From the IMG/VR virus record IMGVR_UViG_3300037502_001322, positions 39,676 through 103,675 of that record: a DNA stretch of 64,000 bases; one strand, given 5' to 3'. Of the stretch, positions 1-64,000 are shown piece after piece; the first letter of the stretch is position 1, and the number at the start of each line of letters is the position of its first letter. The DNA comes from a virus. Below the pieces are notes generated by a model. It saw only the letters and a list, made by a program, of their open reading frames with translations, made no database searches and had not been told where the DNA came from. The position numbers and the translations under genes are program-made.

Positions 1-241
1 GGTCTAAATTAACACCGCCTTTCTTGGCCATTTTAGCTCTTTCACGGGACTCTTTCTTTATTCCATCCACAACCTTTCTTTGTTGTTGGACTTGTGTTTT
101 TGCTACTCTGATTGGATTAGAGACTTTATCCATCATCTTCTTTAATCTATAGATCTCTTGTTTTGCTTTCTTAAAACTTGACCTATCAATCTGAGCAACA
201 ACTTTATTAATTAGCTTGCTGGCTATTAATGTCTTTGCCAT
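1..241 (-). CDS. Probable tape measure protein, N-terminal part (cut by window edge)
   Basis: An open frame starts at ATG 241-239 and runs off the left edge without a stop, giving 80 codons of a lysine-rich, helix-forming N-terminus (MAKTLIASKL...). GGAGG lies about 7 nt upstream. It sits directly after tube and tail-chaperone genes, where contractile- and long-tailed phages place the tape measure gene, which sets tail length. The assignment rests on gene order; no family motif is visible in the part present. It could be another tail protein. Confidence 0.5.
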   Translation of the reverse strand, partial: MAKTLIASKLINKVVAQIDRSSFKKAKQEIYRLKKMMDKVSNPIRVAKTQVQQQRKVVDGIKKESRERAKMAKKGGVNLD

Positions 242-374
242 TTAGCTAACCTCCATTGTTTTTATAAGTAAATGATAACAATAATGATTATTGTTTATGA
301 CTTGCTATAGTTTATAACAAAACCCTTTTAATATCAATTCCATAACATTCTTAGGATATTTCGTAAACTATAGA

Positions 375-404
375 TAAAAGAAAAGCCCCACCTTAAAGAT
401 GGAG
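375..404 (-). terminator. Rho-independent terminator after tail chaperone genes
   Basis: On the minus strand a 7-bp stem (CTCCATC with GGTGGGG, two G-U pairs) with a 5-nt loop is followed by CTTTTCTTTT. It separates the tail chaperones from the probable tape measure gene, which would need its own promoter or read-through. Confidence 0.6.
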
Positions 405-430
405 CGTTATATGGGGTCACGTTTTATATT

Positions 431-649
431 TTAAACGAAAGGCAGTTTTCCTTTCTGATTCTTATTGTTCTCTGCTTGTTTGCTCTGCTTTTCTGATTCT
501 TTATGTTGGACTTCCTGAATATAATCTTGAATATCCAGAAACTCATTCAACTTAAACAAGTACTCCATATCGTACATATTAAGACTATACCTTGTCTCTG
601 ATACTCGTTTATCTGTTATTACACGCAACAATAGAGAATCTAACCACAT
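431..649 (-). CDS. Tail assembly chaperone, second (frameshifted) part
   Basis: A 72-residue frame with an Asp/Glu- and Gln/Lys-rich C-terminus. The nominal ATG at 649 has no Shine-Dalgarno sequence. The same frame is open upstream and overlaps the end of the preceding gene in the -1 frame. In many long-tailed phages the chaperone pair before the tape measure is made as a short form and a -1 frameshifted long form (lambda G/GT). I infer the same here. It could alternatively be a weakly started separate gene. Confidence 0.55.
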   Translation of the reverse strand: MWLDSLLLRVITDKRVSETRYSLNMYDMEYLFKLNEFLDIQDYIQEVQHKESEKQSKQAENNKNQKGKLPFV

Positions 650-687
650 TAATGAGTTATGTGTGTTAACGTAAGTTAGTGCGTTCT

Positions 688-1257
688 TTAACCCTCGGGA
701 AAGAGTTGTTTCAAGTGTCCCATTGGAAGTGCTGTTTTGAGAAGGCCGAACAAACCTTTTCTCTTGAAAAAAGGGCCGTAGTTCACCTCCAGAACTTTAA
801 CCGCAAGGTCGATCATTAGGTAAGGCTCACGACCGAACACTTCATTGATTCTATCACCAACAGCAACAGCAGTATTACCCTGAGCATAGGTAGTGGAGAA
901 CAGAATAGAGAAGAACCGATTAATATCTTCTTCCTGCATAGTCTCAAACAATGTTATGATTGCCATCGGAAGAGATTCTGACAGATTGACAGAAGATGCT
1001 GCTTTCTCCAGTTGGTCAATAGAGGCACCCTTCAATTCACTAACAGCAGAGCCAAGAAGAATAGAAATAGGGGTAATAATAAATTTACCAATGATGGGCA
1101 TATTGGACCAAAAACGATCTGGACCCCAGTGGTTAATAGTAAACATTTTCTTTCCGTCTTCAAACTCAATATCAATATTGGTTTGTTTCATAGAAAGAAT
1201 GCCTTGAGGCGGGGATTGCATTTGATTATAATTCTGATTGGAACCTAAAAGACTCAT
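688..1257 (-). CDS. Tail assembly chaperone, first part
   Basis: 189 residues between tube and tape measure positions, where tail-assembly chaperones that escort the tape measure protein are found. The start ATG at 1257 follows AGGAG. Residues 30-80 hold a hydrophobic stretch (IIGKFIITPISILLG); the rest is helical. The end ...KQLFPEG overlaps the -1 frame that continues into the next ORF; CTTTCCC at 703-697 is a possible slip site. Function is inferred from position; no catalytic motif is seen. Confidence 0.5.
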   Translation of the reverse strand: MSLLGSNQNYNQMQSPPQGILSMKQTNIDIEFEDGKKMFTINHWGPDRFWSNMPIIGKFIITPISILLGSAVSELKGASIDQLEKAASSVNLSESLPMAIITLFETMQEEDINRFFSILFSTTYAQGNTAVAVGDRINEVFGREPYLMIDLAVKVLEVNYGPFFKRKGLFGLLKTALPMGHLKQLFPEG

Positions 1258-1404
1258 GCGTTCACTCCTGTGAAATATGAATAGTTTGTTTAAATACGTT
1301 TATAATTTAAAGACTAAATTAACCTACATTATGATAATCTATTTTAACTTTAAAGTCAATGCTTAGTCACTACCCTTTTAAATAAAGAGATGCACTTCCT
1401 TGTG

Positions 1405-1428
1405 CCGCATTAACCTTTCAGTTAATGA
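1405..1428 (-). other. Inverted repeat after tail tube gene
   Basis: CATTAAC and GTTAATG form a 7-bp stem with a 6-nt loop just downstream of the tube gene stop, followed by a second short GCAC/GTGC stem and a T-rich run. It may be a weak terminator or an mRNA-stabilising hairpin. Confidence 0.35.
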
Positions 1429-1444
1429 AAATCAGATATTGAAA

Positions 1445-1936
1445 TTAACCAAGAGAGTTGGGGGTGATTGAACCGAGAGCACCAAGACCTGCACCAATAG
1501 CAGATTGACCCATAGATGCATTAGATACCCAAATAGTCCATTCAATTACAGGAATACCATCACCATCTACAGTATAGTCACCTTGTTGCATAACGATACC
1601 TACAGGAGAGATAAGACTCAAACCAGTCGGGTCTTCAAAGTAAACAGGGAAACCTACCAAACGGGAAGCTTTAGAAGCAGTTACCCATGAAGCAAGAATA
1701 GCATTAGTTTCTTTCGCAGTTTCTTGGATTTGAATAGTGATAGTGCCGGATTCATTTCGGTTAATACCAACCGAGAATTCACCATCAGCACCAACCATAG
1801 TGTTGAAATGATCTTCGTTTCGAGAAATAGTTATCTTAGAACCTTCTGCGAAACCATAAGGTTGCCACCCACCAAGCAACAACTTGCAGGATGCTGAGTC
1901 GTACGCACGAGGAAGTGTCAGATACGGATTAGCCAT
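1445..1936 (-). CDS. Tail tube protein (DUF3277-like)
   Basis: 163 residues resembling the inner tube protein of contractile-tailed phages that have a DUF3383-type sheath. It begins MANPYLTLP, has a beta-rich body (SKITISRNED, GTITIQIQET) and a Gly/Ser-rich end. It lies immediately downstream of the sheath gene, the standard sheath-tube order. Tube subunits stack into the rigid inner tube through which DNA passes. Confidence 0.75.
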   Translation of the reverse strand: MANPYLTLPRAYDSASCKLLLGGWQPYGFAEGSKITISRNEDHFNTMVGADGEFSVGINRNESGTITIQIQETAKETNAILASWVTASKASRLVGFPVYFEDPTGLSLISPVGIVMQQGDYTVDGDGIPVIEWTIWVSNASMGQSAIGAGLGALGSITPNSLG

Positions 1937-2015
1937 ATTATTTAAAACTCCATAATAAAAGGTTGCTGTCTAAGAGCAACCTTGTTAATCTAAATTTATT
2001 TAATTAAACTGACTC

Positions 2016-3380
2016 TTAGCGGTCGAGAATAACACCAGCACGAATCTTGATGTAATGTACAGGAGTGCGATAAACTACTTCAACAAGCAGGTCGCGCCAA
2101 GTACGATTAGCCAGATCATCAGCAGTGATTTGAGAACGGTCGGGGATGATAATCTTAGGACGCAGGTCAGAAGAGCTTCCATCACTATTTTGAATAAGGC
2201 CATTCTTATCACCAAAGATTGCACCGTTAGCGATATCCCGATTCAAGGGATTATCATACAGAGCTTGAGCAATCAGGGCTGCACCATCTTCATCCATAGT
2301 AACCTTGGAAAGGATATCAGACTTACGTTTCAGCAGACCAAACAGAGACTCTTCAACACGAGAAGCGAAGTACAGAGCATAGTGCATATAGTCAAGAAAT
2401 ACACCAGAAGCCATACGACCGTCACGGTAGAAACCAACACCCTTATCCCGCAGGTACAAGTTACCATTCCAAGTTACGATATTAACTTTCTGGGAGTCAC
2501 TCAGTTTATTAGGAGTAATACCAACAAGAGTTTTACCGTGCATAGTGGAAGTGCCGGGGATAGTAGAAGCATATGCACCAATTACAGCAGCTTCAGGAAC
2601 AGTAGTATCCGCATCTGGTGCCCACATTGCAAAACAAGTGTTATTATAAGCCAGTTCAGCAACTTTCTGAAGAGTGTTGTTAAGGGTATTATCTCTAATA
2701 CCAGTGTCTTGAGAAGACCAAACAAAAATCTTACGATTGGTTTCAGCCCAAGCAGCGGCGGCAAGGACATCAACTTCAGTGTGACTATCCTGAGCTACCC
2801 AGAAGAAAGCATTGGTCTCTTCCAGAATATCATTCAGTGCAGTAGTCACACTCTCAAGAGTAGATGTTACACTCATGTTAGCGGTAACAGAAACAGTGAA
2901 AGTTGCATCAGGAGTAACAGTCAGGGTCAGGGTGCTAATACTTACAACAGCAGTAACTTGTGCAGCAAAAGCAGAAGCATCAATCTGATCTTTGATTTCA
3001 CCAAGAATAGTCGCTTCATCTTCAATGGTCGCTGTGAAAGTGAAGTCAGTATCTACAGCACCATCAGTGAAGGTCACAGTATAAGTTTCAGCAGCGGCAG
3101 TAGGAAGAGTAATAACCCATTCATCAACAGACCGTTTACCTACATAAATTTGAGAGGGTTTAGCAACACCGTTGAACATGTGGGTAGCTGCTTGATAAAC
3201 AACACCGTTTACATCAAAACCGTCATCCTCAAGAGCAGCAGTGGATGTGTAAACACGATAACGTTCAGAGAAATTATTATGAGAGGAGAGGAACAAAGGA
3301 ATGTCGAATTGAGCACCTTCAATTGCTGTTGCTCCAAGAAGCAACTGGACGTCAATTACATTAGGTTCAAAAGTAGCCAT
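2016..3380 (-). CDS. Contractile tail sheath protein (DUF3383-like)
   Basis: 454 residues, a usual sheath length. The N-terminus (MATFEPNVIDVQLLLGATA) and C-terminal beta handshake region (WRDLLVEVVYRTPVHYIKIRAGVILD) fit the DUF3383 sheath family; residues about 115-190 are a Thr/Val-rich inserted beta domain likely exposed on the surface. Contraction of the sheath drives the tube through the host envelope. It is the main evidence that this is a myovirus. The tube gene follows. Confidence 0.8.
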   Translation of the reverse strand: MATFEPNVIDVQLLLGATAIEGAQFDIPLFLSSHNNFSERYRVYTSTAALEDDGFDVNGVVYQAATHMFNGVAKPSQIYVGKRSVDEWVITLPTAAAETYTVTFTDGAVDTDFTFTATIEDEATILGEIKDQIDASAFAAQVTAVVSISTLTLTVTPDATFTVSVTANMSVTSTLESVTTALNDILEETNAFFWVAQDSHTEVDVLAAAAWAETNRKIFVWSSQDTGIRDNTLNNTLQKVAELAYNNTCFAMWAPDADTTVPEAAVIGAYASTIPGTSTMHGKTLVGITPNKLSDSQKVNIVTWNGNLYLRDKGVGFYRDGRMASGVFLDYMHYALYFASRVEESLFGLLKRKSDILSKVTMDEDGAALIAQALYDNPLNRDIANGAIFGDKNGLIQNSDGSSSDLRPKIIIPDRSQITADDLANRTWRDLLVEVVYRTPVHYIKIRAGVILDR

Positions 3381-3426
3381 TATTTATAGGACTCCTTAAT
3401 TAAAAAGATAAAATTGTGTAAGTATT

Positions 3427-4101
3427 TTAAACCCACGTAGCTTCCCAAGTACCATCTAAGGGAAGTTCATAGTTAATATGTTCATAAACAAGATTACTGT
3501 AGGTAATTACCTCCGAAGTGACCCAATATATCCATGATGGGTTCACCGTAAAATTTAAAGGATAATTACCTCCTTCTTCTGTTGTTTTAACATTTACAAA
3601 AAGTTTTTCAGCAATTACGGAAGGAATTGGGTCAGCATCTGAAACACCTATATTAAGAACAACCGTCATTCTTGCTCTTAACTCTTTTTCAGCACCATCA
3701 AGAACAGTATCAGCTTTTGCTACAGAGGATACTTGTGAAACCCCTATCCCAAAATCAAGAAGATGTTTTCTCTTCAAATTGATGTGCTCAAAAGAATGAG
3801 TTATCTGCATTAATCTTGAAGTAGGTCTTCCTCTGAAGCTCATTACCTCTAAAAGGACTTCATACCAATTTATCGCAATCTGCCTATCCTGCGTATCCAA
3901 TTGGTCAGGATAAAAAGACCTTCCTGTACGATTAATATTAGTAACTTGAAGTCCTACATACTCTTCTTCGATTCGAGGCCAATCTCTGTCTAACAAGAAC
4001 ATCTTAACACCGGAAGGTGTCTCATCTGATATTGTTGCTTCTTTTATAAACAAACCCATTTGATTAAGTATGGTATCTTCTATATTATAAAATTCAGCCA
4101 T
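3427..4101 (-). CDS. Neck / tail terminator-like protein
   Basis: 224 residues just upstream of the sheath gene. The long N-terminal helix, the W-P-R-I-E-E-E-Y region and a beta-rich body resemble phage neck or tail-terminator proteins that cap the tube and join it to the head. The gene overlaps nothing and is 9 nt from its upstream neighbour, so it is probably co-translated. Identification is by length, order and general resemblance only. Confidence 0.5.
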   Translation of the reverse strand: MAEFYNIEDTILNQMGLFIKEATISDETPSGVKMFLLDRDWPRIEEEYVGLQVTNINRTGRSFYPDQLDTQDRQIAINWYEVLLEVMSFRGRPTSRLMQITHSFEHINLKRKHLLDFGIGVSQVSSVAKADTVLDGAEKELRARMTVVLNIGVSDADPIPSVIAEKLFVNVKTTEEGGNYPLNFTVNPSWIYWVTSEVITYSNLVYEHINYELPLDGTWEATWV

Positions 4102-4110
4102 AATTAATCC

Positions 4111-4512
4111 TTATTCATTATTAGGGTCTTTGACAACAACAGCATGATAATGCGGTATTAGCTGATTGTTCCATTTCTTAACACTAATGACTGTGAATAG
4201 GGAAACACCATTGACACCATCTATTTCCAACTGGTCAGAGATTTGATTTGTCCCTTCAACTGCAACAGTTATTGGAGTATTGGTAAAAACGTTATATGCT
4301 TCTTTTGCACGTAACCCCTCATCTAATACTTGTAACTGTTGTCCAGTTAGAGGTTGTACCGTGCAGCGTAATGCAGCAAAAGGTGTGGATGTTGTGCTCT
4401 CTAAGTCATTCTCAAAAACACCACCGGTTTCTTTTACAACAAACCTGTGATATCCTTGAAGTGTTATTCTTGGGATGAATCCGGAATTGCGGAGATAAGT
4501 GAATTGCAACAA
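4111..4512 (-). CDS. Small structural protein of the neck region
   Basis: 133 residues, beta-rich, ending in charged residues (VVVKDPNNE). Located between connector-type genes and the tail terminator-like gene, so it is likely a head-closure, collar or tail-completion protein. ATG at 4512 follows AGGAGG. I do not recognise a specific family. Confidence 0.45.
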   Translation of the reverse strand: MLQFTYLRNSGFIPRITLQGYHRFVVKETGGVFENDLESTTSTPFAALRCTVQPLTGQQLQVLDEGLRAKEAYNVFTNTPITVAVEGTNQISDQLEIDGVNGVSLFTVISVKKWNNQLIPHYHAVVVKDPNNE

Positions 4513-4617
4513 ACCTCCTAAAAGATTTCTAAAGATTTATTAAATTGATTATTGACTTATAATCTCAGGATATTAACTTAACTAAGTTTAACACAATAGT
4601 TAAACAAATTCAACAAT

Positions 4618-5172
4618 TTACCTTTTCTTCTTAAAAGGATTGGATGTAAATGTATACTTATAAGGAGTATTCTTTGTGTAGCCGTAAGTTTTAGCATCAT
4701 ATCTCATTTTCCACCCGAGCCTAAACTTAAGACATTTTCCGGGTAAGGTTTTTATGAATGCCCTTATTTGGTAGTAATGTGTTCCCTTAATATACGTAAA
4801 AGACCACCCTGCTTTATAAGGGTCGTCGTTGCTGTCTAAGTCCCCCTTAACCACAATAGTTTCACCTTGTTCTATATGACAAGCTAAAACACTCCACGAG
4901 AAACCATAAGCAGGATTGCGGATCAACCACAGCATCCTACGGATATATTTAGGCCATCTTAGACTAACTACATTAACAAACCCGGAATCTCCATCTAAAG
5001 GAGCGTCCGGCGTTTGAAACCAAGATAAATAAGTGGGCAGTTTATCTTTACCTATAGCAAACAAAGGTAAGATTGGGCTGAGTAAGTAACACAAGAATAT
5101 CACAGTTAAGTGTATGGGTAGAATTATTATTGATAAAATAAACCCCCAAACAAGTTTAATTGATTGTTTCAT
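4618..5172 (-). CDS. Membrane protein with N-terminal double helix, phage-conserved
   Basis: 184 residues. Residues 5-40 are two close hydrophobic segments (WGFILSIIILPI, IFLCYLLSPILPLF); the rest is soluble, with a recurrent PDAPLDGD motif and a basic end (NPFKKKR). Similar proteins occur inside structural operons of other phages with no known role; I recall the DUF7338 label but cannot verify it. It is unlikely to be a virion connector. The stop is 2 nt from the next upstream gene. Confidence 0.5.
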   Translation of the reverse strand: MKQSIKLVWGFILSIIILPIHLTVIFLCYLLSPILPLFAIGKDKLPTYLSWFQTPDAPLDGDSGFVNVVSLRWPKYIRRMLWLIRNPAYGFSWSVLACHIEQGETIVVKGDLDSNDDPYKAGWSFTYIKGTHYYQIRAFIKTLPGKCLKFRLGWKMRYDAKTYGYTKNTPYKYTFTSNPFKKKR

Positions 5173-5174
5173 AA

Positions 5175-5645
5175 TTATTCCCCATCACCTTCATCCTTTC
5201 CAACTTTAAACTTAGAATCATTTCTTAATTGTTTTGTGTCAACAAGAATAGTGTCATGTCCTTTCTTAGCCACTGTCTCAGGTTTCAAAGGAATGAAGTC
5301 TTGACTGTCAATGGACTCTGCTATAGCCTTCTGTCCTAATTTGCCAATTTTGGTGTATGCGACATTGGGTTTGATTCCTAAAGCAATAGCATCACCTATA
5401 ACATCTGCAATACGGATATCACCGTACATATTATTACCAGCCATGGTCATAAAAGGACGAGAAGGAATATTATTTTTAGTAGAACCAAATTCATGAATAG
5501 CAGCTAAGTCGCTCATAGCTAATCCGGAAGATTCGTGAGTGTGTTCTTCGAAATATCCTATTTCAACACAGTTTTCTTCAAGTTCTTTTAGGTTATCAAA
5601 TATCTCATCCCATCTATCAAATTCAAAATAAGAGCTACCTTTCAT
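5175..5645 (-). CDS. Virion morphogenesis / head-tail joining protein (gp10-like)
   Basis: 156 residues. The block IHEFGSTKNNIPSRPFM followed by IPLKPETVAKKG and LVDTKQLRN is typical of HK97 gp10-like or virion-morphogenesis proteins that complete the tail or join it to the head. The gene is tightly packed in the structural operon. The C-terminus is acidic (GKDEGDGE). Confidence 0.6.
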   Translation of the reverse strand: MKGSSYFEFDRWDEIFDNLKELEENCVEIGYFEEHTHESSGLAMSDLAAIHEFGSTKNNIPSRPFMTMAGNNMYGDIRIADVIGDAIALGIKPNVAYTKIGKLGQKAIAESIDSQDFIPLKPETVAKKGHDTILVDTKQLRNDSKFKVGKDEGDGE

Positions 5646-5658
5646 AATAGCCTCTTAA

Positions 5659-6507
5659 TTAGAATCCAGCGGGAAGAGGAAGATCAGGGTTTCCTTCATA
5701 CCATGTAATATAAGCAGAGACTTGTTGAGATTGTGTGTCTATACCAACAGAGCTGAAACGCAGGAGATATGATGTGTTAGGTCTCATTATCCGTTCTTTA
5801 CCAACATCACCAGAACCACCAGTAGCTTGGTTTTGAGATGAACCAAAGAAGAAATCATCAGCGAATATTTTAGTTCCTACAGCAGTCACTGTTGGTGCAG
5901 ACAGTAGAGTAACTGTACTGACTTGTGGATTAATATCATTATGGTTTTGGAAGGGGTCTGAAACACCTCCAGTGTAAGTTGGAGAACGTCTGATCTGAGC
6001 AACAAGACCTACACCACTATAACTGAATGACCTTTCTTTAAGAATAACAGGTTTACTTCCAGTAACAAAGATAGAATCTATATTACCTGAGCCCGGAAGA
6101 GTTATCAAACGAGAGGCTTCAAATTGCAGCCCATTTTTGATGTTAGACTCAATATAAAACTGGACATTCATGGCTCTGTTACCATTATATATCCCTGCCG
6201 GGGCTGGTTCACTTCCTATATAATCATCAAGACGTTGAACACTAACTTTACAACCAATATTCTGTGCTTTAAGATAAACTCCTTTAGTCTCAGGAGATAC
6301 AGGGAATGTGTGGTTTACACCAGACCCATAAGGAGATAGAACAATACCACCAACATCTTCAGCTTGAGGTGCGATATCTGAGATATATACAGAAAGATAA
6401 CCAGAACCTTTATTTTGGATAATTAAAGGAAGTCCTTGTGGAAAACCTGTGACTTGATAAACATCAACCCATTGATTAACACCAACAGATATATCTAAAG
6501 TCGCCAT
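5659..6507 (-). CDS. Virion structural protein, unknown
   Basis: 282 residues with almost no lysine-rich or catalytic signature; rich in Gly, Ser, Val and Tyr and predicted beta by composition, with a jelly-roll-like appearance (QNKGSGYLSVYISD; TSYLLRFSSVG). It lies between the connector and the joining protein. It may be a head fibre, collar or decoration subunit. No family recognised. Confidence 0.5.
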   Translation of the reverse strand: MATLDISVGVNQWVDVYQVTGFPQGLPLIIQNKGSGYLSVYISDIAPQAEDVGGIVLSPYGSGVNHTFPVSPETKGVYLKAQNIGCKVSVQRLDDYIGSEPAPAGIYNGNRAMNVQFYIESNIKNGLQFEASRLITLPGSGNIDSIFVTGSKPVILKERSFSYSGVGLVAQIRRSPTYTGGVSDPFQNHNDINPQVSTVTLLSAPTVTAVGTKIFADDFFFGSSQNQATGGSGDVGKERIMRPNTSYLLRFSSVGIDTQSQQVSAYITWYEGNPDLPLPAGF

Positions 6508-6525
6508 AATGTGTTATCCTTATTG

Positions 6526-7044
6526 TTAGTTATAGAATCGACGACGAGGTGATTTAAAGTTTGAACTATAAATGTTATCTGGACAAAACTCGTCAGAGTA
6601 GAACTCTCCTAATGAATATCCGTTGCCACGAGAGTCAAAGTCATTCTTAACGCGAGCAACTTCTTCTTGTGAAACACCACCAACGATAATGTTATTGAAT
6701 GTGGATTTAGTTAGCGATGGGTCAACAATGTTAGGGTTAGCTAAAAGGTACTCTAAGAACTTACGATAACCAGTTGAAGGGTCTGCATCAGTCCTATCAA
6801 TCTGAAGTTGTCCTTCCATCTCATAGTGCCTACCAGAGATAGCTTGTGTGGATAGTTGAAGAATAGTCCAGTTGAGTGTGTCAACCATTGCATTATAAAT
6901 GACGATATAATCATTATCTGGGGTTGACGCCAACTGAGTTTCCCAACGAATGACAAATAAGTTAATCATTGTGTCAGGAATCAGGACTGTGTCAGGAAGA
7001 AAGAGTCGAATATAATCAACTTTCTCTTGTGTGGTGAGAGCCAT
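6526..7044 (-). CDS. Head-tail connector / adaptor-like protein
   Basis: 172 residues. The N-terminus (LTTQEKVDYIRLFLPD, then a helical bundle to about residue 90) resembles the helical adaptor proteins that bind below the portal. Basic, aromatic end (SPRRRFYN). It is the first structural gene downstream of the capsid block, interrupted from it by an endonuclease gene, consistent with homing insertion between two virion genes. Confidence 0.5.
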   Translation of the reverse strand: MALTTQEKVDYIRLFLPDTVLIPDTMINLFVIRWETQLASTPDNDYIVIYNAMVDTLNWTILQLSTQAISGRHYEMEGQLQIDRTDADPSTGYRKFLEYLLANPNIVDPSLTKSTFNNIIVGGVSQEEVARVKNDFDSRGNGYSLGEFYSDEFCPDNIYSSNFKSPRRRFYN

Positions 7045-7194
7045 TATTAACTCCTTGTTTAATAAGAGAGATTATCATTTGATTTGTTATTTAAACAAAC
7101 ATAGTTTAACATATTCTTAAACCAAAAGAAATAAAACACAAAACAATCTGAGGATTGGTTAATGAAATATATTGACTTTCATTTGGATTTGATA

Positions 7195-7231
7195 TAAAAG
7201 AAAACCATCTATCGGTTAGGACAGATGGTTA
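7195..7231 (-). terminator. Terminator after the endonuclease gene
   Basis: AACCATCT and AGATGGTT (7231-7224 and 7211-7204 on the minus strand) form an 8-bp stem, followed by TTCTTTTA. It isolates the endonuclease gene from the connector gene. Confidence 0.65.
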
Positions 7232-7288
7232 AGAATGGCAATATAAATTATAGTGTAAATTATAATATTAACTACTGATAGTTTATTA

Positions 7289-8638
7289 TTACTCTTTATA
7301 TTTGTAGTCCTCTGGATTCAAACCGTAGTTAGTTTTAATATAGTCGAGAATCTTGGGTAAATTTTTGACTTGAGTTGTTTCTGTGTACCCATCAGGCATT
7401 GTATTTTTAGTTACAAACTTAGTACCTACCAACTTCTTAATCTCACTCTCCAACTCTCGTATAAATCTTCCATCTGAAGATTTAAACTCATACAATATCC
7501 TTGGAACATATTTAGTGTACCTTCTCTGGTATGAAACCCTACCATTAACATCAAGGTTAGTTATTCCGTATTTTAAGAATGATAAGTTATCTTTATTCCA
7601 CACAACTAAGTACAACGAACCCGGTTTTATATTATTAAACCCTGCTTTTGCATGATTTGGACAGCCACTACCGTTCAAATGAGATGTAGCGGACTGTACA
7701 AAATATTCTGAACAAACTTTACAGTAAATCTCTACTTTATATTTAGCTTGTACGTATATTGTATTTGAGTAATCATACTCGTTATCTGGATGTACTTTCT
7801 TAGCTTTCATTATAAACTCTTCGATATTACTAAGAACTTGTTTCCTTTTAAATTCCTTTAAGCACAACGGGCAGCCTCCATTACCGCTAAGATGAAGGTG
7901 AGGTAGTTGCTCAAACTCATGGGAATGTTTATTACATATAATTTTAACTTTTGTCTTTGTATTAAGATATATAGCATTTCTATAATCATATTTATCACCG
8001 TGCATCTTTACAGCACGACTAATAAAAGACTCGATGTTTCCTCTACAAGAATCTTTTGCACATAAAGGACAGCCTGAACCAAGCAAGTGTTTATTGGGAG
8101 TCTGTAGGAATTCTCCGTGCAATTTACAAACTATAGCTACTTTAGTTGATACGTTTTTATAATCAACTTTAGAATAGTCATATTTGTTATTGTGTATCAC
8201 TGTAGCATCATTTGTAAAAGATTCTGCACTTCTTTTCTTACCGCAAGGATGGCACTTTTTATGATTTGCTCCTTTCAAATGAGAATTAGGAGTTTGCTCA
8301 AAATGTTCTTTACATTTATTACACCAAATAGTAACTTTTGTTCTGGTATTTTTATAGATCACTTCAGAATAATCATATTTACTCCCATGCTTTTTCTTTG
8401 CTTCCTCTATAAAACTTTCCTTATCTACAGCTTTGTACACGTCTCCACAGAGACGACAGCCACTCTTCCCATAAATGTGGCTTGAAGGTGTCTTCTCAAA
8501 GATAATATTGTGTTCAGGACATATTATTTTTACTTTAGTTATATTATTTTTGTACTCTACCAATGAGTAATCATACTTTCCTTTACCGTGAACTTCCTCG
8601 GCGTGTTTGATAAATTCTTCTTTTGTTTTTCTTGTCAC
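7289..8638 (-). CDS. Homing-type endonuclease: five zinc-ribbon repeats plus GIY-YIG-like domain
   Basis: 449 residues. Residues 1-335 are five tandem repeats of about 65 residues, each with a FI..A...H..KYDYS motif, a TKV.I.C turn and a C-x2-C pair at the end, like DUF723-type DNA-binding repeats of phage endonucleases. The C-terminal 110 residues contain LYLVVWNK, KYGITN, a conserved-looking Arg and a Glu in an RELESEI helix, the order of a GIY-YIG nuclease. It lies immediately downstream of the intron-bearing capsid gene and is bracketed by terminators, as expected for a free-standing homing gene. Confidence 0.65.
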   Translation of the reverse strand: MTRKTKEEFIKHAEEVHGKGKYDYSLVEYKNNITKVKIICPEHNIIFEKTPSSHIYGKSGCRLCGDVYKAVDKESFIEEAKKKHGSKYDYSEVIYKNTRTKVTIWCNKCKEHFEQTPNSHLKGANHKKCHPCGKKRSAESFTNDATVIHNNKYDYSKVDYKNVSTKVAIVCKLHGEFLQTPNKHLLGSGCPLCAKDSCRGNIESFISRAVKMHGDKYDYRNAIYLNTKTKVKIICNKHSHEFEQLPHLHLSGNGGCPLCLKEFKRKQVLSNIEEFIMKAKKVHPDNEYDYSNTIYVQAKYKVEIYCKVCSEYFVQSATSHLNGSGCPNHAKAGFNNIKPGSLYLVVWNKDNLSFLKYGITNLDVNGRVSYQRRYTKYVPRILYEFKSSDGRFIRELESEIKKLVGTKFVTKNTMPDGYTETTQVKNLPKILDYIKTNYGLNPEDYKYKE

Positions 8639-8649
8639 ACTTTTCTCCT

Positions 8650-8691
8650 GATATAAAATAACCCTATCCAGAATTATATCTGGATAGGGTT
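8650..8691 (-). terminator. Strong hairpin terminator between capsid and endonuclease genes
   Basis: A perfect 12-bp stem (AACCCTATCCAG and CTGGATAGGGTT) with an 8-nt loop, followed on the minus strand by ATTTTATAT. It should end late transcripts after the capsid gene and keep the endonuclease expression low. Confidence 0.7.
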
Positions 8692-8725
8692 TAATGTCAA
8701 GAGTTAAATTGTAATTTCGAAACTA

Positions 8726-10025
8726 TTACACGAGCACTGCGGTACTGTGTACGATAACCTCCGGCTTCACAGGAACAGCAAGAACGGAAGTTTCGCTCTC
8801 CAGTCGGTAAGAACGGTTAAAACTATCTTCCTTATAAAGGAGAGTCAATTCTTGACCGGGCTGGTTAGCCATAGCAGCGTCATCTGCTGGAGCAAAGTAC
8901 AGACGGAACATATCATCGTTAGAGGAAACCCAAGGCATAACTACGGCCTTATCAGCATCCAAATAATCGTTGATAACTTCAATTATAAACAGACCTTTGT
9001 GGCTGAAAGTACGGTTGATAGCGTTACCACCCAGTCGCTTACGCAGAGGGTCTTGTTCACTGGAGTAATACTGGTATGCGGCCTGCACGATAGGATGCTG
9101 AATGAGCTTACTAAAGTAAGATTTACCAGCAAACATAACCAGTTGGTACTCAGTCATCATATCCTGAGCATTTACAGCAATGTGCTGACGAGCTTCTTCC
9201 AAAGTCTCAAAGGGGTCAGTGGTTGCATCAGTCAGATCAACACCAACCTGCTTCTTAGTAACACCAAAAGCGGTGTAGTAATCGTATGCAGGTGTCACAC
9301 CCTCACCTTCATAGGAAGTACCGTTGAAGATACAAGCAGACAGTACGCGCTCTTTCAGTTGAGCGTGCATACGGGTAATACGTTGCATGATGCGGATAAC
9401 TTCATCTTGCAGGGTTTTGGACTCATCACCAGAACCATACTTGCGAAAGTTCTGAATGTCTTCAGGTCGAATGTTACGCCTTTTATTCGAGTAAAGTCGC
9501 TACACTTTACCCCGTTCTCTTATGAACTGCTTATAGTTTCCTATAAGAGTAGACTATATCACGGTCTTCGATTAAAATCGTTAAGACCCCTACCACTTCG
9601 AACACCAATCGCTTGTGTTCTACTCCCACTCACGGGATAGTCGTTGAACCTTCTTCTCTGTGAGAAGCTTGGCTGCTGATTGCCCTCGTCTTGACCGATA
9701 CGTTAGGGGTTTCCAGCAATTCAATAGGTTTTCACTTAATCATTTCTGATAAAGGGGACTGCATTCAATCCAGAGGGAAAAACGGAACGTTGAAGTTCAC
9801 AGTTTGCGCGGTTTCAGAAGAAACGAAATTGCGCTCGCCGCCCCTACTACGTGCAGCAAACAAACCGTTAACTTCTTGAACACGTTCTACTTGGGCGACA
9901 GTAGTAGAAATATTATGAACACTGAACATATCCATACCGGTCAGCAGGGACCAAGTACGTGGCAGTAAATTGATCTCCGAACTATAATCCAAGAGCAGGA
10001 AATCGGATGCGCGGGTAGTTGCCAT
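8726..10025 (-). CDS. Major capsid protein (lambda gpE-like), interrupted by a group I intron
   Basis: Two exons: 10025-9768 (86 codons) and 9478-8726. Joined they encode 336 residues, close to lambda gpE (341). The junction reads ...PFFPLD then RNIRPEDIQ, matching the gpE segment where IPHLPHDD is followed by ILPEEVQ, so the splice restores a conserved core. Exon 1 ends in T and the intron ends in G, as group I splicing requires. Without splicing the first exon stops at TGA 9767-9765. The protein forms the icosahedral head lattice; the decoration gene lies upstream. Confidence 0.85.
9479..9767 (-). ncRNA. Group I intron in the major capsid gene (289 nt, no ORF)
   Basis: On the minus strand: 5' exon end GGAT pairs with an internal guide GTCC (U-G at the splice site) across an 8-nt loop; P-like AATTGCTGGAAA, Q-like AATCAGCAGCC, R-like GTTCAACGACTA and S-like GATATAGTCT follow in order. 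GACTA of R pairs with TAGTC of S (P7). The intron ends in G. It is too short for a homing endonuclease and shares its core with the two terminase introns. Confidence 0.88.
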
Positions 10026-10101
10026 TATTTAAAACTCCTAAATGAGAAAAGTTTATCTATTGTAGATATCTATTATTGAAATAAAATGCTGTTAATAACT
10101 G

Positions 10102-10527
10102 TTAAGCTTCAACGGCGGCGGCAGTGCCAAACACTTTATCAGTAACTTTGTTAGCACCAGCAGCTTCAAAAGCAGCGATAGCGGTAGCAGAAGCAGCTTT
10201 AGCAGCACCAGTAGTGCCGTCAGCCATCTTCACGTAGTTCTTATTCACGGTAACACCACGCTTAGCAACAACCAGAACATGATCCCCAGCAGCCAGACCG
10301 TCACCTTGGTCAACACGAACGTCAACCAGAACAGCAACAGCGTCAGCTTCAGTGGTAGAGGCGCCATCTACTACGTTAATCAGTTTAGTACCGGAGACTT
10401 CCAGCAGCATACCAGCGGTAGAAGCGGCAGTAACGGTCACAGTAGCTTCTTCGAAAGACCAGCCCAAATCGCTTGACTGAACACCACCGAGAACTACATC
10501 ACTATAAAATTTTTCAAGAGTAGCCAT
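10102..10527 (-). CDS. Head decoration protein (lambda gpD-like)
   Basis: 141 residues, Ala/Val/Gly-rich beta protein. The middle (LVDVRVDQGDGLAAGDHVLVVAKRG) resembles the body of gpD-type capsid-stabilising trimers, and position next to the gpE-like capsid gene fits. It binds the expanded capsid surface and locks it. Start ATG 10527 has AAGGAA upstream. Base composition is richer in GC than the neighbours, common for highly expressed capsid genes. Confidence 0.7.
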   Translation of the reverse strand: MATLEKFYSDVVLGGVQSSDLGWSFEEATVTVTAASTAGMLLEVSGTKLINVVDGASTTEADAVAVLVDVRVDQGDGLAAGDHVLVVAKRGVTVNKNYVKMADGTTGAAKAASATAIAAFEAAGANKVTDKVFGTAAAVEA

Positions 10528-10590
10528 TTAATTAATTTCCTTTATTAACGTTAATATTAGTTTTTTGTTTGACAGGTTTAACCTAAACGA

Positions 10591-11097
10591 TTAAAGCCAT
10601 TCTTTCTGACCAAACTTAGCGGTGATTCGCTCAGCAAGGCTTGATTTCTTAATAGCGGTTTGGTCTTCTTCTTTAGATTCTTCAGCACCAACTTCCGCAC
10701 CCGGATTAGCAATAGCAAACTCTTCTTTTGCTTTATTCAGTTCTTCTTGAGCTTTCTGGAGCAGACCAACCAGAGTGTCCACAACGGGATTGTCAACGTT
10801 TTCCATCAGACCTTTAACCAGTTCATCTTTTTGTTCATCAGCAACAAAGGTCAGAGATTTGGTCAGGGATTGGAAGGACTTTTCCAGATTAGCTTTTTGA
10901 GCTTTTTCAAGTTCCTCAGCACGAGCTGCTTTCTTTTCCAGCTCTTCCATTCGCTTCAGAAGTTCCATATATTCAGCAGATTTGGTGACATCGGAAACAG
11001 GAGCTTCTGTTTTCTCTACTTCAACCTTTTCGGCATCAACTTGAACATCTGCTTTTTCAAGCTCTTGTTCTTGCTTAACTTCAGTTTCAGAACTCAT
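10591..11097 (-). CDS. Nested scaffold-like product from internal start
   Basis: In-frame ATG at 11097 begins MSSETEVKQEQ, preceded by GAGGAT with 9-nt spacing. The DNA around it (AACTCAATGA.TTC.GAAAC) closely matches the true start region of the portal gene at 14153, suggesting a copied initiation site. The product would be a 168-residue acidic coiled-coil protein, the size and composition of a scaffolding protein. It is inferred, not demonstrated. Confidence 0.4.
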   Translation of the reverse strand: MSSETEVKQEQELEKADVQVDAEKVEVEKTEAPVSDVTKSAEYMELLKRMEELEKKAARAEELEKAQKANLEKSFQSLTKSLTFVADEQKDELVKGLMENVDNPVVDTLVGLLQKAQEELNKAKEEFAIANPGAEVGAEESKEEDQTAIKKSSLAERITAKFGQKEWL

Positions 11098-11721
11098 TGA
11101 GTTATCATCCTCTTGTTTTTGAATTTCTTTCTTGGGTTTAGGTTTGTTTGAATAAGATTTAGGTTTCTTAGATTTTTCAATCTCTTCGATTGATTCTTGA
11201 ATCTTCAGACCTTGTTCAAACTTGATTTGAGTTTTAAGAATCTCAAGATATTCTTTAGGGTCAACACCATTAAAGTCTTTGAATGCTTCAAGAGATTTCA
11301 TAAGTTTGATATGAGAAACTTTTTCGTCCAGATATTCCCGATGTTGTTCAGGAGTATGTTCGTAGTGATTCTCTTCTTCATATTCTTCTTGTTCTTTCAG
11401 GTAATACTCAAACTCGGTTTCCATTCCAAGAAGGTGAGTCAGCTTTTCAGCATCACTCCAATAAAGACCAAAGAAACGAACAAGGAACTCTTCCATTGAA
11501 AGTTCGACAGTGACTTGAGACAAAGCTTTAAGAATATCAGCGTTAACCTCAATATCCTCTGACTTCATAAGCAGTGCAATATCTTTCCAACCATTAGCAC
11601 CATGACCTTGTGCTCGGTGGCACACAGCCAGATGGGAACCTTCGTGGTCAAAACTCACATCGGTGATTTCACTAAAATTCTCAAGGTCTTTAAGAATCTT
11701 ACCTTTATTTTTGATTGCCAT
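10591..11721 (-). CDS. Head morphogenesis protein with C-terminal scaffold-like half
   Basis: 376 residues. Residues 1-200 form an acidic helical domain of unknown family; residues 205-376 are a coiled-coil Glu/Lys-rich tail (MEELEKKAARAEELEKAQ...) ending AERITAKFGQKEWL. The location between protease and decoration genes is that of a scaffold. An internal start (see separate entry) could yield the C-terminal half alone, as lambda Nu3 is made within C. The full-length protein may enter the prohead and be cleaved. Confidence 0.55.
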   Translation of the reverse strand: MAIKNKGKILKDLENFSEITDVSFDHEGSHLAVCHRAQGHGANGWKDIALLMKSEDIEVNADILKALSQVTVELSMEEFLVRFFGLYWSDAEKLTHLLGMETEFEYYLKEQEEYEEENHYEHTPEQHREYLDEKVSHIKLMKSLEAFKDFNGVDPKEYLEILKTQIKFEQGLKIQESIEEIEKSKKPKSYSNKPKPKKEIQKQEDDNSMSSETEVKQEQELEKADVQVDAEKVEVEKTEAPVSDVTKSAEYMELLKRMEELEKKAARAEELEKAQKANLEKSFQSLTKSLTFVADEQKDELVKGLMENVDNPVVDTLVGLLQKAQEELNKAKEEFAIANPGAEVGAEESKEEDQTAIKKSSLAERITAKFGQKEWL

Positions 11722-11741
11722 TATTTATCCTCTTAACTTAG

Positions 11742-12497
11742 TTATTCTTTGTTATCCTGATTAACTTCAGCACGAGGTTTATGAACAATGCCTTTAGCTC
11801 CAATGCTTAAACCCCCAACCACACCAGCTTTGCGAAGCAACCACAGAGTTTTATCAAGATATTTAATCTCAGCAACCCAAGTTCCTTCTGAAACAGTGAT
11901 AGGGTTATCTTCAGTTCCAAAAGTCATTTCTTCATCAATCACATAAGTCTTAAGGATTTGAATCTGGTCTGGGGCATTCTGTAAATGGAATAGATTAGGT
12001 TGAACTATCCCTTTCTGGAGATTGTAGTTGAAGTTCTCACAAGCTTTAAGGATAGTTTCTTCACTCATCCATTCACCATGAGCATCAGGCTTGTAAGGTT
12101 CATAAACCACTTCAAGTGTTATCTGTTCTTCGTGGTTAACCGCTTTGAATAGATTTAAGTCAGAGGAAAAGCTATTAGATTTAGAATCTTTCTCGTGTTT
12201 GATTATTAAACTTTCATCTTGAGCAGATTGCTCTTGTGAACCATCTTTAATAGCACCGAAGTGATTATCTAAAAAGCTCTCAAACATTTTCAAAAGAGAA
12301 CCTTTATCATTAACCACTTCATTATCATTAGTGTTTATAACTTTTGTCTGTGCTTGTTCTATTTCTTTCTTCTTTAGAAGATTAAGATATTCAATAGATG
12401 AAAGTTTGTTATTAGGAGAATCCAACAAACCTCCATTAAATGTTATATTATTGATATTTATAACTATATCGCTTTTCAACTTTACTAAGTTTAACAT
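11742..12497 (-). CDS. Prohead serine protease (XkdF-like)
   Basis: 251 residues. Residues 125-245 resemble the XkdF/S78-like phage protease fold: EVVYEPYKPDAHGEWMSEE, a histidine in NLFHLQN, a long beta region and the Ser motif GGLSIGAKG near residue 230. The N-terminal 120 residues are low-complexity. It sits between portal and the scaffold-like gene, the usual order. It would cleave scaffold and capsid precursor during maturation. Confidence 0.65.
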   Translation of the reverse strand: MLNLVKLKSDIVININNITFNGGLLDSPNNKLSSIEYLNLLKKKEIEQAQTKVINTNDNEVVNDKGSLLKMFESFLDNHFGAIKDGSQEQSAQDESLIIKHEKDSKSNSFSSDLNLFKAVNHEEQITLEVVYEPYKPDAHGEWMSEETILKACENFNYNLQKGIVQPNLFHLQNAPDQIQILKTYVIDEEMTFGTEDNPITVSEGTWVAEIKYLDKTLWLLRKAGVVGGLSIGAKGIVHKPRAEVNQDNKE

Positions 12498-12557
12498 AAT
12501 GGAAAAGTAAAATCAACAACTTATCAAATTGTCAACTAATTTTCCATTATTTTATTA

Positions 12558-14153
12558 TTAACTTTCTAAATTAGCGGCATCGTTATCTTGTCCAGAGTTA
12601 GCTGAACCCGTCCCTGACGGCAGACCCTCACTCATTCCATCACCAGAGCGTGATGTCTTTTCGGGAAGAATTGCATCAAGTTCTTCAGGACTCATATCAT
12701 CAGGAATGCGATATTTAAAGTCCAACCCTTCAAGAACTTCATTAATAAGTTCAGGAACACGGGGCAGGAAACCAACAGCAGCAACACGCTGAACAGCTTT
12801 AGATGTGTTATCGATATCCAAGTCATCCACAAGTCCGGGAAGAATCTTAGGCATATCTGAATCTTTAAGCTTAATTCCATTAAGTGCCAATAGTTGAGGA
12901 ATCAGTTCACGGTTAAAGACTTCAGCGTAGTACTCAATTTTATTCAGAATGATTTGACCATATAATCCTTTCTGCAAATCACCGAGAGCATATGAGCCAC
13001 CTGAACCATTCTGGCCCAGCATAATAAAGCCAGCTCCAAAGCAGTTAAGAATAGCCTTGTGGCGTTGCTCAATCAATTGTGTGGTGTCGAACTGCTTGCC
13101 TGCACCTTCTACGCCCAAGAACTTAATCTCGTACTCTTTAGCGGTTGTAGAGCCTTCCTGAACGTCTGAAGGGAGCATCATATAGGCTTGTTCACCAGCG
13201 TGAAGGTTAGCCACATTCTGTTGCAGCTTCATCAAAGACTTGGCTTCAGGGCCATTAGGATTAGTCACAGCAGCATCGAAGATAGCTTTAGGTGCATGAA
13301 TAACAGGAACACCAGACATATCTTTAGAAACACCAACAACTTCCAAGTCCTCAATAAGGACAATCTCACGCCAAGGTTTATAGGCACCAACTAAAGAGGA
13401 ACGACCTAAAGGATTACCATTAGTTGAACCGGGAGCAAACAGAAGGAACTTATTTCGAGGAATAAAAATGTCTGTGGGATTCTCCACTTGAGTTTCAAAG
13501 AAAAGATTTGACAAAGCATTCAGATTCTTAGTAGACTGGCGACAGCCTAAAATAGTGCGTGTGTCATCATCAAACTTAAAAGGCTTAGTTTCAGATAAAC
13601 TCTTTTGTGCCCTTGGTGACAATCGTTTCAGCTTATAAGGAAACTCAGGATATTCACCAGAAACATTAGCTTCATAAGCTTTAACCAGAATAGAGAATCC
13701 ATATTTCTCCGCAGTCTGAGCTTCGCGAACAGCCGCTCTCATTGATGTTTCCATATTATTGAGACACCAACTAACAAACTCTGTTGCTTTCTTTGACTCT
13801 TCAGACTCAGGATTACCAACGACTTTATATTGACTGAAAGCTTTTTCAATCATAACACGTTGAACTTCAAGAGCAACCCATACTGAAGGGTGGTAGTGCA
13901 TAGCATCGAAGGTTTTAAGACATTGGGGCCAACGAAGGTCAGCCTTCATTTCTTCATTAACAATATCGTTAACAGCTTTGAGACCAAGATACCCAATGTC
14001 ACCAATACGCAAACGAGAGGTTGCTACGCTCATGCTGTTAAGTTTTTCAATTTGACGCTTTACTTCTCGTTGTTGCTTCTCTTCTTCGGATAGAGGCGGT
14101 CTCCCACGCCCCCGTTTCTTGGTTGTTTTATTAACTTCGGTTTCGGAATTCAT
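12558..14153 (-). CDS. Portal protein
   Basis: 531 residues, a typical portal length, directly downstream of the terminase gene. The N-terminus has an AT-hook-like RGRGRPPLS stretch. The body includes the helical wing (WVALEVQRVMIEKAF) and a crown/clip region with SSLVGAYKPW and LGQNGSGGSYALGDL as in DUF935-like or related portals. The portal ring is the DNA gate and terminase docking site. The start ATG 14153 follows GGAGAG. Confidence 0.7.
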   Translation of the reverse strand: MNSETEVNKTTKKRGRGRPPLSEEEKQQREVKRQIEKLNSMSVATSRLRIGDIGYLGLKAVNDIVNEEMKADLRWPQCLKTFDAMHYHPSVWVALEVQRVMIEKAFSQYKVVGNPESEESKKATEFVSWCLNNMETSMRAAVREAQTAEKYGFSILVKAYEANVSGEYPEFPYKLKRLSPRAQKSLSETKPFKFDDDTRTILGCRQSTKNLNALSNLFFETQVENPTDIFIPRNKFLLFAPGSTNGNPLGRSSLVGAYKPWREIVLIEDLEVVGVSKDMSGVPVIHAPKAIFDAAVTNPNGPEAKSLMKLQQNVANLHAGEQAYMMLPSDVQEGSTTAKEYEIKFLGVEGAGKQFDTTQLIEQRHKAILNCFGAGFIMLGQNGSGGSYALGDLQKGLYGQIILNKIEYYAEVFNRELIPQLLALNGIKLKDSDMPKILPGLVDDLDIDNTSKAVQRVAAVGFLPRVPELINEVLEGLDFKYRIPDDMSPEELDAILPEKTSRSGDGMSEGLPSGTGSANSGQDNDAANLES

Positions 14154-14247
14154 TGAGTTTTACTCTCCGTTTGATATAATGGTTTTCAGATACGGTTGTT
14201 TGGGTATCAGAATTTACTGACTTTGTTGGACAACTATAATCAGGTTA

Positions 14248-16276
14248 TTAGAAGCTGCTCAACTTTGTCGGGCAGCTATAATCCGGAATAGCTAAGGCAG
14301 TGTGAACTTTAGATGCTGCAAGGAAGTTGAATGCTGAAGCCACAGCATCGGCCCAGTCATCGTGACGATGTGTTGAAGATCTTTCACCATCGAATGCTTC
14401 CAATTCTTTCATTAAGGCTTCATAGGTTTTAGGAGAAAATGTAGATTTAACTATTCTAACAAAACCTTGTTCTGCTGCACTTGCGAACGGTTCAAATCTC
14501 TTAAGTTTGGATTTGTTACCGGGGGTTGGGTCTTTCTTTACTGTATAACCTGTCTCTATTAAAGGTTTAGCAGAATTCTGAAACTCAGATAATCCAGAAG
14601 CACCGGGATCTACAGGAAACACTACAACAGTGTCTGAACCATCATATTCAGCTTGCTTCCTAATAGTGACATCCCTTTCCCCTACTGATTTGCAGAATCT
14701 ACCTCCTGTTTCAGTAACATCGTCATAATTGTCTGGGTGATGGTCGCCTGTAATATAATAGAAACCATCCCGGCATTTATACATCTTACAAGAAGCTGTG
14801 AAGTCTGGGTTTTTATAAGAGACTGTTCGTTCTTTGCCAGCTTTATCCCATGCCCTTACTGATTTACAATGAAGAGGAACTTTATCTACTTCTTTAAGAA
14901 ATTCTCGTTTGAAATATTTAGCACCTTTAGGTCTTGCATCCCAATTACCAAAAAGCAACTGAGCTTTATCTACTGGGTTAAGACCTTCAAGAAATGCAAG
15001 ATAATCAGGATTGCTTTCAAGCATTGGAGGATTATCATATATAAGAGCAGAAATAAACTGAAAGGATATAGGTCGGACATTATCACCGAATTTCTCTTTC
15101 AATTCTTCCGAAGAGTTACCCCAGAAAAACTCGCCATCTCTTGTTATAAACCATCTAACCTTTCCATCACGTTCTGGGTCAGGGAACCCTTCATCATCCA
15201 GATACCAATCAATCAGTTCTCGTATTTTATGATCTGGATCCGGGTTACAAGTTATAACCATGCGTGAAGGGTATTTAGAGTTGGACCTCAAGCGAGACAT
15301 CATATATTCTACATTGTGTTCATGAGTGGGCGCTACACCACTCACCGGGATAGACCCAGCTACATGTTTCCATATAGATCAGACTATATCATCACCTTCA
15401 GCACTATCTGTTCAGGTGTCGTGCGCTTCGAGTGTCAATCGCTTACACTCTACTCCCTTTCGGGATAGTCGTTGAACGTTCTTCTTAAATTAAGAAGCTT
15501 CGCTGCTGATTGCCTTCGTTTATCAACGTTAAGGTTTTCCAGCAATTCACACGATTTTCAATAACACATTTCTGTATTATGCAGCTAGTTTTAACTGAGA
15601 CCACTCAAACTGAGTACCTTCATCTACACCTATCAATGAAAACTGGGCACCTTGTATGTTATACTTATCAGACTCCCTCTCCATATGACTAAACTTTTGT
15701 TTAGCCCCAGATGGCCATATAAACTCAAGAGCTTTTTCTCTAGCTCTTGGTCTTTGGTTTAGAGGTAACTGCATATAAATACTTTTAGCTGTATCCCATA
15801 TCCCTCCTCCAGATGTAATTTGAGGTGTTGTCCTGCGAAACATTATAATGTTAGTGTTAGGGTCATCTACTATAAAAAGAGGTAAAAGTTGTAGCAAGTA
15901 GGATTTACCTGACAGATGTTCAGATTGAGTCGTTAATTCAACCCCGCACCTTTATGTGCTGCTATGCATTTCTGCACAGTTCAGACTATATCATCAACCT
16001 AAACTGAGGTTGCCTCCCGTTTCGAATTCACTTGAACCCTACACCTTACGGTTAGTCGTTGAACCTTCTTCTCATAGAGAAGCTTGGCTGCTGATCGGCT
16101 TAGCTTAAGTTATTAAACCTTAGCGTTCCAGCAATTAAAGAGGTTATTCAATCAGTGTCACCACTGAAGGCGGCCCGTTAACCGGCGGCACCACCTGCTA
16201 CAAGTATTTGTGCTGTAGAATTAAGAATCATTTCCTGCTTCTTGGAAGCAGGGGCAAATAAAGGTTGATTACTCAT
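14248..16276 (-). CDS. Terminase large subunit, three exons split by two group I introns
   Basis: Exons 16276-16181, 15912-15594 and 15311-14248 join in frame to 492 residues. The first join rebuilds the Walker A loop (GGAAG then SGKSYLLQ). Exon 2 holds Walker B (FSLIGVDEGTQFEW), and the second join gives WSQLEYMMSRL. Exon 3 has a motif III-like ITCNPD and the nuclease domain with Asp residues (RAWDKAG, VFPVDPGASG, RHDDWADA). The enzyme drives ATP-dependent DNA packaging and cuts concatemers. The start has GAGAGG 5 nt upstream. Unspliced message ends after 32 codons. Confidence 0.88.
15312..15593 (-). ncRNA. Group I intron 2 of the terminase gene (282 nt, no ORF)
   Basis: Exon end CAGT pairs with guide GCTG across an 8-nt loop; the core elements AATTGCTGGAAA, AATCAGCAGC, GTTCAACGACTA and GATATAGTCT occur in order and closely match the capsid intron. 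The intron ends in G at 15312, restoring a TTA codon split between exons. It is inserted just downstream of the Walker B coding region. Confidence 0.87.
15913..16180 (-). ncRNA. Group I intron 1 of the terminase gene (268 nt, no ORF)
   Basis: Exon end CGGT pairs with GCCG; the core repeats the same P, Q, R, S series with GATCAGCAGCC and ATATAGTCTG. The insertion point is inside the P-loop codons, between GGAAG and SGKS. It ends in G at 15913. It is the shortest and most diverged of the three related introns. Confidence 0.87.
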
Positions 16277-16280
16277 CAAA

Positions 16281-16520
16281 CCTCTCTAATAAATTGTCAA
16301 AAGTTTCTTCTGAATCAAAACCAATCAAAACAGAGCCTCCTAAGTTTCTTCTTATCAACTTTTCAGTTAAACCTAAGAATATTTCAAATTATTCTAAATA
16401 ATTTCATTAAAATATAATTTAACTTTCTAATAAATATTATATCAGCAAAACCTTTCAAAATCAACCTTTAACAAGAATCATTAACATCTTCTTTCCATTA
16501 TCTTACCTATTAATTTCAGA
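16281..16520. other. AT-rich non-coding leader upstream of terminase
   Basis: About 240 bases, very A/T-rich, without a credible ORF. It probably holds the 5' leader and promoter of the terminase transcript; I see no clear sigma70 match. Confidence 0.4.
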
Positions 16521-16556
16521 TAAAATAAAAGCACCAACCCGTTAAGGAAGGTGCTT
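16521..16556 (-). terminator. Terminator after small membrane gene
   Basis: AAGCACC and GGTGCTT form a 7-bp stem followed on the minus strand by TTATTTTAT. It separates the small-gene cluster from the late terminase transcript. Confidence 0.6.
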
Positions 16557-16574
16557 CTTATCAACATATCTTAC

Positions 16575-16856
16575 TTATTTCTTATTAAGTTCACGAACAA
16601 TTCGTTCAAACTGTTCGTTATTAACCCAAACAACCTTATCTTGGTTGTTATCAAGACCTTTAAGCTTAACCAATTTAATTGGTCGAGCGAAGTACATCAC
16701 CACAAGAATGAAACAGACTGGCCATACCAAAAGAGTCCACAAAAGATACCAACCCCAATGTGAACCATTGTTCTCTTCACTAATCACTTCATAGCTCTCG
16801 TATGAACTAAGAACCAGATCTTCAGCTTTAACAACTTCGCGCTTTTTGAAAAACAT
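16575..16856 (-). CDS. Small membrane protein
   Basis: 93 residues with one strong transmembrane segment around residues 34-55 (WYLLWTLLVWPVCFILVVMYF), a short charged N-terminus and a charged C-terminal domain (NNEQFERIVRELNKK). ATG 16856 follows AGGAGA. No family recognised; a lysis or membrane-modifying role is possible but not shown. Confidence 0.7.
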   Translation of the reverse strand: MFFKKREVVKAEDLVLSSYESYEVISEENNGSHWGWYLLWTLLVWPVCFILVVMYFARPIKLVKLKGLDNNQDKVVWVNNEQFERIVRELNKK

Positions 16857-16919
16857 AATTTATTCTCCTTTGTTTATTTGACTTCTATTTAATCCACTAA
16901 CACTTAATCTTCAATAATC

Positions 16920-17198
16920 TTAACAGCTCTTGAATCGATTTACAACCACTACTTTCACTATTTTCTTATGATATTTATCTTTATAAGTGCAAGTCTTAGT
17001 TGTTCCTTGTGTCTCAATATAAACCTTTCCATCCTTCAACTGCTTACTTGAAGTTGATTTAGCTTGTGCTTCAGAGCTAAACGCTGTTGCTATCAGTAAC
17101 AATGATAGCAGAACAATAACCAACTGCAAAGCCCTTTTTACTCTTGGTGTTAGAACATATGTAACTTTTCTTTTATCATAAACCTTATGACCTTTCAT
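16920..17198 (-). CDS. Small exported protein with signal sequence
   Basis: 92 residues. A basic N-terminus is followed by a hydrophobic core at residues 25-45 and a signal-peptidase-like AQA-K site, so the mature part (about 45 residues, two Cys, Lys-rich) is likely periplasmic. It resembles no family I know. GGAGAC lies upstream of ATG 17198. It may act at the envelope, for example in lysis or exclusion. Confidence 0.6.
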   Translation of the reverse strand: MKGHKVYDKRKVTYVLTPRVKRALQLVIVLLSLLLIATAFSSEAQAKSTSSKQLKDGKVYIETQGTTKTCTYKDKYHKKIVKVVVVNRFKSC

Positions 17199-17214
17199 GA
17201 GTGTCTCCTATATT

Positions 17215-17397
17215 TTACTTTGCAATAGCTTCCTTAACTATGCGGTAAATGCAGTATACCCCAAACCCATACCAAAACCACTCAGAAGTTAACATCTCTG
17301 CTATATAGTAAAGATAGCTAACCGGTTCACTGAAGTCTATAATATTGACGTCTTCAACCATATCTTGGAATAGCTTAACAAGTTTTTCTTCTATCAT
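17215..17397 (-). CDS. Small membrane-associated protein
   Basis: 60 residues with an amphipathic N-terminal half (acidic MIEEKLVKLFQDMVEDV) and a C-terminal aromatic hydrophobic segment (WFWYGFGVYCIYRIV). AAGGAGAA precedes the start. It is adjacent to two other membrane or export genes; the three may form one envelope cassette. Confidence 0.6.
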   Translation of the reverse strand: MIEEKLVKLFQDMVEDVNIIDFSEPVSYLYYIAEMLTSEWFWYGFGVYCIYRIVKEAIAK

Positions 17398-17499
17398 GTC
17401 AGGTTCTCCTTTTGTCTAACTGGACTAATTATAGAACATTGCCAAGAGACTGTCAACACTTAAAACGCTATTTTGATAAATTTAGTGAATTTCAGGCAA

Positions 17500-17525
17500 A
17501 AGAAAACCCGGCACTGAGGCCGGGC
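17500..17525 (-). terminator. Terminator downstream of the tRNA region
   Basis: CCCGG and CCGGG (minus-strand GCCCGG...CCGGGT) form a GC stem with an 8-nt loop, followed by TTTTCTTTT. It is suited to ending the transcript that carries tRNA-Thr. Confidence 0.7.
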
Positions 17526-17788
17526 GAATAAACATAGGAGAATGTTATGAATGTAAGATATAAGAGATTTAGATAAAGATTTAGATAAAGATTTATATGA
17601 AGATAATCATCAGCATTGCACTGACTTGTTGAGAATGATGATTGTTATTATGAGAGAGGTTTATTATTATTATTTATTATCTTAAATAACTTAAACACAT
17701 TTCAGTTAGTGTAGAGGTAGCGAACCAACTAACCGGAGTAAGTGCGACTCCCACCGTAACATAACGGTCCACGGTGAATTCTTTTATA
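17526..17788. other. Non-coding stretch with consecutive hairpins
   Basis: No ORF. Positions 17568-17600 hold a short direct repeat (GATTTAGATAAA twice and a variant). Positions 17701-17780 can form three successive hairpins: GTTAGT/ACTAAC, GGAGT/ACTCC with a 7-nt loop, and ACCGT/ACGGT. They may be a tRNA remnant or an unknown small RNA. Confidence 0.35.
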
Positions 17789-17864
17789 TGGTGCAGGCAA
17801 AAGGCCTCGAACCCTTGACATCCACATTACAAGTGTGGCGCTCTACCGACTGAGCTATACCTGC
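17789..17864 (-). tRNA. tRNA-Thr (anticodon TGT)
   Basis: A 76-nt cloverleaf with encoded CCA. Acceptor GCAGGTA pairs with TGCCTGC; the D arm is TAGCTCAGTCGGTAGAGC; the anticodon loop is CTTGTAA on a CCACA/TGTGG stem; the T arm is GGGTTCGAGGCC. It reads ACA/ACN threonine codons, common in this AT-rich genome. Confidence 0.93.
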
Positions 17865-17869
17865 TTATC

Positions 17870-17950
17870 TATTTTAGATATCGTTGAATCTATATCAACT
17901 AACGTTGGATTTTACAGCTAACGCTGAATCTGTACCAACTAACGTTGGAT
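17870..17950 (-). repeat. Three-copy short repeat at a gene end
   Basis: Three imperfect copies of (A)TCCAACGTTAGTTG / ATTCAGCGTTAGCTG occur between tRNA-Thr and the upstream gene, the first including that gene's stop codon. Each can form a CCAAC/GTTGG hairpin. It may reflect slippage duplication of the gene end. Confidence 0.5.
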
Positions 17951-18253
17951 AGCAACTTTAGAAATCAAAGGAATAGATTCATTAAGAGCAGGAGTTTCAG
18001 AATCTTCTTCCTCTTGCATCATCTCTTCCAGAATCTTATTTCCACGTTCAATGATAAACTTGAATGCTTGTTGTCGTGTGGCGTGTGTTGCATCTTTATC
18101 TGTCATCAAATCAACCATTCCTTGAATGGCATTAAGATAATGAGCAACAATCATTTCATCACCTTGAAGAATAGCTTCCTGAGCTTGACGTTCAAGAGAC
18201 TCTACTCGTGAAGGACGTCCACGGCCTTTCTTTTTCTTTGTGTAAATTCCCAT
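17939..18253 (-). CDS. AT-hook protein, possible small terminase subunit
   Basis: 104 residues. A basic AT-hook-like N-terminus (KKKKGRGRPSR) precedes a helical body (ATRQQAFKFIIERGNKILEEMM) and an acidic stretch. Small terminase subunits are DNA-binding helical proteins encoded upstream of the large subunit, and this gene lies about 1.7 kb upstream. The resemblance is general; it could be another DNA-binding protein. Confidence 0.45.
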   Translation of the reverse strand: MGIYTKKKKGRGRPSRVESLERQAQEAILQGDEMIVAHYLNAIQGMVDLMTDKDATHATRQQAFKFIIERGNKILEEMMQEEEDSETPALNESIPLISKVAIQR

Positions 18254-18259
18254 AAAGAC

Positions 18260-18531
18260 TTAAACCTTTAATTTTAATTATAAACTCTAACTGAATAAAG
18301 TTTATCATAAATAAAGTTTAAAATCAATATTTTAGAATTAGGAAAGAATGTTGTTGGAAGTTTCTTTACAACTCCTCGCATACCGAGGGACCTATTACTT
18401 GAGACCTACATTGCCGCTTTTCTTCTTAGTAACGGTTGCATCTTCAAAACCACTTAGCAGTGCACAGACTTGACAACATTCTTTATTAAATATTAAGATA
18501 TTAAGTAGGTATAATATCTTTTTGAATTATT
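18260..18531. other. Non-coding gap between gene and tRNA-Leu
   Basis: About 270 bases without an ATG/GTG/TTG-started gene. A 42-codon open stretch on the minus strand ending ...TKKKSGNVGLK has protein-like composition but no start or ribosome site. A CCTCG/CGAGG hairpin lies at about 18383-18397. Confidence 0.35.
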
Positions 18532-18617
18532 TGGTGGCTCGTGAGAGATTCCAACTCTCAATCCCATAGGGCGTTTGGGCTTAAACCAAATGTGTATCGC
18601 AGTTCCACCAACGAGCC
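18532..18617 (-). tRNA. tRNA-Leu (anticodon TAA)
   Basis: An 86-nt gene with encoded CCA. Acceptor GGCTCGT pairs with ACGAGCC; the anticodon stem TTTGG/CCAAA encloses TTTAAGC; a variable arm CCC/GGG is present as in type II tRNAs; the T arm is GAGAG/CTCTC. It reads UUA leucine codons. Confidence 0.92.
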
Positions 18618-18633
18618 GATAATCTTTTACAGT

Positions 18634-18710
18634 TGGTCCACCACGCAGGACTCGAACCTTCAACTGTCCGCTTAGAAGGCGGATGCTCTATCCTATTGAA
18701 CTAGTGGTGG
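18634..18710 (-). tRNA. tRNA-Arg (anticodon TCT)
   Basis: A 77-nt gene with encoded CCA. Acceptor CCACCAC pairs with GTGGTGG; the anticodon stem TCCGC/GCGGA encloses CTTCTAA; the T arm includes GGTTCGAGTCC. It reads AGA, a codon rare in many gammaproteobacteria but frequent in this phage. Confidence 0.93.
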
Positions 18711-18758
18711 TAATAAAACTTATTATACAGAAATCCTTTTCAATGTCAACATCCTATA

Positions 18759-18926
18759 TTATTTATTTTCTTCTTTGCTTGCCTCAATAGCACGACCTTG
18801 TTCAAGAGCTTTCTTTCTTGCACGTTCTATTGATTCTTTATTTCCTTGCTCGAAAATGTAACAAAATCCCTCAGGCCCCCATTTGAATCCGGGTTTGCCA
18901 TCTTTCTGACAATTTTGAATTGGCAT
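18759..18926 (-). CDS. Small conserved-looking protein, 55 residues
   Basis: ATG 18926 overlaps the preceding stop (TAATG), indicating translational coupling. The sequence begins MPIQNCQKDGKPGFKWG and continues PEGFCYIF, a pattern seen in short phage and transposon proteins near terminase genes, then a Lys/Arg/Glu helix. Two Cys may bind metal with another partner. The function is unknown. Confidence 0.7.
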   Translation of the reverse strand: MPIQNCQKDGKPGFKWGPEGFCYIFEQGNKESIERARKKALEQGRAIEASKEENK

Positions 18927-19123
18927 TATTTGTCCTCCTCTTTTTCGTAATAACCTGTTTCCATTCTAACCTTCTCCTGTAAAGATTTCAATACTTCAAA
19001 CATTTCTTCTTTAGTCATTTCTTTAGTTAATGTAGAACCTAAATCTGTTTTAGATTGTCCTCGGCTAAGAAGAACTTCATCCATTCGTTGTTTGTAGTCT
19101 TCCCATTCTTCAAGCATTTGCAA
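18926..19123 (-). CDS. Small acidic helical protein
   Basis: Up to 65 residues. The start could be ATG 19123 or, six bases later, ATG 19117 (MLEEWEDYKQ). Highly charged helix with TKEEMFEVLKSLQEKV. It overlaps its upstream neighbour by 14 bases and is coupled to the next gene. No family recognised. Confidence 0.6.
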   Translation of the reverse strand: MQMLEEWEDYKQRMDEVLLSRGQSKTDLGSTLTKEMTKEEMFEVLKSLQEKVRMETGYYEKEEDK

Positions 19124-19307
19124 CGCCTACTGTATAAGTATCTCCATTAAATTCAATAGAACCTTTTACAAAAACTTTAACAGGAAGTTTACTTACATTC
19201 GTTTTAAAAGTTCTAACTTCTTTTGTTCCGCTTAAAATAACTTCCATAAGCTCGTGAGGCTTAGCTTTAATAATTTCTTTGAATCTTTTGCTTGTGTAAG
19301 GTTTCAT
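19110..19307 (-). CDS. Hypothetical protein, 65 residues
   Basis: Basic N-terminal helix (TSKRFKEIIKAKPHE) and a beta C-terminus (VKVFVKGSIEFNGDTYTV). AAGGAA lies upstream of ATG 19307. It overlaps the start of the next gene, so the three small genes 19307-18759 are one coupled unit. Confidence 0.65.
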   Translation of the reverse strand: MKPYTSKRFKEIIKAKPHELMEVILSGTKEVRTFKTNVSKLPVKVFVKGSIEFNGDTYTVGVANA

Positions 19308-19315
19308 AATATTCC

Positions 19316-19558
19316 TTATTTATTCTTGTTAACACCAAACTTAGTTTTCTTGCTGCGACCGAGAAGTTCAAGCAGACTTGCAACAATCAACACCCCGAAC
19401 ATAAATCCAATAACTACCAAGAGAGGTCCATACAGTGGTAGCGAAACAATCCACCAGCTCCAAGTGATATGACCTGTCAATTTCAGTGTCATAAAAATCA
19501 GAAACATTGCTAAAAAGAACCAAGAGCCTGCGCTATTTGTTTGTTTAACTTTAACCAT
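19316..19558 (-). CDS. Two-helix small membrane protein
   Basis: 80 residues with two transmembrane segments (WFFLAMFLIFMTLKL and LLVVIGFMFGVLIVASLLELL) joined by HITWSWWIVSLPLY. The K-L-T-G-x-I-x-W-S-W-W core occurs in small phage membrane proteins often labelled Fragile-X-F. The C-terminus is basic. The role is unknown; holin-like topology is possible. Confidence 0.65.
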   Translation of the reverse strand: MVKVKQTNSAGSWFFLAMFLIFMTLKLTGHITWSWWIVSLPLYGPLLVVIGFMFGVLIVASLLELLGRSKKTKFGVNKNK

Positions 19559-19623
19559 TATATTTATTCTCCTATAGGTTTAGATGTGACCTTATAATAC
19601 GTATATAGCAATACTCTGTAAAA

Positions 19624-20073
19624 TTACTTTTTATACCTAAACCTATTAGCGCAACTGATTGAACAGAAAGGGCCATTATTACTTCTAGAATATTTTTGGT
19701 CCTTACTTAGTACAAATTCTTTTCCACAATAACAACAAGGTTTGATTACATCAGGACTTCTTTTTCTGACCCGCTTAGAACCCTTTGATATATAAAAAAG
19801 ACACTGGTCTTTTTTAGAAACTACTTTTAAATTCTGAATATCGAAATTATCTAAATTTCCATCAAGATGCACCACACCTTCACTGTTTTTAAGTTTTCTT
19901 TGTAAGAAACTTTCTACTATAGCTTTAGAATAGGACACCTGTTTATTCTTCTTAGGGGAAGAATAAAGGTATACATAAACCCAACCATCAGACCTTTTAT
20001 AGGGACCGCTTACAGATTTATATTCAGGCCACAGCTCTAAAAGGTCTTCAACTATAACCAGATTTTCCATCAC
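19624..20073 (-). CDS. HNH-type homing endonuclease-like protein
   Basis: 149 residues. HLDGNLDNFDIQNLKVV at residues 68-85 fits the H-x-D/N...N...N core of phage HNH nucleases, and the C-terminus carries a zinc-binding pair set (CCYCGKEF ... FCSISCANRF). The first conserved His (VVHLD) is present, but the classical second His-Asn pair is not obvious. It sits between unrelated small genes, typical of a free-standing selfish gene. Confidence 0.55.
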   Translation of the reverse strand: MMENLVIVEDLLELWPEYKSVSGPYKRSDGWVYVYLYSSPKKNKQVSYSKAIVESFLQRKLKNSEGVVHLDGNLDNFDIQNLKVVSKKDQCLFYISKGSKRVRKRSPDVIKPCCYCGKEFVLSKDQKYSRSNNGPFCSISCANRFRYKK

Positions 20074-20432
20074 TATTCTCCTATATCTTTAAGGTTAGAA
20101 TGTTCATCCCAAGAATTAGCACCACTATCATCACAAAGATTCCCGTGAACATATTCAGGTTGGTAGGTTGTATCATAAGCAGCACTCAAACAACCTGAAC
20201 ATAAGTCTTCACCTAATTGTGCCACAACAAATCGTTTACCGCAAGCCTGACAACTAAAATAAAACCCATTCTTTTCTTTGTTAGATTCGTGCTTGTACTT
20301 AATTGTTAGACCACGTTCTTTAGTTCGTTTGCTAATCTTAGGTTCAATCACAACTTCATCATCAATATAATCATTAATTGTTTCATTACCAATATCTACT
20401 ATTTCTTTAACTTGTTTTTCATTATCTTGCAT
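20073..20432 (-). CDS. Zinc-ribbon protein
   Basis: 119 residues. An acidic N-terminal region precedes a C-x2-C...C-x2-C ribbon (CQACGKRF and LCSGCLS) at residues 61-79. The stop overlaps the HNH-like start by one base. Possibly a transcription or DNA-repair adaptor; unknown. Confidence 0.65.
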   Translation of the reverse strand: MQDNEKQVKEIVDIGNETINDYIDDEVVIEPKISKRTKERGLTIKYKHESNKEKNGFYFSCQACGKRFVVAQLGEDLCSGCLSAAYDTTYQPEYVHGNLCDDSGANSWDEHSNLKDIGE

Positions 20433-20520
20433 CAGTCCCTTCTTTAAAATTAGTTGATTAATTTAACATATGTTTAATCTATCATAGAAGAATTCAAAAT
20501 GCAAGATAAATATTCAATTA

Positions 20521-20985
20521 TCAGTTAAATTTGAAATCTTCGCATGTGTAACAAGCTGCTAAGTTATCACCCTTCTTGCATTTAGCTCTTGCTTCTCTCC
20601 ATTTAGATTTCTGTTCGTACTCGTAGTCATGAACTTTCTTATAGTTCTCTTCGAAATTACCTAACATTGTTTCATCTAAATTATACCTGTTACCTTCATT
20701 TATTTTCTCAATAAGATCTTTAAACTTTTTAGTGTTATATTTGTACCAAGTATTCTTACCCTTAACTCTCCACTTACCTTTCGGTGTGATTATAAACTTA
20801 TCAAACAGTACAAACTGATTAGGCACTGTGTACTCACAGACGTTTTCAGGTTTAACACCACACAGTAAGCTGAGAATCTTAATACTCTCAGTTCGAACGT
20901 AAGACACATCTTTATCGAAGTAATGTTCTTCTAAATAAATTTGATGTTTCACATATTTAGTTACCATTCTCTCTAATTCAGTCAT
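20521..20985 (-). CDS. Hypothetical protein, 154 residues
   Basis: Predominantly helical and basic, with six Cys, four of them in the C-terminal 25 residues (CKKGDNLAACYTCED) that could form a metal site. It lies directly after the polymerase-like gene in the same operon (16-nt gap), so it may be an accessory factor. AAGGAGAT precedes the start. No family recognised. Confidence 0.65.
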   Translation of the reverse strand: MTELERMVTKYVKHQIYLEEHYFDKDVSYVRTESIKILSLLCGVKPENVCEYTVPNQFVLFDKFIITPKGKWRVKGKNTWYKYNTKKFKDLIEKINEGNRYNLDETMLGNFEENYKKVHDYEYEQKSKWREARAKCKKGDNLAACYTCEDFKFN

Positions 20986-21001
20986 ATCATTTAATCTCCT
21001 T

Positions 21002-22360
21002 TTAATGCTTCTTGTCTATTTTGCAATTCTTATCTGTCTTTAGAACATCTTTATAAGCTTCTCGCATTGTTTCACGGAGCATATCTTCGAGGTGTGCTTT
21101 GACCACGAAACTATCATGCCAAGGAAGGCATATTTCATTTTCCCACAAAAATTTATCCATAATGATTTCAGCAATTTTGCTGTCTATCATCTGAAATTTA
21201 ACACCAACATCCTCAAAGAAGTAATCAGAGATCCTATAATTCAAATCCATAAGCTCTTGACAAATTCTTTTAGTTGATATAGGCCCATCTATCCCATAAT
21301 ACCAACAATTTTCAAGATCCTTCCTATTCCCAGAAATCCATTTAGATTTTCTTTCTTTGCCTATTTCAAACCCTAATGCTCCTGCTGCTTGCTCAATACT
21401 TCCGCTATTGAAACAACACAACAATGCAAACTTACATACATTCCTGAAAGGATCGTAATTAGGTTGGTTAAATTCTTTTCTGAAACTATTAACCTTATTT
21501 TCATCAATGGGTATCAATGATTTGTTAGTAAGACTGTAAGGTTTAAACCCGTCAGGCATTTTATACCCAATCAACTCATAAGCAATACTAGCATGTAAAG
21601 ATGAATAGTCAAGTTCAACAGTAGGTTCATCATCAATCTTAATTAATGGTCTAACTAAAGAACTTATAGTTTGAAGCTTCCCTGTGGTATCATAGAACCT
21701 ACCACCTTTGGTAATATCTTCAGTAAACACACGCTTGTATGAAAGAAGAGGAAGTGTATGTTCACCAAGAGAAATCTTAGTATGCATTAGTTGTTCATTC
21801 TGTTTATCTACCACTCTACGAATCTCCTCTATACCCTTAACACCTTTGGTGGATTTATTAACTTTAGTTTTTCTTTCCCTAATCTCTACACTTTCTATAC
21901 CTTCAAGAAGGTTAACTTTACCTTGTTTAAGATTATCCCATAGTGCTATATACGATTCATTCATTACTGTTACACTGGGTTTAAACTTAATTGCTCTACC
22001 CTTAGCATTGTACTCTACAACACCACCTTTTTCAATAGTAACATAGCCTATATCCTCAAGAATATCTAAGAGAGCTACCATTCTACTATAAGCTAATCCT
22101 TGTTTGTTGTGACTATATTTATTCTTCATTAAAGGGATAATCAAAGATTTAGCATTACCTTTTAATGCTCTTGCTGTGTTAGTTACTAAAGACCTTACTT
22201 CTTTCTCATACTTCTTACTTGAAACAGAAATAAGGTGCATAACTACACTCTCATACCATCTACTCTTATTGTAGAATAAATTAAAGTGAGTAGAATAAAA
22301 GAACATATAACTATAATTATCTTCAAACTCTATCTTATCTTTGTTTATATTCACATTCAA
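21002..22360 (-). CDS. Compact T7 RNA polymerase / Pol I superfamily polymerase-like protein
   Basis: 452 residues. The N-terminal 150 residues look like a winged-helix region (YSRMVALLDILEDIGYVTIEKGG). Three polymerase motifs follow in order: A, LDYSSLHASIAYEL near 248; B, RNVCKFALLCCFNSGS near 305, matching R-x3-K of the O/Y helix; C, PWHDSFVV near 420. HDSF is the T7 RNA polymerase form of motif C. There is no 3'-5' exonuclease domain. Whether it makes DNA or RNA cannot be told from sequence. An HTH gene lies just upstream. Confidence 0.65.
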   Translation of the reverse strand: MNVNINKDKIEFEDNYSYMFFYSTHFNLFYNKSRWYESVVMHLISVSSKKYEKEVRSLVTNTARALKGNAKSLIIPLMKNKYSHNKQGLAYSRMVALLDILEDIGYVTIEKGGVVEYNAKGRAIKFKPSVTVMNESYIALWDNLKQGKVNLLEGIESVEIRERKTKVNKSTKGVKGIEEIRRVVDKQNEQLMHTKISLGEHTLPLLSYKRVFTEDITKGGRFYDTTGKLQTISSLVRPLIKIDDEPTVELDYSSLHASIAYELIGYKMPDGFKPYSLTNKSLIPIDENKVNSFRKEFNQPNYDPFRNVCKFALLCCFNSGSIEQAAGALGFEIGKERKSKWISGNRKDLENCWYYGIDGPISTKRICQELMDLNYRISDYFFEDVGVKFQMIDSKIAEIIMDKFLWENEICLPWHDSFVVKAHLEDMLRETMREAYKDVLKTDKNCKIDKKH

Positions 22361-22533
22361 TATAACTCCTATAATCTATCTAATAATATAATCTAATATA
22401 CCAAAAATATAACACACTACCATAGTAATTAGTACACCTACATCGCGTAAACGTATGATACATAAAGGAAAAACACGATTTGATAGGGGGTTATTCTCCT
22501 AAAAACAACTCCCATTAAAGGCTCATCTAACGT
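22361..22533. other. Non-coding gap before polymerase-like gene
   Basis: A/T-rich leader between the HTH gene and the polymerase-like gene. I see no strong promoter; the minus strand has a TATAATTA-like box near 22370. Confidence 0.3.
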
Positions 22534-22767
22534 TCAAGCCGTATCTTCTTTATACTCAAGAATTACGTCTTCTACAGTCAGGTTTAGCTTACCAAGATAC
22601 TCCTCCAACTTATCTACACTGACTCCTTTACCTTCGGTTTGAAACAGAGCGTAAATCTGTTGCCTATAGGTGACTCCGATCAGTTCACCGAACTTAGCTT
22701 GTGACATACCGAGACGATCCATTTCATCCTTCAGTTTACTTACGATAATTTTCTTAATATTGCTCAA
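22534..22767 (-). CDS. Cro/CI-type HTH regulator
   Basis: 77 residues with a helix-turn-helix at about residues 18-45 (MSQAKFGELIGVTYRQQIYALF) and a helical tail ending in acidic residues. AGGAGG precedes ATG 22767. It is transcribed away from the plus-strand operon across a shared control region, so it could regulate both directions. Confidence 0.75.
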   Translation of the reverse strand: MSNIKKIIVSKLKDEMDRLGMSQAKFGELIGVTYRQQIYALFQTEGKGVSVDKLEEYLGKLNLTVEDVILEYKEDTA

Positions 22768-22796
22768 ACTTCCTCCAAAACATTAGGTACACACAG

Positions 22797-22823
22797 TTTA
22801 TAACAAAACAGGTACAATGTAAA
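22797..22823 (-). promoter_or_regulatory. Sigma70-like promoter for HTH and polymerase genes
   Basis: TTTACA (22823-22818) and TATAAA (22802-22797) spaced 15 bases, with TG before the -10 (TGTTATAAA). It lies about 30 bases upstream of the HTH gene start. Confidence 0.45.
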
Positions 22824-22901
22824 GTATTTTATATGTCAACCTTTAGATTGACTTGATTTAGTCTACAACTAACAACAAGCACAGTCAAGCCAAATTTCTT
22901 G

Positions 22902-22929
22902 TTGACACTAAAACAGGTTGCGCTATCTT
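22902..22929 (+). promoter_or_regulatory. Sigma70-like promoter of the rightward operon
   Basis: TTGACA at 22902-22907, a 16-base spacer and TATCTT at 22924-22929. Divergent from the HTH promoter. It is the leftmost strong plus-strand promoter and precedes the first plus-strand gene by 150 bases. Confidence 0.6.
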
Positions 22930-22976
22930 AAGATAAGTTTCTATAACGATAATATGAAGCGATATGACGCATTCTG

Positions 22977-23035
22977 AGAGATTCTAACAGCAACCCTATA
23001 GGTAGGCTTAGGGTAGGGCATAGAAATCGTTTATG
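22977..23035 (+). repeat. Dispersed element, copy A
   Basis: Contains TTCTAAC, ACCCTATAGG, GGCTTAGGGTAGGG and TAGAAATCGTTT in order. The same blocks recur at 23487-23565 and, inverted, at 57735-57810. It lies in the leader of the first plus-strand gene. Confidence 0.65.
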
Positions 23036-23082
23036 GTGCTGTATAACACGCTTAGTCTTAGCTTAAGGAGAAGGTCTAAGGT

Positions 23083-23436
23083 ATGTTCTATGAAGAGTTT
23101 TATGAACCAAACAGAGTGTGGTTGGATAGTGCAACTTCAGAGAAGGTTTCTAAAGGTGCTTACTTTACTGAGTGGAAGTTCTTGACTGAAGGTAGTGATG
23201 CAATTTTCCATGTTTCTCACAGTCCTGCTACGGTAGTCATAGATTTTGAGAACAACGGTAAATATGGTAGGTTTGTGGCTTGTAATTTCAGAGAAGACCC
23301 TACTAACAGAAAACTACTTGCATTGCAATACTTTGAAGACTGGACTAAACCAACTGAACAAGAGAAAGATTACTTTGAGATGATTTATGGTGTTAGAATT
23401 CCTTGGAGTGTTGACACACCTTTTGTTATGATGTAG
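23083..23436 (+). CDS. PTxxExDY-family small protein
   Basis: 117 residues. A variable N-terminal beta region leads to the shared C-terminal module WTKPTEQEKDYFEMIYG near residue 90. The same module ends or punctuates at least eight other small proteins here. The gene is monocistronic between two copies of a repeated element. AAGGAGAAGG precedes ATG 23083. Function unknown. Confidence 0.75.
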   Translation: MFYEEFYEPNRVWLDSATSEKVSKGAYFTEWKFLTEGSDAIFHVSHSPATVVIDFENNGKYGRFVACNFREDPTNRKLLALQYFEDWTKPTEQEKDYFEMIYGVRIPWSVDTPFVMM

Positions 23437-23486
23437 AGTATTGTAGATGTTGTGGCACGTTACCGTGTAGTATAGTAATTTACAGT

Positions 23487-23565
23487 GCGTTTTAAGAGCT
23501 TCTAACGAGTTACAAAGTATACCCTGTGGGGTTGGGTAGGGTAACAATTAGAAATCGTTTTTAGG
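23487..23565 (+). repeat. Dispersed element, copy B
   Basis: Shares GAGxTTCTAAC, ACCCT, GGGTAGGG and TAGAAATCGTTTT with copy A, with different spacing. It lies upstream of the next gene, 23648. Confidence 0.65.
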
Positions 23566-23599
23566 TTCATTTTAGCCTGAACAAATGCACGCCAATCTG

Positions 23600-23627
23600 A
23601 CGTTTAGGTCAGACTCTGGATAATATC
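23600..23627 (+). promoter_or_regulatory. Possible promoter with palindrome upstream of 23648
   Basis: A TCTGAC/GTCAGA inverted repeat overlaps a weak -35; TAATAT about 18 bases downstream could be the -10. Spacing to the next gene is about 20 bases. Confidence 0.35.
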
Positions 23628-23647
23628 CTCATAATTAGGAGACAACT

Positions 23648-23842
23648 ATGGATTTTTATGATAGAAAGAAAATACGAACAGAATATTATTTTAAATTTGT
23701 TTACAAGTGGAAACTAAAAGAATGTGTTGCATGTAATGGTTCTGGATGGTACGATAGTTGTGATAAATACGGTGATAGCATTCCCTGCGGAGCTTGTGAA
23801 GGGACAGGCAAAGAGAGATATAAACCGAGTGAGGAGAAATAA
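23648..23842 (+). CDS. DnaJ-type zinc finger protein
   Basis: 64 residues with two C-x2-C-x-G-x-G motifs (CVACNGSGW and CGACEGTG), the DnaJ cysteine-rich signature, on a basic N-terminal helix. No J domain is present. Such mini zinc proteins are common in phages; role unknown. The stop overlaps the next ATG (TAATGA). Confidence 0.75.
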   Translation: MDFYDRKKIRTEYYFKFVYKWKLKECVACNGSGWYDSCDKYGDSIPCGACEGTGKERYKPSEEK

Positions 23843-24384
23843 TGACAACAGTAATTATTGATACTAAACGTAAGACTATTTACACTGACTCTCAAGCAAC
23901 AAACCAAAATGGAAGAAAAGAGCAGGTCAACAAGGTTGTTAATTTTCACAATATTGCTGTAACCGGTGCAGGTGACTTGAAAGATTTGCATAATGTAGCA
24001 GAAACAATCCGTAGAAGTTCATTTAGGGTTAGTGATTTTACAGAGCTGTATGAACCTTTTAAATTTAAACCTTTCTTTAACAGTATGAGTAGTATATTCG
24101 TAGTGCAAAGGTTAAGTGAAGATTGTTTTAAGTATTATATCGTACAGCAGGAAGTGAAGAAAACTTGGTACGGTAAACGTAAACCAGTTGTTACCTTGAA
24201 GAAAATAGGTCAAACTTGGTCTTGTGCTTACAATGGTTACTATATAACCGGCTCTGGTGCGAGTTATGCGATTCCTTTGTTGGTTGCAACAGGTTCACCC
24301 AAAACAACAATTCGCGTGATTTCTAAGATTGATGCCAACACAGATGATAATGTTAATTCTTTTTGCTATGAGGATATGACTTAA
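23842..24384 (+). CDS. Ntn-hydrolase / HslV-like protein, short form
   Basis: 180 residues. MTTVIIDTKRKTIYTDSQAT mirrors the N-terminus of HslV-type peptidases (catalytic Thr after Met removal, then a conserved Asp), and VTGAGDLKDLHNVAE and ITGSGASYAIPLLVATG correspond to the GxG and GSG blocks. It is shorter than and diverged from the larger HslV-like gene at 47826. Possible virion or host-protein processing; proteolytic activity is inferred. Confidence 0.6.
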   Translation: MTTVIIDTKRKTIYTDSQATNQNGRKEQVNKVVNFHNIAVTGAGDLKDLHNVAETIRRSSFRVSDFTELYEPFKFKPFFNSMSSIFVVQRLSEDCFKYYIVQQEVKKTWYGKRKPVVTLKKIGQTWSCAYNGYYITGSGASYAIPLLVATGSPKTTIRVISKIDANTDDNVNSFCYEDMT

Positions 24385-24609
24385 ATGAACAACCAAACTA
24401 AGACTTACAAACCGATGAACAAAGGTACTAAATCAATTGTTGAAATTATTAATGAATTGAAACAAACAAGTTCACGAAATGAAAAAGAATCTATCCTTAA
24501 ACGTGAAGCTAATGTTAATAACGAAGAACTTAAATATGTTCTTTTTATGACTTATGATCCTTCAGTGAACTTCTATATCAAAAAGTCCGTTCTATCTACG
24601 ATTGTGTGA
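24385..24609 (+). CDS. DNA ligase N-terminal segment (split ligase, part 1)
   Basis: 74 residues. IINELKQTSSRNEKESIL and ELKYVLFMTYDPSVNFYIKK match the start of T4/T5-type ATP-dependent ligases. The frame stops at TGA 24607-24609, overlapping a GTG that opens the rest of the ligase in the -1 frame. A CAAAAAG tract at 24579-24585 would let a -1 slip join NFYIKK to VRSIYDCVTAIK. Either programmed frameshift, true split, or sequence error. Confidence 0.6.
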   Translation: MNNQTKTYKPMNKGTKSIVEIINELKQTSSRNEKESILKREANVNNEELKYVLFMTYDPSVNFYIKKSVLSTIV

Positions 24610-25769
24610 CTGCTATTAAAGCTATTGAGGAAGTTATTTGTTCACGATCTAAGACAGGACAAGAAGCTATTGATTATCTTAAAATGGTACTGAGTAACAC
24701 AATCCCAGAAGAGGTTAAGATTGTCGAGTCTGTCGTGAAACGTGACATTGATTGTGGAATTCAAGAAGGATCTATCAACAAAGTGTTTAAAGGTTTGATT
24801 AATAAACCACCATATATGAGTTATTCTTTGTTTAGTGAGAAACTTATTAAAGACTTTAAGTTGCCTTGTTACTCTGAGGTTAAACAAGATGGTGTTTATG
24901 CTGATGTTATTGTAACATCTGATAACATAATTTATATATCTCGTGCAGGTAAAGAGTTTAAATTCAAACTACCAACACACATTGAACAAGAGTTACAGTC
25001 GTTTACTGAAGTCGGTTCTATCTGTGGACAATCTTATGTTCTTCAAGGAGAATTTCTTGTTCTGAAAGAAGATGGTTCAGGTTATGAAGAGAGGACTATC
25101 GGAAATGGTTATCTGAATAGTGATTCAACTGATCCTGAACGAATTGTGTTCGAGTGTTGGGATGTTGTTAGTCTTTCTAAATATAATAAACGTAAATCTG
25201 AGGTTCCTTATAAATTACGTACAATGATGGTTTTGGCAATCGTAGGTAACGTTAATTCTAAACATCTAAAACGAGTAGAACAAAAGTGGTGTGAAACTAC
25301 ACAAGATTTGATTGATCATTTTGTTGAGTGCAGACAGAAAGGTCTTGAAGGGACTGTGGTGAAGCAACCTGATATGCCTTGGAAAGACCACAAGACTAAG
25401 ATGGGTCTAAAGCTCAAGAATCAATTCGATTGTGAGTATATTATCACTGGTGTTCAGGAACACTCTAAGAAGAAAAATCAAGTAGGAGCATTGCTTGTCG
25501 AATCTTCTTGTGGTAAAGTGAAGTTTAAAGTTGGTTCAGGATTGACGGATAAACAAAGAAAAGATTTCTGGTTGACGCAAGGTGATTTGATTGGTAAGAT
25601 AGTCACTGTTCGTGGCAATGATTTGGTTAGCAGTGAATCTAAAGACACATTTTCTGTTTTTCTTCCACGATTGATTGAGATTCGTGTTGACAAGACTAAA
25701 GCAGATGATTACACTAAGATTGTTGAGTCGAAAGATTCTATTCTTGAGTTGTTGAGAAAAGTAAAATAA
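24606..25769 (+). CDS. ATP-dependent DNA ligase, main part
   Basis: 387 residues beginning in the DNA-binding domain (SRSKTGQEAIDYL). The nucleotidyl Lys motif is EVKQDGVYAD; later motifs include ERIVFECWDV and LEGTVVKQPDMPWKDHK with KMGLKLK, followed by an OB-fold C-terminus. The enzyme seals nicks in replication and recombination. The GTG start at 24606 overlaps the stop of part 1 and has no clear ribosome site of its own, favouring coupling or frameshifting. Confidence 0.8.
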   Translation: MTAIKAIEEVICSRSKTGQEAIDYLKMVLSNTIPEEVKIVESVVKRDIDCGIQEGSINKVFKGLINKPPYMSYSLFSEKLIKDFKLPCYSEVKQDGVYADVIVTSDNIIYISRAGKEFKFKLPTHIEQELQSFTEVGSICGQSYVLQGEFLVLKEDGSGYEERTIGNGYLNSDSTDPERIVFECWDVVSLSKYNKRKSEVPYKLRTMMVLAIVGNVNSKHLKRVEQKWCETTQDLIDHFVECRQKGLEGTVVKQPDMPWKDHKTKMGLKLKNQFDCEYIITGVQEHSKKKNQVGALLVESSCGKVKFKVGSGLTDKQRKDFWLTQGDLIGKIVTVRGNDLVSSESKDTFSVFLPRLIEIRVDKTKADDYTKIVESKDSILELLRKVK

Positions 25770-25779
25770 GGAGAATAAT

Positions 25780-26040
25780 ATGTCTTGGAATTATCGGGTT
25801 GTTTTGGAAGAGGTCAAGGAAGAGCCTCTTAAAGATTGGTTTTACGCTTCAATCTATGAAGTCTACTATGACAAACAAGGAAAACCAGAAGGTTGCACCA
25901 CTAAACCTATCTTGAGTGGAACAGAAGCTCTAACTCAGAAAGATGCTATACTGGAATTGAAAGATTCTCTTGATCTGATGTTGAGTGCTTTTGATAAACC
26001 ATTGTTTGAAATTCCTGAAGATTGGGACAATAAGGAGTGA
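25780..26040 (+). CDS. Hypothetical phage protein, 86 residues
   Basis: Begins MSWNYRVVLEE and has a beta-hairpin then a C-terminal helix (LKDSLDLMLSAF) ending acidic. This small-protein type recurs in phages and bacterial genomes without a known role. AAGGAGAATAAT precedes ATG 25780. Confidence 0.7.
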   Translation: MSWNYRVVLEEVKEEPLKDWFYASIYEVYYDKQGKPEGCTTKPILSGTEALTQKDAILELKDSLDLMLSAFDKPLFEIPEDWDNKE

Positions 26041-26043
26041 GTC

Positions 26044-26244
26044 ATGAATCATAAAGAAGGGTGTGAATGGAAGGATGTTTACTTTTCTGTCTACAAAGAA
26101 AGTGATTATGGTCCTGACATGCAATTGACCGTTACTGAAGATTCTATTCAATACGACACTGATGTAAATAGAAGTACAGAAGACTACATTTACATAGGTT
26201 TTAAATTCTGTCCTTTGTGTGGATGTAATTTGAAAGAGGAATAA
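26044..26244 (+). CDS. Small zinc-binding protein
   Basis: 66 residues ending in FKFCPLCGCNLKEE, a half zinc ribbon; Cys and His near the N-terminus (HKEGCEW) may complete the site. GGAGTGAGTC is upstream. Unknown role. Confidence 0.65.
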   Translation: MNHKEGCEWKDVYFSVYKESDYGPDMQLTVTEDSIQYDTDVNRSTEDYIYIGFKFCPLCGCNLKEE

Positions 26245-26247
26245 ATT

Positions 26248-26574
26248 ATGGTTCCGGGAGCACCAATGCCTTATGGGTTGTCTGATGATAACAGTGTAGT
26301 CACTACCACAGGCACTTCTCAACCTAAAGTGAAAGAATGTATTGTCGTGGAAGATAAAACTTACTGTGAAGTTAGTCCACATAATGGTGACGCTGAACTA
26401 ACGTTAACTGGAGTAGCTTTGATTGTTGTTTTAGTTGTAGCTTGTGCATTTGTTCTTCTATCGGGGCTACTAAGTAGCATGTATGACAATCCAACATATG
26501 ATATTACTAAAGACCCAAAGTGGCAGCAACACATGAAAGATTATGTAAACAAGTTTTCAAACAAGGGGAAATAA
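26248..26574 (+). CDS. Single-span membrane protein
   Basis: 108 residues. N-terminal 48 residues contain two Cys (ECIVVEDKTYCEV); residues 52-75 are a transmembrane helix (LTGVALIVVLVVACAFVLLSGLL); the basic C-terminal tail is probably cytoplasmic. Possibly envelope-active; no family recognised. Confidence 0.7.
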   Translation: MVPGAPMPYGLSDDNSVVTTTGTSQPKVKECIVVEDKTYCEVSPHNGDAELTLTGVALIVVLVVACAFVLLSGLLSSMYDNPTYDITKDPKWQQHMKDYVNKFSNKGK

Positions 26575-26651
26575 TGAATACTTAAAGATTGATTTCCCAA
26601 TTCAATAGAAAGAGTTAGTATATTTGTATTAACTAATCACAGGGTTTTATT

Positions 26652-26882
26652 ATGAATGAGGTAATGAAAGTAGGTTACTATGTTGGTAGGATTGTTAAAC
26701 TTAGAAATAAAAGAGCATTAGTGAGATGTAATGTAAAGAAAGTTAATGGGTGTCTAGCTCAGTTTGACGAAACTAGCCTTGAGATAGAAGGGGATGTGAT
26801 GTGTTACGGTTGGCACAATTTTAAACTTACAGATTTTAGATTCCCTTTGAATGAAAATCCTCCGGGAGGTTATTTTAAATAA
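26652..26882 (+). CDS. Hypothetical protein, 76 residues
   Basis: Basic beta-rich protein (YYVGRIVKLRNKRALVRCNVKKV) with a small SH3/KOW-like appearance. No Shine-Dalgarno beyond GGGTTT. Unknown. Confidence 0.5.
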   Translation: MNEVMKVGYYVGRIVKLRNKRALVRCNVKKVNGCLAQFDETSLEIEGDVMCYGWHNFKLTDFRFPLNENPPGGYFK

Positions 26883-26897
26883 AAGAGGGGTTAAATA

Positions 26898-27095
26898 ATG
26901 AATAAAGCAAAGAGAGGTTTGAGTCTGTGGTTTGCAATGATTGGTGGTTTTATGATGATGTTCTGTGTTATGAACTTTGCAGGATTCGGATTTGAATCGG
27001 AGCATGGAGGGTTTGTTTGGTTGATTCTTGGAACATACTCTTTCTATCGAGCCAAAGAAGAGTATAACCTTGAGATTAAAACTTTTCACGAATAA
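26898..27095 (+). CDS. Small two-span membrane protein
   Basis: 65 residues with two hydrophobic segments (LWFAMIGGFMMMFCVMNF and GGFVWLILGTYSFY) and a charged C-terminal tail. AGAGGGG is upstream. Unknown role. Confidence 0.65.
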   Translation: MNKAKRGLSLWFAMIGGFMMMFCVMNFAGFGFESEHGGFVWLILGTYSFYRAKEEYNLEIKTFHE

Positions 27096-27111
27096 ATAAG
27101 GAGAATTTCTG

Positions 27112-27321
27112 ATGGACAAATCTTCTGTTATTTTCTATAGTGATAAGCAAGAAGAGTACTTCGACATTCTTAATTATGAAGGATGGTTGTTTGATTCTCA
27201 ACACAGCAACGGCGTTATCATTATGGTTAAACTTGGTGAAAATGATGAAGGAATCTGTGTAGATGCTGATTGTTATATTCAGAAGGATGGTTCTGTAACT
27301 TATAACGATTTTGATTTCTGA
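27112..27321 (+). CDS. Hypothetical acidic protein, 69 residues
   Basis: Acidic, beta-rich, containing YFDILNYEGW and IMVKLGENDEGICV. AAGGAGAA precedes ATG 27112. No family recognised. Confidence 0.65.
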   Translation: MDKSSVIFYSDKQEEYFDILNYEGWLFDSQHSNGVIIMVKLGENDEGICVDADCYIQKDGSVTYNDFDF

Positions 27322-27331
27322 GGACAACTGT

Positions 27332-27787
27332 ATGTGCTCTTCAAAACAGTTTGATTGCATGAAATACGAACAACAACTTGACTCTTATTCAAGGTCAAAC
27401 CGTGATAGGGTTAAACAATCAATAAGAACAGATATGAAGAAAGAACCGGGGTTGAGTGGCTTGCATTTGAATTCAGCTATGAGTATAATTAATGTTCCAA
27501 CTGTGGAGGAAGAAGATATGACAAATAAAGTAGAACTCGTGCTTTCCAAGCATCTTGATGGACAAGAAAATACATATAATCTTGTAGGGTTGACTCAGCA
27601 ACAAGTAGATGAACTTTATCTGGTGCTCGGGTATGTCGTCCCTCGTAATAACTCACTTCTTGATATTTGTGGTGTTCTTGAGAATAATGTCTCTGATAGC
27701 AACTTTGAAGCATTTAATAAAATTAAAGTCAAACCAGACCCTGATTTTCCACAATATTTTAACATTGTGTTTGATTGGGAAGTTTGA
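27332..27787 (+). CDS. Hypothetical protein with possible second start
   Basis: 151 residues from ATG 27332 (GAGGAC upstream). An internal ATG at 27518-27520 is preceded by GGAGGAAGAAG, so a shorter 89-residue product (MTNKVELVLSKHLDG...) may be the main one. The C-terminal half has a mixed fold (LVGLTQQQVDELYLVLGYV). Function unknown. Confidence 0.6.
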   Translation: MCSSKQFDCMKYEQQLDSYSRSNRDRVKQSIRTDMKKEPGLSGLHLNSAMSIINVPTVEEEDMTNKVELVLSKHLDGQENTYNLVGLTQQQVDELYLVLGYVVPRNNSLLDICGVLENNVSDSNFEAFNKIKVKPDPDFPQYFNIVFDWEV

Positions 27788-27824
27788 GAGAGATAAGTTA
27801 ATAAATATTTAAGGAGAATGTTGC

Positions 27825-28502
27825 TTGAAAAATAATAAATTTGATTTTGTTCGTGACACTAATCATCATCTGGATGCATTTCTTGATATGGGTGAAGTTG
27901 ACCTGACTGAAGAACTTGCAGACGTAGTTAAGTTCAATATGATTGCATCTAATGGTTTGATGGACAAATCTCCAAAAAAGTTTGAACTTCAACGAAAACT
28001 TGTTCTTGAGGAAGTAGATGAAACCATTGCTGCACTAATCGACAACAATCTTGTTGAAATTGCTGATGGACTTTGTGATGTTTTTGTAACAGCAGGTTTT
28101 GAAGAAGTTATGAACGGACGAATAGTTGAAGATATTTATGGTTATAAGATGTCCAAAGGCTCATTCCTTGTTTCAGCAACAATGTTGTATGAAGAAGATA
28201 ACGTGTTTCCTGTGGTGTGTTCTATGATTGCTTCTATGAAGAACGGTAAAGAAATGCTTCAAGAAGTTAATCGATCCAACTTGAGTAAATTTGAGAAATA
28301 CCACCCAGAGATGGAACAAGATTTTGATTTAGAATGTAAACAGATTGAAGAACGAAGCAAAGGTCGTTATACTGGTGTTGCTTGGTCTGTGACTGAATAC
28401 GATGGTACTAAGTACGTTGTGTATAAAGATTCAAAAGGAAAGATTATGAAACCTACTTGTTTCAAAGAACCTAACATCAAACAATACATTTATATTAAAT
28501 AA
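27825..28502 (+). CDS. MazG-like NTP pyrophosphohydrolase with extra domain
   Basis: 225 residues. The all-alpha pyrophosphohydrolase signature is EEVDETIAAL followed by EIADGLCDVF (residues 64-88), giving the E-x2-E/E-x2-D metal site. A later helix pair ends EVNRSNLSKFEKY, typical of phage MazG relatives. The last 50 residues form a beta extension. It probably removes non-canonical or excess dNTPs, or ppGpp-like signals. TTG start after AAGGAG. Confidence 0.7.
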   Translation: MKNNKFDFVRDTNHHLDAFLDMGEVDLTEELADVVKFNMIASNGLMDKSPKKFELQRKLVLEEVDETIAALIDNNLVEIADGLCDVFVTAGFEEVMNGRIVEDIYGYKMSKGSFLVSATMLYEEDNVFPVVCSMIASMKNGKEMLQEVNRSNLSKFEKYHPEMEQDFDLECKQIEERSKGRYTGVAWSVTEYDGTKYVVYKDSKGKIMKPTCFKEPNIKQYIYIK

Positions 28503-28511
28503 GGAGATCTT

Positions 28512-28757
28512 ATGTTTGCAAAGCTGTTTAACGAAACATCTTATGGTCAAATCTTGGTTAAAATTGATCAGAATGACGAAGGTTATCCTGAAATAAGAAC
28601 TTACTTTGAACCAAAAGGACTAGGTGTTTGTAGTTTAGCTTTGAGTTATGAAGATTCTGATGAAGGCTGGGATCAAGCTGAATTAGTGTTTGAGAAGTTT
28701 GAAGTAGAGCAAGCAGAAAAGATTGTTGAATCAGCCCTTAATAGTATTAAACAATAA
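28512..28757 (+). CDS. Hypothetical phage protein, 81 residues
   Basis: Beta-rich N-terminal half (YGQILVKIDQNDEGYPEIRTYF) and an amphipathic C-terminal helix (QAEKIVESALNSI). AAGGAGAT precedes the start. Similar small proteins accompany MazG-like genes in other phages; role unknown. Confidence 0.65.
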   Translation: MFAKLFNETSYGQILVKIDQNDEGYPEIRTYFEPKGLGVCSLALSYEDSDEGWDQAELVFEKFEVEQAEKIVESALNSIKQ

Positions 28758-28770
28758 GGAGAATATAACA

Positions 28771-29064
28771 ATGACTAAAGATCTAATTTCCACCATCCCT
28801 TCCGACACCCAAGAACGTAAACGTCTGCAAGGTGTCATTAATGAATTGGTTGACTCTATGATGCGAGAAGCTGATGAAAAGGAGAATCAGAAAACTATTG
28901 TTGCTGTAGAAAAAGAAGATAAAGATTACTGTCCCAAATTCATTAAATATCTTGCTAAGATGGAATTTGATAATCGTTACGCTGCTGAGAAAGCTCGTCG
29001 GGCACTTGAAGAGAAGGTTGAGCAACTAACTGAACTTGATATTCTAATGGGTCGTTCTAACTAA
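28771..29064 (+). CDS. Helical protein, possibly DsbA-like DNA-binding factor
   Basis: 97 residues from ATG 28771, which has AAGGAG 11 bases upstream; the longer open frame lacks a ribosome site. All-alpha and highly charged (AAEKARRALEEKVEQL). It loosely resembles T4-type DsbA late-transcription DNA-binding proteins. The assignment is weak. A strong terminator follows. Confidence 0.45.
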   Translation: MTKDLISTIPSDTQERKRLQGVINELVDSMMREADEKENQKTIVAVEKEDKDYCPKFIKYLAKMEFDNRYAAEKARRALEEKVEQLTELDILMGRSN

Positions 29065-29088
29065 TAAACTGATGCTGGTAGTAATTAT

Positions 29089-29117
29089 AACCGCCTGAAA
29101 TATGGCGGTTTTGTTTT
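29089..29117 (+). terminator. Rho-independent terminator
   Basis: AACCGCC and GGCGGTT form a perfect 7-bp stem with an 8-nt loop, followed by TTGTTTT. It ends the first part of the plus-strand operon. Confidence 0.85.
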
Positions 29118-29132
29118 AAGTTAGGAGGTTTA

Positions 29133-30092
29133 TTGACTAACAATTCAATTTGCATTATTGACGGAGACCTTATTGCGTTTAAGGCTTCTGCGGCAAATGA
29201 AACACGAACCGTACAAGCTAAACACGAACCTTCTGGAAGAGCTAAAATATTCAAACACAGAACTGAATTTAAACAGTCTGTTGATACTGAAAAGTTTCCT
29301 TTAGAATCTTTCACTATCACAGATATTCAAGAAGCAAATGATATATCTGAAGCTTTGCACACAGCTAAGAAAATGATTGAAAGTATTTGTAAAGCGTGTC
29401 ATACTGATAAATATGAGATATATCTCTCAGGTAATGATAACTTCCGTGACAGACTTCCTCTTCCTTCTAAGTATAAAGGGGTTCGTGAAGGATTAATCAG
29501 ACCATTACAATTAACTGAAGTAAAAAACTACTTGATTAAACACCACAATGCTGTTACAGTTAATGGAGAAGCTGATGATATGCTTTCTATTAGGAAATAT
29601 GAAGGTATTCAAACAAACACTAAAATCATTGGATGTTCTACCGATAAAGATGACAATGGCGCATCGGGTTGGTCTTACAATTGGGACACAATGACTGAAC
29701 CCATGTTGATTGAAGGTCTTGGTAAATTATATTTAGATGAAAAAGGTAAGGTACGTGGCTACGGAGATAAATGGAAATATTTTCAATGGATTGTTGGAGA
29801 CAAGATTGATGGACTAAATCCTTGTGAACTTGCAGGAATCAGGTTTGGAGACAAGGGAGGTTATAAGGCTCTTGTTGACCTTGAAACAGATGAAGAGTGT
29901 TGGAAAGCAGTTCACGATCTTTACCTGAAATGGTACCCTGAACCCGTTAATTATGTAGACCAGACTGGGGTAGAAAGAAATGCTGATTATATAGACCTTG
30001 CACAAGTCTACTGGAATGGAGTACATATGTTACGGTGGGAAGGAGATAATGTTGATATTCGAAGTAAAATGAAAAAGTTAGGTTTAATCTAA
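29133..30092 (+). CDS. 5'-3' exonuclease / FEN-like nuclease
   Basis: 319 residues. Acidic residues expected of the PIN/FEN fold are in place: IDGDLIAFKA (N-terminus), NGEADDML near 150, CSTDKDDN near 170, and VGDKIDGLNPCELAG, the helix-hairpin-helix DNA grip. SKYKGVREG corresponds to the arch region. It resembles T7 gp6-type exonucleases that remove RNA primers and resect ends. TTG start after TAGGAGG. Confidence 0.75.
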   Translation: MTNNSICIIDGDLIAFKASAANETRTVQAKHEPSGRAKIFKHRTEFKQSVDTEKFPLESFTITDIQEANDISEALHTAKKMIESICKACHTDKYEIYLSGNDNFRDRLPLPSKYKGVREGLIRPLQLTEVKNYLIKHHNAVTVNGEADDMLSIRKYEGIQTNTKIIGCSTDKDDNGASGWSYNWDTMTEPMLIEGLGKLYLDEKGKVRGYGDKWKYFQWIVGDKIDGLNPCELAGIRFGDKGGYKALVDLETDEECWKAVHDLYLKWYPEPVNYVDQTGVERNADYIDLAQVYWNGVHMLRWEGDNVDIRSKMKKLGLI

Positions 30093-30105
30093 TAGGAGAA
30101 AATAA

Positions 30106-30489
30106 ATGAAACGCTGGTTTATTAAAGTTGGAATAGATTCTGTTGTATGGACTTTGTTGGTGTCAGGTCTTGTTTTTGGCATTGGTGTGCCATATACAGT
30201 GAATGTAGGGTTACTATTTATTTGGGTGACTATTTGTTTAGGTCTTATTATAATACTAGGTTTGCAAGCTGCTATAAAAATGAATGATCTGGAGTCAATA
30301 CTTGCCGAATGGAAACCATCAACCAAAGCAGATAACTATTATCTTATATTCACTTGTGTTTGTGAGATTGTATTCCTTGCAGCTTTCGGTTATTTTATAA
30401 CAGCACTCTGTTTCACAATAGTGCAAGTGTTTTGGTATATTTCGAAAGGGATGGTTGATGAACAAATGAGTAAAGTCAAAGGAGAGTAA
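30106..30489 (+). CDS. Multi-span membrane protein
   Basis: 127 residues with four hydrophobic segments (residues 10-28, 34-57, 83-101, 102-117). AGGAGAA precedes the start. No family recognised. Confidence 0.65.
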   Translation: MKRWFIKVGIDSVVWTLLVSGLVFGIGVPYTVNVGLLFIWVTICLGLIIILGLQAAIKMNDLESILAEWKPSTKADNYYLIFTCVCEIVFLAAFGYFITALCFTIVQVFWYISKGMVDEQMSKVKGE

Positions 30490-30490
30490 A

Positions 30491-30673
30491 ATGTCAACAG
30501 AATGGTTTTGCATTGATGTTAAGAAAAGGTTTTTATGGTTTGTATTGTTCAATCGTTCTGTGACAATCACAGATCGTAAGGTTAACAAACCTCGTCATTC
30601 AATTAAGAACGGCCCTCGTAAAGAGACATTGCTTTTCAATCGTTTTGGTGTTAATATTCAAAAACTTGAGTGA
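30491..30673 (+). CDS. Hypothetical basic protein, 60 residues
   Basis: Aromatic N-terminal hydrophobic patch (RFLWFVLFNRSV) followed by a basic region (KVNKPRHSIKNGPRK). AAAGGAGAG precedes ATG. Unknown. Confidence 0.6.
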   Translation: MSTEWFCIDVKKRFLWFVLFNRSVTITDRKVNKPRHSIKNGPRKETLLFNRFGVNIQKLE

Positions 30674-30686
30674 TTTAATTGAGAGT

Positions 30687-31163
30687 ATGTTTATGTTTGA
30701 GCCAAAGAACGAAAACGTAGATCATATAAATATCTACTCTAAAAGTAAAACAGAGTTAGGTAGATTATTAACTAATTTTGCAAAAACACCTTTTACTTAT
30801 GAACCTTATGGTAGTTTTCAATCTGTAGAAGGGTTTTGGTATTACTACTTGACAGGATGTAAACACGAAAAGTTTAAAGAACTTTATGGGTTTAAAGCTA
30901 AACAAGAAGGCAAGTTGGTTAGGGAAGATAGGAAAGATACTAATGGTCTTACTGAACAAGACAAAGAGATTCTACTGGAAGCTATACGATGTAAACTAAG
31001 ACAAAATAAATATATTTGTAGAATGTTGAAAGAATCTGAATTACCTTTTGCTCATTATTATTGGTACGGAGAAGAGGACAATCCAAAGGTGTATGAACTT
31101 AATCAGTATCAATGGATTGTCGATGAGTTTGAAAGATTGAGAAAACTTCTTAAAAACAAATAG
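30687..31163 (+). CDS. NADAR-like protein
   Basis: 158 residues from ATG 30687. ELGRLLTNFAKTPF followed by GSFQSVEGFWYYYLTG matches the NADAR/YbiA core (L-S-N-F ... S-V-E-x-x-Y/W), and LTEQDKEILLEAI with NKYICRMLKES fits the family's C-terminal helices. NADAR proteins act on ADP-ribosyl or riboside N-glycosidic bonds and some reverse DNA ADP-ribosylation. A counter-defence role is an inference. Confidence 0.55.
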   Translation: MFMFEPKNENVDHINIYSKSKTELGRLLTNFAKTPFTYEPYGSFQSVEGFWYYYLTGCKHEKFKELYGFKAKQEGKLVREDRKDTNGLTEQDKEILLEAIRCKLRQNKYICRMLKESELPFAHYYWYGEEDNPKVYELNQYQWIVDEFERLRKLLKNK

Positions 31164-31171
31164 GAGGTTCT

Positions 31172-31804
31172 ATTTCATTAATTTTTAGTTGTGACACTTC
31201 CCTTTCAAAGTTTGCTATTGTTGCTTGGAGGGAAGACCCTGACAGTAAATGTGGTTGGTCTCCTGTTGGTTCTCATTTGTTTAGAACAGGTAATTCTAAA
31301 GTTAAACAAAAGTTGAAGTCAGTTAGTTATTTTGATTCAACAGAAGGACAAGTTAACTTCTTGACTAATAGTGTTGTTGCTTATATAAAAGAGATAGGAG
31401 TCCCTAAGAGAGTTTATCTTGAAGGGTTATCCTTTATGTCTAAAGGAGACCAGACACGAAACTTGGCTATGGTTTATGGAGTGTTTGTTGATAAACTTCA
31501 CGAACAGTTTGGTTTAGATTGGAAGGATATAGTTCCTGTAGCACCAACATCAATTAAAGCTGTAACACGCAAGTTTTATAAACCAGAAGACCAGTATAGT
31601 ATTAACACTAAAGGTAAGAAGATTCTCAGACCTATTGGTAAAGAAGAAGTCATAGAAATAGCTGAAACTCTACACCCAGACGTTCTTTATGGGTTAGTTA
31701 AATCAAGTCACTCTGAACGTTCAGGTAAGGAGGATTTAAGTGATGCCCTTATGGTGATGTACGCTGGACTGATTAAAGAGGGACACGAGGTTAGGTTTGA
31801 CTAA
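31172..31804 (+). CDS. RuvC-like Holliday junction nuclease, probable ATT start
   Basis: About 210 residues. The first catalytic Asp is in LIFSCDTSLSKFAIVAW, so translation must begin upstream of it, yet no ATG, GTG, TTG or CTG is present there. A perfect TAGGAGG ends 4 bases before ATT 31172 (a second ATT is at 31181). Later acidic residues lie in VYLEGLSF and SGKEDLSDALMVMYAG, the RuvC D-x-x-D pattern. The enzyme resolves branched DNA before packaging. Confidence 0.7.
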   Translation: MSLIFSCDTSLSKFAIVAWREDPDSKCGWSPVGSHLFRTGNSKVKQKLKSVSYFDSTEGQVNFLTNSVVAYIKEIGVPKRVYLEGLSFMSKGDQTRNLAMVYGVFVDKLHEQFGLDWKDIVPVAPTSIKAVTRKFYKPEDQYSINTKGKKILRPIGKEEVIEIAETLHPDVLYGLVKSSHSERSGKEDLSDALMVMYAGLIKEGHEVRFD

Positions 31805-32348
31805 ACGAAGGAAAGTTAGAAGGTCTCAACCCAAACCTAAATCTCCAAGAGTTTCTCTAGAGTTGTCGAATAAATGGATTAAACCACAACAATATAAGAA
31901 GACCAGAGAAGATTTAATTGACTCTCAGGATGGATTGTGTGCTGTTCTAAGAGCGCCCTTGATTAATCCAGTGCTTGACCATAGCCATAAGGATTGTTTG
32001 CAGGAAGGGTACGTCAGGGGTGTTTTAGAAAGCATTGTTAACTTGGTTGAAGGTCATATTAATAAGCTGTGGAAGAAACATCTTGAAAAGAACACTGAAC
32101 TAAGTCTTCCTGAATTTCTTAGGAATTTAGCTGACTATCTCGACAAAGATGTTTCTGATAATCCTTTGCATTATGGTGTTCTTCTTGAACATAAGAAATG
32201 GATTTCAAGATGGAGAAATGAAACTATCATTAAAAGAATAGTTGATATGGATAGGTCATTAAAAGCAGAAACTTTAAACGAAATGAATAAACAAGAATTG
32301 ACTAAAATGTACCTTGAGCTTATAGCTAAAAGGCTTGAGTCTGAATAA
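31797..32348 (+). CDS. Endonuclease VII-like nuclease
   Basis: 183 residues. QDGLCAVLRAPLINPVLDHSHK with GYVRGVLESIVNLVEGHINK fits the T4 endonuclease VII core (D-H-x-H ... R-G-x-L ... N), though the usual C-N Cys of the zinc site is replaced (SIVN). A basic N-terminus and helical C-terminus follow. TTG start overlaps the end of the RuvC-like gene, so two junction nucleases are translated together. It may cleave branched DNA. Confidence 0.65.
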   Translation: MTKRRKVRRSQPKPKSPRVSLELSNKWIKPQQYKKTREDLIDSQDGLCAVLRAPLINPVLDHSHKDCLQEGYVRGVLESIVNLVEGHINKLWKKHLEKNTELSLPEFLRNLADYLDKDVSDNPLHYGVLLEHKKWISRWRNETIIKRIVDMDRSLKAETLNEMNKQELTKMYLELIAKRLESE

Positions 32349-32370
32349 TATAATAGAGGAGAATGTTATA

Positions 32371-33369
32371 GTGACAACAGAAAATGTTAATTGGGTTGAG
32401 TATGAGAAAGTTATTGATACTATTCTGCAATATAAAGTAGATGGTGTAGGTTCACGAACTATTGGTAAGTATCTCGGTATTGGAAAATCTACTGTAAACA
32501 AGTATTATAACTATTACCTGCAAACCGGCAATAAACAGATTAATCTTGGTTCACGACCTAAGATTCACAATAAAGCTAAAGTCCTGTTTCTTGACTTGGA
32601 AGTCTCTGCATCTATTGTGGCTGCTTTCTCTATGTTTAAACACTTTAGCACGCCCGACCACGTTATTCAGTTTCCTTATATTTTGAGCTACGCATACAAT
32701 TGGTTGCACGAAGATGTGAATGACGTATATGGTCGTAAGCTGGATGATTATGAAACTTTTAAACAAGACCACCATTCCGATTATGAGCTAACTTGTGAAC
32801 TGTGGAAACTTGTAGACGAAGCTGATATTATCTGCATTCAAAATGAGGGATTTGATTCTGGGTGGTTCACACAACGGTTCGCGTATCACGGTTTACCACA
32901 ACCAAGCCCGTTCCGTGTTGTTTGCACACTTAAGGGTTTGAAGAAAGCGATGACACTTCCATCTAATTCTCTTGACTACTCTACACGCTATTTTGGTATT
33001 GAGTTTAACAAGATTAAACACGAAGGTATTAGTCTGTGGATTAAGTGTATGGATGGTGACAAGGACGCTCTTGCAAGGATGCTCCAGTATAACATTGGAG
33101 ACATTCCAACACTGCGTGAGCTTTATTTGAAGATTCGTGCATTTATTCCGAATCATCCTAATGTATCATTGTTTGGGTTGTCTGAGGAAATGACTTGTTC
33201 TGTTTGTGGTTCTGATAACCTGACTGAGATTGAAGATAAGTTTGCTTTCACTAATCTTAGCAAATTTCCTTGCTTCCGTTGCAATGACTGTGGTACAGTT
33301 AAGCGTGGCTCAAAGAGTCTTACAACTAAAGAGCAACGTGAATTATTCCTGAGAAATATAACTAAGTAA
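32371..33369 (+). CDS. DnaQ-like 3'-5' exonuclease with HTH and zinc ribbon
   Basis: 332 residues from GTG 32371 (GAGGAGAA upstream). Residues 25-55 form a helix-turn-helix (SRTIGKYLGIGKSTVNKYYN). The nuclease core begins LFLDLEVS (D-x-E) and continues with NEGFDSGWF (Exo II-type Asp) and YNIGDIPTL near the third motif. The C-terminus is a zinc ribbon (CSVCGSDN ... CFRCNDCG). Such three-part proteins occur in phages; role in DNA degradation or repair is inferred. Confidence 0.65.
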   Translation: MTTENVNWVEYEKVIDTILQYKVDGVGSRTIGKYLGIGKSTVNKYYNYYLQTGNKQINLGSRPKIHNKAKVLFLDLEVSASIVAAFSMFKHFSTPDHVIQFPYILSYAYNWLHEDVNDVYGRKLDDYETFKQDHHSDYELTCELWKLVDEADIICIQNEGFDSGWFTQRFAYHGLPQPSPFRVVCTLKGLKKAMTLPSNSLDYSTRYFGIEFNKIKHEGISLWIKCMDGDKDALARMLQYNIGDIPTLRELYLKIRAFIPNHPNVSLFGLSEEMTCSVCGSDNLTEIEDKFAFTNLSKFPCFRCNDCGTVKRGSKSLTTKEQRELFLRNITK

Positions 33370-33382
33370 TTGGAGGTTAGAT

Positions 33383-33772
33383 TTGGCTTGTAATAAGTGT
33401 ATGAGTATTACATCAGGAGAATCTTTCGGGTTTTCTTCTTGTATGTGTGAACTTAAAAAACAAGATGTTATACCTATTAAATCTGACGGAGGTTCAAGTT
33501 CTTATTATGATCTTCAGTTATCTGATAAAGTTGTTGAGTTTATTAAAGAAAACGGTTACGTTAAAACAGAACAATTGATTCGTGATGTATTTGGTAACGA
33601 TTTTGACTTTGCTAATGCTTTCAAATCTCTTGTACGAGCATATAAGACAACTAAAGGTGTAGGTAAGGAAGGTAATGATATTAAGTATGAGTTGAATAAG
33701 ATTCGATATTCGTGCAATAAGATTGAAGAAGAGTATTGTCTTACGGAAATGCCTAAAGAAATAGAAAGATAA
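33383..33772 (+). CDS. Conserved phage protein with SSSYYD motif
   Basis: 129 residues. An N-terminal Cys cluster (CNKCMSI ... SSCMCEL) precedes SSSYYDLQLSDKVVEFI and a helical domain (FDFANAFKSLVRAYKTTKG) often found beside DUF3310 proteins. The next gene is DUF3310-like, supporting the pairing. TTG start after TTGGAGG. Confidence 0.65.
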   Translation: MACNKCMSITSGESFGFSSCMCELKKQDVIPIKSDGGSSSYYDLQLSDKVVEFIKENGYVKTEQLIRDVFGNDFDFANAFKSLVRAYKTTKGVGKEGNDIKYELNKIRYSCNKIEEEYCLTEMPKEIER

Positions 33773-33784
33773 TGAGGAAATTTT

Positions 33785-34156
33785 ATGTCTGAGCTTAACG
33801 TACAAGTAGACGGTGACCACTATAATAAAATGAAAATGCAGACTATAAAACTTGTATATAAACTGAACGCAAGTCCTTGCTTCTGTAAGCTCGCTAAGTA
33901 TCTTACGAGAGAAAAAGGAGATAAACTTATCAATCTAAATAAAGCAAGACACTGTATTGAACTTGAACGAGATTTAGTGTCCAAAGGAGAAGGAAATTAC
34001 GACTTTATTGAACGAGGAGACCCTTCAAAAGTTATTTGCGAGTTTACTGAAAACGAGCATATTCAGAATGCTTTGATTCTGATGTATGACCGATATTATG
34101 AAGACGCAATTTTCTATGTGAATGAAATTATTTCAGAATACAAGGGAAGTGCATAA
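33785..34156 (+). CDS. DUF3310-like protein
   Basis: 123 residues. VDGDHYNKMKMQTIKLVYKL near the N-terminus and CKLAKYLTREKGDK with HCIELERDL are the hallmarks of DUF3310, sometimes called nucleotide kinase-like. Biochemical role is not established. GAGGAAATTTT precedes ATG; the stop overlaps the next start. Confidence 0.7.
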   Translation: MSELNVQVDGDHYNKMKMQTIKLVYKLNASPCFCKLAKYLTREKGDKLINLNKARHCIELERDLVSKGEGNYDFIERGDPSKVICEFTENEHIQNALILMYDRYYEDAIFYVNEIISEYKGSA

Positions 34157-34764
34157 TGATTAATTCAGAAAGAAAAACAATTGGGATTGATGTCGATATA
34201 ACATTAGTTGATGTTATATCTCCAAGAAATGGTTGGTTTGATTGGTTAAATTCTATTTCTGGTTGTAAATTTAAGAATTGGTCAACCTTTCACGAAAGTT
34301 GCTGTGATGTTAACGGTATGCTTGATTATGATTTGATTAAATATTTTCCAGAAGTTACCCAATCCGAGGGGTTTAGTTTCTGGCAACAATATAATCTTTA
34401 TCATAAATTCAAACCTCATCCGGATGCCGTTGAGGTTATTAATGAACTTGCTAGAGATTATAATATCCTGTTTGTTAGCATGTGTCAGTCTGGTCACTTT
34501 AAATCTAAGGTTCAGTTCTTGAAGGATAATTTTGATATTACTAAAGGCCACTTTGGGTTTAATGCAACACACGAGAAACATTTTAGTAAGTTTGATATTC
34601 TGATTGATGATAGGAATAAGTTCTTGAATCAAGTGACAAACCTTAAAATTCCAAAGATTAAGTATAGTTCAATTTATACTCAATGCGAAGAGTTAAAAGT
34701 AAGTGTTGACCTTGAGACTAACAATTGGTACAATATCGGAAATTACATTAAAGAATATCTTTAA
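34156..34764 (+). CDS. HAD-family 5'(3')-deoxyribonucleotidase-like protein
   Basis: 202 residues. The catalytic D-x-D-x-T/V motif is GIDVDITLVD at the N-terminus; motif III/IV is FDILIDDRNKF near 150. The cap region is aromatic (FSFWQQYNLYHKF). The family dephosphorylates dNMPs; in phages it may tune pools alongside the nearby ThyX and reductase. Confidence 0.7.
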   Translation: MINSERKTIGIDVDITLVDVISPRNGWFDWLNSISGCKFKNWSTFHESCCDVNGMLDYDLIKYFPEVTQSEGFSFWQQYNLYHKFKPHPDAVEVINELARDYNILFVSMCQSGHFKSKVQFLKDNFDITKGHFGFNATHEKHFSKFDILIDDRNKFLNQVTNLKIPKIKYSSIYTQCEELKVSVDLETNNWYNIGNYIKEYL

Positions 34765-34950
34765 ATGAAGAAAAAAGTTAAATATGAATTTCCTGCAAAT
34801 ACAAAAATAAAAGTGATTGACAAAGAAACTGGAGATGTTATCATAGAATCACTTAAGTTAGGCAGGAGTTATTGCAGGAAGTCTTTAAACTTGATGTTAG
34901 CTTTTAAACTAAATTTGAATATTTATAGAATTGAAGTTGTTAAGATATGA
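34765..34950 (+). CDS. Hypothetical basic protein, 61 residues
   Basis: Begins immediately after the preceding stop. Contains IKVIDKETGDVIIESLKLGRSYCRKSL, a short beta domain. No ribosome site of its own beyond coupling. Unknown. Confidence 0.55.
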   Translation: MKKKVKYEFPANTKIKVIDKETGDVIIESLKLGRSYCRKSLNLMLAFKLNLNIYRIEVVKI

Positions 34951-34962
34951 GGGGCTTGTAAA

Positions 34963-35226
34963 ATGAAAAAGAAACTTATCGCGACAGTACTCGGTCTTAG
35001 TATGATTAGTATTGCAGGTTGCACAGAAGCACAACGAGCTAATATGACTGTATTTAAACTTGGAGATAAAGCTGAACTAACTTGTTACAATTACGGTAAA
35101 ATTATTTATCAAGGAAAGTCTACAGGTAAAGTAGAAGCAAATGATGGTAATCGTTATATCTTTGTAGAAGAAGGTTCTGAGAAAGTAATCAGTGTAAACA
35201 AAGATAATTGTGTAATGGTTTATTAA
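34963..35226 (+). CDS. Small lipoprotein
   Basis: 87 residues. A signal sequence with lipobox ISIAGC (Cys at residue 20) is followed by a beta-rich mature domain containing two Cys (LTCYNYGKIIYQG; NKDNCVMVY). It should be anchored in the host envelope. Phage lipoproteins such as T5 Llp block receptors or exclude superinfecting phage; that role is a hypothesis. Confidence 0.7.
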   Translation: MKKKLIATVLGLSMISIAGCTEAQRANMTVFKLGDKAELTCYNYGKIIYQGKSTGKVEANDGNRYIFVEEGSEKVISVNKDNCVMVY

Positions 35227-35239
35227 TAAGGAGAATGAT

Positions 35240-36217
35240 TTGAATTATAAGTATGAAGTTCAAGGGAAAGGTTGTATCTCAGCAAAAATTGTAGCCGATA
35301 GTATTTCAGAACAAGGGCAACGAATCACTACTTTTGAAATTGAATATCCTCGATTCATACTTGCTGAATTGAATACACATCGTTTGTTCTCTCGTAATAG
35401 TATGAGCAGTCGTGCTGTACCTATTAGTAAAATGATTGAACAAGTTCGTGATGCCCCAGCAATGCCTATTCACTGGGGTAAGAATCAAGCAGGTATGCAG
35501 GCAAAAGAAGAGTGTAAAGAGCTTGTAAAAGATAACATTGGGAATGTTTTTCATGTCGAAGATTGGTGGCAACTTTCTGCTGATGAAGCTGCGGATGCAG
35601 CAGAACTAATGGATGAGGCAGGTTATCATAAACAGGTGGTTAATCGACTTCTTGAACCATTCCAAATCATGAAGACTGTAGTAACAGCAACAAGTTTTGA
35701 TAACTTCTTTTACCTTCGTTGTCACGCTGATGCACAACCAGAGATTAAAGAGCTTGCTGATTGTATGCATAAATGTTATGTTAACTCTGTGCCAGAGATT
35801 TTATTTTCTGGAGAATGGCATACACCATATGTTGGTCATAAACGTGACCCAGAACGTAAAAATGAAATTATGTATCGTGTTGGTAAAAGTGAATGGTTTG
35901 CTGATCCAGTAATTGCCTTAAAGATATCCGCATCTTGTTGCGCGCAAGTTAGTTATAGATTGCTTGATAATAGCATCGAAAAAGCTATTATGATTTATGA
36001 TAAATTAGTTGAATCTAAACCCGCACATGCTTCTCCCTTCGAGCATCAGGCAAGTCCTATGAAAAAGCATACAAAACCTTTTAGTGATAGCTCTTGGGAG
36101 AAAGGTGTAACTCACTGTGATGTTAATGGTTATGCTTGGAGTGGAAACTTAAAAGGATGGATTCAGTTCAGGCAAACGCTTGACAATCACACTTGTTGGG
36201 AATACAAAGATGAGTAA
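35240..36217 (+). CDS. thyX: Flavin-dependent thymidylate synthase ThyX
   Basis: 325 residues. The ThyX motif appears as THRLFSRNSMSSRAVP (H-R-x3-S-R-N-x-x-S-x-R) near residue 50. It makes dTMP from dUMP with FAD and NADPH, replacing ThyA. TTG start after AAGGAGAATGAT. It is longer than many bacterial ThyX proteins (about 220-250), with added C-terminal segments. Fits with ribonucleotide reductase genes downstream. Confidence 0.85.
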   Translation: MNYKYEVQGKGCISAKIVADSISEQGQRITTFEIEYPRFILAELNTHRLFSRNSMSSRAVPISKMIEQVRDAPAMPIHWGKNQAGMQAKEECKELVKDNIGNVFHVEDWWQLSADEAADAAELMDEAGYHKQVVNRLLEPFQIMKTVVTATSFDNFFYLRCHADAQPEIKELADCMHKCYVNSVPEILFSGEWHTPYVGHKRDPERKNEIMYRVGKSEWFADPVIALKISASCCAQVSYRLLDNSIEKAIMIYDKLVESKPAHASPFEHQASPMKKHTKPFSDSSWEKGVTHCDVNGYAWSGNLKGWIQFRQTLDNHTCWEYKDE

Positions 36218-36350
36218 GTTTTTAATGATACTACCAGGGTACTTTAAAGTGGGTTCTGTTTTGTTCACCGTTAATCATTCTTATAGTAAATTTGTATTTG
36301 GCAACAAGGTTGCTAATAAAATTGTCAAAGGAGTTTACTACTTATCATGA
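36210..36350 (+). CDS. Small hydrophobic-basic protein, 46 residues
   Basis: ATG 36210 overlaps the thyX stop (ATGAGTAA) and its TGA overlaps the next ATG (ATGA), a chain of coupled starts. Contains MSKFLMILPGYFKVG and a basic tail. Real by position; unknown function. Confidence 0.6.
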   Translation: MSKFLMILPGYFKVGSVLFTVNHSYSKFVFGNKVANKIVKGVYYLS

Positions 36351-36925
36351 ACAATGATTTAATGTTTAGTTCAGATAATCATAAATGGGCAACCCGTTGG
36401 GAACATTTTGACCAGATATCAGAATTAACAGGCATAGATTTTAAACTTGACCCTTGTGCTGAAGACAACACTGCTAAATGTAATCCATATTTTACAAAAG
36501 AGGATAATGGCTTAAGTCAATGCTGGAACCTTGACTTCTTTGTTAATCCTCCGTACGGTCGGGAACAAATTAACTGGGTTAAGAAAGCTTTTGAAGAATC
36601 TGAGAAATGGGGAACTAAAGGAGTTCTCCTTATCCCAGCAAGAACTGACACAAACTTGTTTCACAATATTATTTGCAGACGAGCTAAGGAAGTGATATTC
36701 TTTGAAGGTAGGTTGGTGTTCGGGACTGATTCTTTCTGGGAAGATTTTTGGAACAGTGAATACATTGATGGTAAATTGAATAAGAAGTATGGTAAAATTG
36801 GTTCATTCAATGCAGCACCATTCCCATCTATACTGGTTGTGGTAGATAGTGCAAATAAAGTAAATGAGACTAAGTTTACTTATGGTGTAAAAGCAGTTAA
36901 AGCTCAATATCAGTACCAATATTAA
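36347..36925 (+). CDS. Phage DNA N6-adenine methyltransferase
   Basis: 192 residues. FKLDPCAEDNTAKC and FFVNPPYGREQINWV (the N-P-P-Y catalytic motif) with GVLLIPARTDT are typical of the phage Dam-like family (PF05869 type). It methylates adenine, probably protecting phage DNA from restriction. AAAGGAG precedes the start. Confidence 0.8.
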   Translation: MNNDLMFSSDNHKWATRWEHFDQISELTGIDFKLDPCAEDNTAKCNPYFTKEDNGLSQCWNLDFFVNPPYGREQINWVKKAFEESEKWGTKGVLLIPARTDTNLFHNIICRRAKEVIFFEGRLVFGTDSFWEDFWNSEYIDGKLNKKYGKIGSFNAAPFPSILVVVDSANKVNETKFTYGVKAVKAQYQYQY

Positions 36926-36964
36926 GAACATAAAAGTAGCTTAAATAAAAACATAGGAGAATAT

Positions 36965-37546
36965 ATGGGTGCATCAAAGTGGGGTGTTAAAGAGTTGTAC
37001 GTTCCTGAGAAAAATGACCCGATCTTCATTAACATTGATAGTCGGTTGGTGAAGAAACACAATCTATGGAAAGATAATTTAGAATCTGGTAAAACTGAAC
37101 CATCTTATGAAATCGTTAGTGCAATCCTATATTCAATGGGTTTTGATATTAAAGAAGGCTATAATCATTATCACGAAACAATCAGAGATGTTGGTTGTAA
37201 AACACGAGGGTTTAAAACTAAAGTATACTGTGGTAAGCTGAGGAAAGATTTTCAATATGCTAAATATTATGAAGGGATTGATGTTTTGAGTTTCCCATTG
37301 ACTGATAAAGAGATTGAAAATAAAGAATATGAAGTTGTAGATCTATCTGAATATGGTGTAGAATATTTCACTGACATTAACGGCAAAGGTTCTCCAATGA
37401 CTCGGGGTGTTGGTCGCCGCCACGGACCTTACCGCAAATCTGCTAAGATGATAGAAAAGCAAAAGAAGAAAGATCGAGAGATTATGGACCAATGGGAAAA
37501 GGATAACGAAGATCGTCGAAAGAATGGTGGCTCACGAGTTCGATAG
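36965..37546 (+). CDS. Hypothetical protein, 193 residues
   Basis: Mixed alpha/beta N-terminal region (PSYEIVSAILYSMGFDI), a central VDLSEYGVEYF segment and a strongly basic C-terminal helix (KMIEKQKKKDREIMDQW). AGGAGAAT precedes the ATG. No family recognised; the basic tail suggests nucleic-acid binding. Confidence 0.6.
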   Translation: MGASKWGVKELYVPEKNDPIFINIDSRLVKKHNLWKDNLESGKTEPSYEIVSAILYSMGFDIKEGYNHYHETIRDVGCKTRGFKTKVYCGKLRKDFQYAKYYEGIDVLSFPLTDKEIENKEYEVVDLSEYGVEYFTDINGKGSPMTRGVGRRHGPYRKSAKMIEKQKKKDREIMDQWEKDNEDRRKNGGSRVR

Positions 37547-37554
37547 GAGGACTT

Positions 37555-37824
37555 ATGTTTGGTGAATATATCCTTTGTTCGAAATGTGGAGTGTTACATG
37601 ACAGTAAACACCAATGCGATTGTTTTAGAAAGATGGCAATTCAGGTTAATAATGAAGAAGATAAAGACTTTTATTTTGAACTGTCTAAACTTTTAGGTAA
37701 TTATGGTTGGGGTTACGTTAATCCAGACCGAAACTCAATACTGTATAAACTAAGAATAGTACTTAATGAATATGACGAGATGAATAATAATCTTAAAAGC
37801 ATCAGAGCAGTATTACAGAAATAA
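37555..37824 (+). CDS. Cys-rich small protein
   Basis: 89 residues with CSKCGVLHDSKHQCDC near the N-terminus, a possible zinc site of three or four Cys plus His, then a helical C-terminus. AGGAGG precedes the start. Unknown. Confidence 0.6.
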   Translation: MFGEYILCSKCGVLHDSKHQCDCFRKMAIQVNNEEDKDFYFELSKLLGNYGWGYVNPDRNSILYKLRIVLNEYDEMNNNLKSIRAVLQK

Positions 37825-37972
37825 TTAACAGAGATAACTTATCATAAAGATTCAACTGATAGATTTAAACGAACAATATAGTTTAGTTTGTCAATTGAAT
37901 TTATCTGATATTTCGGTTAAACTTATTAACCTTTTCGTAAGTAAGAATTAATAGAGAGGAGTTATTAGCACA
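37825..37972 (+). promoter_or_regulatory. Leader region before ribonucleotide reductase
   Basis: 148 bases without a gene. TTGTCA near 37888 with an A/T-rich box downstream could be a weak promoter. GAGAGGAG near 37955 is the ribosome site for the reductase gene. I see no NrdR-type palindrome. Confidence 0.3.
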
Positions 37973-40210
37973 ATGATTAAAACCGTAATCAAACGGGACG
38001 GAAGTAAAGAACCTTTTCAAGCTGAAAAGCTTAACCGATGGGCTGAATATGCAACAAAAATGGGAGGAAGTTGGTCTGAGATAGCTCAAAAAACATTCAA
38101 ACGACTGACAGATCCGTGTACATCTAAAGACATCCACGATATTATGGTTGACGTTTGTCTTGAAAAGCAAACAATGGAATATAGTCGAATTGCTGCTCGA
38201 CTTGAGTTTGCAGAAATTAGAAAAGGCATGCAACATATTTTTGGTGTTGATGATAATAATAGTTTCAAGGAGATTTTCGATAAACTTATTGGTCATGGTT
38301 TGTGGGACAAGTCCTCACTTCCTGAATATAATGTTCTATGGGAAGACTGGTATCAAGAATTACGGCAAACAAGGATGGAATATTGGCAAATTAAACAGTG
38401 GGCGGATAAGTATGCTGTACGACATAATGATGTTGTAGTAGAAACTCCTCATATAGGATTGATGGGGATCGCTTTAGCACTTTACGGAGATACTCAAGAA
38501 TCTTTCGATTATGCTAAAGCTCTTGTTGAAGGTAAAGTGAATCTACCTACCCCCGCCCTGAATGGTTTGCGTAACGGAGACTGGGACACTATTAGCTGCT
38601 GTGTTATTAGTGGTGGAGATACTGTAGACAGTATTGGTGTAGCGGATTATCTAGCATATCGTATGACTGCGAAAAAGAGTGGGATTGGTATTGAATTTAC
38701 TACACGATCTAAAGGAGACAGTGTTAAAAATGGAAGGGTTAAGCACTTAGGGAAGTGGAATATCTATAAGATGGTAGACCGTTCGGTGAAAGCAATGACT
38801 CAGGTTACGCGAGGAGGCAACGCCACAGTCACAGTTCTTGCAATTGATCCAGAGATTGAGAATATCTTATTTTGGAAATCACAACGGGTAGACATAGAGC
38901 AACGTATAGATAAATTAGATTACGAATTTGGATATAATGACGCATTCTTTCAGGCTGTAGTAAAGAATGAACCTTGGTACCTTTTCGGACTAACTGACGC
39001 ACCTGATTTATATGATCTATTCTATTATGCTAAAGCTGATACTTATAATGAAGCAGTTAATAATCACTTAAATAAAGGAACAAAACATAAAAAAATAAGT
39101 GCCAGAGACCTTCTTTCTAAGTTCCTAACGGTGAGGCAAGAAACAGGAAGATTCTATGACCATAACTTGACACGTACAAACGAACATACACCTTTCACTG
39201 ATATTATTAGGCAAAGTAATCTTTGCGAAGAGATCTGTCTGCCTACTAAACCGTATGAAAGTATGCAAGACCTTCTTTCAGAACAATCTATAGGTGAAAC
39301 AGCATTTTGTTCTTTGAGTGCACTAAACGTTGCCAAAATCTCTTTTGAAGAATATGATCGTGTGGCGTACCTTGCATTAAAAGCTGTTGATATTATGATT
39401 GATAAAGCTCCTATGCTCACTAAATCTATGAAGAATTCTATTATGGACCGACGTTCAGTTGGTATTGGTATCACAGGAATGGCAAGTGCATTATACAAGA
39501 ATGGTTTTGACTACGATGGCAGTAAAGGCTCTTTAGATTTTGTACAAAAAATAGCAGAATATCATTACTACTATTTACTCAAGGCTAGCCAGAAAATGAG
39601 TGAAGAAGATGGTATTGTGGTTAAGGGTGTTAAAAAGGATTGGTTACCTATTGACACTGCTATAAACAAAAGTGTAACAGATTTGGATTGGGAAAGTATT
39701 AGGGGTAAAGGACGGAAACATAGTGTATTGGTTGCGCATATGCCGACGGAAGCAAGTTCACTACTAAGCGGATCAGCCAACTCGTTGTATCCTTTACGGA
39801 AAAAAGTAATTAACAAACGTAGTCGTAAAGGATTAGTGCAATTCATTTGCGAAGAATTCGACGAAGCTAAACACAAAACTGCGTGGGATGTAGATAATAT
39901 TTGTCTATCTAAGTATTATGCCCGTGTTCAAGATTTTACAGACCAAGCTATTAGTTGTGATTTTTATGTAGTACCAAGTAAATACCCCGGTGGAAAGGTG
40001 AGCATGGCTCAATTGATGAAGGAATGGGTTGCTCATTCACAATTAGGAAATAAAACAAAGTATTACTTGAACACTAACGATAGTAATGGTGGTTCAATAC
40101 AAGATATTAAGCGTACAACAACCAAAAGTAATTTTAATACTACAACACCCAATACTGTGATTAATGAAGTAGAAGAAGAGGAAGATGGTTGCGAGAGTTG
40201 CAAGTTATAA
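37973..40210 (+). CDS. nrdA: Ribonucleoside-diphosphate reductase, alpha subunit (class I)
   Basis: 745 residues. N-terminal ATP-cone (KTVIKRDGSKEPFQAEK), active-site Cys in ISCCVISGGD, thiyl radical Cys in SNLCEEICLPT, partner Cys in FCSLSALN, and the C-terminal redox pair CESCKL. It reduces NDPs to dNDPs with NrdB. The near-Asp/Glu-rich tail before CESC is normal. Followed by nrdB and a glutaredoxin in one cluster. Confidence 0.9.
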   Translation: MIKTVIKRDGSKEPFQAEKLNRWAEYATKMGGSWSEIAQKTFKRLTDPCTSKDIHDIMVDVCLEKQTMEYSRIAARLEFAEIRKGMQHIFGVDDNNSFKEIFDKLIGHGLWDKSSLPEYNVLWEDWYQELRQTRMEYWQIKQWADKYAVRHNDVVVETPHIGLMGIALALYGDTQESFDYAKALVEGKVNLPTPALNGLRNGDWDTISCCVISGGDTVDSIGVADYLAYRMTAKKSGIGIEFTTRSKGDSVKNGRVKHLGKWNIYKMVDRSVKAMTQVTRGGNATVTVLAIDPEIENILFWKSQRVDIEQRIDKLDYEFGYNDAFFQAVVKNEPWYLFGLTDAPDLYDLFYYAKADTYNEAVNNHLNKGTKHKKISARDLLSKFLTVRQETGRFYDHNLTRTNEHTPFTDIIRQSNLCEEICLPTKPYESMQDLLSEQSIGETAFCSLSALNVAKISFEEYDRVAYLALKAVDIMIDKAPMLTKSMKNSIMDRRSVGIGITGMASALYKNGFDYDGSKGSLDFVQKIAEYHYYYLLKASQKMSEEDGIVVKGVKKDWLPIDTAINKSVTDLDWESIRGKGRKHSVLVAHMPTEASSLLSGSANSLYPLRKKVINKRSRKGLVQFICEEFDEAKHKTAWDVDNICLSKYYARVQDFTDQAISCDFYVVPSKYPGGKVSMAQLMKEWVAHSQLGNKTKYYLNTNDSNGGSIQDIKRTTTKSNFNTTTPNTVINEVEEEEDGCESCKL

Positions 40211-40283
40211 GAGTTAAACGTACTCAAAATTAAATGTTTAAGTTTAGGAGGGTATATTTCAACCCTCCTTAGAAGGAGAATAG

Positions 40284-41357
40284 ATGACAGTATTTAATGT
40301 AAACAATAAAGGTCACCTCACTAAGAAATATCCCTTGTTCTTCGGAGAAGATATGGGAATTTTCGATACAGTAAATATTTGCTATCCAGAGATTGAACAA
40401 CTTTACCAGCAGCAAATGGCTCAAATTTGGAATGAGTTTGAAGTGGATTTGACCCAAGACAGGATGGACATGCAAACACTGCCGGCTGGCGTTGTTGATC
40501 TTATGGTTAAGACGTTAGGGTGGCAGTTCGTGGCGGATTCTGTTGCATCAAGATCTATTGCGGAACTCCTTCTCCCTTTCTGCACTAATAATGAGCTGGA
40601 AGGAATGTTGACTGCACAGAGCCTTTTTGAAGTAGTTCATAGTAGAAGCTATAGTCACATAGTTAAACAGACTTTTACCGATCCTAATCAAATGATTAGT
40701 GATATTTATAACAACACACACACACTTGTCCGATCAGAAGCTATTGTGAAAGCATTTGACTCTCTACAAGAACTTTCTAAAGATGCTTCTCTTGCAGAGA
40801 AGCAGAAATCACTGATTAAAGCTTTTGCAGCGCTGTTTGCACTTGAAGGTATTGCTTTCATGGCTTCCTTCGCTGTCACTTTTGCTATTTCTGAAACAGA
40901 TGTGTTCCAAGGCATAGGAGCAATGGTAGCTCTGATTTGTAGAGATGAGGTATTACACACGAGAATGGATTATACCGTACTCGATATACTTCTCCGAGAT
41001 AAAGATTTCGAACAAACAGTTAAAGATTGTTATGGAGATATTAAGGAGATATTAGATAGTGTAGTAGGACAAGAACTTGACTGGTCTGACTATCTTTTTA
41101 GTGAAGGTCGTCAGGTAGTTGGTCTTAATTCTGAACTTCTTAAAGAGTATGTTCGTTATATGGCTAAACCAATCTATGATGCTCTTGGGGTAAGTTTTGA
41201 CTATGACGTAGTAGCAGATAATCCACTGCCGTATATGGACAAATATATTGATCCGAGTCAAATGCAATCCGCAGCACAGGAGATTAATATAACTAGTTAT
41301 AATATTGGTGCTATTGAAAATGATGCAAATGACGTTGATTTGTCTTTTGAATTTTAA
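40284..41357 (+). CDS. nrdB: Ribonucleoside-diphosphate reductase, beta subunit
   Basis: 357 residues. Di-iron ligands are visible as E-x-x-H pairs (FEVVHSRSYSH, RDEVLHTRM) plus Glu in ALEGIAFMASF. It houses the tyrosyl radical that starts catalysis. AGAAGGAGAAT precedes the ATG. Conserved N-terminus FNVNNKGHLTKKYPLFFGEDMGI fits enterobacterial and T4-like NrdB. Confidence 0.9.
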   Translation: MTVFNVNNKGHLTKKYPLFFGEDMGIFDTVNICYPEIEQLYQQQMAQIWNEFEVDLTQDRMDMQTLPAGVVDLMVKTLGWQFVADSVASRSIAELLLPFCTNNELEGMLTAQSLFEVVHSRSYSHIVKQTFTDPNQMISDIYNNTHTLVRSEAIVKAFDSLQELSKDASLAEKQKSLIKAFAALFALEGIAFMASFAVTFAISETDVFQGIGAMVALICRDEVLHTRMDYTVLDILLRDKDFEQTVKDCYGDIKEILDSVVGQELDWSDYLFSEGRQVVGLNSELLKEYVRYMAKPIYDALGVSFDYDVVADNPLPYMDKYIDPSQMQSAAQEINITSYNIGAIENDANDVDLSFEF

Positions 41358-41365
41358 AAGAGAGG

Positions 41366-41656
41366 GTGAACTTGATTTCTAAATATATTGTTTATGGTAA
41401 ACAGAACTGTCCTTTTTGTGATAAAGCTAAATATCTTCTAACCAAAGAGAATCTTCCGTTTGAATATAATCAAATTGAAACTCAAGAAGATAAAGAATAT
41501 CTGATGCAGTTGATGAGTAAATTTAATGTAATACCTCGAACAGTTCCTCAGATTATATCTATTGGCATTGATGCTAATATGGGTTATATTGGTGGTTATG
41601 AACAACTGGTCAAATTTATTGAAATCAACAAAGAGGAAATAGTTAATGCAGTTTAA
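41366..41656 (+). CDS. Glutaredoxin-like electron donor for NrdAB
   Basis: 96 residues. YGKQNCPFCDKAKYLL carries the C-P-F-C redox site; TVPQIISIG is the cis-Pro loop and GYIGGYEQL the GSH-binding loop. It should rereduce ribonucleotide reductase. GTG 41366 or TTG 41372 after AGAGGG are both possible starts. It overlaps the next gene by 11 bases. Confidence 0.8.
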   Translation: MNLISKYIVYGKQNCPFCDKAKYLLTKENLPFEYNQIETQEDKEYLMQLMSKFNVIPRTVPQIISIGIDANMGYIGGYEQLVKFIEINKEEIVNAV

Positions 41657-42386
41657 AGTTAAAGAAGATAAGAAAACCATTCATTGTTATAATCGTGTGG
41701 GTTTGATGCAAGTTATTGCTTCACTCGTTCCGGAGCCTTACGATATCAAGAAGTCTTGCTTTGCCCCAGATTTCCATTGGTTCTTTGGTGACGTTGGTAA
41801 AATCTACCACCCCAACCTTCAGTGGTTCCTGATGGAAATTAATAAGCAGTTTGGGACTTGTTTTGATGCTAAGCGTTGTTATTCGAATGGTGCTGGTTAT
41901 ATTGTAAGTTTTGACAAACCTGTTAAACTCAAAGACGTTGATTTTGATTCTCTACTGAAACCTAAACACAGGAAAGAAGAGTCAAAACAACAAGAAATTA
42001 TTATCAAAGATTATAAAGAAACTAAAGTTATTGAAACTGCTGAAATTACTGAAGCACCTCAAAAGGAGATTAAAAATGAGCAACAAGAAGTGGAAGAAAA
42101 TCTACAAGACCGAGTTGGCAAAAGCTCTGAAGGAAAAGAGCAAGAAGGCCAATCCGAAAAGGAATCCGTCACAGGAAGCGGAAATGTTGAGTCAAATTCA
42201 TCAGAACGAGATGTGGTGACTGATAGTTTAGTTTATCCTGATTTTGACTCAATGGTTCCTCCTCAGTGGTCAAAGAAGAAAGTAGCAGAAGAAGCAGCTA
42301 AGTTTGGAATTGAAGTTGACTCTACCAAAAAGATGAAAGAAATGGTTGTAGAGTTTAAAGAAAAATATGAAAATCAAGGTAAGTAG
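41646..42386 (+). CDS. Hypothetical protein with acidic linker
   Basis: 246 residues. N-terminal 105 residues form a compact domain with aromatic and Cys residues (FAPDFHWFFGDVG, AGYIVSF). Residues 115-190 are Glu/Ser/Lys low-complexity. The C-terminal 45 residues resemble an SAP/HeH-like helix pair (KKVAEEAAKFGIEVDSTKKM). A DNA-binding role is possible. Confidence 0.6.
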   Translation: MQFKVKEDKKTIHCYNRVGLMQVIASLVPEPYDIKKSCFAPDFHWFFGDVGKIYHPNLQWFLMEINKQFGTCFDAKRCYSNGAGYIVSFDKPVKLKDVDFDSLLKPKHRKEESKQQEIIIKDYKETKVIETAEITEAPQKEIKNEQQEVEENLQDRVGKSSEGKEQEGQSEKESVTGSGNVESNSSERDVVTDSLVYPDFDSMVPPQWSKKKVAEEAAKFGIEVDSTKKMKEMVVEFKEKYENQGK

Positions 42387-42419
42387 AACTTGATTTAAAC
42401 GATAAGGTCTGATACTATT

Positions 42420-42450
42420 AAGAGGTTCTATCAAAGAACCTCTTTTATTT
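42420..42450 (+). terminator. Rho-independent terminator
   Basis: AAGAGGTTC and GAACCTCTT form a perfect 9-bp stem with a 7-nt loop, followed by TTATTTT. It ends the reductase operon. Confidence 0.85.
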
Positions 42451-42473
42451 TAACTAAAATTTGAGGAAATGTT

Positions 42474-42998
42474 ATGACTGACAAGAAAGAGATTGAAGTG
42501 AACCAACAAGCGGAAGTTGAACAGAAAGCAAAAACCGCACGAACTAAAAAACCTGCAAAACCTACTGTTGATATTAAAGAAGCAGCACTGACTTCCATTG
42601 GATACAAAGATGTTAATGAGGAGTGTGAACTGTGGCAAACTGAGTACGAACAGTTCATTGAAGCTATCGCTGTAGAAGAGCCTGTTAAAATGACTGAACC
42701 TGAGTTGGTTGAGAAATACCCAACACTTCAGTTTCTTAAAGCAATGACCGACACTACTAATCAGGAATGGCGTTGCAATCGTTATGTGGATTTGGTTAAA
42801 GAATCTCTAACTGATAAACAAATTCGTGATTATTATCAGTTTGTAATGATTGGGGAAAAACTGAAGGATGCTTGGTCTCAAGCTGCTAAAGAGTTGGATG
42901 AGCATTTGATGCACAAGTACAACCTCGATTCTAAAGATGTTGGTGGTCCGGTTCTTGAAGAGGATAAGGGTTATATTCCGGGTAAGTTTGATGCTTAG
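42474..42998 (+). CDS. Hypothetical protein, 174 residues
   Basis: A Lys/Ala/Glu N-terminal tail (residues 1-35) precedes a helical domain (LVEKYPTLQFLKAMTDTTNQ, IRDYYQFVMIGEKLKDAW). It is the first gene after a terminator and is preceded by GAGGAAATGTT. No family recognised. Confidence 0.6.
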   Translation: MTDKKEIEVNQQAEVEQKAKTARTKKPAKPTVDIKEAALTSIGYKDVNEECELWQTEYEQFIEAIAVEEPVKMTEPELVEKYPTLQFLKAMTDTTNQEWRCNRYVDLVKESLTDKQIRDYYQFVMIGEKLKDAWSQAAKELDEHLMHKYNLDSKDVGGPVLEEDKGYIPGKFDA

Positions 42999-43110
42999 TA
43001 TTTAATTAGTGTTTTAACATTTAATGTTTAGTTTTTTAATAATTAATGTTCATGGTTGTAGTGTGTTCATGAATCATGAACTTTGTTAAAAGTGTGAACG
43101 GAGGTATGAT
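42999..43110 (+). promoter_or_regulatory. Control region with 17-base palindrome
   Basis: GTTCATG, AAT, CATGAAC form a 17-base palindrome at 43065-43081; a half site GTTCATG lies at 43048-43054. It precedes the gene at 43111 and could bind a dimeric regulator. Confidence 0.45.
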
Positions 43111-43632
43111 GTGGTGACAGAAAATACTAAAGACCTTCAGTACGAGGATGACGATTGGTTTTCTATTTATTCAGTAACACCGGAGTACCAGATTTATAAT
43201 AAACTCTGTGATGTGTTTAATGACAAGATAGACGACGAGAAGTTTGTTAAAATCTATAATATGGTTAGTCAACTAAACCAACAAGGGGAAGGGGAGAGTA
43301 GTTATTGGTTCATTCCCGATGGAAGCAAAGAGTTCTTAGTTAACTGCTTTATGGGAATGGTTCATTGGTACGATGACACCAAAGAGGAAGAGTCTCACCA
43401 GAATCTGTTAGCTTTAAAAGAGAGACTTTACAAAGAATATCTTTATATCAAAGAATTAGATAAGAGTGTTAATACTGATAAATATGTCTTGACTTATCTT
43501 TACGATATATGCTATGGTGTAGTTATGGACTTACACAAAAACGGGAAAATCAATGATAGTGAAATGACATTGCTAAGGGATTACTTTAGAGTTATGTTTG
43601 TGAAGTGTTCAGAATATTGTTTGCCGTTTTAA
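43111..43632 (+). CDS. Hypothetical protein, 173 residues
   Basis: Acidic and aromatic (YEDDDWFSIYSVTPEYQIYNKL), helical throughout. GTG 43111 or 43114 follows GGAGG. Located just before the PhoH-like gene. No family recognised. Confidence 0.6.
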   Translation: MVTENTKDLQYEDDDWFSIYSVTPEYQIYNKLCDVFNDKIDDEKFVKIYNMVSQLNQQGEGESSYWFIPDGSKEFLVNCFMGMVHWYDDTKEEESHQNLLALKERLYKEYLYIKELDKSVNTDKYVLTYLYDICYGVVMDLHKNGKINDSEMTLLRDYFRVMFVKCSEYCLPF

Positions 43633-43643
43633 GGAGATAATCT

Positions 43644-44426
43644 ATGAGTGGTGAAAATCGGCGAAGAAAACAAGATCGGGAAATGAGTCGGCAAGAGCGT
43701 AGACAACATATAGGAGCACAGCAATTGGCAGAAGACCAGAAGAATAAAGAGTTTGTAAAAGATTGGAATCTTGGTTGGTTTAATCCTAAAGGAAACCAGC
43801 AGTTTATTGTACAAAGTTTTAAAGAAAACCTTTTCACTATTGTTGATGGTCCAAGTGGTTGCGGAAAAACAACTACAGCTTTATGGTTAGCACTGAATGC
43901 ACTCCGTTCAGGCGACATTCGTCAGTTAGTATTTATTAAAACTCCTGTTGAAGTAGGGGATGACCAAATCGGTTTTCTCAGTGGAAGCGAAAACGACAAA
44001 CTAAAGAGTCATATGGATACCACCAAACGCATCTTCCACGAGTTTATGGCAAAAAATAAACTTGAGAATGACATCAACAATGATAAGATCCGGCTGACTA
44101 TCCCTAACTATCTGCTCGGTACTACATTTGAGAACTGTGTTGTTATTCTGGAAGAGTCTCAGTTATTCAGTGAGAATACTATGAAGCTCTTGACTGAGCG
44201 TATGGGTAAGAATACTAAATATATTATTTTGGGAGATAGTTCTCAGCGATATGCAGCTAAGAAGCGCACAGATGGGTTCAATGACTTCATTGAGCGTACC
44301 ACTGTTGTACATCAAGGCATTAAGATCAGTAAGTTCCCGTCTTATGTTGGTTACGTTAAACTTATTCGTGATGATAATCAACGTTCAGAAGGCAGTAAAT
44401 TTATTAACAAACTCTATGAAGGGTAA
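43644..44426 (+). CDS. PhoH-like ATPase
   Basis: 260 residues. Walker A is DGPSGCGKTT near 71; Walker B is CVVILEESQ near 170; KTPVEVGDDQIGFLSG matches the PhoH substrate loop and LGDSSQRYA the sensor region. PhoH-family proteins are frequent in phages and are thought to be RNA-linked ATPases or helicase-like. AAGGAGATAATCT precedes the ATG. Confidence 0.8.
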   Translation: MSGENRRRKQDREMSRQERRQHIGAQQLAEDQKNKEFVKDWNLGWFNPKGNQQFIVQSFKENLFTIVDGPSGCGKTTTALWLALNALRSGDIRQLVFIKTPVEVGDDQIGFLSGSENDKLKSHMDTTKRIFHEFMAKNKLENDINNDKIRLTIPNYLLGTTFENCVVILEESQLFSENTMKLLTERMGKNTKYIILGDSSQRYAAKKRTDGFNDFIERTTVVHQGIKISKFPSYVGYVKLIRDDNQRSEGSKFINKLYEG

Positions 44427-44470
44427 TTTAATTATGAGGGGATGTTATCCCCTCTTTTTGAAGGGTATAT

Positions 44471-45262
44471 ATGAGAACTAATAAATACAATGTAGTAGAG
44501 GGAGAAAAGTATGAAAGTAATTACTGTGGATGGTTTGAAGTAATAAAATACAATAGTTCTACTGATGTGGATATTAGGTTTTGTTATTCAGGTTATAAAA
44601 GAAAAACTACAGTCAATTACATAAAGAAAGGTGTGGTATACGACCCTTATTACCCTAAAGTGAAGGGTGTTGGTTTCATAGGTGAAGGGATACATAAGCC
44701 GAAGATAAATGGTAAGATGAGTAAATGTCATTCTGTTTGGTTTCAAATGCTCCGCAGGTGTTATGACAGTGAATATAAAAGTTACGAAGGGTATGGATCA
44801 AAAGGAGTGACTGTTTGTGAAGATTGGCATAACTATCAAAATTTTGCTGAATGGTATTATGCTAATCATAAAGAAGGTTTAGCTATTGATAAAGATATTC
44901 TACGAAGAGGAAATAAAATATATGGGCCTGAATTCTGCAGGTTTGTTCCAGTAAGGATTAACAGTCTACTGACTCCAAGATCCAAATGTAGAGGAGATTT
45001 ACCTATTGGTGTTCATAGGAGAAAGAATAGTTCAGGAGAGGTTGTAAGTTATGTTGCTTCTATATCGGGAGGTACAACTACTTCAGTAATTTTCCTTGGA
45101 CATCACAAAACCCCTGAACTTGCTTTTGAAGCTTATAAAGAAACTAAATTAAAACATATAAAAGAAGTAGCGTCTGAAGAATTTCTTGCAGGGAATATAA
45201 CTGAAGATATTTATCATGCACTACTTAACTGGGAAGTGGTACCTTATCCAGAGAAGCTATGA
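44471..45262 (+). CDS. HNH-type homing endonuclease with AP2-like region
   Basis: 263 residues. MLRRCYDSEYKSYEGYGSKGVTVCEDW with FAEWYYANHKEGLAIDKD is the characteristic core of a phage HNH homing enzyme family, and GVHRRKNSSGEVVSYVASI near 190 looks AP2-like (DNA binding). It follows phoH after a short gap; insertion of such a gene between phage genes is common. Activity is inferred. Confidence 0.65.
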   Translation: MRTNKYNVVEGEKYESNYCGWFEVIKYNSSTDVDIRFCYSGYKRKTTVNYIKKGVVYDPYYPKVKGVGFIGEGIHKPKINGKMSKCHSVWFQMLRRCYDSEYKSYEGYGSKGVTVCEDWHNYQNFAEWYYANHKEGLAIDKDILRRGNKIYGPEFCRFVPVRINSLLTPRSKCRGDLPIGVHRRKNSSGEVVSYVASISGGTTTSVIFLGHHKTPELAFEAYKETKLKHIKEVASEEFLAGNITEDIYHALLNWEVVPYPEKL

Positions 45263-45498
45263 AACTATCTAAACAGCACTACGAAACAGAGGTTGACAAT
45301 ATAACCACTTCGTATTATCCTGAGTTAGTGGAGTGGTTAAGTCAAAAGTTAGATGTACCAAAACACCACATTGAGATTAGAGATTGGTACGATAACGATA
45401 TAATCTATGTGAAACATAAGAATAAGAAAGAGTTTGAGTTTTATGATTATGTGGACTACACTATAGAGGAAATGATTTATGGAGCAGAAGAGGAGTAA
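45259..45498 (+). CDS. Hypothetical acidic protein, 79 residues
   Basis: Overlaps the endonuclease stop by 4 bases (ATGA). Acidic and aromatic (HHIEIRDWYDNDIIYV, FYDYVDYTIEEM). No family recognised. Confidence 0.6.
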   Translation: MKLSKQHYETEVDNITTSYYPELVEWLSQKLDVPKHHIEIRDWYDNDIIYVKHKNKKEFEFYDYVDYTIEEMIYGAEEE

Positions 45499-45503
45499 AT
45501 ATT

Positions 45504-45989
45504 ATGAGTTCCCGTTCAATGTCAAACATGAATGTCTCAGTAAAAATTACTGAGCAACACAAGAAACTTATTTGTGAATGTTTTCACTATGGTCTTATTC
45601 GACCTAATGAGTTTTCTGTTATTAAAGATTATCTAATGGATCAAGAGATTAATATCCGTAAAATGCACCACTCTGATAAATGGTTTGGTCTTTACGGGAA
45701 AATCTACTCATTTAAAGAAGAGATGGAACTGAGCAATGCGTACAGACAGTTGAATAAATACAAATTTAGTTTATTTAACATTGTTAAATATCAAGTGTCT
45801 GATTTGTATAATGCTAACCGTTTCTATTCTAAAACCTATGCTGTTCGTAGGGCTTCGGATATGCTGAAAGAAACAGATGAAGTTTATGTTGACAGTGATG
45901 TTATCCGTAGTCTACAATGGTTGGTAGATAACCGGCAACATGTTTATGATTTGCTGGAACGTTACCAGCACTGTTTGAGACCAAGTTGA
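45504..45989 (+). CDS. Hypothetical protein, 161 residues
   Basis: Helical, Lys/Tyr-rich, with CECFHYGLIRPNEFSVIKDYL early and RRASDMLKETDEVYVDSD later. GAGGAGTAAATATT precedes ATG. No family recognised. Confidence 0.6.
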   Translation: MSSRSMSNMNVSVKITEQHKKLICECFHYGLIRPNEFSVIKDYLMDQEINIRKMHHSDKWFGLYGKIYSFKEEMELSNAYRQLNKYKFSLFNIVKYQVSDLYNANRFYSKTYAVRRASDMLKETDEVYVDSDVIRSLQWLVDNRQHVYDLLERYQHCLRPS

Positions 45990-46005
45990 TACTACCGGAG
46001 TAATT

Positions 46006-46206
46006 GTGAGAGAGTTTATTGTAGGTATAGTCATAGGTGCTGTCATTTCTTTTATATTGACAGGGATGATGTTAGACACACATAACATAGAGATTGGTAA
46101 TGCAAATAAAGCTTGTAAAAATATCCAAGGTGTATTAATCTCTTTTGATTATTTTACAGCAACTTGTAGGGTTGGTGATGTTACAGTAAAAGTTGATAAC
46201 AACTGA
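46006..46206 (+). CDS. Small membrane-anchored protein
   Basis: 66 residues; residues 4-24 are a transmembrane anchor (FIVGIVIGAVISFILTGMML) and the rest is exported with two Cys (ACKNIQG, TCRVGD). GTG start after CCGGAG. Possibly periplasmic; unknown. Confidence 0.6.
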   Translation: MREFIVGIVIGAVISFILTGMMLDTHNIEIGNANKACKNIQGVLISFDYFTATCRVGDVTVKVDNN

Positions 46207-46216
46207 GGACAAAGCA

Positions 46217-46426
46217 ATGAACAAATCATCAAATGATTTAGTTGTAGAAGTACACAAAGCAGTTGACCCAGTAACACAAGAAGTGATAGAATCTTTTAAG
46301 TATTTCTTGGTGTACAAATCAAAGGAGGTTGAATCTGGAGAATTGAAAACAATGTTTGAGTGTGAACAAGAAGCAGCTAAGTTGTTTGGTGTTAATAATT
46401 ACCACGTTACTATTGAATATAAGTAA
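46217..46426 (+). CDS. Hypothetical protein, 69 residues
   Basis: Start ATG 46217 after GAGGAC. Contains VVEVHKAVDPVTQEVIESFKYF and an acidic Cys helix (FECEQEAAKLFGV). Unknown. Confidence 0.55.
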   Translation: MNKSSNDLVVEVHKAVDPVTQEVIESFKYFLVYKSKEVESGELKTMFECEQEAAKLFGVNNYHVTIEYK

Positions 46427-46449
46427 GAATCTTTAATCAAAGAAGGAGA

Positions 46450-46641
46450 ATGAATATGTACGTAAACAAAAACGATATCGCTAAACTGAATGGTGAACTG
46501 AAGTTTGTAGTAGAAGCTCTGTCCAAAGACGAGACTGTATGGGAGTATTCAGACCCACGAGATGGTTGGGTTAAAACTCAACAAATCAATATATTTAAAT
46601 CAGCGCAAGAATATCACGTTGGTGATAACGAACCACAGTAA
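46450..46641 (+). CDS. Hypothetical protein, 63 residues
   Basis: Acidic, aromatic protein (DETVWEYSDPRDGW). AAGGAGAATGA precedes the start. Unknown. Confidence 0.55.
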   Translation: MNMYVNKNDIAKLNGELKFVVEALSKDETVWEYSDPRDGWVKTQQINIFKSAQEYHVGDNEPQ

Positions 46642-46654
46642 CAAGAGGTAAACT

Positions 46655-47467
46655 TTGCCAGTAAAACCTATTCAACAAAAAGATTCATTGGATAGATTTT
46701 ACACCAAACCTGAAGTTGCTACATTGTGTGTCAATCAATTAAAACAAGCACTCTCTGATTATAATATTAATGTGAGTGTTTGGGTTGAACCTTCGGCAGG
46801 ATGTGGTAACTTCAGTTCTTTGGTCGATTGTTTATCTTTTGATATAAAACCACAAAACTCAGAGATAACAGAACAGGATTGGTTGTCCTATAATGAATTT
46901 CATCCTAATTGTTTGGTGTTTGGGAACCCACCTTTCGGTAACAGGAATAAACTAAGTAGAGCTTTTATAACGAAAGCTATTTCAGTGGGTGCATCAGTCA
47001 TTGCGTTTATTCTACCAGCAACATATAATAAACTAACAACACAAAAAGTATTTCCTCATAATTGGAAATTACTATATGTGAATAAGCTTGAGAATAATTC
47101 ATTCCTATTAGAAGAGGAGTCATATCATGTACCTTGCATTTTCCAGATATGGGTTGACTCTAACCAACATCAATTGAACACAGACCTAAGAGAAAAGTCG
47201 GTAGATTTAACTAACGAGTATTTTGAGTTTACAACAAAAGATAAAGCTGATATATTTGTGTTTGGGGCAGCACCCAACAAAGTTGTAACCCCAGAGGAAG
47301 TTAATAAAAATAATCGTGGATATTACTTGCAATGCAAAAAGGAAGTTGATACAATAATTTCCAAGTTCAAGGAAATAGATTGGAAGTCAAAAGGTAACTC
47401 ATCAGTGAGTGGTGGTGTTGCTTGGTTTTCAAAACAAGAGATTGTGAAAATAATAAAAGGAGATTAA
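46655..47467 (+). CDS. N6-adenine methyltransferase-like protein
   Basis: 270 residues. SAM motif I is WVEPSAGCGNF near 43; the catalytic motif is FGNPPFGN near 89; FILPATYNKL follows. This is the class I amino-methyltransferase layout, distinct from the Dam-like gene at 36347. TTG start after AGAGG. A second DNA modification enzyme or a protein/RNA methyltransferase. Confidence 0.7.
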   Translation: MPVKPIQQKDSLDRFYTKPEVATLCVNQLKQALSDYNINVSVWVEPSAGCGNFSSLVDCLSFDIKPQNSEITEQDWLSYNEFHPNCLVFGNPPFGNRNKLSRAFITKAISVGASVIAFILPATYNKLTTQKVFPHNWKLLYVNKLENNSFLLEEESYHVPCIFQIWVDSNQHQLNTDLREKSVDLTNEYFEFTTKDKADIFVFGAAPNKVVTPEEVNKNNRGYYLQCKKEVDTIISKFKEIDWKSKGNSSVSGGVAWFSKQEIVKIIKGD

Positions 47468-47468
47468 A

Positions 47469-47765
47469 ATGAGTGCAAACAACGAATCTCGGAAATTCGC
47501 TAACCAGTTGGCTAATGCCTTCGGTTGGGAGAAAGAAGGTAATGGGAATTTCTTTCGTACTCGTAGTGGAGCAAAAGTAAACATCACAATGACAACATCA
47601 GGTAAGATTGAATCTCGTCAGTTCACTCTCGATTGTGACTATCTCGCTTGCTATGATGTTACATCTAAAAAGATTGCAGTCCATAAGAAGGAAGATTTGA
47701 GCATAGGCAATGTTACACGAATTAATAGTAAGGGTGTGATGTTCTACCAAGCTTCATTGAAGTAA
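47469..47765 (+). CDS. Hypothetical protein, 98 residues
   Basis: Alpha N-terminus (NESRKFANQLANAFGWEKEG) and beta C-terminus. It follows the methyltransferase by one base, so it may be its partner. Unknown. Confidence 0.6.
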   Translation: MSANNESRKFANQLANAFGWEKEGNGNFFRTRSGAKVNITMTTSGKIESRQFTLDCDYLACYDVTSKKIAVHKKEDLSIGNVTRINSKGVMFYQASLK

Positions 47766-47825
47766 ATTTCAATAGGTGCGGGATAGATGTTCCGCACTTT
47801 AACTATCTGAATAGGAGAAACAATA

Positions 47826-48896
47826 TTGACTACAATCGCACTTAAAGATAATTGCATGGCTTCAGACGGCCAAGTCACTCTGGGGAATCGTATTGACTCC
47901 TATAACCAACGTAAAGTATTTGAGGTTGCTGGGTGTCTTGTGGGGTTCGCTGGTCGGTTCAGCTCAGCTCTAAGATTTTTGGCTTGGTTTAAAGATTATA
48001 TGCAATCTGTCTCAGCTCAAAATATGCACCCAGAAGTTATAGTTTCTATTCCTGAGAATCTGATTGACGAAGATTTTCAAGCTGTTGTTGTCTACCCTGA
48101 TGGTGAGACTTATCTATTTGAGGGTGGAGATAGAGCCTTTAAGATTGAACAACCATACTCCATTGGTAGTGGTGCTGATTACGCAGTAGCGGCTATGAAA
48201 GCAGGAGCTACAGCAGAAGAAGCTATCAATATTGCTAAAGACCTTGACGTATATTCTGGAGGTGAAACGTTTGTTGTTGAACTTGCTGAAGAAGAACCTG
48301 AGCTGACCCGTGAAGACCTTGAAGAAATGACAAAAGAAGAACTCATCGATCTTCTCTTTCCCGAAGATTGTGAGTGTGAAGATAAAGATGAAGAAAAGGA
48401 GTCCGAACCTGAACAAGTCGAAGAAACGAAACCTAAATCGTCAAAACTCGCAGAGGCGATTAAAGAGGTTTATGGACTTGAAGAAGAATGCTCAGATGAT
48501 ATCGACGCCAACGACTACTTCGGAGTTAAGCAACAAGGAACACAAGAAGAGATCAAACAAGCAGGACGATTGAGCAAAGAAGCTAAGATTAATGAAGCAC
48601 TAAAAGAGTATGGAGTAGTTTATAACAAGACGGCTGGTGTTTACACCAAAGGAATGATTGAGCTTGACTACAAAGACTCTTGCTTTAAATTTACAGGGAG
48701 TTCGGTGTGGTTTAAGATTAATGAGGATACCGTTGACCTTATGGTATCACATATGACGCTTAGTGAACTTAAAGGTGTGTGCGATTCATTGGATATCAAT
48801 TACAGTACCAAAGTTAATAAAGCTATTCTTGCTGAAAGGATTATGTTTGACATTGAAACTTGGACCTGTGTGATGGACGAAATCTCTTTTGAATGA
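47826..48896 (+). CDS. HslV-like peptidase fused to acidic linker and C-terminal SAP-like domain
   Basis: 356 residues, TTG start after AGGAGA. Residues 1-160 align with HslV: TTIALKDN (Thr nucleophile after Met removal), DGQVTLGN, GCLVGFAGRFSSALRF, IGSGADYAVAAMKAGA. Residues 160-210 are Glu-rich with an SAP-like LTREDLEEMTKEELIDLL; the last 70 residues include another helix pair (LSELKGVCDSL). HslV normally assembles with HslU; the fusion suggests tethering to DNA or a partner. Confidence 0.7.
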   Translation: MTTIALKDNCMASDGQVTLGNRIDSYNQRKVFEVAGCLVGFAGRFSSALRFLAWFKDYMQSVSAQNMHPEVIVSIPENLIDEDFQAVVVYPDGETYLFEGGDRAFKIEQPYSIGSGADYAVAAMKAGATAEEAINIAKDLDVYSGGETFVVELAEEEPELTREDLEEMTKEELIDLLFPEDCECEDKDEEKESEPEQVEETKPKSSKLAEAIKEVYGLEEECSDDIDANDYFGVKQQGTQEEIKQAGRLSKEAKINEALKEYGVVYNKTAGVYTKGMIELDYKDSCFKFTGSSVWFKINEDTVDLMVSHMTLSELKGVCDSLDINYSTKVNKAILAERIMFDIETWTCVMDEISFE

Positions 48897-48897
48897 T

Positions 48898-49080
48898 ATG
48901 CAGGACAACTTAACAATAAAGGAAGTCGTTACTAATGATATACCACACAAGAAATCCTCTTGGGACGAAGTGTTCAGGTATGCTCTTGATAAATACAAAG
49001 GGAATGAAGAAAGAGCTGTGAAGTTCTGTCGTGGCTGGTTCTCTGCTGGAGAAGTTATGAAAGCTAATAAAGATAAATAG
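48898..49080 (+). CDS. Hypothetical protein, 60 residues
   Basis: Start ATG 48898, just after the preceding stop. KSSWDEVFRYALDKYKGNEERAVKF with CRGWFSAGEV is a compact helical domain. Unknown. Confidence 0.55.
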   Translation: MQDNLTIKEVVTNDIPHKKSSWDEVFRYALDKYKGNEERAVKFCRGWFSAGEVMKANKDK

Positions 49081-49083
49081 TGT

Positions 49084-49112
49084 TTGACAATATAGGCTAA
49101 GTGAATTATAAT
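49084..49112 (+). promoter_or_regulatory. Perfect consensus sigma70 promoter
   Basis: TTGACA at 49084-49089, a 17-base spacer and TATAAT at 49107-49112. Both boxes match consensus exactly. It drives the cluster of small genes from 49147. Confidence 0.85.
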
Positions 49113-49146
49113 CTCTACATCTTAACTGGTGTGGAGATTTTGTTTT
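49111..49146 (+). promoter_or_regulatory. Leader hairpin over the ribosome site
   Basis: AATCTC-ACA and TGT-GGAGATT form a stem right at the expected transcript start, followed by TTGTTTT and ATG 49147. The stem contains the only GGAG ribosome site, so it can act as attenuator or translational block. Confidence 0.6.
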
Positions 49147-49671
49147 ATGGACTTAGCTATAGTAGAAGCTGTAATAATATCTTTAACAATAACAGCTATT
49201 GTTTACTATTCAGTATGCGGGTTTGTTAAGTACAGCGAATTACGGCAGTTAAAGAAAGATTTAGATTCATACTATTTTGTCGTGCAAATAGAAAAGAGCT
49301 TATATTTAGACGAGAGTTTCAGATTTAGAGATCTTAATCTGCCGTTTATAGCTCGGCAAATAAAATTAAATCATTATTGTGGTAACAACACATATATTAG
49401 ATCTGATGTAGCTAAGAAGTATAAAGAGAAAGGTATTTTAAATTATTCGGAACAGCAGAAAGTATATACTAAAGATTTTATCTCAGACTATGCAAGATTT
49501 AAACATCACATACCTAAGCTACCTAAATATGAGTATTACTTGATTTATAAACCATTATCAGATTTGAAAGAATATTTTGAAGATGTTGACAAACCTACAC
49601 AAGATGAAATAAACTACGTCAAGATGGTTTTACCTGAAAAAGAACAAAAATACTATAAGGAGTTAGACTAA
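49147..49671 (+). CDS. Membrane-anchored PTxxExDY-family protein
   Basis: About 174 residues from ATG 49147. Residues 3-26 are a transmembrane segment (AIVEAVIISLTITAIVYYSV); the cytoplasmic part is basic and Tyr-rich; the module VDKPTQDEINYVKMVLP lies near the C-terminus. It is the membrane version of the module family. Confidence 0.7.
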   Translation: MDLAIVEAVIISLTITAIVYYSVCGFVKYSELRQLKKDLDSYYFVVQIEKSLYLDESFRFRDLNLPFIARQIKLNHYCGNNTYIRSDVAKKYKEKGILNYSEQQKVYTKDFISDYARFKHHIPKLPKYEYYLIYKPLSDLKEYFEDVDKPTQDEINYVKMVLPEKEQKYYKELD

Positions 49672-49787
49672 TGATAACTGCACTAATCTTTATACTGCTG
49701 GAACAATTCGTAGCGGACTATACTGGATGGTTACTTGTCCTTCCTGTTTTGTTTGACTTAGTGTTAATAAGCAAACTTGATAAATAA
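49671..49787 (+). CDS. Very small membrane protein, 38 residues
   Basis: ATG overlaps the preceding stop (TAATG). A single hydrophobic segment (TALIFILLEQFVADYTG) and WLLVLPVLFDLVLI follow. Coupled to its neighbour; unknown role. Confidence 0.6.
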   Translation: MITALIFILLEQFVADYTGWLLVLPVLFDLVLISKLDK

Positions 49788-49799
49788 GGAGAATAAATA

Positions 49800-50300
49800 A
49801 TGAATAATTTTGAACTGCATGAAGAAGCTGAACTGCTTGCTGACACTAAATCCAGTTATGAGCTTGCAAGACAACTTGTAAAAGTCTCTCATGAATTAAA
49901 TAATATTAAGAACAAACCATTGAAAGATACACAGAAACTACAAATGCAGTGTTTGAATAAATTCTTAGATGATTTAGGTTTTTATAAAGATATTTTGGCC
50001 TCTCACGACACTTATATTAATGAGTGTAATAATAACACTGAGGAAGAGATTAAAATAACTTTTAACAACGCAGTTAAACTCTATAACCTAACGCAACCTT
50101 ATTTGTTGGCTGGTGTTAAAGGTAAAGTGATCATTAATGGATCTTCAGTTCAAGAACTAAAGAACATGATAACCAAATACAAGATTTCAGTTTTCGCATT
50201 AGAAGAAGCCATGAATAATAAGGCAATCAAGAGAATTTATCTTCAACATAAGAAGAAAACTAATAAGGTTATCTGTCAGAAGCATTTAGTGGAGTTCTAA
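49800..50300 (+). CDS. Hypothetical helical protein, 166 residues
   Basis: All-alpha, charged (FELHEEAELLADTKSSYELARQL). AAGGAGAATAA precedes ATG. The stop overlaps the next start (TAATGG). No family recognised. Confidence 0.6.
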   Translation: MNNFELHEEAELLADTKSSYELARQLVKVSHELNNIKNKPLKDTQKLQMQCLNKFLDDLGFYKDILASHDTYINECNNNTEEEIKITFNNAVKLYNLTQPYLLAGVKGKVIINGSSVQELKNMITKYKISVFALEEAMNNKAIKRIYLQHKKKTNKVICQKHLVEF

Positions 50301-50695
50301 TGGTATATTCACATTTTGGTACTTTTTTGACGATTCTCAAAACAAAAGATTGGGCTTTGGCTGATGTTGCTGTGCATAAAGGTAAATTTGTTTTCGGTAT
50401 TACATCAAAACGATTGCCTGCTAGTTTAGGAATTATTTATTTAGAATTATTAAATGACAAGACTTCTGTGGTTGTGTATGAGAGCTTCTATTTTAAACCA
50501 ATGTCAACTTGCTTTGAGTTTTTCGGAGACTATTTTGAGAGCTGGGCTAAACCTACTGAACAAGAGAAAGATTATTTAGACATGATGTTCCCTGAAATGG
50601 AAGCCAGCAAGTATTTGTTTTCCTCAAGCATAGAAGATATCTTAAAAGAAGAGTTATGCTGTGTTACTAAAGTGTTTTCAAAGTTTGGAAACTAA
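50300..50695 (+). CDS. PTxxExDY-family protein
   Basis: 131 residues. N-terminal beta region, then FFGDYFESWAKPTEQEKDY (module core) near residue 80, nearly identical to that of 23083, followed by a Cys-containing helix. Member of the local small-protein expansion. Confidence 0.7.
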   Translation: MVYSHFGTFLTILKTKDWALADVAVHKGKFVFGITSKRLPASLGIIYLELLNDKTSVVVYESFYFKPMSTCFEFFGDYFESWAKPTEQEKDYLDMMFPEMEASKYLFSSSIEDILKEELCCVTKVFSKFGN

Positions 50696-50698
50696 GTT

Positions 50699-50902
50699 AT
50701 GAAAAACAATAAAGATATTAAAGAGACATACAAATACGAATGTCATTCTTTTCTTCCACTAAAAGGTGTAGGTAAACTATATTGTGTTTACTGTGGATTA
50801 GTTAACCTTAATAATGACCCTACCAGATGGGCAGTTAAAATGGGTTGCAACTATAAAGACCATGTTTCTTACAGAAATAAAATGAAGAAAGGGATAAAAT
50901 GA
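50699..50902 (+). CDS. Small zinc-ribbon protein
   Basis: 67 residues with YECHSFLPLKGVGKLYC and CGLVN, giving C-x-H and C-x2-C. Basic tail. Overlaps the next ATG by 4 bases. Confidence 0.6.
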   Translation: MKNNKDIKETYKYECHSFLPLKGVGKLYCVYCGLVNLNNDPTRWAVKMGCNYKDHVSYRNKMKKGIK

Positions 50903-51210
50903 AAAGAAAGCTAATTAAAAGAAACAAACAGAATTACACAAGACTGATACAGAAAGCTAAGAGTTATGGTTTCAGTCTTAGCATACTGTCAGGAATCTTA
51001 GAGGGTAATAAAGAATTGAAATATTACACTCGAATGCGAAAACGTTATGGTGAAGTCTTTCGCTGGGATTTAGTTGTCTATAAGGATTCCTCTAAATTCA
51101 GAGGCTCAGAGATTGTAAGTGTTCCTATTTATACACCTAAACCACACAACAAATTCTTGAACATGTGGGTCTGGTGTGATATAAAAGATAAACCAGATAA
51201 TGAGGATTAA
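50899..51210 (+). CDS. Hypothetical basic protein, 103 residues
   Basis: Strongly basic N-terminus (MKRKLIKRNKQNYTRL) and aromatic C-terminus (FLNMWVWCDIKD). Possibly nucleic-acid binding. Unknown. Confidence 0.6.
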   Translation: MKRKLIKRNKQNYTRLIQKAKSYGFSLSILSGILEGNKELKYYTRMRKRYGEVFRWDLVVYKDSSKFRGSEIVSVPIYTPKPHNKFLNMWVWCDIKDKPDNED

Positions 51211-51212
51211 TG

Positions 51213-51386
51213 ATGCCTTATAATACGAACATTTCTCTTTCTATAATAAGAAAAGCACTTAAAGCTTTTAAAGAAGGAAAATCTATAGATGATTATGACA
51301 TACCTAATAATATAAAAGAGTCAATAAAGAGAAGAAAATACTCGAGAGAAGAGTTAAGTAGATACTGGAGGAAAGATGGGACTTGA
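51213..51386 (+). CDS. Small basic helical protein, 57 residues
   Basis: ATG 51213 follows GAGG; helix with SIKRRKYSREELSRYW at the end. It overlaps the next gene by 11 bases. Unknown. Confidence 0.55.
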   Translation: MPYNTNISLSIIRKALKAFKEGKSIDDYDIPNNIKESIKRRKYSREELSRYWRKDGT

Positions 51387-51552
51387 TGAAACTAGGATAA
51401 TTATTAAGTATGAAGAGTTTGAAGGTGAAAATTTGTTTATCGGAAAAATAAAAGGACTTAATGACATAACTGAGTTTGCAGATACCTATGAACAATGTTA
51501 TAATCTGTGTCTGTCAACATTAGAAACTTATGAGGAGTTTAATGGTGCATGA
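51376..51552 (+). CDS. HicB-like small protein
   Basis: 58 residues: IIIKYEEFEGENLFIGKIKG then FADTYEQCYNLCLSTLETYE, the beta-hairpin plus helix layout of HicB-type antitoxins. No HicA toxin is visible next to it. TGGAGG precedes the ATG. The assignment is tentative. Confidence 0.45.
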   Translation: MGLDETRIIIKYEEFEGENLFIGKIKGLNDITEFADTYEQCYNLCLSTLETYEEFNGA

Positions 51553-51922
51553 ATTGGTTCCGAGTTGTGTAGACGTTTATATACTCACTCAAGAAATAAA
51601 CCGCAAATTTACACAAGGTAAGGTGTGCATTGTATTCCACCCTAATAAGTATACATACTTCAAATACTTACTTGTGGGAGGGACTAGATCATACAAATAC
51701 GGTAAGCTTAGGTTTCATTCTTCAGATTATTTAAATCTTCCTATTATTCCAATAAAAAGCTATTTCTTAAACATGACTAACCCCACTAAAGAGGAATTAG
51801 ATTATATAAATATGACCCACCCCAACATATCTCTCGAATATGTCAACACTTATAGCAAGGATATTAAAAACATAGGGGAAAGTCTTTATTGGGATAATGT
51901 GATTAAATTTTTATTTAGATGA
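51542..51922 (+). CDS. PTxxExDY-family protein
   Basis: About 126 residues from ATG 51542 (GAGGAG upstream). The module MTNPTKEELDYINMTHP lies near residue 82. Adjacent members share little outside the module. Overlaps the preceding small gene. Confidence 0.7.
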   Translation: MVHELVPSCVDVYILTQEINRKFTQGKVCIVFHPNKYTYFKYLLVGGTRSYKYGKLRFHSSDYLNLPIIPIKSYFLNMTNPTKEELDYINMTHPNISLEYVNTYSKDIKNIGESLYWDNVIKFLFR

Positions 51923-52008
51923 TTAAGGAGAGTTACGCACATCAGATTAACTCTTTTAAAGAAGAGACTAAAGCAACTAAGTGGGTGAAATCTAAATATA
52001 AACGATAG
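51919..52008 (+). CDS. Possible 29-residue peptide
   Basis: ATG overlaps the preceding stop (ATGA) and the frame reads MIKESYAHQINSFKEETK then a basic end. No separate ribosome site. It may be a coupled mini-gene or a remnant. Confidence 0.35.
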   Translation: MIKESYAHQINSFKEETKATKWVKSKYKR

Positions 52009-52022
52009 GGGACAAATAAACA

Positions 52023-52391
52023 ATGATAGTTAATGGTGAACGTAGAAATAGATTGTGGGACCATGCAACAAACCAGCCTTGGAGTATGTTGTATGATAGA
52101 GGTTGCCCATCAAAGTCGTATCAATACTACTCAGAACTATTTAACATTGGAGGTAGATACTATTTCGTCACGCCATCAGTGTTTAAAGATTACATGGGAG
52201 ATATCTTTAATCCGACAGAAGACGAGAAGAATTATCTTAAACTTCTCATGGATGAACTTGTTTGGTGTTACTGGTTTGATTGGGATAAATTTAAAGAGTT
52301 AGCAAGAAATGATATTAAAACACGTCAGTATGCAACAAACAAATTTTACACGAGAAGGTGTAAAATATTGCACGAATATGGTTGGGAGTAA
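52023..52391 (+). CDS. PTxxExDY-family protein
   Basis: 122 residues. Module IFNPTEDEKNYLKLLMD near residue 63 with an aromatic N-terminal region (GGRYYFVTPSVFKDY). Followed closely by another member. Confidence 0.7.
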   Translation: MIVNGERRNRLWDHATNQPWSMLYDRGCPSKSYQYYSELFNIGGRYYFVTPSVFKDYMGDIFNPTEDEKNYLKLLMDELVWCYWFDWDKFKELARNDIKTRQYATNKFYTRRCKILHEYGWE

Positions 52392-52394
52392 TAA

Positions 52395-52931
52395 ATGAAA
52401 GATGAATTTTATTTAGTTAGAAGACTGCTTCTATCAGGGGAATATGATTATAGAGTTACAGTGTCCCCTGATATTTTTGCTGATGTGGTCTGTGAGTTAA
52501 CTGAATATATTAAAGATTACAGCATTCCTGTACAAGAAGAGTTAGATTACTTCGAGTTAATATACGGAGAACAAGCAAGGGTTAGTGTTGAAACCTCAAT
52601 AAGGCATAGGAACCACGCTATTAATATTCTTAATAAGATAAAGGAGAGTAAAAAAAAAAAAATGAGAACAAGAGTGAATAGTTTATGGTTATCAAGAGTA
52701 AGCAGGAGTTATAAAAGAGATAGTATATATGTAGGACAGATATCACCTGTATTGGCTTATAGTGTAGAGAATATATTACCCTACTTTGAAGATGTTAATA
52801 ATATAAAACAAGAAGAAATAGATTATTTCAGATTGACTCACACAGAACAAGAAACTGAAGCTTTGATTATATTTATTAAACAGGAGAATAGATTAGATGA
52901 GCATTATAGAGATACTTATAGAGTCACTTAG
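52395..52931 (+). CDS. Fused double PTxxExDY protein with A13 tract
   Basis: 178 residues holding two modules: YSIPVQEELDYFELIYG near 48 and VNNIKQEEIDYFRLTHT near 142. Between them a 13-A run (52650-52662) encodes KKKK then M. The sequence before the run (TTAATAAGATAAAGGAGA) matches the ribosome site of the next gene at 52964, so module 2 was probably once a separate gene with its own start at 52662. Confidence 0.7.
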   Translation: MKDEFYLVRRLLLSGEYDYRVTVSPDIFADVVCELTEYIKDYSIPVQEELDYFELIYGEQARVSVETSIRHRNHAINILNKIKESKKKKMRTRVNSLWLSRVSRSYKRDSIYVGQISPVLAYSVENILPYFEDVNNIKQEEIDYFRLTHTEQETEALIIFIKQENRLDEHYRDTYRVT

Positions 52932-52963
52932 CTTCATGTTATTAATAAGATAAAGGAGAATAA

Positions 52964-53233
52964 ATGGAAAGAATATTCTTAATAAAAGCTTTACACGAAG
53001 AAAGCAGAAATCCTTATAAAGTGACTTTAGATACATCTTTACAATACAGAGGAAGTGTGTACGAGAAGCCTATGGAGATAACGCAACACTTCAAAAACTG
53101 GCAACACCCGTCTGTAGAAGAGTTAGAGTATTTTAATATTGTTTACGGAGAGTTGGCTCTTGAAGCTTATGGAATTTTCTTAGACACCTTTAGAGAAATA
53201 TTGAAAAGATTTATGGAGGATAGAGAGTTATGA
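52964..53233 (+). CDS. PTxxExDY-family protein
   Basis: 89 residues. Module WQHPSVEELEYFNIVYG near 50. Its ribosome site (AAGGAGAATAA) and upstream bases duplicate those inside the previous gene, evidence for tandem duplication. Confidence 0.7.
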   Translation: MERIFLIKALHEESRNPYKVTLDTSLQYRGSVYEKPMEITQHFKNWQHPSVEELEYFNIVYGELALEAYGIFLDTFREILKRFMEDREL

Positions 53234-53502
53234 GTCAAGTTAAGTACTACTGCTTAAAATGTAGAAGAACTAACAATTGTTTGTGCGGAACAACTGAACT
53301 CAGGTTTACTATATCACCTAAACTTAGAGTACCTTCATCAGAGAACAAGGTTAAGTTTCGTAAATTTTTGGATGACTGCCCGATATTTCCTAACTGTGTA
53401 CCGGACAAGCTTAAACCTTTGTTCTTAGAGTTACTGAGAGAAGTGAAGTATTTTAATAAAATAATCAACAGGCTTAAATGGACTTACTTGGAGAAGAAAT
53501 GA
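53230..53502 (+). CDS. Small Cys-rich protein
   Basis: 90 residues with YYCLKCRRTNNCLCGTTE at the start, a probable four-Cys zinc site, then a basic region. Overlaps neighbours at both ends. Confidence 0.6.
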   Translation: MSQVKYYCLKCRRTNNCLCGTTELRFTISPKLRVPSSENKVKFRKFLDDCPIFPNCVPDKLKPLFLELLREVKYFNKIINRLKWTYLEKK

Positions 53503-54029
53503 ACAATAAGTTAAAGATTTATACAGGAATAGGTTCACGTAATACACCTGAAGATATTGGTGATATAATGAAGAAGTTAGCTTCTAAGCTTGAACAAGAA
53601 GGTTGGAAGCTTCGCAGTGGTGGAGCTGGTGGGGCAGACTCTTTCTTTGAAGCAGGAGTAACTTGTATTAATAACAAACAGATATACATTCCATGGAAAT
53701 CCTTCGGTGGACTAACACACAGTATTGTTGTCCCTGGTGATTATAAAACCAAAGCTGAACAAATAGCTTCTGAAATTCACCCGGCTTGGAATAAGTGCTC
53801 AAGAGGAGCTAAAGCTTTACACACGAGGAATGTGTGCCAAGTGTTAGGAGCTGATTTACAAACACCATCTAAGTTTCTTGTGTGTTGGGCAGAATCTTCA
53901 GGTGACTCAATTAAAGGTGGAACAAGAACTGCTTGGGAGATAGCTAAGATGCACAACATTCCTTGCTTTAACTTAAAGAATGAATTAGATTATGTTAGGC
54001 TTATGAGTTACATGGAGAATTATGAATGA
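53499..54029 (+). CDS. SLOG / LOG-like nucleotide-binding protein
   Basis: 176 residues from ATG 53499. YTGIGSRNTPEDI, KLRSGGAGGADSFFEAG and KFLVCWAESSGDSIKGGTRTAWEIA match the Rossmann-like SLOG/LOG superfamily (DprA-like, cytokinin-LOG-like), which binds or hydrolyses nucleotide derivatives. The C-terminus LKNELDYVRLMSYME resembles the local PTxxExDY module. Phage SLOG proteins might bind defence signals; that is inference. Confidence 0.6.
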   Translation: MNNKLKIYTGIGSRNTPEDIGDIMKKLASKLEQEGWKLRSGGAGGADSFFEAGVTCINNKQIYIPWKSFGGLTHSIVVPGDYKTKAEQIASEIHPAWNKCSRGAKALHTRNVCQVLGADLQTPSKFLVCWAESSGDSIKGGTRTAWEIAKMHNIPCFNLKNELDYVRLMSYMENYE

Positions 54030-54310
54030 AACCAGAAAGTCTTTACTTGAGAGAAGACGTTATCACGTCGACTAAACACCCAATTAAAGTTGTGAGCACA
54101 GCAAATGTCGTTTGGAAAGAAACAGGACTGACCTTTGCAAACTTGACTCTAAATTTTGAAAATATTATTGATTACTTCAGTGATTGCACACAACCAACAC
54201 AGCAAGAATTAGATTACTTTGAATTGAATCATGGTGTTGATGCAAGAAAAGCTTTTGATGCATGGTTAGATAAACACGATACACAGCTCAACTATAGTGT
54301 TCCTATTTAA
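54026..54310 (+). CDS. PTxxExDY-family protein
   Basis: 94 residues. Module CTQPTQQELDYFELNHG near residue 57. Overlaps the SLOG-like stop by 4 bases. Last plus-strand member. Confidence 0.7.
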   Translation: MKPESLYLREDVITSTKHPIKVVSTANVVWKETGLTFANLTLNFENIIDYFSDCTQPTQQELDYFELNHGVDARKAFDAWLDKHDTQLNYSVPI

Positions 54311-54690
54311 AAACAGAATATTTTCTATGCTATGGTGTGTTATTAGGTCTTTCTCCGCCACAAACATAACACACCAATTTATATTCATAATTTGTCTCAG
54401 CCCACAACATACCAAAGCATTAAGTTCATTCTGCACTAAACCTCTCATAAACTGCACTCAGTTAAAATCCTGTAAATAACAACCTGCAATCAGCACTATT
54501 CAGGTGATGTTCAAACACTGTTCAAACACTATTCAACCCTGAGAATATCTGCACTCAGAACAATTCAGCTTACCTACTCTTCTCCTTTCAGTCGCCTTGA
54601 TGGTGGCTGCACTCTGTACAAATTATATCGAACTGTTGAGACTGCAATTTGTGCAGATTGACATAAAATATCAAAACTTTATGCAGTGTC
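54311..54690. other. Non-coding region with CTGCACTC repeats
   Basis: No convincing gene. CTGCACT recurs at least four times between 54440 and 54620 (three as CTGCACTC), with TTCAAACACT repeated at about 54510-54533. May hold regulatory sites for the downstream endonuclease gene. Confidence 0.4.
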
Positions 54691-54719
54691 TTGCTTTTGG
54701 TCTAACCTCTATGTATAAT
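54691..54719 (+). promoter_or_regulatory. Sigma70-like promoter for HNH gene
   Basis: TTGCTT at 54691-54696, a 17-base spacer and TATAAT at 54714-54719 with TG in front (extended -10). About 40 bases before ATG 54758. Confidence 0.65.
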
Positions 54720-54757
54720 ACTCTTACCGCTTAATATATATTGTGATAGGAGTGTAA

Positions 54758-55936
54758 ATGAAAAACAATGGTGTGGAGAAGTGGACTGAAGTAGTTGAAG
54801 AGGGTTTTGAGGGAAGGTATATGATTAGTAACTTCTCTAGGGTATATGACACTAAAACTGAGAAGTTTGTTGCTCAAGTTCTGACAGGTAATCCGAGCTA
54901 CTGGTATGCTAACTTATCTCCAACACAAGAAGGGTTTAGGCGCAAGTTGTTCAGAGTGCACAGACTTATGATGTTGTCTTGGGAACCTATAGATTCTCCA
55001 GAAAGTTTTGTGGTTGATCATATAGATATTAACCCTTATAACAACTCATTGTATAATCTCAGATGGGTAACCAAACGGCAAAACACAAATAATTCCAGAT
55101 GTACGGTTTATGTAGACTACAAAGGAATATCTACTCCACTCTCTTATGCTGTAGAGCAAGAACTGGGAAGCAATTATAAAACAGGTTTAATTTCTATTTA
55201 CTCTAAAATCGTAGAGAAAGGCATGACGTTCAGTGCGGCTATAGCAGACTATAAAGCTTATCTTAACGGAGATAAGGAAATCAAAATCACACACCAACAC
55301 AAAGAACACAACCTGAAGGATTTCTGTGAGCAGTATGAGTTAGATTACAAACTGTCAAAATCGAGATTGGATTATGGATGGAAGTCTCACGAAATATTGT
55401 CAGGATACTCTGATTTTAAAGGTGAGGGGTATAGCTTCTACGTCGAAGAACAAGAAAAAGGGATGTGGTTTCCTAATAAAGCTAGTCTTCTTAGGTACGT
55501 TGGGACTCCTCATTCTGATAAAATTGCAGGAGATGTAAATGAAGACAAACTAAAGGAATTGTATGTCAAGCACGTAATACACAAAGGTAGAGAGTTTAAG
55601 CATATAGTTATAAATAATCACCAATACACTTACTATAATATTAACCATCTACTAGAGCAAATTGGGATCAGTAGAGGAAGATTTGACGCTGTTAATGATG
55701 TATGTAAAGACTTATGTCAGACCATCACTGAATGTCTTAATACTAAACCAAGCAGAATCAGGTTTGTTGAACTGGACGGTGTATATATGTCAGTAAAAGA
55801 TTTATACACTCACTTCGGGATAAACCCTAAAGCCGCTAATAACTTAAAGTCAAAGAACAGATTAACAATAGAACAAACACTACAACGATATGGTGTTGAT
55901 ACTAACAGTATAGAAATAAAAGAAGCCACTAAATAA
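54758..55936 (+). CDS. NUMOD4-HNH homing endonuclease
   Basis: 392 residues. EKWTEVVEEGFEGRYMISNFSRV is NUMOD4-like; the HNH core follows as HRLMMLSWEP, FVVDHIDINPYNNSLYNLRWVT (D-H ... N ... N); later blocks (SLLRYVGTPH, SVKDLYTHFG) look like NUMOD1 DNA-binding repeats. A free-standing homing gene with its own promoter and terminator. Confidence 0.8.
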   Translation: MKNNGVEKWTEVVEEGFEGRYMISNFSRVYDTKTEKFVAQVLTGNPSYWYANLSPTQEGFRRKLFRVHRLMMLSWEPIDSPESFVVDHIDINPYNNSLYNLRWVTKRQNTNNSRCTVYVDYKGISTPLSYAVEQELGSNYKTGLISIYSKIVEKGMTFSAAIADYKAYLNGDKEIKITHQHKEHNLKDFCEQYELDYKLSKSRLDYGWKSHEILSGYSDFKGEGYSFYVEEQEKGMWFPNKASLLRYVGTPHSDKIAGDVNEDKLKELYVKHVIHKGREFKHIVINNHQYTYYNINHLLEQIGISRGRFDAVNDVCKDLCQTITECLNTKPSRIRFVELDGVYMSVKDLYTHFGINPKAANNLKSKNRLTIEQTLQRYGVDTNSIEIKEATK

Positions 55937-55943
55937 TTCAATT

Positions 55944-55985
55944 GAGCTACTACATATTTCATATATGTTTTAGCTCTTTTTATTT
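55944..55985 (+). terminator. Rho-independent terminator after HNH gene
   Basis: GAGCTA and TAGCTC enclose an inner ACATAT/ATATGT stem, followed by TTTTTATTT. It closes the plus-strand transcription. Confidence 0.75.
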
Positions 55986-56860
55986 GATTTAATTTTAATA
56001 TCCTCTCCACAATTACACAACTCAATCAGCGCAGTTTCTTTCTTTATGATTAATTAAGTTTCATCAGTTTCATACCTTTCTGTACGTCTTATACAAACCA
56101 TACTATACCCTTTCCAAATATAAATTCTGCCCAACCCCCCATTTTCAAGATTCACTTTTAGAACCCTTCTCTGTGCAATTTCCTGAGAAATATCAATAGT
56201 ATCAATAACTTATATAGTTGTAGCTTGTTGATATAATCTTTCTATTTAATCTTATCAGCTCTACGTCCGAATCGTTAAGTCCTTGCGGTACGTGACCCAT
56301 GCAGAACCTTAAGTTTTCTCGAATATCAAGCACTCTCTTATACCATTTAAGCATAGACCTTCATTACTTAGAACTTATTAAAAATTCTATTGACAAACGG
56401 TGTAAATGCGCATACCCAGCCCCTTTCAAAGTTATTTATCAAGAATTTCTTGTCAGCATTTTATATGGTTTCACCTTAAAACACAGGCATTACATTAGGA
56501 AGCTCTAATTGAACATAACTCTATCTTATACGTGTTATAGCTTTATCTAAATTAGAGATTACTTAAGAACAAGAACATTATGCTGTGGTGTTGAATGATA
56601 ACTAATCTGCCGTGAACAAAAGCATTAATCTAAACAATAACTATTCTCATTTAGATTTGCATTTAGTTTCACTCTAACATTCAGCTATGATTCAAATGAT
56701 ATTGATTATCATTAAGTTTCTCACTTAGTTTGTGATTAATGAAGCCTGTAGGCTTCGGTGCTCCAGCACCTTTACATTTATATTTCAATTTGAAAGTATT
56801 TTTATAGCCGACTTGCGCTGAATGTTCCTTGGGAATCAATTGATAGGGTGATGAAAGGGA
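55986..56860. other. Non-coding region
   Basis: Open frames at 56299-56508 (plus) and 56681-56872 (minus) lack ribosome sites and protein-like pattern. Two back-to-back hairpins are at 56741-56770 (GAAGCC/GGCTTC and GGTGCT/AGCACC), followed by TTTACATTTAT. Confidence 0.4.
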
Positions 56861-56861
56861 T

Positions 56862-57192
56862 TTGTTTAACAAATAACAACAAATGAAACAAACAGTAACA
56901 AATTATAACAAATAGATAAGAGAATGAATGATTACAATACAAATGAAACAAGTTATAACAAACAAATAGCTAATGAATTTAATAACAAATAGATTACATA
57001 GATTACTTCGAATTAATATAAACAAGACATGATAAAGAATGTTCAAGAGATAACTTTCAATAAATAGCTTTACAATTTAATTTAATCGTGAATTCATTGT
57101 TTAATTACATTGTTTGAACCTCATTGTTAAAATTAAGTTAAATTATGAAGTTAACTTGTTAACAAATTGAATTAGCTTGTTAACAAATAGCT
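56862..57192. repeat. A-rich AACAAAT repeat tract
   Basis: At least seven copies of AACAAAT or AACAAATAG occur in 330 bases, including CTTGTTAACAAATTG and CTTGTTAACAAATAG 22 bases apart. Iteron-like clustering beside the hairpin group suggests a replication origin. Confidence 0.5.
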
Positions 57193-57320
57193 AACATATA
57201 AGGCAGAGAATTAGCTAATGCTAATTCATTAACAGCCGAATGGCTTGTTACTGCCTTATATGTTGCGCCCTGCGCAAGCTTGGGCGCAACATCAAGCCAT
57301 TGCGCCGTTGGCGCTGGCTT
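57193..57320. repeat. Cluster of GC-rich nested hairpins
   Basis: AACATATAAGGCAG (57193-57206) pairs with CTGCCTTATATGTT (57251-57264) enclosing GAATTAGC/GCTAATTC; TGTTGCGCCC pairs with GGGCGCAACA (57261-57291); AAGCCA..GCGCC pairs with GGCGC..TGGCTT (57294-57320). GC content far exceeds the flanks. Confidence 0.75.
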
Positions 57321-57730
57321 AGGTTATCTTATAAAAGACTACGGAAAGGGTACGAAAATAATATTAAAAGGTTTTGACTTTATAAGTTAACTGTGAGTGT
57401 AGGATTGATTAATTCAATGATGTTTTTATTTCTTGTTTTCTCTTTTGTTTTGTATTAGCTGTTATGAACCCCGATTGTCTTTATTTAAAAGGAATTATGA
57501 CTTGATTGACATTCAGTTAGTTTATGTTTTGTCAATAGATTAATGCTTGTTTATTGTCATTTATTTGATGCTGACTGTGACTATCTGGTGTTCTTATGGT
57601 GTTGAATAACCAACGAATAACCGTTAATTTGTTATTCACTTATAAACCTATATTCAAATAGTTATTCATTTATTTTAGTTGCTCTATTCACTTCACTGCA
57701 TAAACCTTAGTTTCCTTTGTTTGTTGGTTA
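57321..57730. other. Non-coding AT-rich region
   Basis: About 400 bases right of the hairpin cluster with no gene or clear promoter. Several GTTATTCA-type motifs occur at 57600-57670. Confidence 0.3.
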
Positions 57731-57734
57731 GCGT

Positions 57735-57810
57735 TAAACGCTCTATAACTCATCCTAAGCGATTGTAGTCCTACCCTAAGCCAGTGTATAGGGTGCCTTT
57801 GCATATGCTC
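57735..57810 (-). repeat. Dispersed element, copy C (inverted)
   Basis: On the minus strand: ACCCTATACACT, GGCTTAGGGTAGG, then TACAATCGCTTAGG. It shares 13 identical bases (GGCTTAGGGTAGG) and the ACCCTATA block with copy A at 22977. Confidence 0.65.
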
Positions 57811-57994
57811 ACAGGAAGCGATTGAGAGCCTATCTTTTTATTCATTTTTAGTGTATAGATAGTTAATTTATTTTGGCATTAATCTTGCAACATGTTTGTA
57901 GCGCGGTTGACTGAATTATCACTGAATTAATATTAACAATAATGCAAATGATAGTAATAATCGTTTAGATTATCATTTAAGGTTATAGGTAAAT

Positions 57995-58016
57995 AAAAAG
58001 CCCCGAGGGGCTTTTG
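57995..58016. terminator. Bidirectional terminator
   Basis: AAAAGCCCC, GA, GGGGCTTTT: a perfect 9-bp stem reading as a terminator on both strands. On the minus strand it ends the early gene cluster. Confidence 0.8.
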
Positions 58017-58328
58017 TTAGCAATGAGACGGCATATGGTTTTCGGTGCAATATTTGCATAAGGCGGGAACATCCGCAGCCCAGATAGGCATAACACCCTT
58101 TGCTGATTTGTACTGCTCTAAGGCTACTGCTTGGATAAAGTACTTAACATCCTCTGTGGAAGGCTTCAGGGTAGTCCTGAGGTGATTGTAATACTCATAA
58201 GCAGAAGAAAAACCATTATCCTTGAAGTATCGCATCCGGTGCTCAGCTTCAGATTTTGCATTCTCCCGAACTTTCCACATAACGGCGGTTTGGACATCAG
58301 AAGGAAGAGAAGAAAATTTAACGATCAT
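58017..58328 (-). CDS. PTxxExDY-family protein in the early cluster
   Basis: 103 residues from ATG 58328 (AAGGTGA upstream). Body MIVKFSSLPSDVQTAVMWKV and module TLKPSTEDVKYFIQAVA near 60, ending with Cys/His (CKYCTENHMPSHC), a possible zinc site. It is the only minus-strand member of the module family. Confidence 0.65.
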   Translation of the reverse strand: MIVKFSSLPSDVQTAVMWKVRENAKSEAEHRMRYFKDNGFSSAYEYYNHLRTTLKPSTEDVKYFIQAVALEQYKSAKGVMPIWAADVPALCKYCTENHMPSHC

Positions 58329-58389
58329 GATAGTCACCTTAGAATCTCCGCCTCGGGTCCGTTCCCCTTGGCTATGTGTTAATAATAGC

Positions 58390-58418
58390 AAAGCCCCGCA
58401 CAGGGTGCAAGGCTTTTT
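58390..58418 (-). terminator. Terminator between early genes
   Basis: AAAGCC and GGCTTT enclose GCAC/GTGC; reads on both strands, with the better T run on the plus strand. Confidence 0.5.
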
Positions 58419-58473
58419 AAAGATATTTATTAAATTATTTGTTTTTAGTTTATCAATGTTGTGCTTGATTAAC

Positions 58474-58590
58474 TTAGTTCACCCACTGCCGACCCCTGGC
58501 TTTCTTCCTTTCTTGTCGTTTGTTCTTCTCCTGAATCTTTTCTTGTTTGGTCATCGGTTGTTTATGTTTGCTGTCGTATGATTTAGCCAT
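58474..58590 (-). CDS. Very basic 38-residue protein
   Basis: ATG 58590 with AAGGA 9 bases upstream. Sequence MAKSYDSKHKQPMTKQEK then an Arg/Lys/Gln helix (KNKRQERKKARGRQW). Probably nucleic-acid binding. Confidence 0.55.
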   Translation of the reverse strand: MAKSYDSKHKQPMTKQEKIQEKNKRQERKKARGRQWVN

Positions 58591-58666
58591 TGTCTTTATT
58601 CCTTGTTTATCAGTGTTGAATTATGTTTCAGTTATTAAACGGGGCATTTACCTTCCCGTTAGGGTT

Positions 58667-58873
58667 TTAATTACTTTTAATTTCTACATCGCTTTCAAAG
58701 TCTTGTTTGGTATATTTCAAGATTTCTCCATCCTCAGTAAAGTAAAGGTAAATATACCGATTATCCTTATCATCCACAATGCAGTGCCAGTCCCTTACTG
58801 TATGATCCTTAAGGATGCGAACAGTTAGTGCGTCCCCTTCATTTACGTTATTCCAATTAGCTTGAATATACAT
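58667..58873 (-). CDS. Hypothetical acidic protein, 68 residues
   Basis: Beta-rich (ALTVRILKDHTVRDWHCIV, RYIYLYFTEDGEI). AAAAGGTTAAAC precedes the start. Small fold like an OB or SH3; unknown. Confidence 0.6.
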   Translation of the reverse strand: MYIQANWNNVNEGDALTVRILKDHTVRDWHCIVDDKDNRYIYLYFTEDGEILKYTKQDFESDVEIKSN

Positions 58874-58876
58874 AGT

Positions 58877-59113
58877 TTAACCTTTTAAAGTTAGTTCTAA
58901 TAGTTGTTCGATCTGTCCTTTTGTACCTTCAAGGCTTATAAAAGGCTCCATCTCTAACATCGCAGCACCACAGAAGAAAGCTTCCTTTTGTGTGCTATCT
59001 AACACTGGGGTCTTGTGTGTTGTCCGCTCTCCTGTCTTTTTGTCTTGTGAGTAATAACCAACGACATAAAAACGCGGTTTATTCATTTCTTTAAGCTTTT
59101 TGAAAAGTGACAT
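58877..59113 (-). CDS. Hypothetical protein, 78 residues
   Basis: PRFYVVGYYSQDKKTGERTT followed by a helical segment. CAGGTTAACATT precedes the ATG. Unknown. Confidence 0.6.
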   Translation of the reverse strand: MSLFKKLKEMNKPRFYVVGYYSQDKKTGERTTHKTPVLDSTQKEAFFCGAAMLEMEPFISLEGTKGQIEQLLELTLKG

Positions 59114-59174
59114 AATGTTAACCTGTTATTTGGTGATGGTCGGAGTATTCCGGCCTTGTTAATTAACCTGTCAG

Positions 59175-59627
59175 TTAACCTACACAGAAAACTGTATATT
59201 CTCCGGTATCCTCTTCTGAGCCGTCATATCTTGAAAAGTGATGTCCAGCTCCATCTGCTGAAATGTATTTCTTAACCAATTCGGATAACATTTCGTCATT
59301 AGCAGCGATAATCATTCCTAACGCTTCGTGACAATCCGCCGCCTGAATCTTTTCAATTGCTTCTGCCGGGATACTCATTACATCCGCCAAAAACCAAGCA
59401 TTGAAGCAACCCAAAATATATTCATCGTTTGAAAGTTCATCTTTCATAACTGACTCAATTTCGGAGTTTTCAATAATCCGATAATCCCGGCCGTCAAAAC
59501 TAACTTCAAAATCATAACCGAACTCAGACTCCACAGTTTCAATAAGTTCCTTAACTTCACTGTAAGTGTACTCACCGCCAACATGAGAAACAATAGCTTT
59601 AACAACGGCTTTGATTTGAGTTTTCAT
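59175..59627 (-). CDS. Hypothetical acidic protein, 150 residues
   Basis: Acidic, helical with aromatic segments (YILGCFNAWFLADVMSIP). AAGGTGAACCATT before ATG 59627; a strong promoter lies at 59709-59737. Typical of host-takeover genes. Confidence 0.65.
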   Translation of the reverse strand: MKTQIKAVVKAIVSHVGGEYTYSEVKELIETVESEFGYDFEVSFDGRDYRIIENSEIESVMKDELSNDEYILGCFNAWFLADVMSIPAEAIEKIQAADCHEALGMIIAANDEMLSELVKKYISADGAGHHFSRYDGSEEDTGEYTVFCVG

Positions 59628-59708
59628 AATGGTTCACCTTCGTTTGGTTGATATGCCTGACAATCAGGCGGTTAAATCTTAATTTGGTTTTCCTTAACAA
59701 GTGAACCT

Positions 59709-59737
59709 ATTATAAAGGCTCACTCAGTAAAGATCAA
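59709..59737 (-). promoter_or_regulatory. Early promoter with palindrome
   Basis: TTGATC, 17 bases, TATAAT on the minus strand. AGTGAGCC and GGTTCACT flank the -10 as an inverted repeat. Nearly the same sequence recurs at 63174. Confidence 0.75.
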
Positions 59738-59760
59738 CAGTTATTTTCCTTGTCTTCAAT

Positions 59761-60042
59761 TTAAAGATGATAAAGGTTAGGTTTACGTCCTTTTCCTTGC
59801 TTGTCCACTTTTCCAACAATCTGACAACCAATAGCCTTAATCATGTTGTTAAGCTCCGATTCGATATGCTTAACCGAGCCGTTACCTTGCCATTGTTTGA
59901 TTTGCAATGCAAGGCTTTTCTTAACATCAGATACTGTAAACTTCTTGTCAGCATAAACCTTTTGCAAGTGCTTTTGAAGAGTGTTAAGCCGCTTTTGTCG
60001 TGCTTCTTTGTTATAAGAGCGTTTCTCTGTTTGAGTATGCAT
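59761..60042 (-). CDS. Hypothetical basic helical protein, 93 residues
   Basis: Start ATG 60042 after AGAGGTGATTACT. Very basic (RSYNKEARQKRLNTLQKHLQK) with GKGRKPNLYHL at the end; likely DNA or RNA binding. Confidence 0.6.
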   Translation of the reverse strand: MHTQTEKRSYNKEARQKRLNTLQKHLQKVYADKKFTVSDVKKSLALQIKQWQGNGSVKHIESELNNMIKAIGCQIVGKVDKQGKGRKPNLYHL

Positions 60043-60081
60043 AGTAATCACCTCTTAATTGTATTTTGGGTTTAACAAAGT

Positions 60082-60279
60082 TTATTCATTAATTTCTAGT
60101 GGTTCTGCGTTAATCACTTCACAAAAATAGACACCGTTGAACTTTTGCTCCATGACTCCAATATTAAGAATCTGTTTTACAATCATACACTCTTCAGGCG
60201 TTTCATACACATATTGACTATGTGTTTCGACGGTACCATTTAGGTTAAAAGTTACAACCAACATATAAAGAAATTTCAT
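60082..60279 (-). CDS. Small protein with hydrophobic N-terminus
   Basis: 65 residues from ATG 60279 (AGGTGATTATT upstream). MKFLYMLVVTFNLNG could be a signal or anchor; contains two Cys. Promoter at 60344-60372. Confidence 0.55.
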   Translation of the reverse strand: MKFLYMLVVTFNLNGTVETHSQYVYETPEECMIVKQILNIGVMEQKFNGVYFCEVINAEPLEINE

Positions 60280-60343
60280 AATAATCACCTTTCAGGTTAG
60301 AGCGGGGACCTAATTTCCCGCTTAATGTTGATTTCTGTTATCT

Positions 60344-60372
60344 AATATAAACTAACTGGTTTTCCGTTGCAA
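60344..60372 (-). promoter_or_regulatory. Early promoter
   Basis: TTGCAA, 17 bases, TATATT on the minus strand, about 65 bases before the start at 60279. Confidence 0.6.
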
Positions 60373-60390
60373 GCTTTTATTTGATTTATT

Positions 60391-60603
60391 TTAAATTATT
60401 TTCGATTTAGTGTTATAAGTAATAACTTCTACTTTCGAACCTTTTGCATTTTCCAAAACGCTGATCCGTTTGTCTTGGTTAGACCGACTAACAACATCTG
60501 ACAGATCCCGAGCCCAACGTTTAGTTGCCAGTTGCCCATGGTCATGCTGCTGGCCGAAATTAACAGAGCGCATCTTTTGACGTGAAGAGAAAAATATTTT
60601 CAT
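60391..60603 (-). CDS. Hypothetical basic protein, 70 residues
   Basis: Start ATG 60603 after GGAG. Arg/Lys/Ser-rich (RWARDLSDVVSRSNQDKR). Unknown. Confidence 0.55.
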   Translation of the reverse strand: MKIFFSSRQKMRSVNFGQQHDHGQLATKRWARDLSDVVSRSNQDKRISVLENAKGSKVEVITYNTKSKII

Positions 60604-60607
60604 AACT

Positions 60608-60796
60608 TTACACTCCAAAGAAATTAATCAAATAAACCCAAACAACAATTGACATTGCGAAGATTACAGGACCGATGAATATTTCCGTATAATCTTTAAA
60701 CCTAAGCTTATCCGCAGTTTTATGATTGTGCAAGTTATTTTTAAAGGTATTATTGTTAAAATCAAGCTTCTGTAAATTATCATATTTTGTCAACAT
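60608..60796 (-). CDS. C-terminal single-span membrane protein, 62 residues
   Basis: Start ATG 60796 after AAAGGTGACATC. Hydrophilic N-terminal part (KLDFNNNTFKNNLHNH) and a C-terminal transmembrane segment (IFIGPVIFAMSIVVWVYLI), a tail-anchored topology. Confidence 0.6.
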   Translation of the reverse strand: MLTKYDNLQKLDFNNNTFKNNLHNHKTADKLRFKDYTEIFIGPVIFAMSIVVWVYLINFFGV

Positions 60797-60830
60797 GATG
60801 TCACCTTTATTGAATGATCCAATATTAAGG

Positions 60831-60859
60831 ATTCTATCAGAACGGGCCGGAGCCCGCAA
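60831..60859 (-). promoter_or_regulatory. Early promoter with GC palindrome in spacer
   Basis: TTGCGG, 17 bases, TAGAAT. CGGGC and GCCCG form an inverted repeat in the spacer, placed like an operator. Confidence 0.6.
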
Positions 60860-60863
60860 GTTA

Positions 60864-61038
60864 TTATTTCTTATCTTGTGAGTCACAAATGCTTTGTTTA
60901 TTCAGTTCAGCACAACGAGCCAGATATTTCTTCTCATCACGGCCTTGTTTTAACCCAAACTACAACAGCACCAGTGACTACCATAACAGATAACATCATC
61001 ATAACAAAGGGCAGGGCGTTGATAGTGAATTCGAACAT
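60864..61038 (-). pseudogene. Small membrane gene with apparent frame break
   Basis: ATG 61038 (GGAGAT upstream) encodes 33 residues with a membrane segment (FVMMMLSVMVVTGAVVVWV) and stops at TGA 60937-60939. A +1 frame carries on as QGRDEKKYLARCAELNKQ to a stop at 60864. The two halves look like one 55-60 residue membrane protein broken at TTAAAAC. It could be a frameshift, recent decay, or sequence error. Confidence 0.4.
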
Positions 61039-61080
61039 TGTCTTATCTCCAGTGGTTGGTGTATCCCGTTTCGTTAAAGT

Positions 61081-61109
61081 AACTATAACAAAGCATAAGA
61101 CAGGGTGCA
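61081..61109 (-). promoter_or_regulatory. Early promoter
   Basis: TTGCAC, 17 bases, TATAGT on the minus strand; it precedes the small membrane gene at 61038. Confidence 0.55.
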
Positions 61110-61169
61110 AGGACTTCTAAAGAAATTTCTTAAAATTCTATAACGATTGACGGTTAACCTGTCACTAAC

Positions 61170-61715
61170 CTAAACTAACACGTTGATTTTGTTCAACAAT
61201 TCAACATCAAGCCAGCCCGGCGCTTTCTGATGAAATTGTACTTTGATCGGCTTGTCCCTTGATAGCCACTCTTTGAACTTGTAATTTAGGTATCTCTGAT
61301 ATGCCAATGGTGCCTTGAAAGGATCGAAAACAGCCAACGCTTTGAACTGGTCTGGTGCTGCTACTGGGGGAGGAACAAAATCAACGTCCTTGATATGCTT
61401 GGGTAACGTCTGTAAACGTTCGAAAGTTGAGTGTGAACCGTGAACCTTGCCTGTGCGTTCACTGTAAAGCCTCAGAAGCTCGCCAGTGCAATCTAACAAC
61501 CATTCATAATGATATACACTCGAACGGCACCAGACTGTAGACGGATGCAAATGATGAGTTTTCTTGTATATCCCATCAATAGCCTGATCGCCATCTAAAA
61601 CGTGATGGGCGGTGGATAAGAGTTGGCAATGTTCTATGATCATTTTGTTCTGTAAAACCAGGCAATGATCACGGGCAGTCAAAAGAGGATTGTCGTTTGT
61701 GTAAAAGATATTCAT
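61170..61715 (-). CDS. Conserved phage protein with STAHH motif
   Basis: 181 residues. MNIFYTNDNPLLTARDHCLVLQ, IEHCQLLSTAHHVLDG and THHLHPSTVWCRSSVYHYEW recall a widespread phage family of unknown function rich in conserved His and Trp. These residues could coordinate metal. GC content is higher than its neighbours, hinting at separate origin. Confidence 0.6.
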   Translation of the reverse strand: MNIFYTNDNPLLTARDHCLVLQNKMIIEHCQLLSTAHHVLDGDQAIDGIYKKTHHLHPSTVWCRSSVYHYEWLLDCTGELLRLYSERTGKVHGSHSTFERLQTLPKHIKDVDFVPPPVAAPDQFKALAVFDPFKAPLAYQRYLNYKFKEWLSRDKPIKVQFHQKAPGWLDVELLNKINVLV

Positions 61716-61740
61716 ATTAGATAATCCTAGAGATAAAGAA

Positions 61741-61797
61741 AACGATCTGAAATAGCCTATAAAACATAAGACTATAACAGATCGTTAATATAATCAA
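61741..61797 (-). promoter_or_regulatory. Control region with 9-bp inverted repeat
   Basis: AACGATCTG (61741-61749) and CAGATCGTT (61778-61786) flank a TATAGT box (61776-61771); TTGATT lies 15 bases further upstream. Probably promoter plus operator for the gene at 61715. Confidence 0.5.
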
Positions 61798-62075
61798 GAA
61801 TTTTTAGATAATAAAGACACACTTTCACCTGATTGTATAAAATACGCTCTCTGATAAAATGTAAAACTCTGATTATTGAAATTATCAAGGTTTAACCATT
61901 GGTCTTTTTCTTGTTTCATTTGAATAACATATTCAGTTAATTCGTTAACTCGTACTTTTCCCGATAAAGCCTCCTCAATACAATCTTGACAATTATCAGC
62001 AAACCATAATGCAGTTTTCTTCAACGTTTCTTTAGTCAAAATAACATCTTTTCCGTAAACTTTTAAAGTGATCAT
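61794..62075 (-). CDS. Hypothetical protein, 93 residues
   Basis: Contains KTALWFADNCQDCIEEALSG and a helical acidic body. AAAAGGTAACATT precedes ATG. Unknown. Confidence 0.6.
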   Translation of the reverse strand: MITLKVYGKDVILTKETLKKTALWFADNCQDCIEEALSGKVRVNELTEYVIQMKQEKDQWLNLDNFNNQSFTFYQRAYFIQSGESVSLLSKNS

Positions 62076-62089
62076 AATGTTACCTTTTA

Positions 62090-62386
62090 TTAGTCTTGTT
62101 TAACTTTTATTTGATAACCTTCACGGCAAAGCGTAACTTCTTTAAACTGTTTCGGGCTTGTCGCTTTACTCTCTAATACCTTAGCAAATGAACCTCTTAT
62201 ACCGTAGGAAATAACCCAACCACGATAACCTTTATATTGCTTTTTCATTTCAACAGTTGCCAGCTTATTCCCATAACTTACACCCAAAACAAAACCATAG
62301 TAACAGCTTTTAGAGTAAATATCGATCAGATCTTGAGCTGAATTAAAGTCATGTTCTATGACTCTATGCACGTTTATGGTTGTCAT
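62090..62386 (-). CDS. Hypothetical protein, 98 residues
   Basis: Mixed fold with FVLGVSYGNKLATVEMKK and GWVISYGIRGS; basic. AAAGGGTAATAAC precedes ATG 62386. Unknown. Confidence 0.6.
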   Translation of the reverse strand: MTTINVHRVIEHDFNSAQDLIDIYSKSCYYGFVLGVSYGNKLATVEMKKQYKGYRGWVISYGIRGSFAKVLESKATSPKQFKEVTLCREGYQIKVKQD

Positions 62387-62460
62387 GTTATTACCCTTTA
62401 CAGTTTGTTAAATGTTAGACCGTTTTCCTTAAGGAATGGCGCTATAAAGTGAATAATAAT

Positions 62461-62489
62461 ATTCTATAACGCCATATTTTAAAGATCAA
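62461..62489 (-). promoter_or_regulatory. Early promoter with inverted repeat
   Basis: TTGATC, 17 bases, TAGAAT on the minus strand. ATGGCG and CGCCAT form an inverted repeat over the start region. GTTTTCCTT leader box as at 59690 and 63150. Confidence 0.65.
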
Positions 62490-62716
62490 CAATTATTATT
62501 CTCTACAATCCACATATAATCAACACCATGCCGCTCATGCTCGAAATAAATACGACATTTCTTTAATGAACCTTTCTTCTTGTATCCCGTATTTTTATAG
62601 ATATTTACCATAGACTTAACATCTTCTCTGACTCTTTTCAAAGCCTCTCTTTTTGTTTTATAAAATTGTTGACAAGGTACAGAACATTTTCCGTAAAAAG
62701 TAACAACATAACTCAT
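62486..62716 (-). CDS. Hypothetical basic protein, 76 residues
   Basis: Start ATG 62716 after GGAGATATATGTT. Cys-containing, basic (KTKREALKRVREDVKSM). Unknown. Confidence 0.55.
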   Translation of the reverse strand: MSYVVTFYGKCSVPCQQFYKTKREALKRVREDVKSMVNIYKNTGYKKKGSLKKCRIYFEHERHGVDYMWIVENNNC

Positions 62717-62749
62717 AACATATATCTCCAATTTAAAGATCAAATTATT

Positions 62750-63130
62750 TTAAAGGTTAAAACCGGAGTAAGTTACATTAACGCCGTTTTCATCGTATTC
62801 CTGTAAATTTTGCATAATGTAATTTATAAGATAGCGATCATCTGTTTTAATCTTACAAAGAAGGTCATTCATTCTTTTAACTTCTCCTTTTCTCCTTGGT
62901 TTTAAGTTTGTGATATAAGCGTTTAAACTTAAACCTTCTTTATCTCTATAACTTTTCAGGATTTCACGGGAAAACTTGATCCGCTCCTCTTTTAAAACTC
63001 TCTTTTGGGTAATCATGTCAAGCTGGAAAAGATGGAACCTTTCTTTTTCTTTTAAAAAGATCAAGTAATCTGAATTATGGTATTTACAATAAACTGTTTT
63101 CATTTCTTTTAGTAAATTTTCAATGCTCAT
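62750..63130 (-). CDS. Hypothetical basic helical protein, 126 residues
   Basis: Highly charged helix-rich protein (FLKEKERFHLFQLDM, LKPRRKGEVKRMNDL). AGAGGTGATTT precedes ATG 63130. Promoter at 63174. Confidence 0.6.
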   Translation of the reverse strand: MSIENLLKEMKTVYCKYHNSDYLIFLKEKERFHLFQLDMITQKRVLKEERIKFSREILKSYRDKEGLSLNAYITNLKPRRKGEVKRMNDLLCKIKTDDRYLINYIMQNLQEYDENGVNVTYSGFNL

Positions 63131-63173
63131 AAATCACCTCTATGTTGTCGGGTTTTCCTTAACAAGTGAGCCT

Positions 63174-63202
63174 ATTATAAAGGCTCACCCAGTAAAGATC
63201 AA
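63174..63202 (-). promoter_or_regulatory. Early promoter with perfect palindrome
   Basis: TTGATC, 17 bases, TATAAT. TGAGCC and GGCTCA flank the -10 symmetrically. The block from the -35 to the leader CTTGTTAAGGAAAACC is almost identical to 59709-59737. Confidence 0.75.
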
Positions 63203-63501
63203 CTGTTATTTTGAATCTCTAAAGCGAATTGCACACAAAGGCTGGCTTTAGGATAACGACTGGCCGGCCATGGTTCTTGACATTTCAGATCCTTATGCGA
63301 AGGGTAACAATAAAAATCACCCGGCCCATATTTGCGAACTGTAAACGTTGTTTGTTCTGCCAGTTCGTTAACCTTGTCAAACAGCGCCGGATCTTGTTTG
63401 ATCATGTCTTTCATGACTTTTGTGCAAACTTTAGGATCTGCTACACGTTGCGAATTCATGGCTTTTGCGTGTTTCTGGTATGATTCTTTAACGTTGAACA
63501 T
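63199..63501 (-). CDS. Hypothetical protein, 100 residues
   Basis: Basic N-terminal half, then TTFTVRKYGPGDFYCYPSHKD with Cys residues. AAAAGGTGATTT precedes ATG. The C-terminus overlaps the promoter at 63174. Confidence 0.6.
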   Translation of the reverse strand: MFNVKESYQKHAKAMNSQRVADPKVCTKVMKDMIKQDPALFDKVNELAEQTTFTVRKYGPGDFYCYPSHKDLKCQEPWPASRYPKASLCVQFALEIQNNS

Positions 63502-63543
63502 AAATCACCTTTTTGTTGTTGGTTTGTCTCTTAATCTGTGTTC

Positions 63544-63573
63544 ATTATAAGGGACGTTTCGCCGTCCCGTCAA
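63544..63573 (-). promoter_or_regulatory. Early promoter with palindromic spacer
   Basis: TTGACG, 18 bases, TATAAT. GGGACG and CGTCCC fill the spacer as an inverted repeat, a likely operator. Confidence 0.7.
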
Positions 63574-63591
63574 CAATTATTTTAAAGTATT

Positions 63592-63753
63592 TTAAATGAT
63601 TTTTCCTTCTGTCATTGTGCGGTTTGTTTGCAAGTATTCTTTCACCCCTTGCACAGCTTGATCATAATCCTTTGCCTTATAATCGATCCATTTTGTGCGC
63701 CATTCATTAGTGTGAACATCAACAAAACCGATCTTGAAGGTGAAAGTCTGCAT
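63592..63753 (-). CDS. Small protein, 53 residues
   Basis: ATG 63753 after AAGGATAACTACC. Beta-rich MQTFTFKIGFVDVHTNEW then a basic helix. Unknown. Confidence 0.55.
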   Translation of the reverse strand: MQTFTFKIGFVDVHTNEWRTKWIDYKAKDYDQAVQGVKEYLQTNRTMTEGKII

Positions 63754-63786
63754 GGTAGTTATCCTTTGTTTACCTTAACTGTATTC

Positions 63787-63815
63787 AATATAAATCACCT
63801 TTTAAACCCTGTCAA
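63787..63815 (-). promoter_or_regulatory. Early promoter, rightmost
   Basis: TTGACA, 17 bases, TATATT on the minus strand, about 35 bases upstream of ATG 63753. Confidence 0.7.
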
Positions 63816-63844
63816 CTACTTTTGTTATATGCTTTTAGTAGGGT

Positions 63845-64000
63845 ACAGCCTGGCAAAGCCAGGTGATACTCTGACAGCCTGGCAAAGCCAGGTGATACTC
63901 TGACAGCCTGGCAAAGCCAGGTGATACTCTGACAGCCTGGCAAAGCCAGGTGATACTCTGACAGCCTGGCAAAGCCAGGTGATACTCTGACAGCCTGGCA
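63845..64000. repeat. 29-bp tandem repeat with internal hairpin
   Basis: Five complete identical units (63845, 63874, 63903, 63932, 63961) and a partial sixth cut by the window edge. Each contains CCTGGC, AAA, GCCAGG, a 6-bp inverted repeat. There are no spacers, so it is not a CRISPR array. Confidence 0.9.

Follow-up and report, generated by a model that had tools for sequence, protein, structure and literature searches.

A phage terminase gene probably interrupted by two group I introns, one within Walker A at a boundary shared with apparent inteins

How could a complete packaging ATPase be made from a terminase gene whose reading frame is broken twice, once inside the Walker A motif? The question is raised by IMGVR_UViG_3300037502_001322, a virus known solely as a metagenomic record of 103,675 bases, part of which (positions 39,676 to 103,675; 64,000 nucleotides) was analyzed here and is referred to as the window. 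The terminase gene, terL, lies on the minus strand, with its ATG at 16276 and its stop codon at 14248; when 268 nt (16180-15913) and 282 nt (15593-15312) are taken out, it encodes a Terminase_6 protein of 492 amino acids. An earlier note on this DNA had given the same coordinates, insert lengths and product, and all are exact. The gene is laid out as follows.

terL exon 1: 16181..16276, minus strand; residues 1-32, ending in GGAAG, the N-terminal half of Walker A, with U as its final base; from sequence and translation, with the same residues in intronless relatives.
terL intron 1: 15913..16180, minus strand; group I, 268 nt, starting with TAA (an in-frame stop) and ending in G; phase 0, between Gly32 and Ser33; RF00028 score 92.8 bits.
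terL exon 2: 15594..15912, minus strand; 319 nt, opening with SGKS, closing at the first base of codon 139 and containing the Walker B DEG.
terL intron 2: 15312..15593, minus strand; group I, 282 nt, ending in G; P1 of CAGU with GCUG, P10 of CUA with UAG; RF00028 score 103.4 bits; covariation.
terL exon 3: 14248..15311, minus strand; nuclease domain, PF17289 (Terminase_6C).

Profile searches recover both the ATPase (Terminase_6N, PF03237, 84.5 bits) and the nuclease (Terminase_6C, PF17289, 43.3 bits) in the spliced protein, which aligns in one piece with the intronless terminases of Vequintavirinae at 62-64% identity over 98-99% of the length. Against the terminase of Cronobacter phage CR8, likewise intronless (63% identity), there is no gap at either junction, where CR8 carries the residues AQILVMGGAAGSGKSYLLQ and DEGTQFEWEQLEYMMSRLRS, and at both junctions the spliced protein has the residues expected from intronless relatives. 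A search of IMG/VR, in which the nearest terL was 63% identical, returned no close relative with or without the introns of the window. The first insertion splits Walker A between GGAAG and SGKS, as the earlier note had described and as sequence and translation bear out, while the second interrupts codon 139 after its first base, seven full codons past the Walker B DEG (residues 129-131) and not ten as had been counted. Of the two introns that had been placed at ATPase motif sites, intron 1 lies in Walker A, and intron 2 is close to Walker B yet outside any catalytic motif.

A search with the Rfam group I intron model (RF00028, gathering score 50 bits), as the earlier note had proposed, matches both inserts along their full length and over model positions 1-253, with E values (1.5e-22 for intron 1 and 9.8e-26 for intron 2) that exclude chance. 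When 38 related introns were aligned, 89-100% of the cells in helices P3, P4, P7, P8 and P9 proved to be paired, compared with at most 57% when one strand was slid by 1 or 2 columns as a control, and most of these pairs show changes on both sides, that is, covariation. P7 is paired in all 190 of its cells and P3 in 89% of 266; the guanosine-binding helix P7 crosses P3 in a pseudoknot that is absent from Rfam's nested structure. By reading, both inserts have a U at the end of the upstream exon, a P1 guide helix with a U-G pair at the predicted 5' site, and a terminal G. The splice sites (junctions marked by slashes) are GGU/UAA...CUG/UCA for intron 1, with a P1 of CGGU paired with GCCG and a weak P10 of only two pairs, and CAGU/UAA...AUG/UAG for intron 2, whose P10 has three pairs. 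Single-sequence folding gives a clear gain over shuffles for intron 2 (z -4.26) and a modest one for intron 1 (z -2.05), the latter as expected because the fold model leaves out the pseudoknot.

Subgroup IA2 of the group I introns is marked by two helices, P7.1 and P7.2, which follow P7 and precede the 3' strand of P3. Defined on intron 2, they are paired in 87% and 77% of cells, respectively, over the intron set, and this layout places the terL introns in the IA2 type. Neither contains an endonuclease gene, the longest stop-free stretch in any frame being 59 codons, and they therefore lack the internal endonuclease that marks a mobile (homing) group I intron. That the window terL inserts might themselves be inteins is ruled out by their in-frame stops and by lengths of 268 and 282 nt, which give no continuous frame. 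The earlier note's reading of both inserts as group I introns is supported by the covariance model, by the P3/P7 pseudoknot of the core, by the splice-site rules and by relatives without introns, and on this sequence evidence terL is very probably split by two small introns of IA2 layout that are both spliced out to make the packaging ATPase.

Translation of unspliced terL RNA would end at the first intron codon (codon 33), after residue 32, and with intron 1 alone removed a stop follows after 143 codons; exon 1 joined to exon 3 stops immediately because exon 3 begins with TAG. From the first two of these stops it follows by inference, as the earlier note had claimed, that DNA packaging would depend on RNA splicing, and the 492-residue packaging ATPase would be encoded by doubly spliced RNA only. 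For splicing we infer this course: the intron RNA would fold into a P3-P8 ribozyme, and a guanosine would attack behind the U at the end of the upstream exon, which forms a U-G wobble in P1; the exon so released would then attack behind the terminal G of the intron, joining the exons. The in-frame stops at the intron starts would block an unspliced product and would probably keep ribosomes off the ribozyme; early in-frame stops have been viewed as a cause of ribosome stalling that lets the intron fold (PMC3984707). The introns probably came by homing into the gene's best-conserved DNA, driven by an endonuclease since lost or encoded elsewhere.

Two introns in one packaging gene had been called striking, which overstates the case: both terL genes with two or three introns and P-loop introns of group I have been published or recur (rV5, CB7, ICP1, Bastillevirinae), and a two-intron terL with a P-loop insertion is an arrangement already known, and spliced, in other phages. 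The terL of Escherichia phage rV5 was described in 2013 as lying in three segments, with LL-H (1995) the sole other case known to its authors (PMC3606486), and the rV5 GenBank entry gives the gene as a join of three exons. Like the phage studied here, rV5 and its relatives (L017, L024), members of the closest isolated phage subfamily, have three terL exons and two group I introns (PMC3606486), but their sites fall at codons 131/132 and 229/230 and one rV5 segment has an HNH endonuclease. CB7, a Certrevirus, and phiTE (L016) share an insertion shortly after Walker B, at codon 129/130, although theirs is a single 969-nt intron with an HNH gene; splicing of the CB7 intron was demonstrated by RT-PCR and sequencing (PMC7344957). 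In Bastillevirinae, terL may have up to three group I introns, and those of phiAGATE and SIOphi are spliced in infected cells; these are, however, phages of Firmicutes, whose introns average 802 bases across the entire survey and often carry endonucleases (PMC11878797).

ICP1 offers a close likeness at the P-loop. Its terL intron, for which splicing was established by RNA-seq and RT-PCR, is accompanied by three introns in the tape-measure gene (Barth et al., 2023; PMC10448857). Our reading of ICP1 DNA (L037) places it within Walker A, between GGA and AGGGKS at codon 30/31. Like intron 1 of the window it is a small, endonuclease-free intron of group I type in Walker A of a homologous terL, in a phage that also has a split tape-measure gene; it differs in lying two codons upstream, in being the only intron of its terL, in belonging to a separate intron clade, and in having a free-standing T5orf172 endonuclease adjoining terL, an arrangement for which collaborative homing has been discussed (PMC10448857). 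By analogy, the splicing of homologous terL introns in ICP1, CB7, phiAGATE and SIOphi supports splicing of those in the window.

P-loop insertions occur in many terminases of our IMG/VR scan, and several (L073, L074, L080 and L116) have a second insertion just past Walker B. In the intron tree, most P-loop introns at codons 29/30 and 30/31 group in a supported clade (8 rows, 97/99) that excludes intron 1, which is placed with a separate set of phage introns. Inheritance of intron 1 from the common P-loop intron is therefore disfavoured, and the intron at codon 32/33 looks like an independent insertion a few bases away. A 940-nt terL insertion at codon 108/109 (L006 858-1797, L007 7061-8000) follows the group I intron rules of a U before it and a G at its end; the L006 copy was not matched by Rfam at the gathering score. 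In Rheinheimera phage Barba35A (L036 2264-2500), terL is annotated as starting late, with the true exon 1 ahead of a probable P-loop intron (codon 29/30). The terminase matched 115 records of Rheinheimera phages, many of which may be misannotated.

The terminase, the subject of the earlier note, is not the only late gene of this genome that is interrupted. The major capsid gene of the window and its neighbor comprise the following features.

Major capsid gene exon 1: 9768..10025, minus strand; the spliced 336-aa product matches Phage_cap_E (E = 9.5e-45).
Capsid intron, the third group I intron of the window: 9479..9767, minus strand; 289 nt, starting with TGA; RF00028 score 88.9 bits.
Major capsid gene exon 2: 8726..9478, minus strand; intronless relatives align across the junction.
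Free-standing homing-type endonuclease gene: 7289..8638, minus strand; phrog_681 endonuclease (E = 1.6e-100) with DUF4379 zinc fingers, directly after the split capsid gene.

The spliced capsid protein, a homologue of capsid protein E, aligns in one piece with intronless capsid relatives; no endonuclease gene lies inside the capsid intron, and an IMG/VR search with the protein found no relative. A capsid intron is known from cluster J mycobacteriophages (PMC3706429). Just ahead of the window, the tape-measure gene (L033 7652-8817) is apparently interrupted by two group I introns that flank a short exon; one of the two introns holds an HNH endonuclease gene and was called by reading its conserved 3' half and not by Rfam. 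In the stretches of the genome that were read, group I introns number at least five and are spread over three late genes: terL and the tape-measure gene have two each, and the major capsid gene has one. In the intron tree, the four of them that can be aligned need three changes, but a single clade is not rejected (p-AU 0.29); they may have been copied from each other or may have arrived separately. No endonuclease gene adjoins terL in the window, and the gene at 7289-8638 is a candidate partner for collaborative homing, in an arrangement resembling the ICP1 terL case. Three more HNH-type endonuclease genes, all free-standing, lie at 19624-20073, 44471-45262 and 54758-55936.

The confinement of every intron found to late morphogenesis genes (terL, capsid, tape measure) would fit retention of the introns as timers of late gene expression rather than as selfish elements, and Weglewska and colleagues have proposed that introns are 'molecular on-switches' (PMC11878797). 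The patchy occurrence in relatives and the shifting sites instead fit selfish spread, and we regard such a regulatory role as unlikely. Far less probable is that the inserts stay unspliced and TerL acts as separate peptides, in the manner of NrdA in Aeromonas phage Aeh1: non-splicing, HNH-bearing insertions are known there and in one case in CB7 (PMC7344957), but in the window the first cut lies within Walker A, leaving no peptide with an entire P-loop, and there would be no reason for intact ribozyme cores and splice sites to persist. Decay of terL or an artefact of assembly, which the metagenomic origin of the record might suggest, is barely credible for three exons that are all open and 63% identical to relatives over their full length, with inserts that are complete ribozymes with correct ends and a pattern that recurs in unrelated assemblies and isolates.

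The boundary that intron 1 occupies, between Gly32 and Ser33, is also the exact site of apparent inteins in three related terminases, those of phages TH18 and phi1_175008 and of the IMG/VR sequence L102. These elements share the codon boundary with intron 1 but differ in being removed as protein; they are not RNA introns. They are in frame and free of stops, with Cys first and Gly-Asn before the Ser, and their excision restores Walker A. Intein profiles matched them below threshold (PF14890, E 0.033; AceL NrdHF intein, E 0.38), and the call therefore rests on the terminal residues and the exact in-frame excision. TerL inteins also occur in mycobacteriophages (PMC5050341). A literature search of incomplete coverage turned up no terL boundary reported to be used by a group I intron and by inteins alike. 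A conceivable but improbable account is that inteins and a group I intron of another lineage than the usual P-loop introns entered this boundary independently, through related homing endonucleases that share a conserved target sequence and have switched between protein and RNA as their splicing partner. Other mixed cases were seen: terL of Escherichia phage TH18 (L018 921-4634) has two insertions besides its apparent Walker A intein, one with an HNH gene, and an IMG/VR terL (L100, ~4001-4522) combines an apparent intein between Lys35 and Ser36 with a group I intron near codon 121.

One practical consequence is that, in such phages, terminase and capsid genes will come out of automatic annotation split or truncated. 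Taken as a whole, this tailed phage adds a clean example of self-splicing introns in essential phage genes, with three late morphogenesis targets, the packaging motor, the capsid and the tape measure, in one genome; in the Bastillevirinae survey, introns were found in genes of DNA and nucleotide metabolism and in terL only (PMC11878797). Known biology explains the terL introns well, and what is less expected here is the number of late genes affected and the boundary common to intron and inteins, which makes testable why two unrelated kinds of element choose identical bases.
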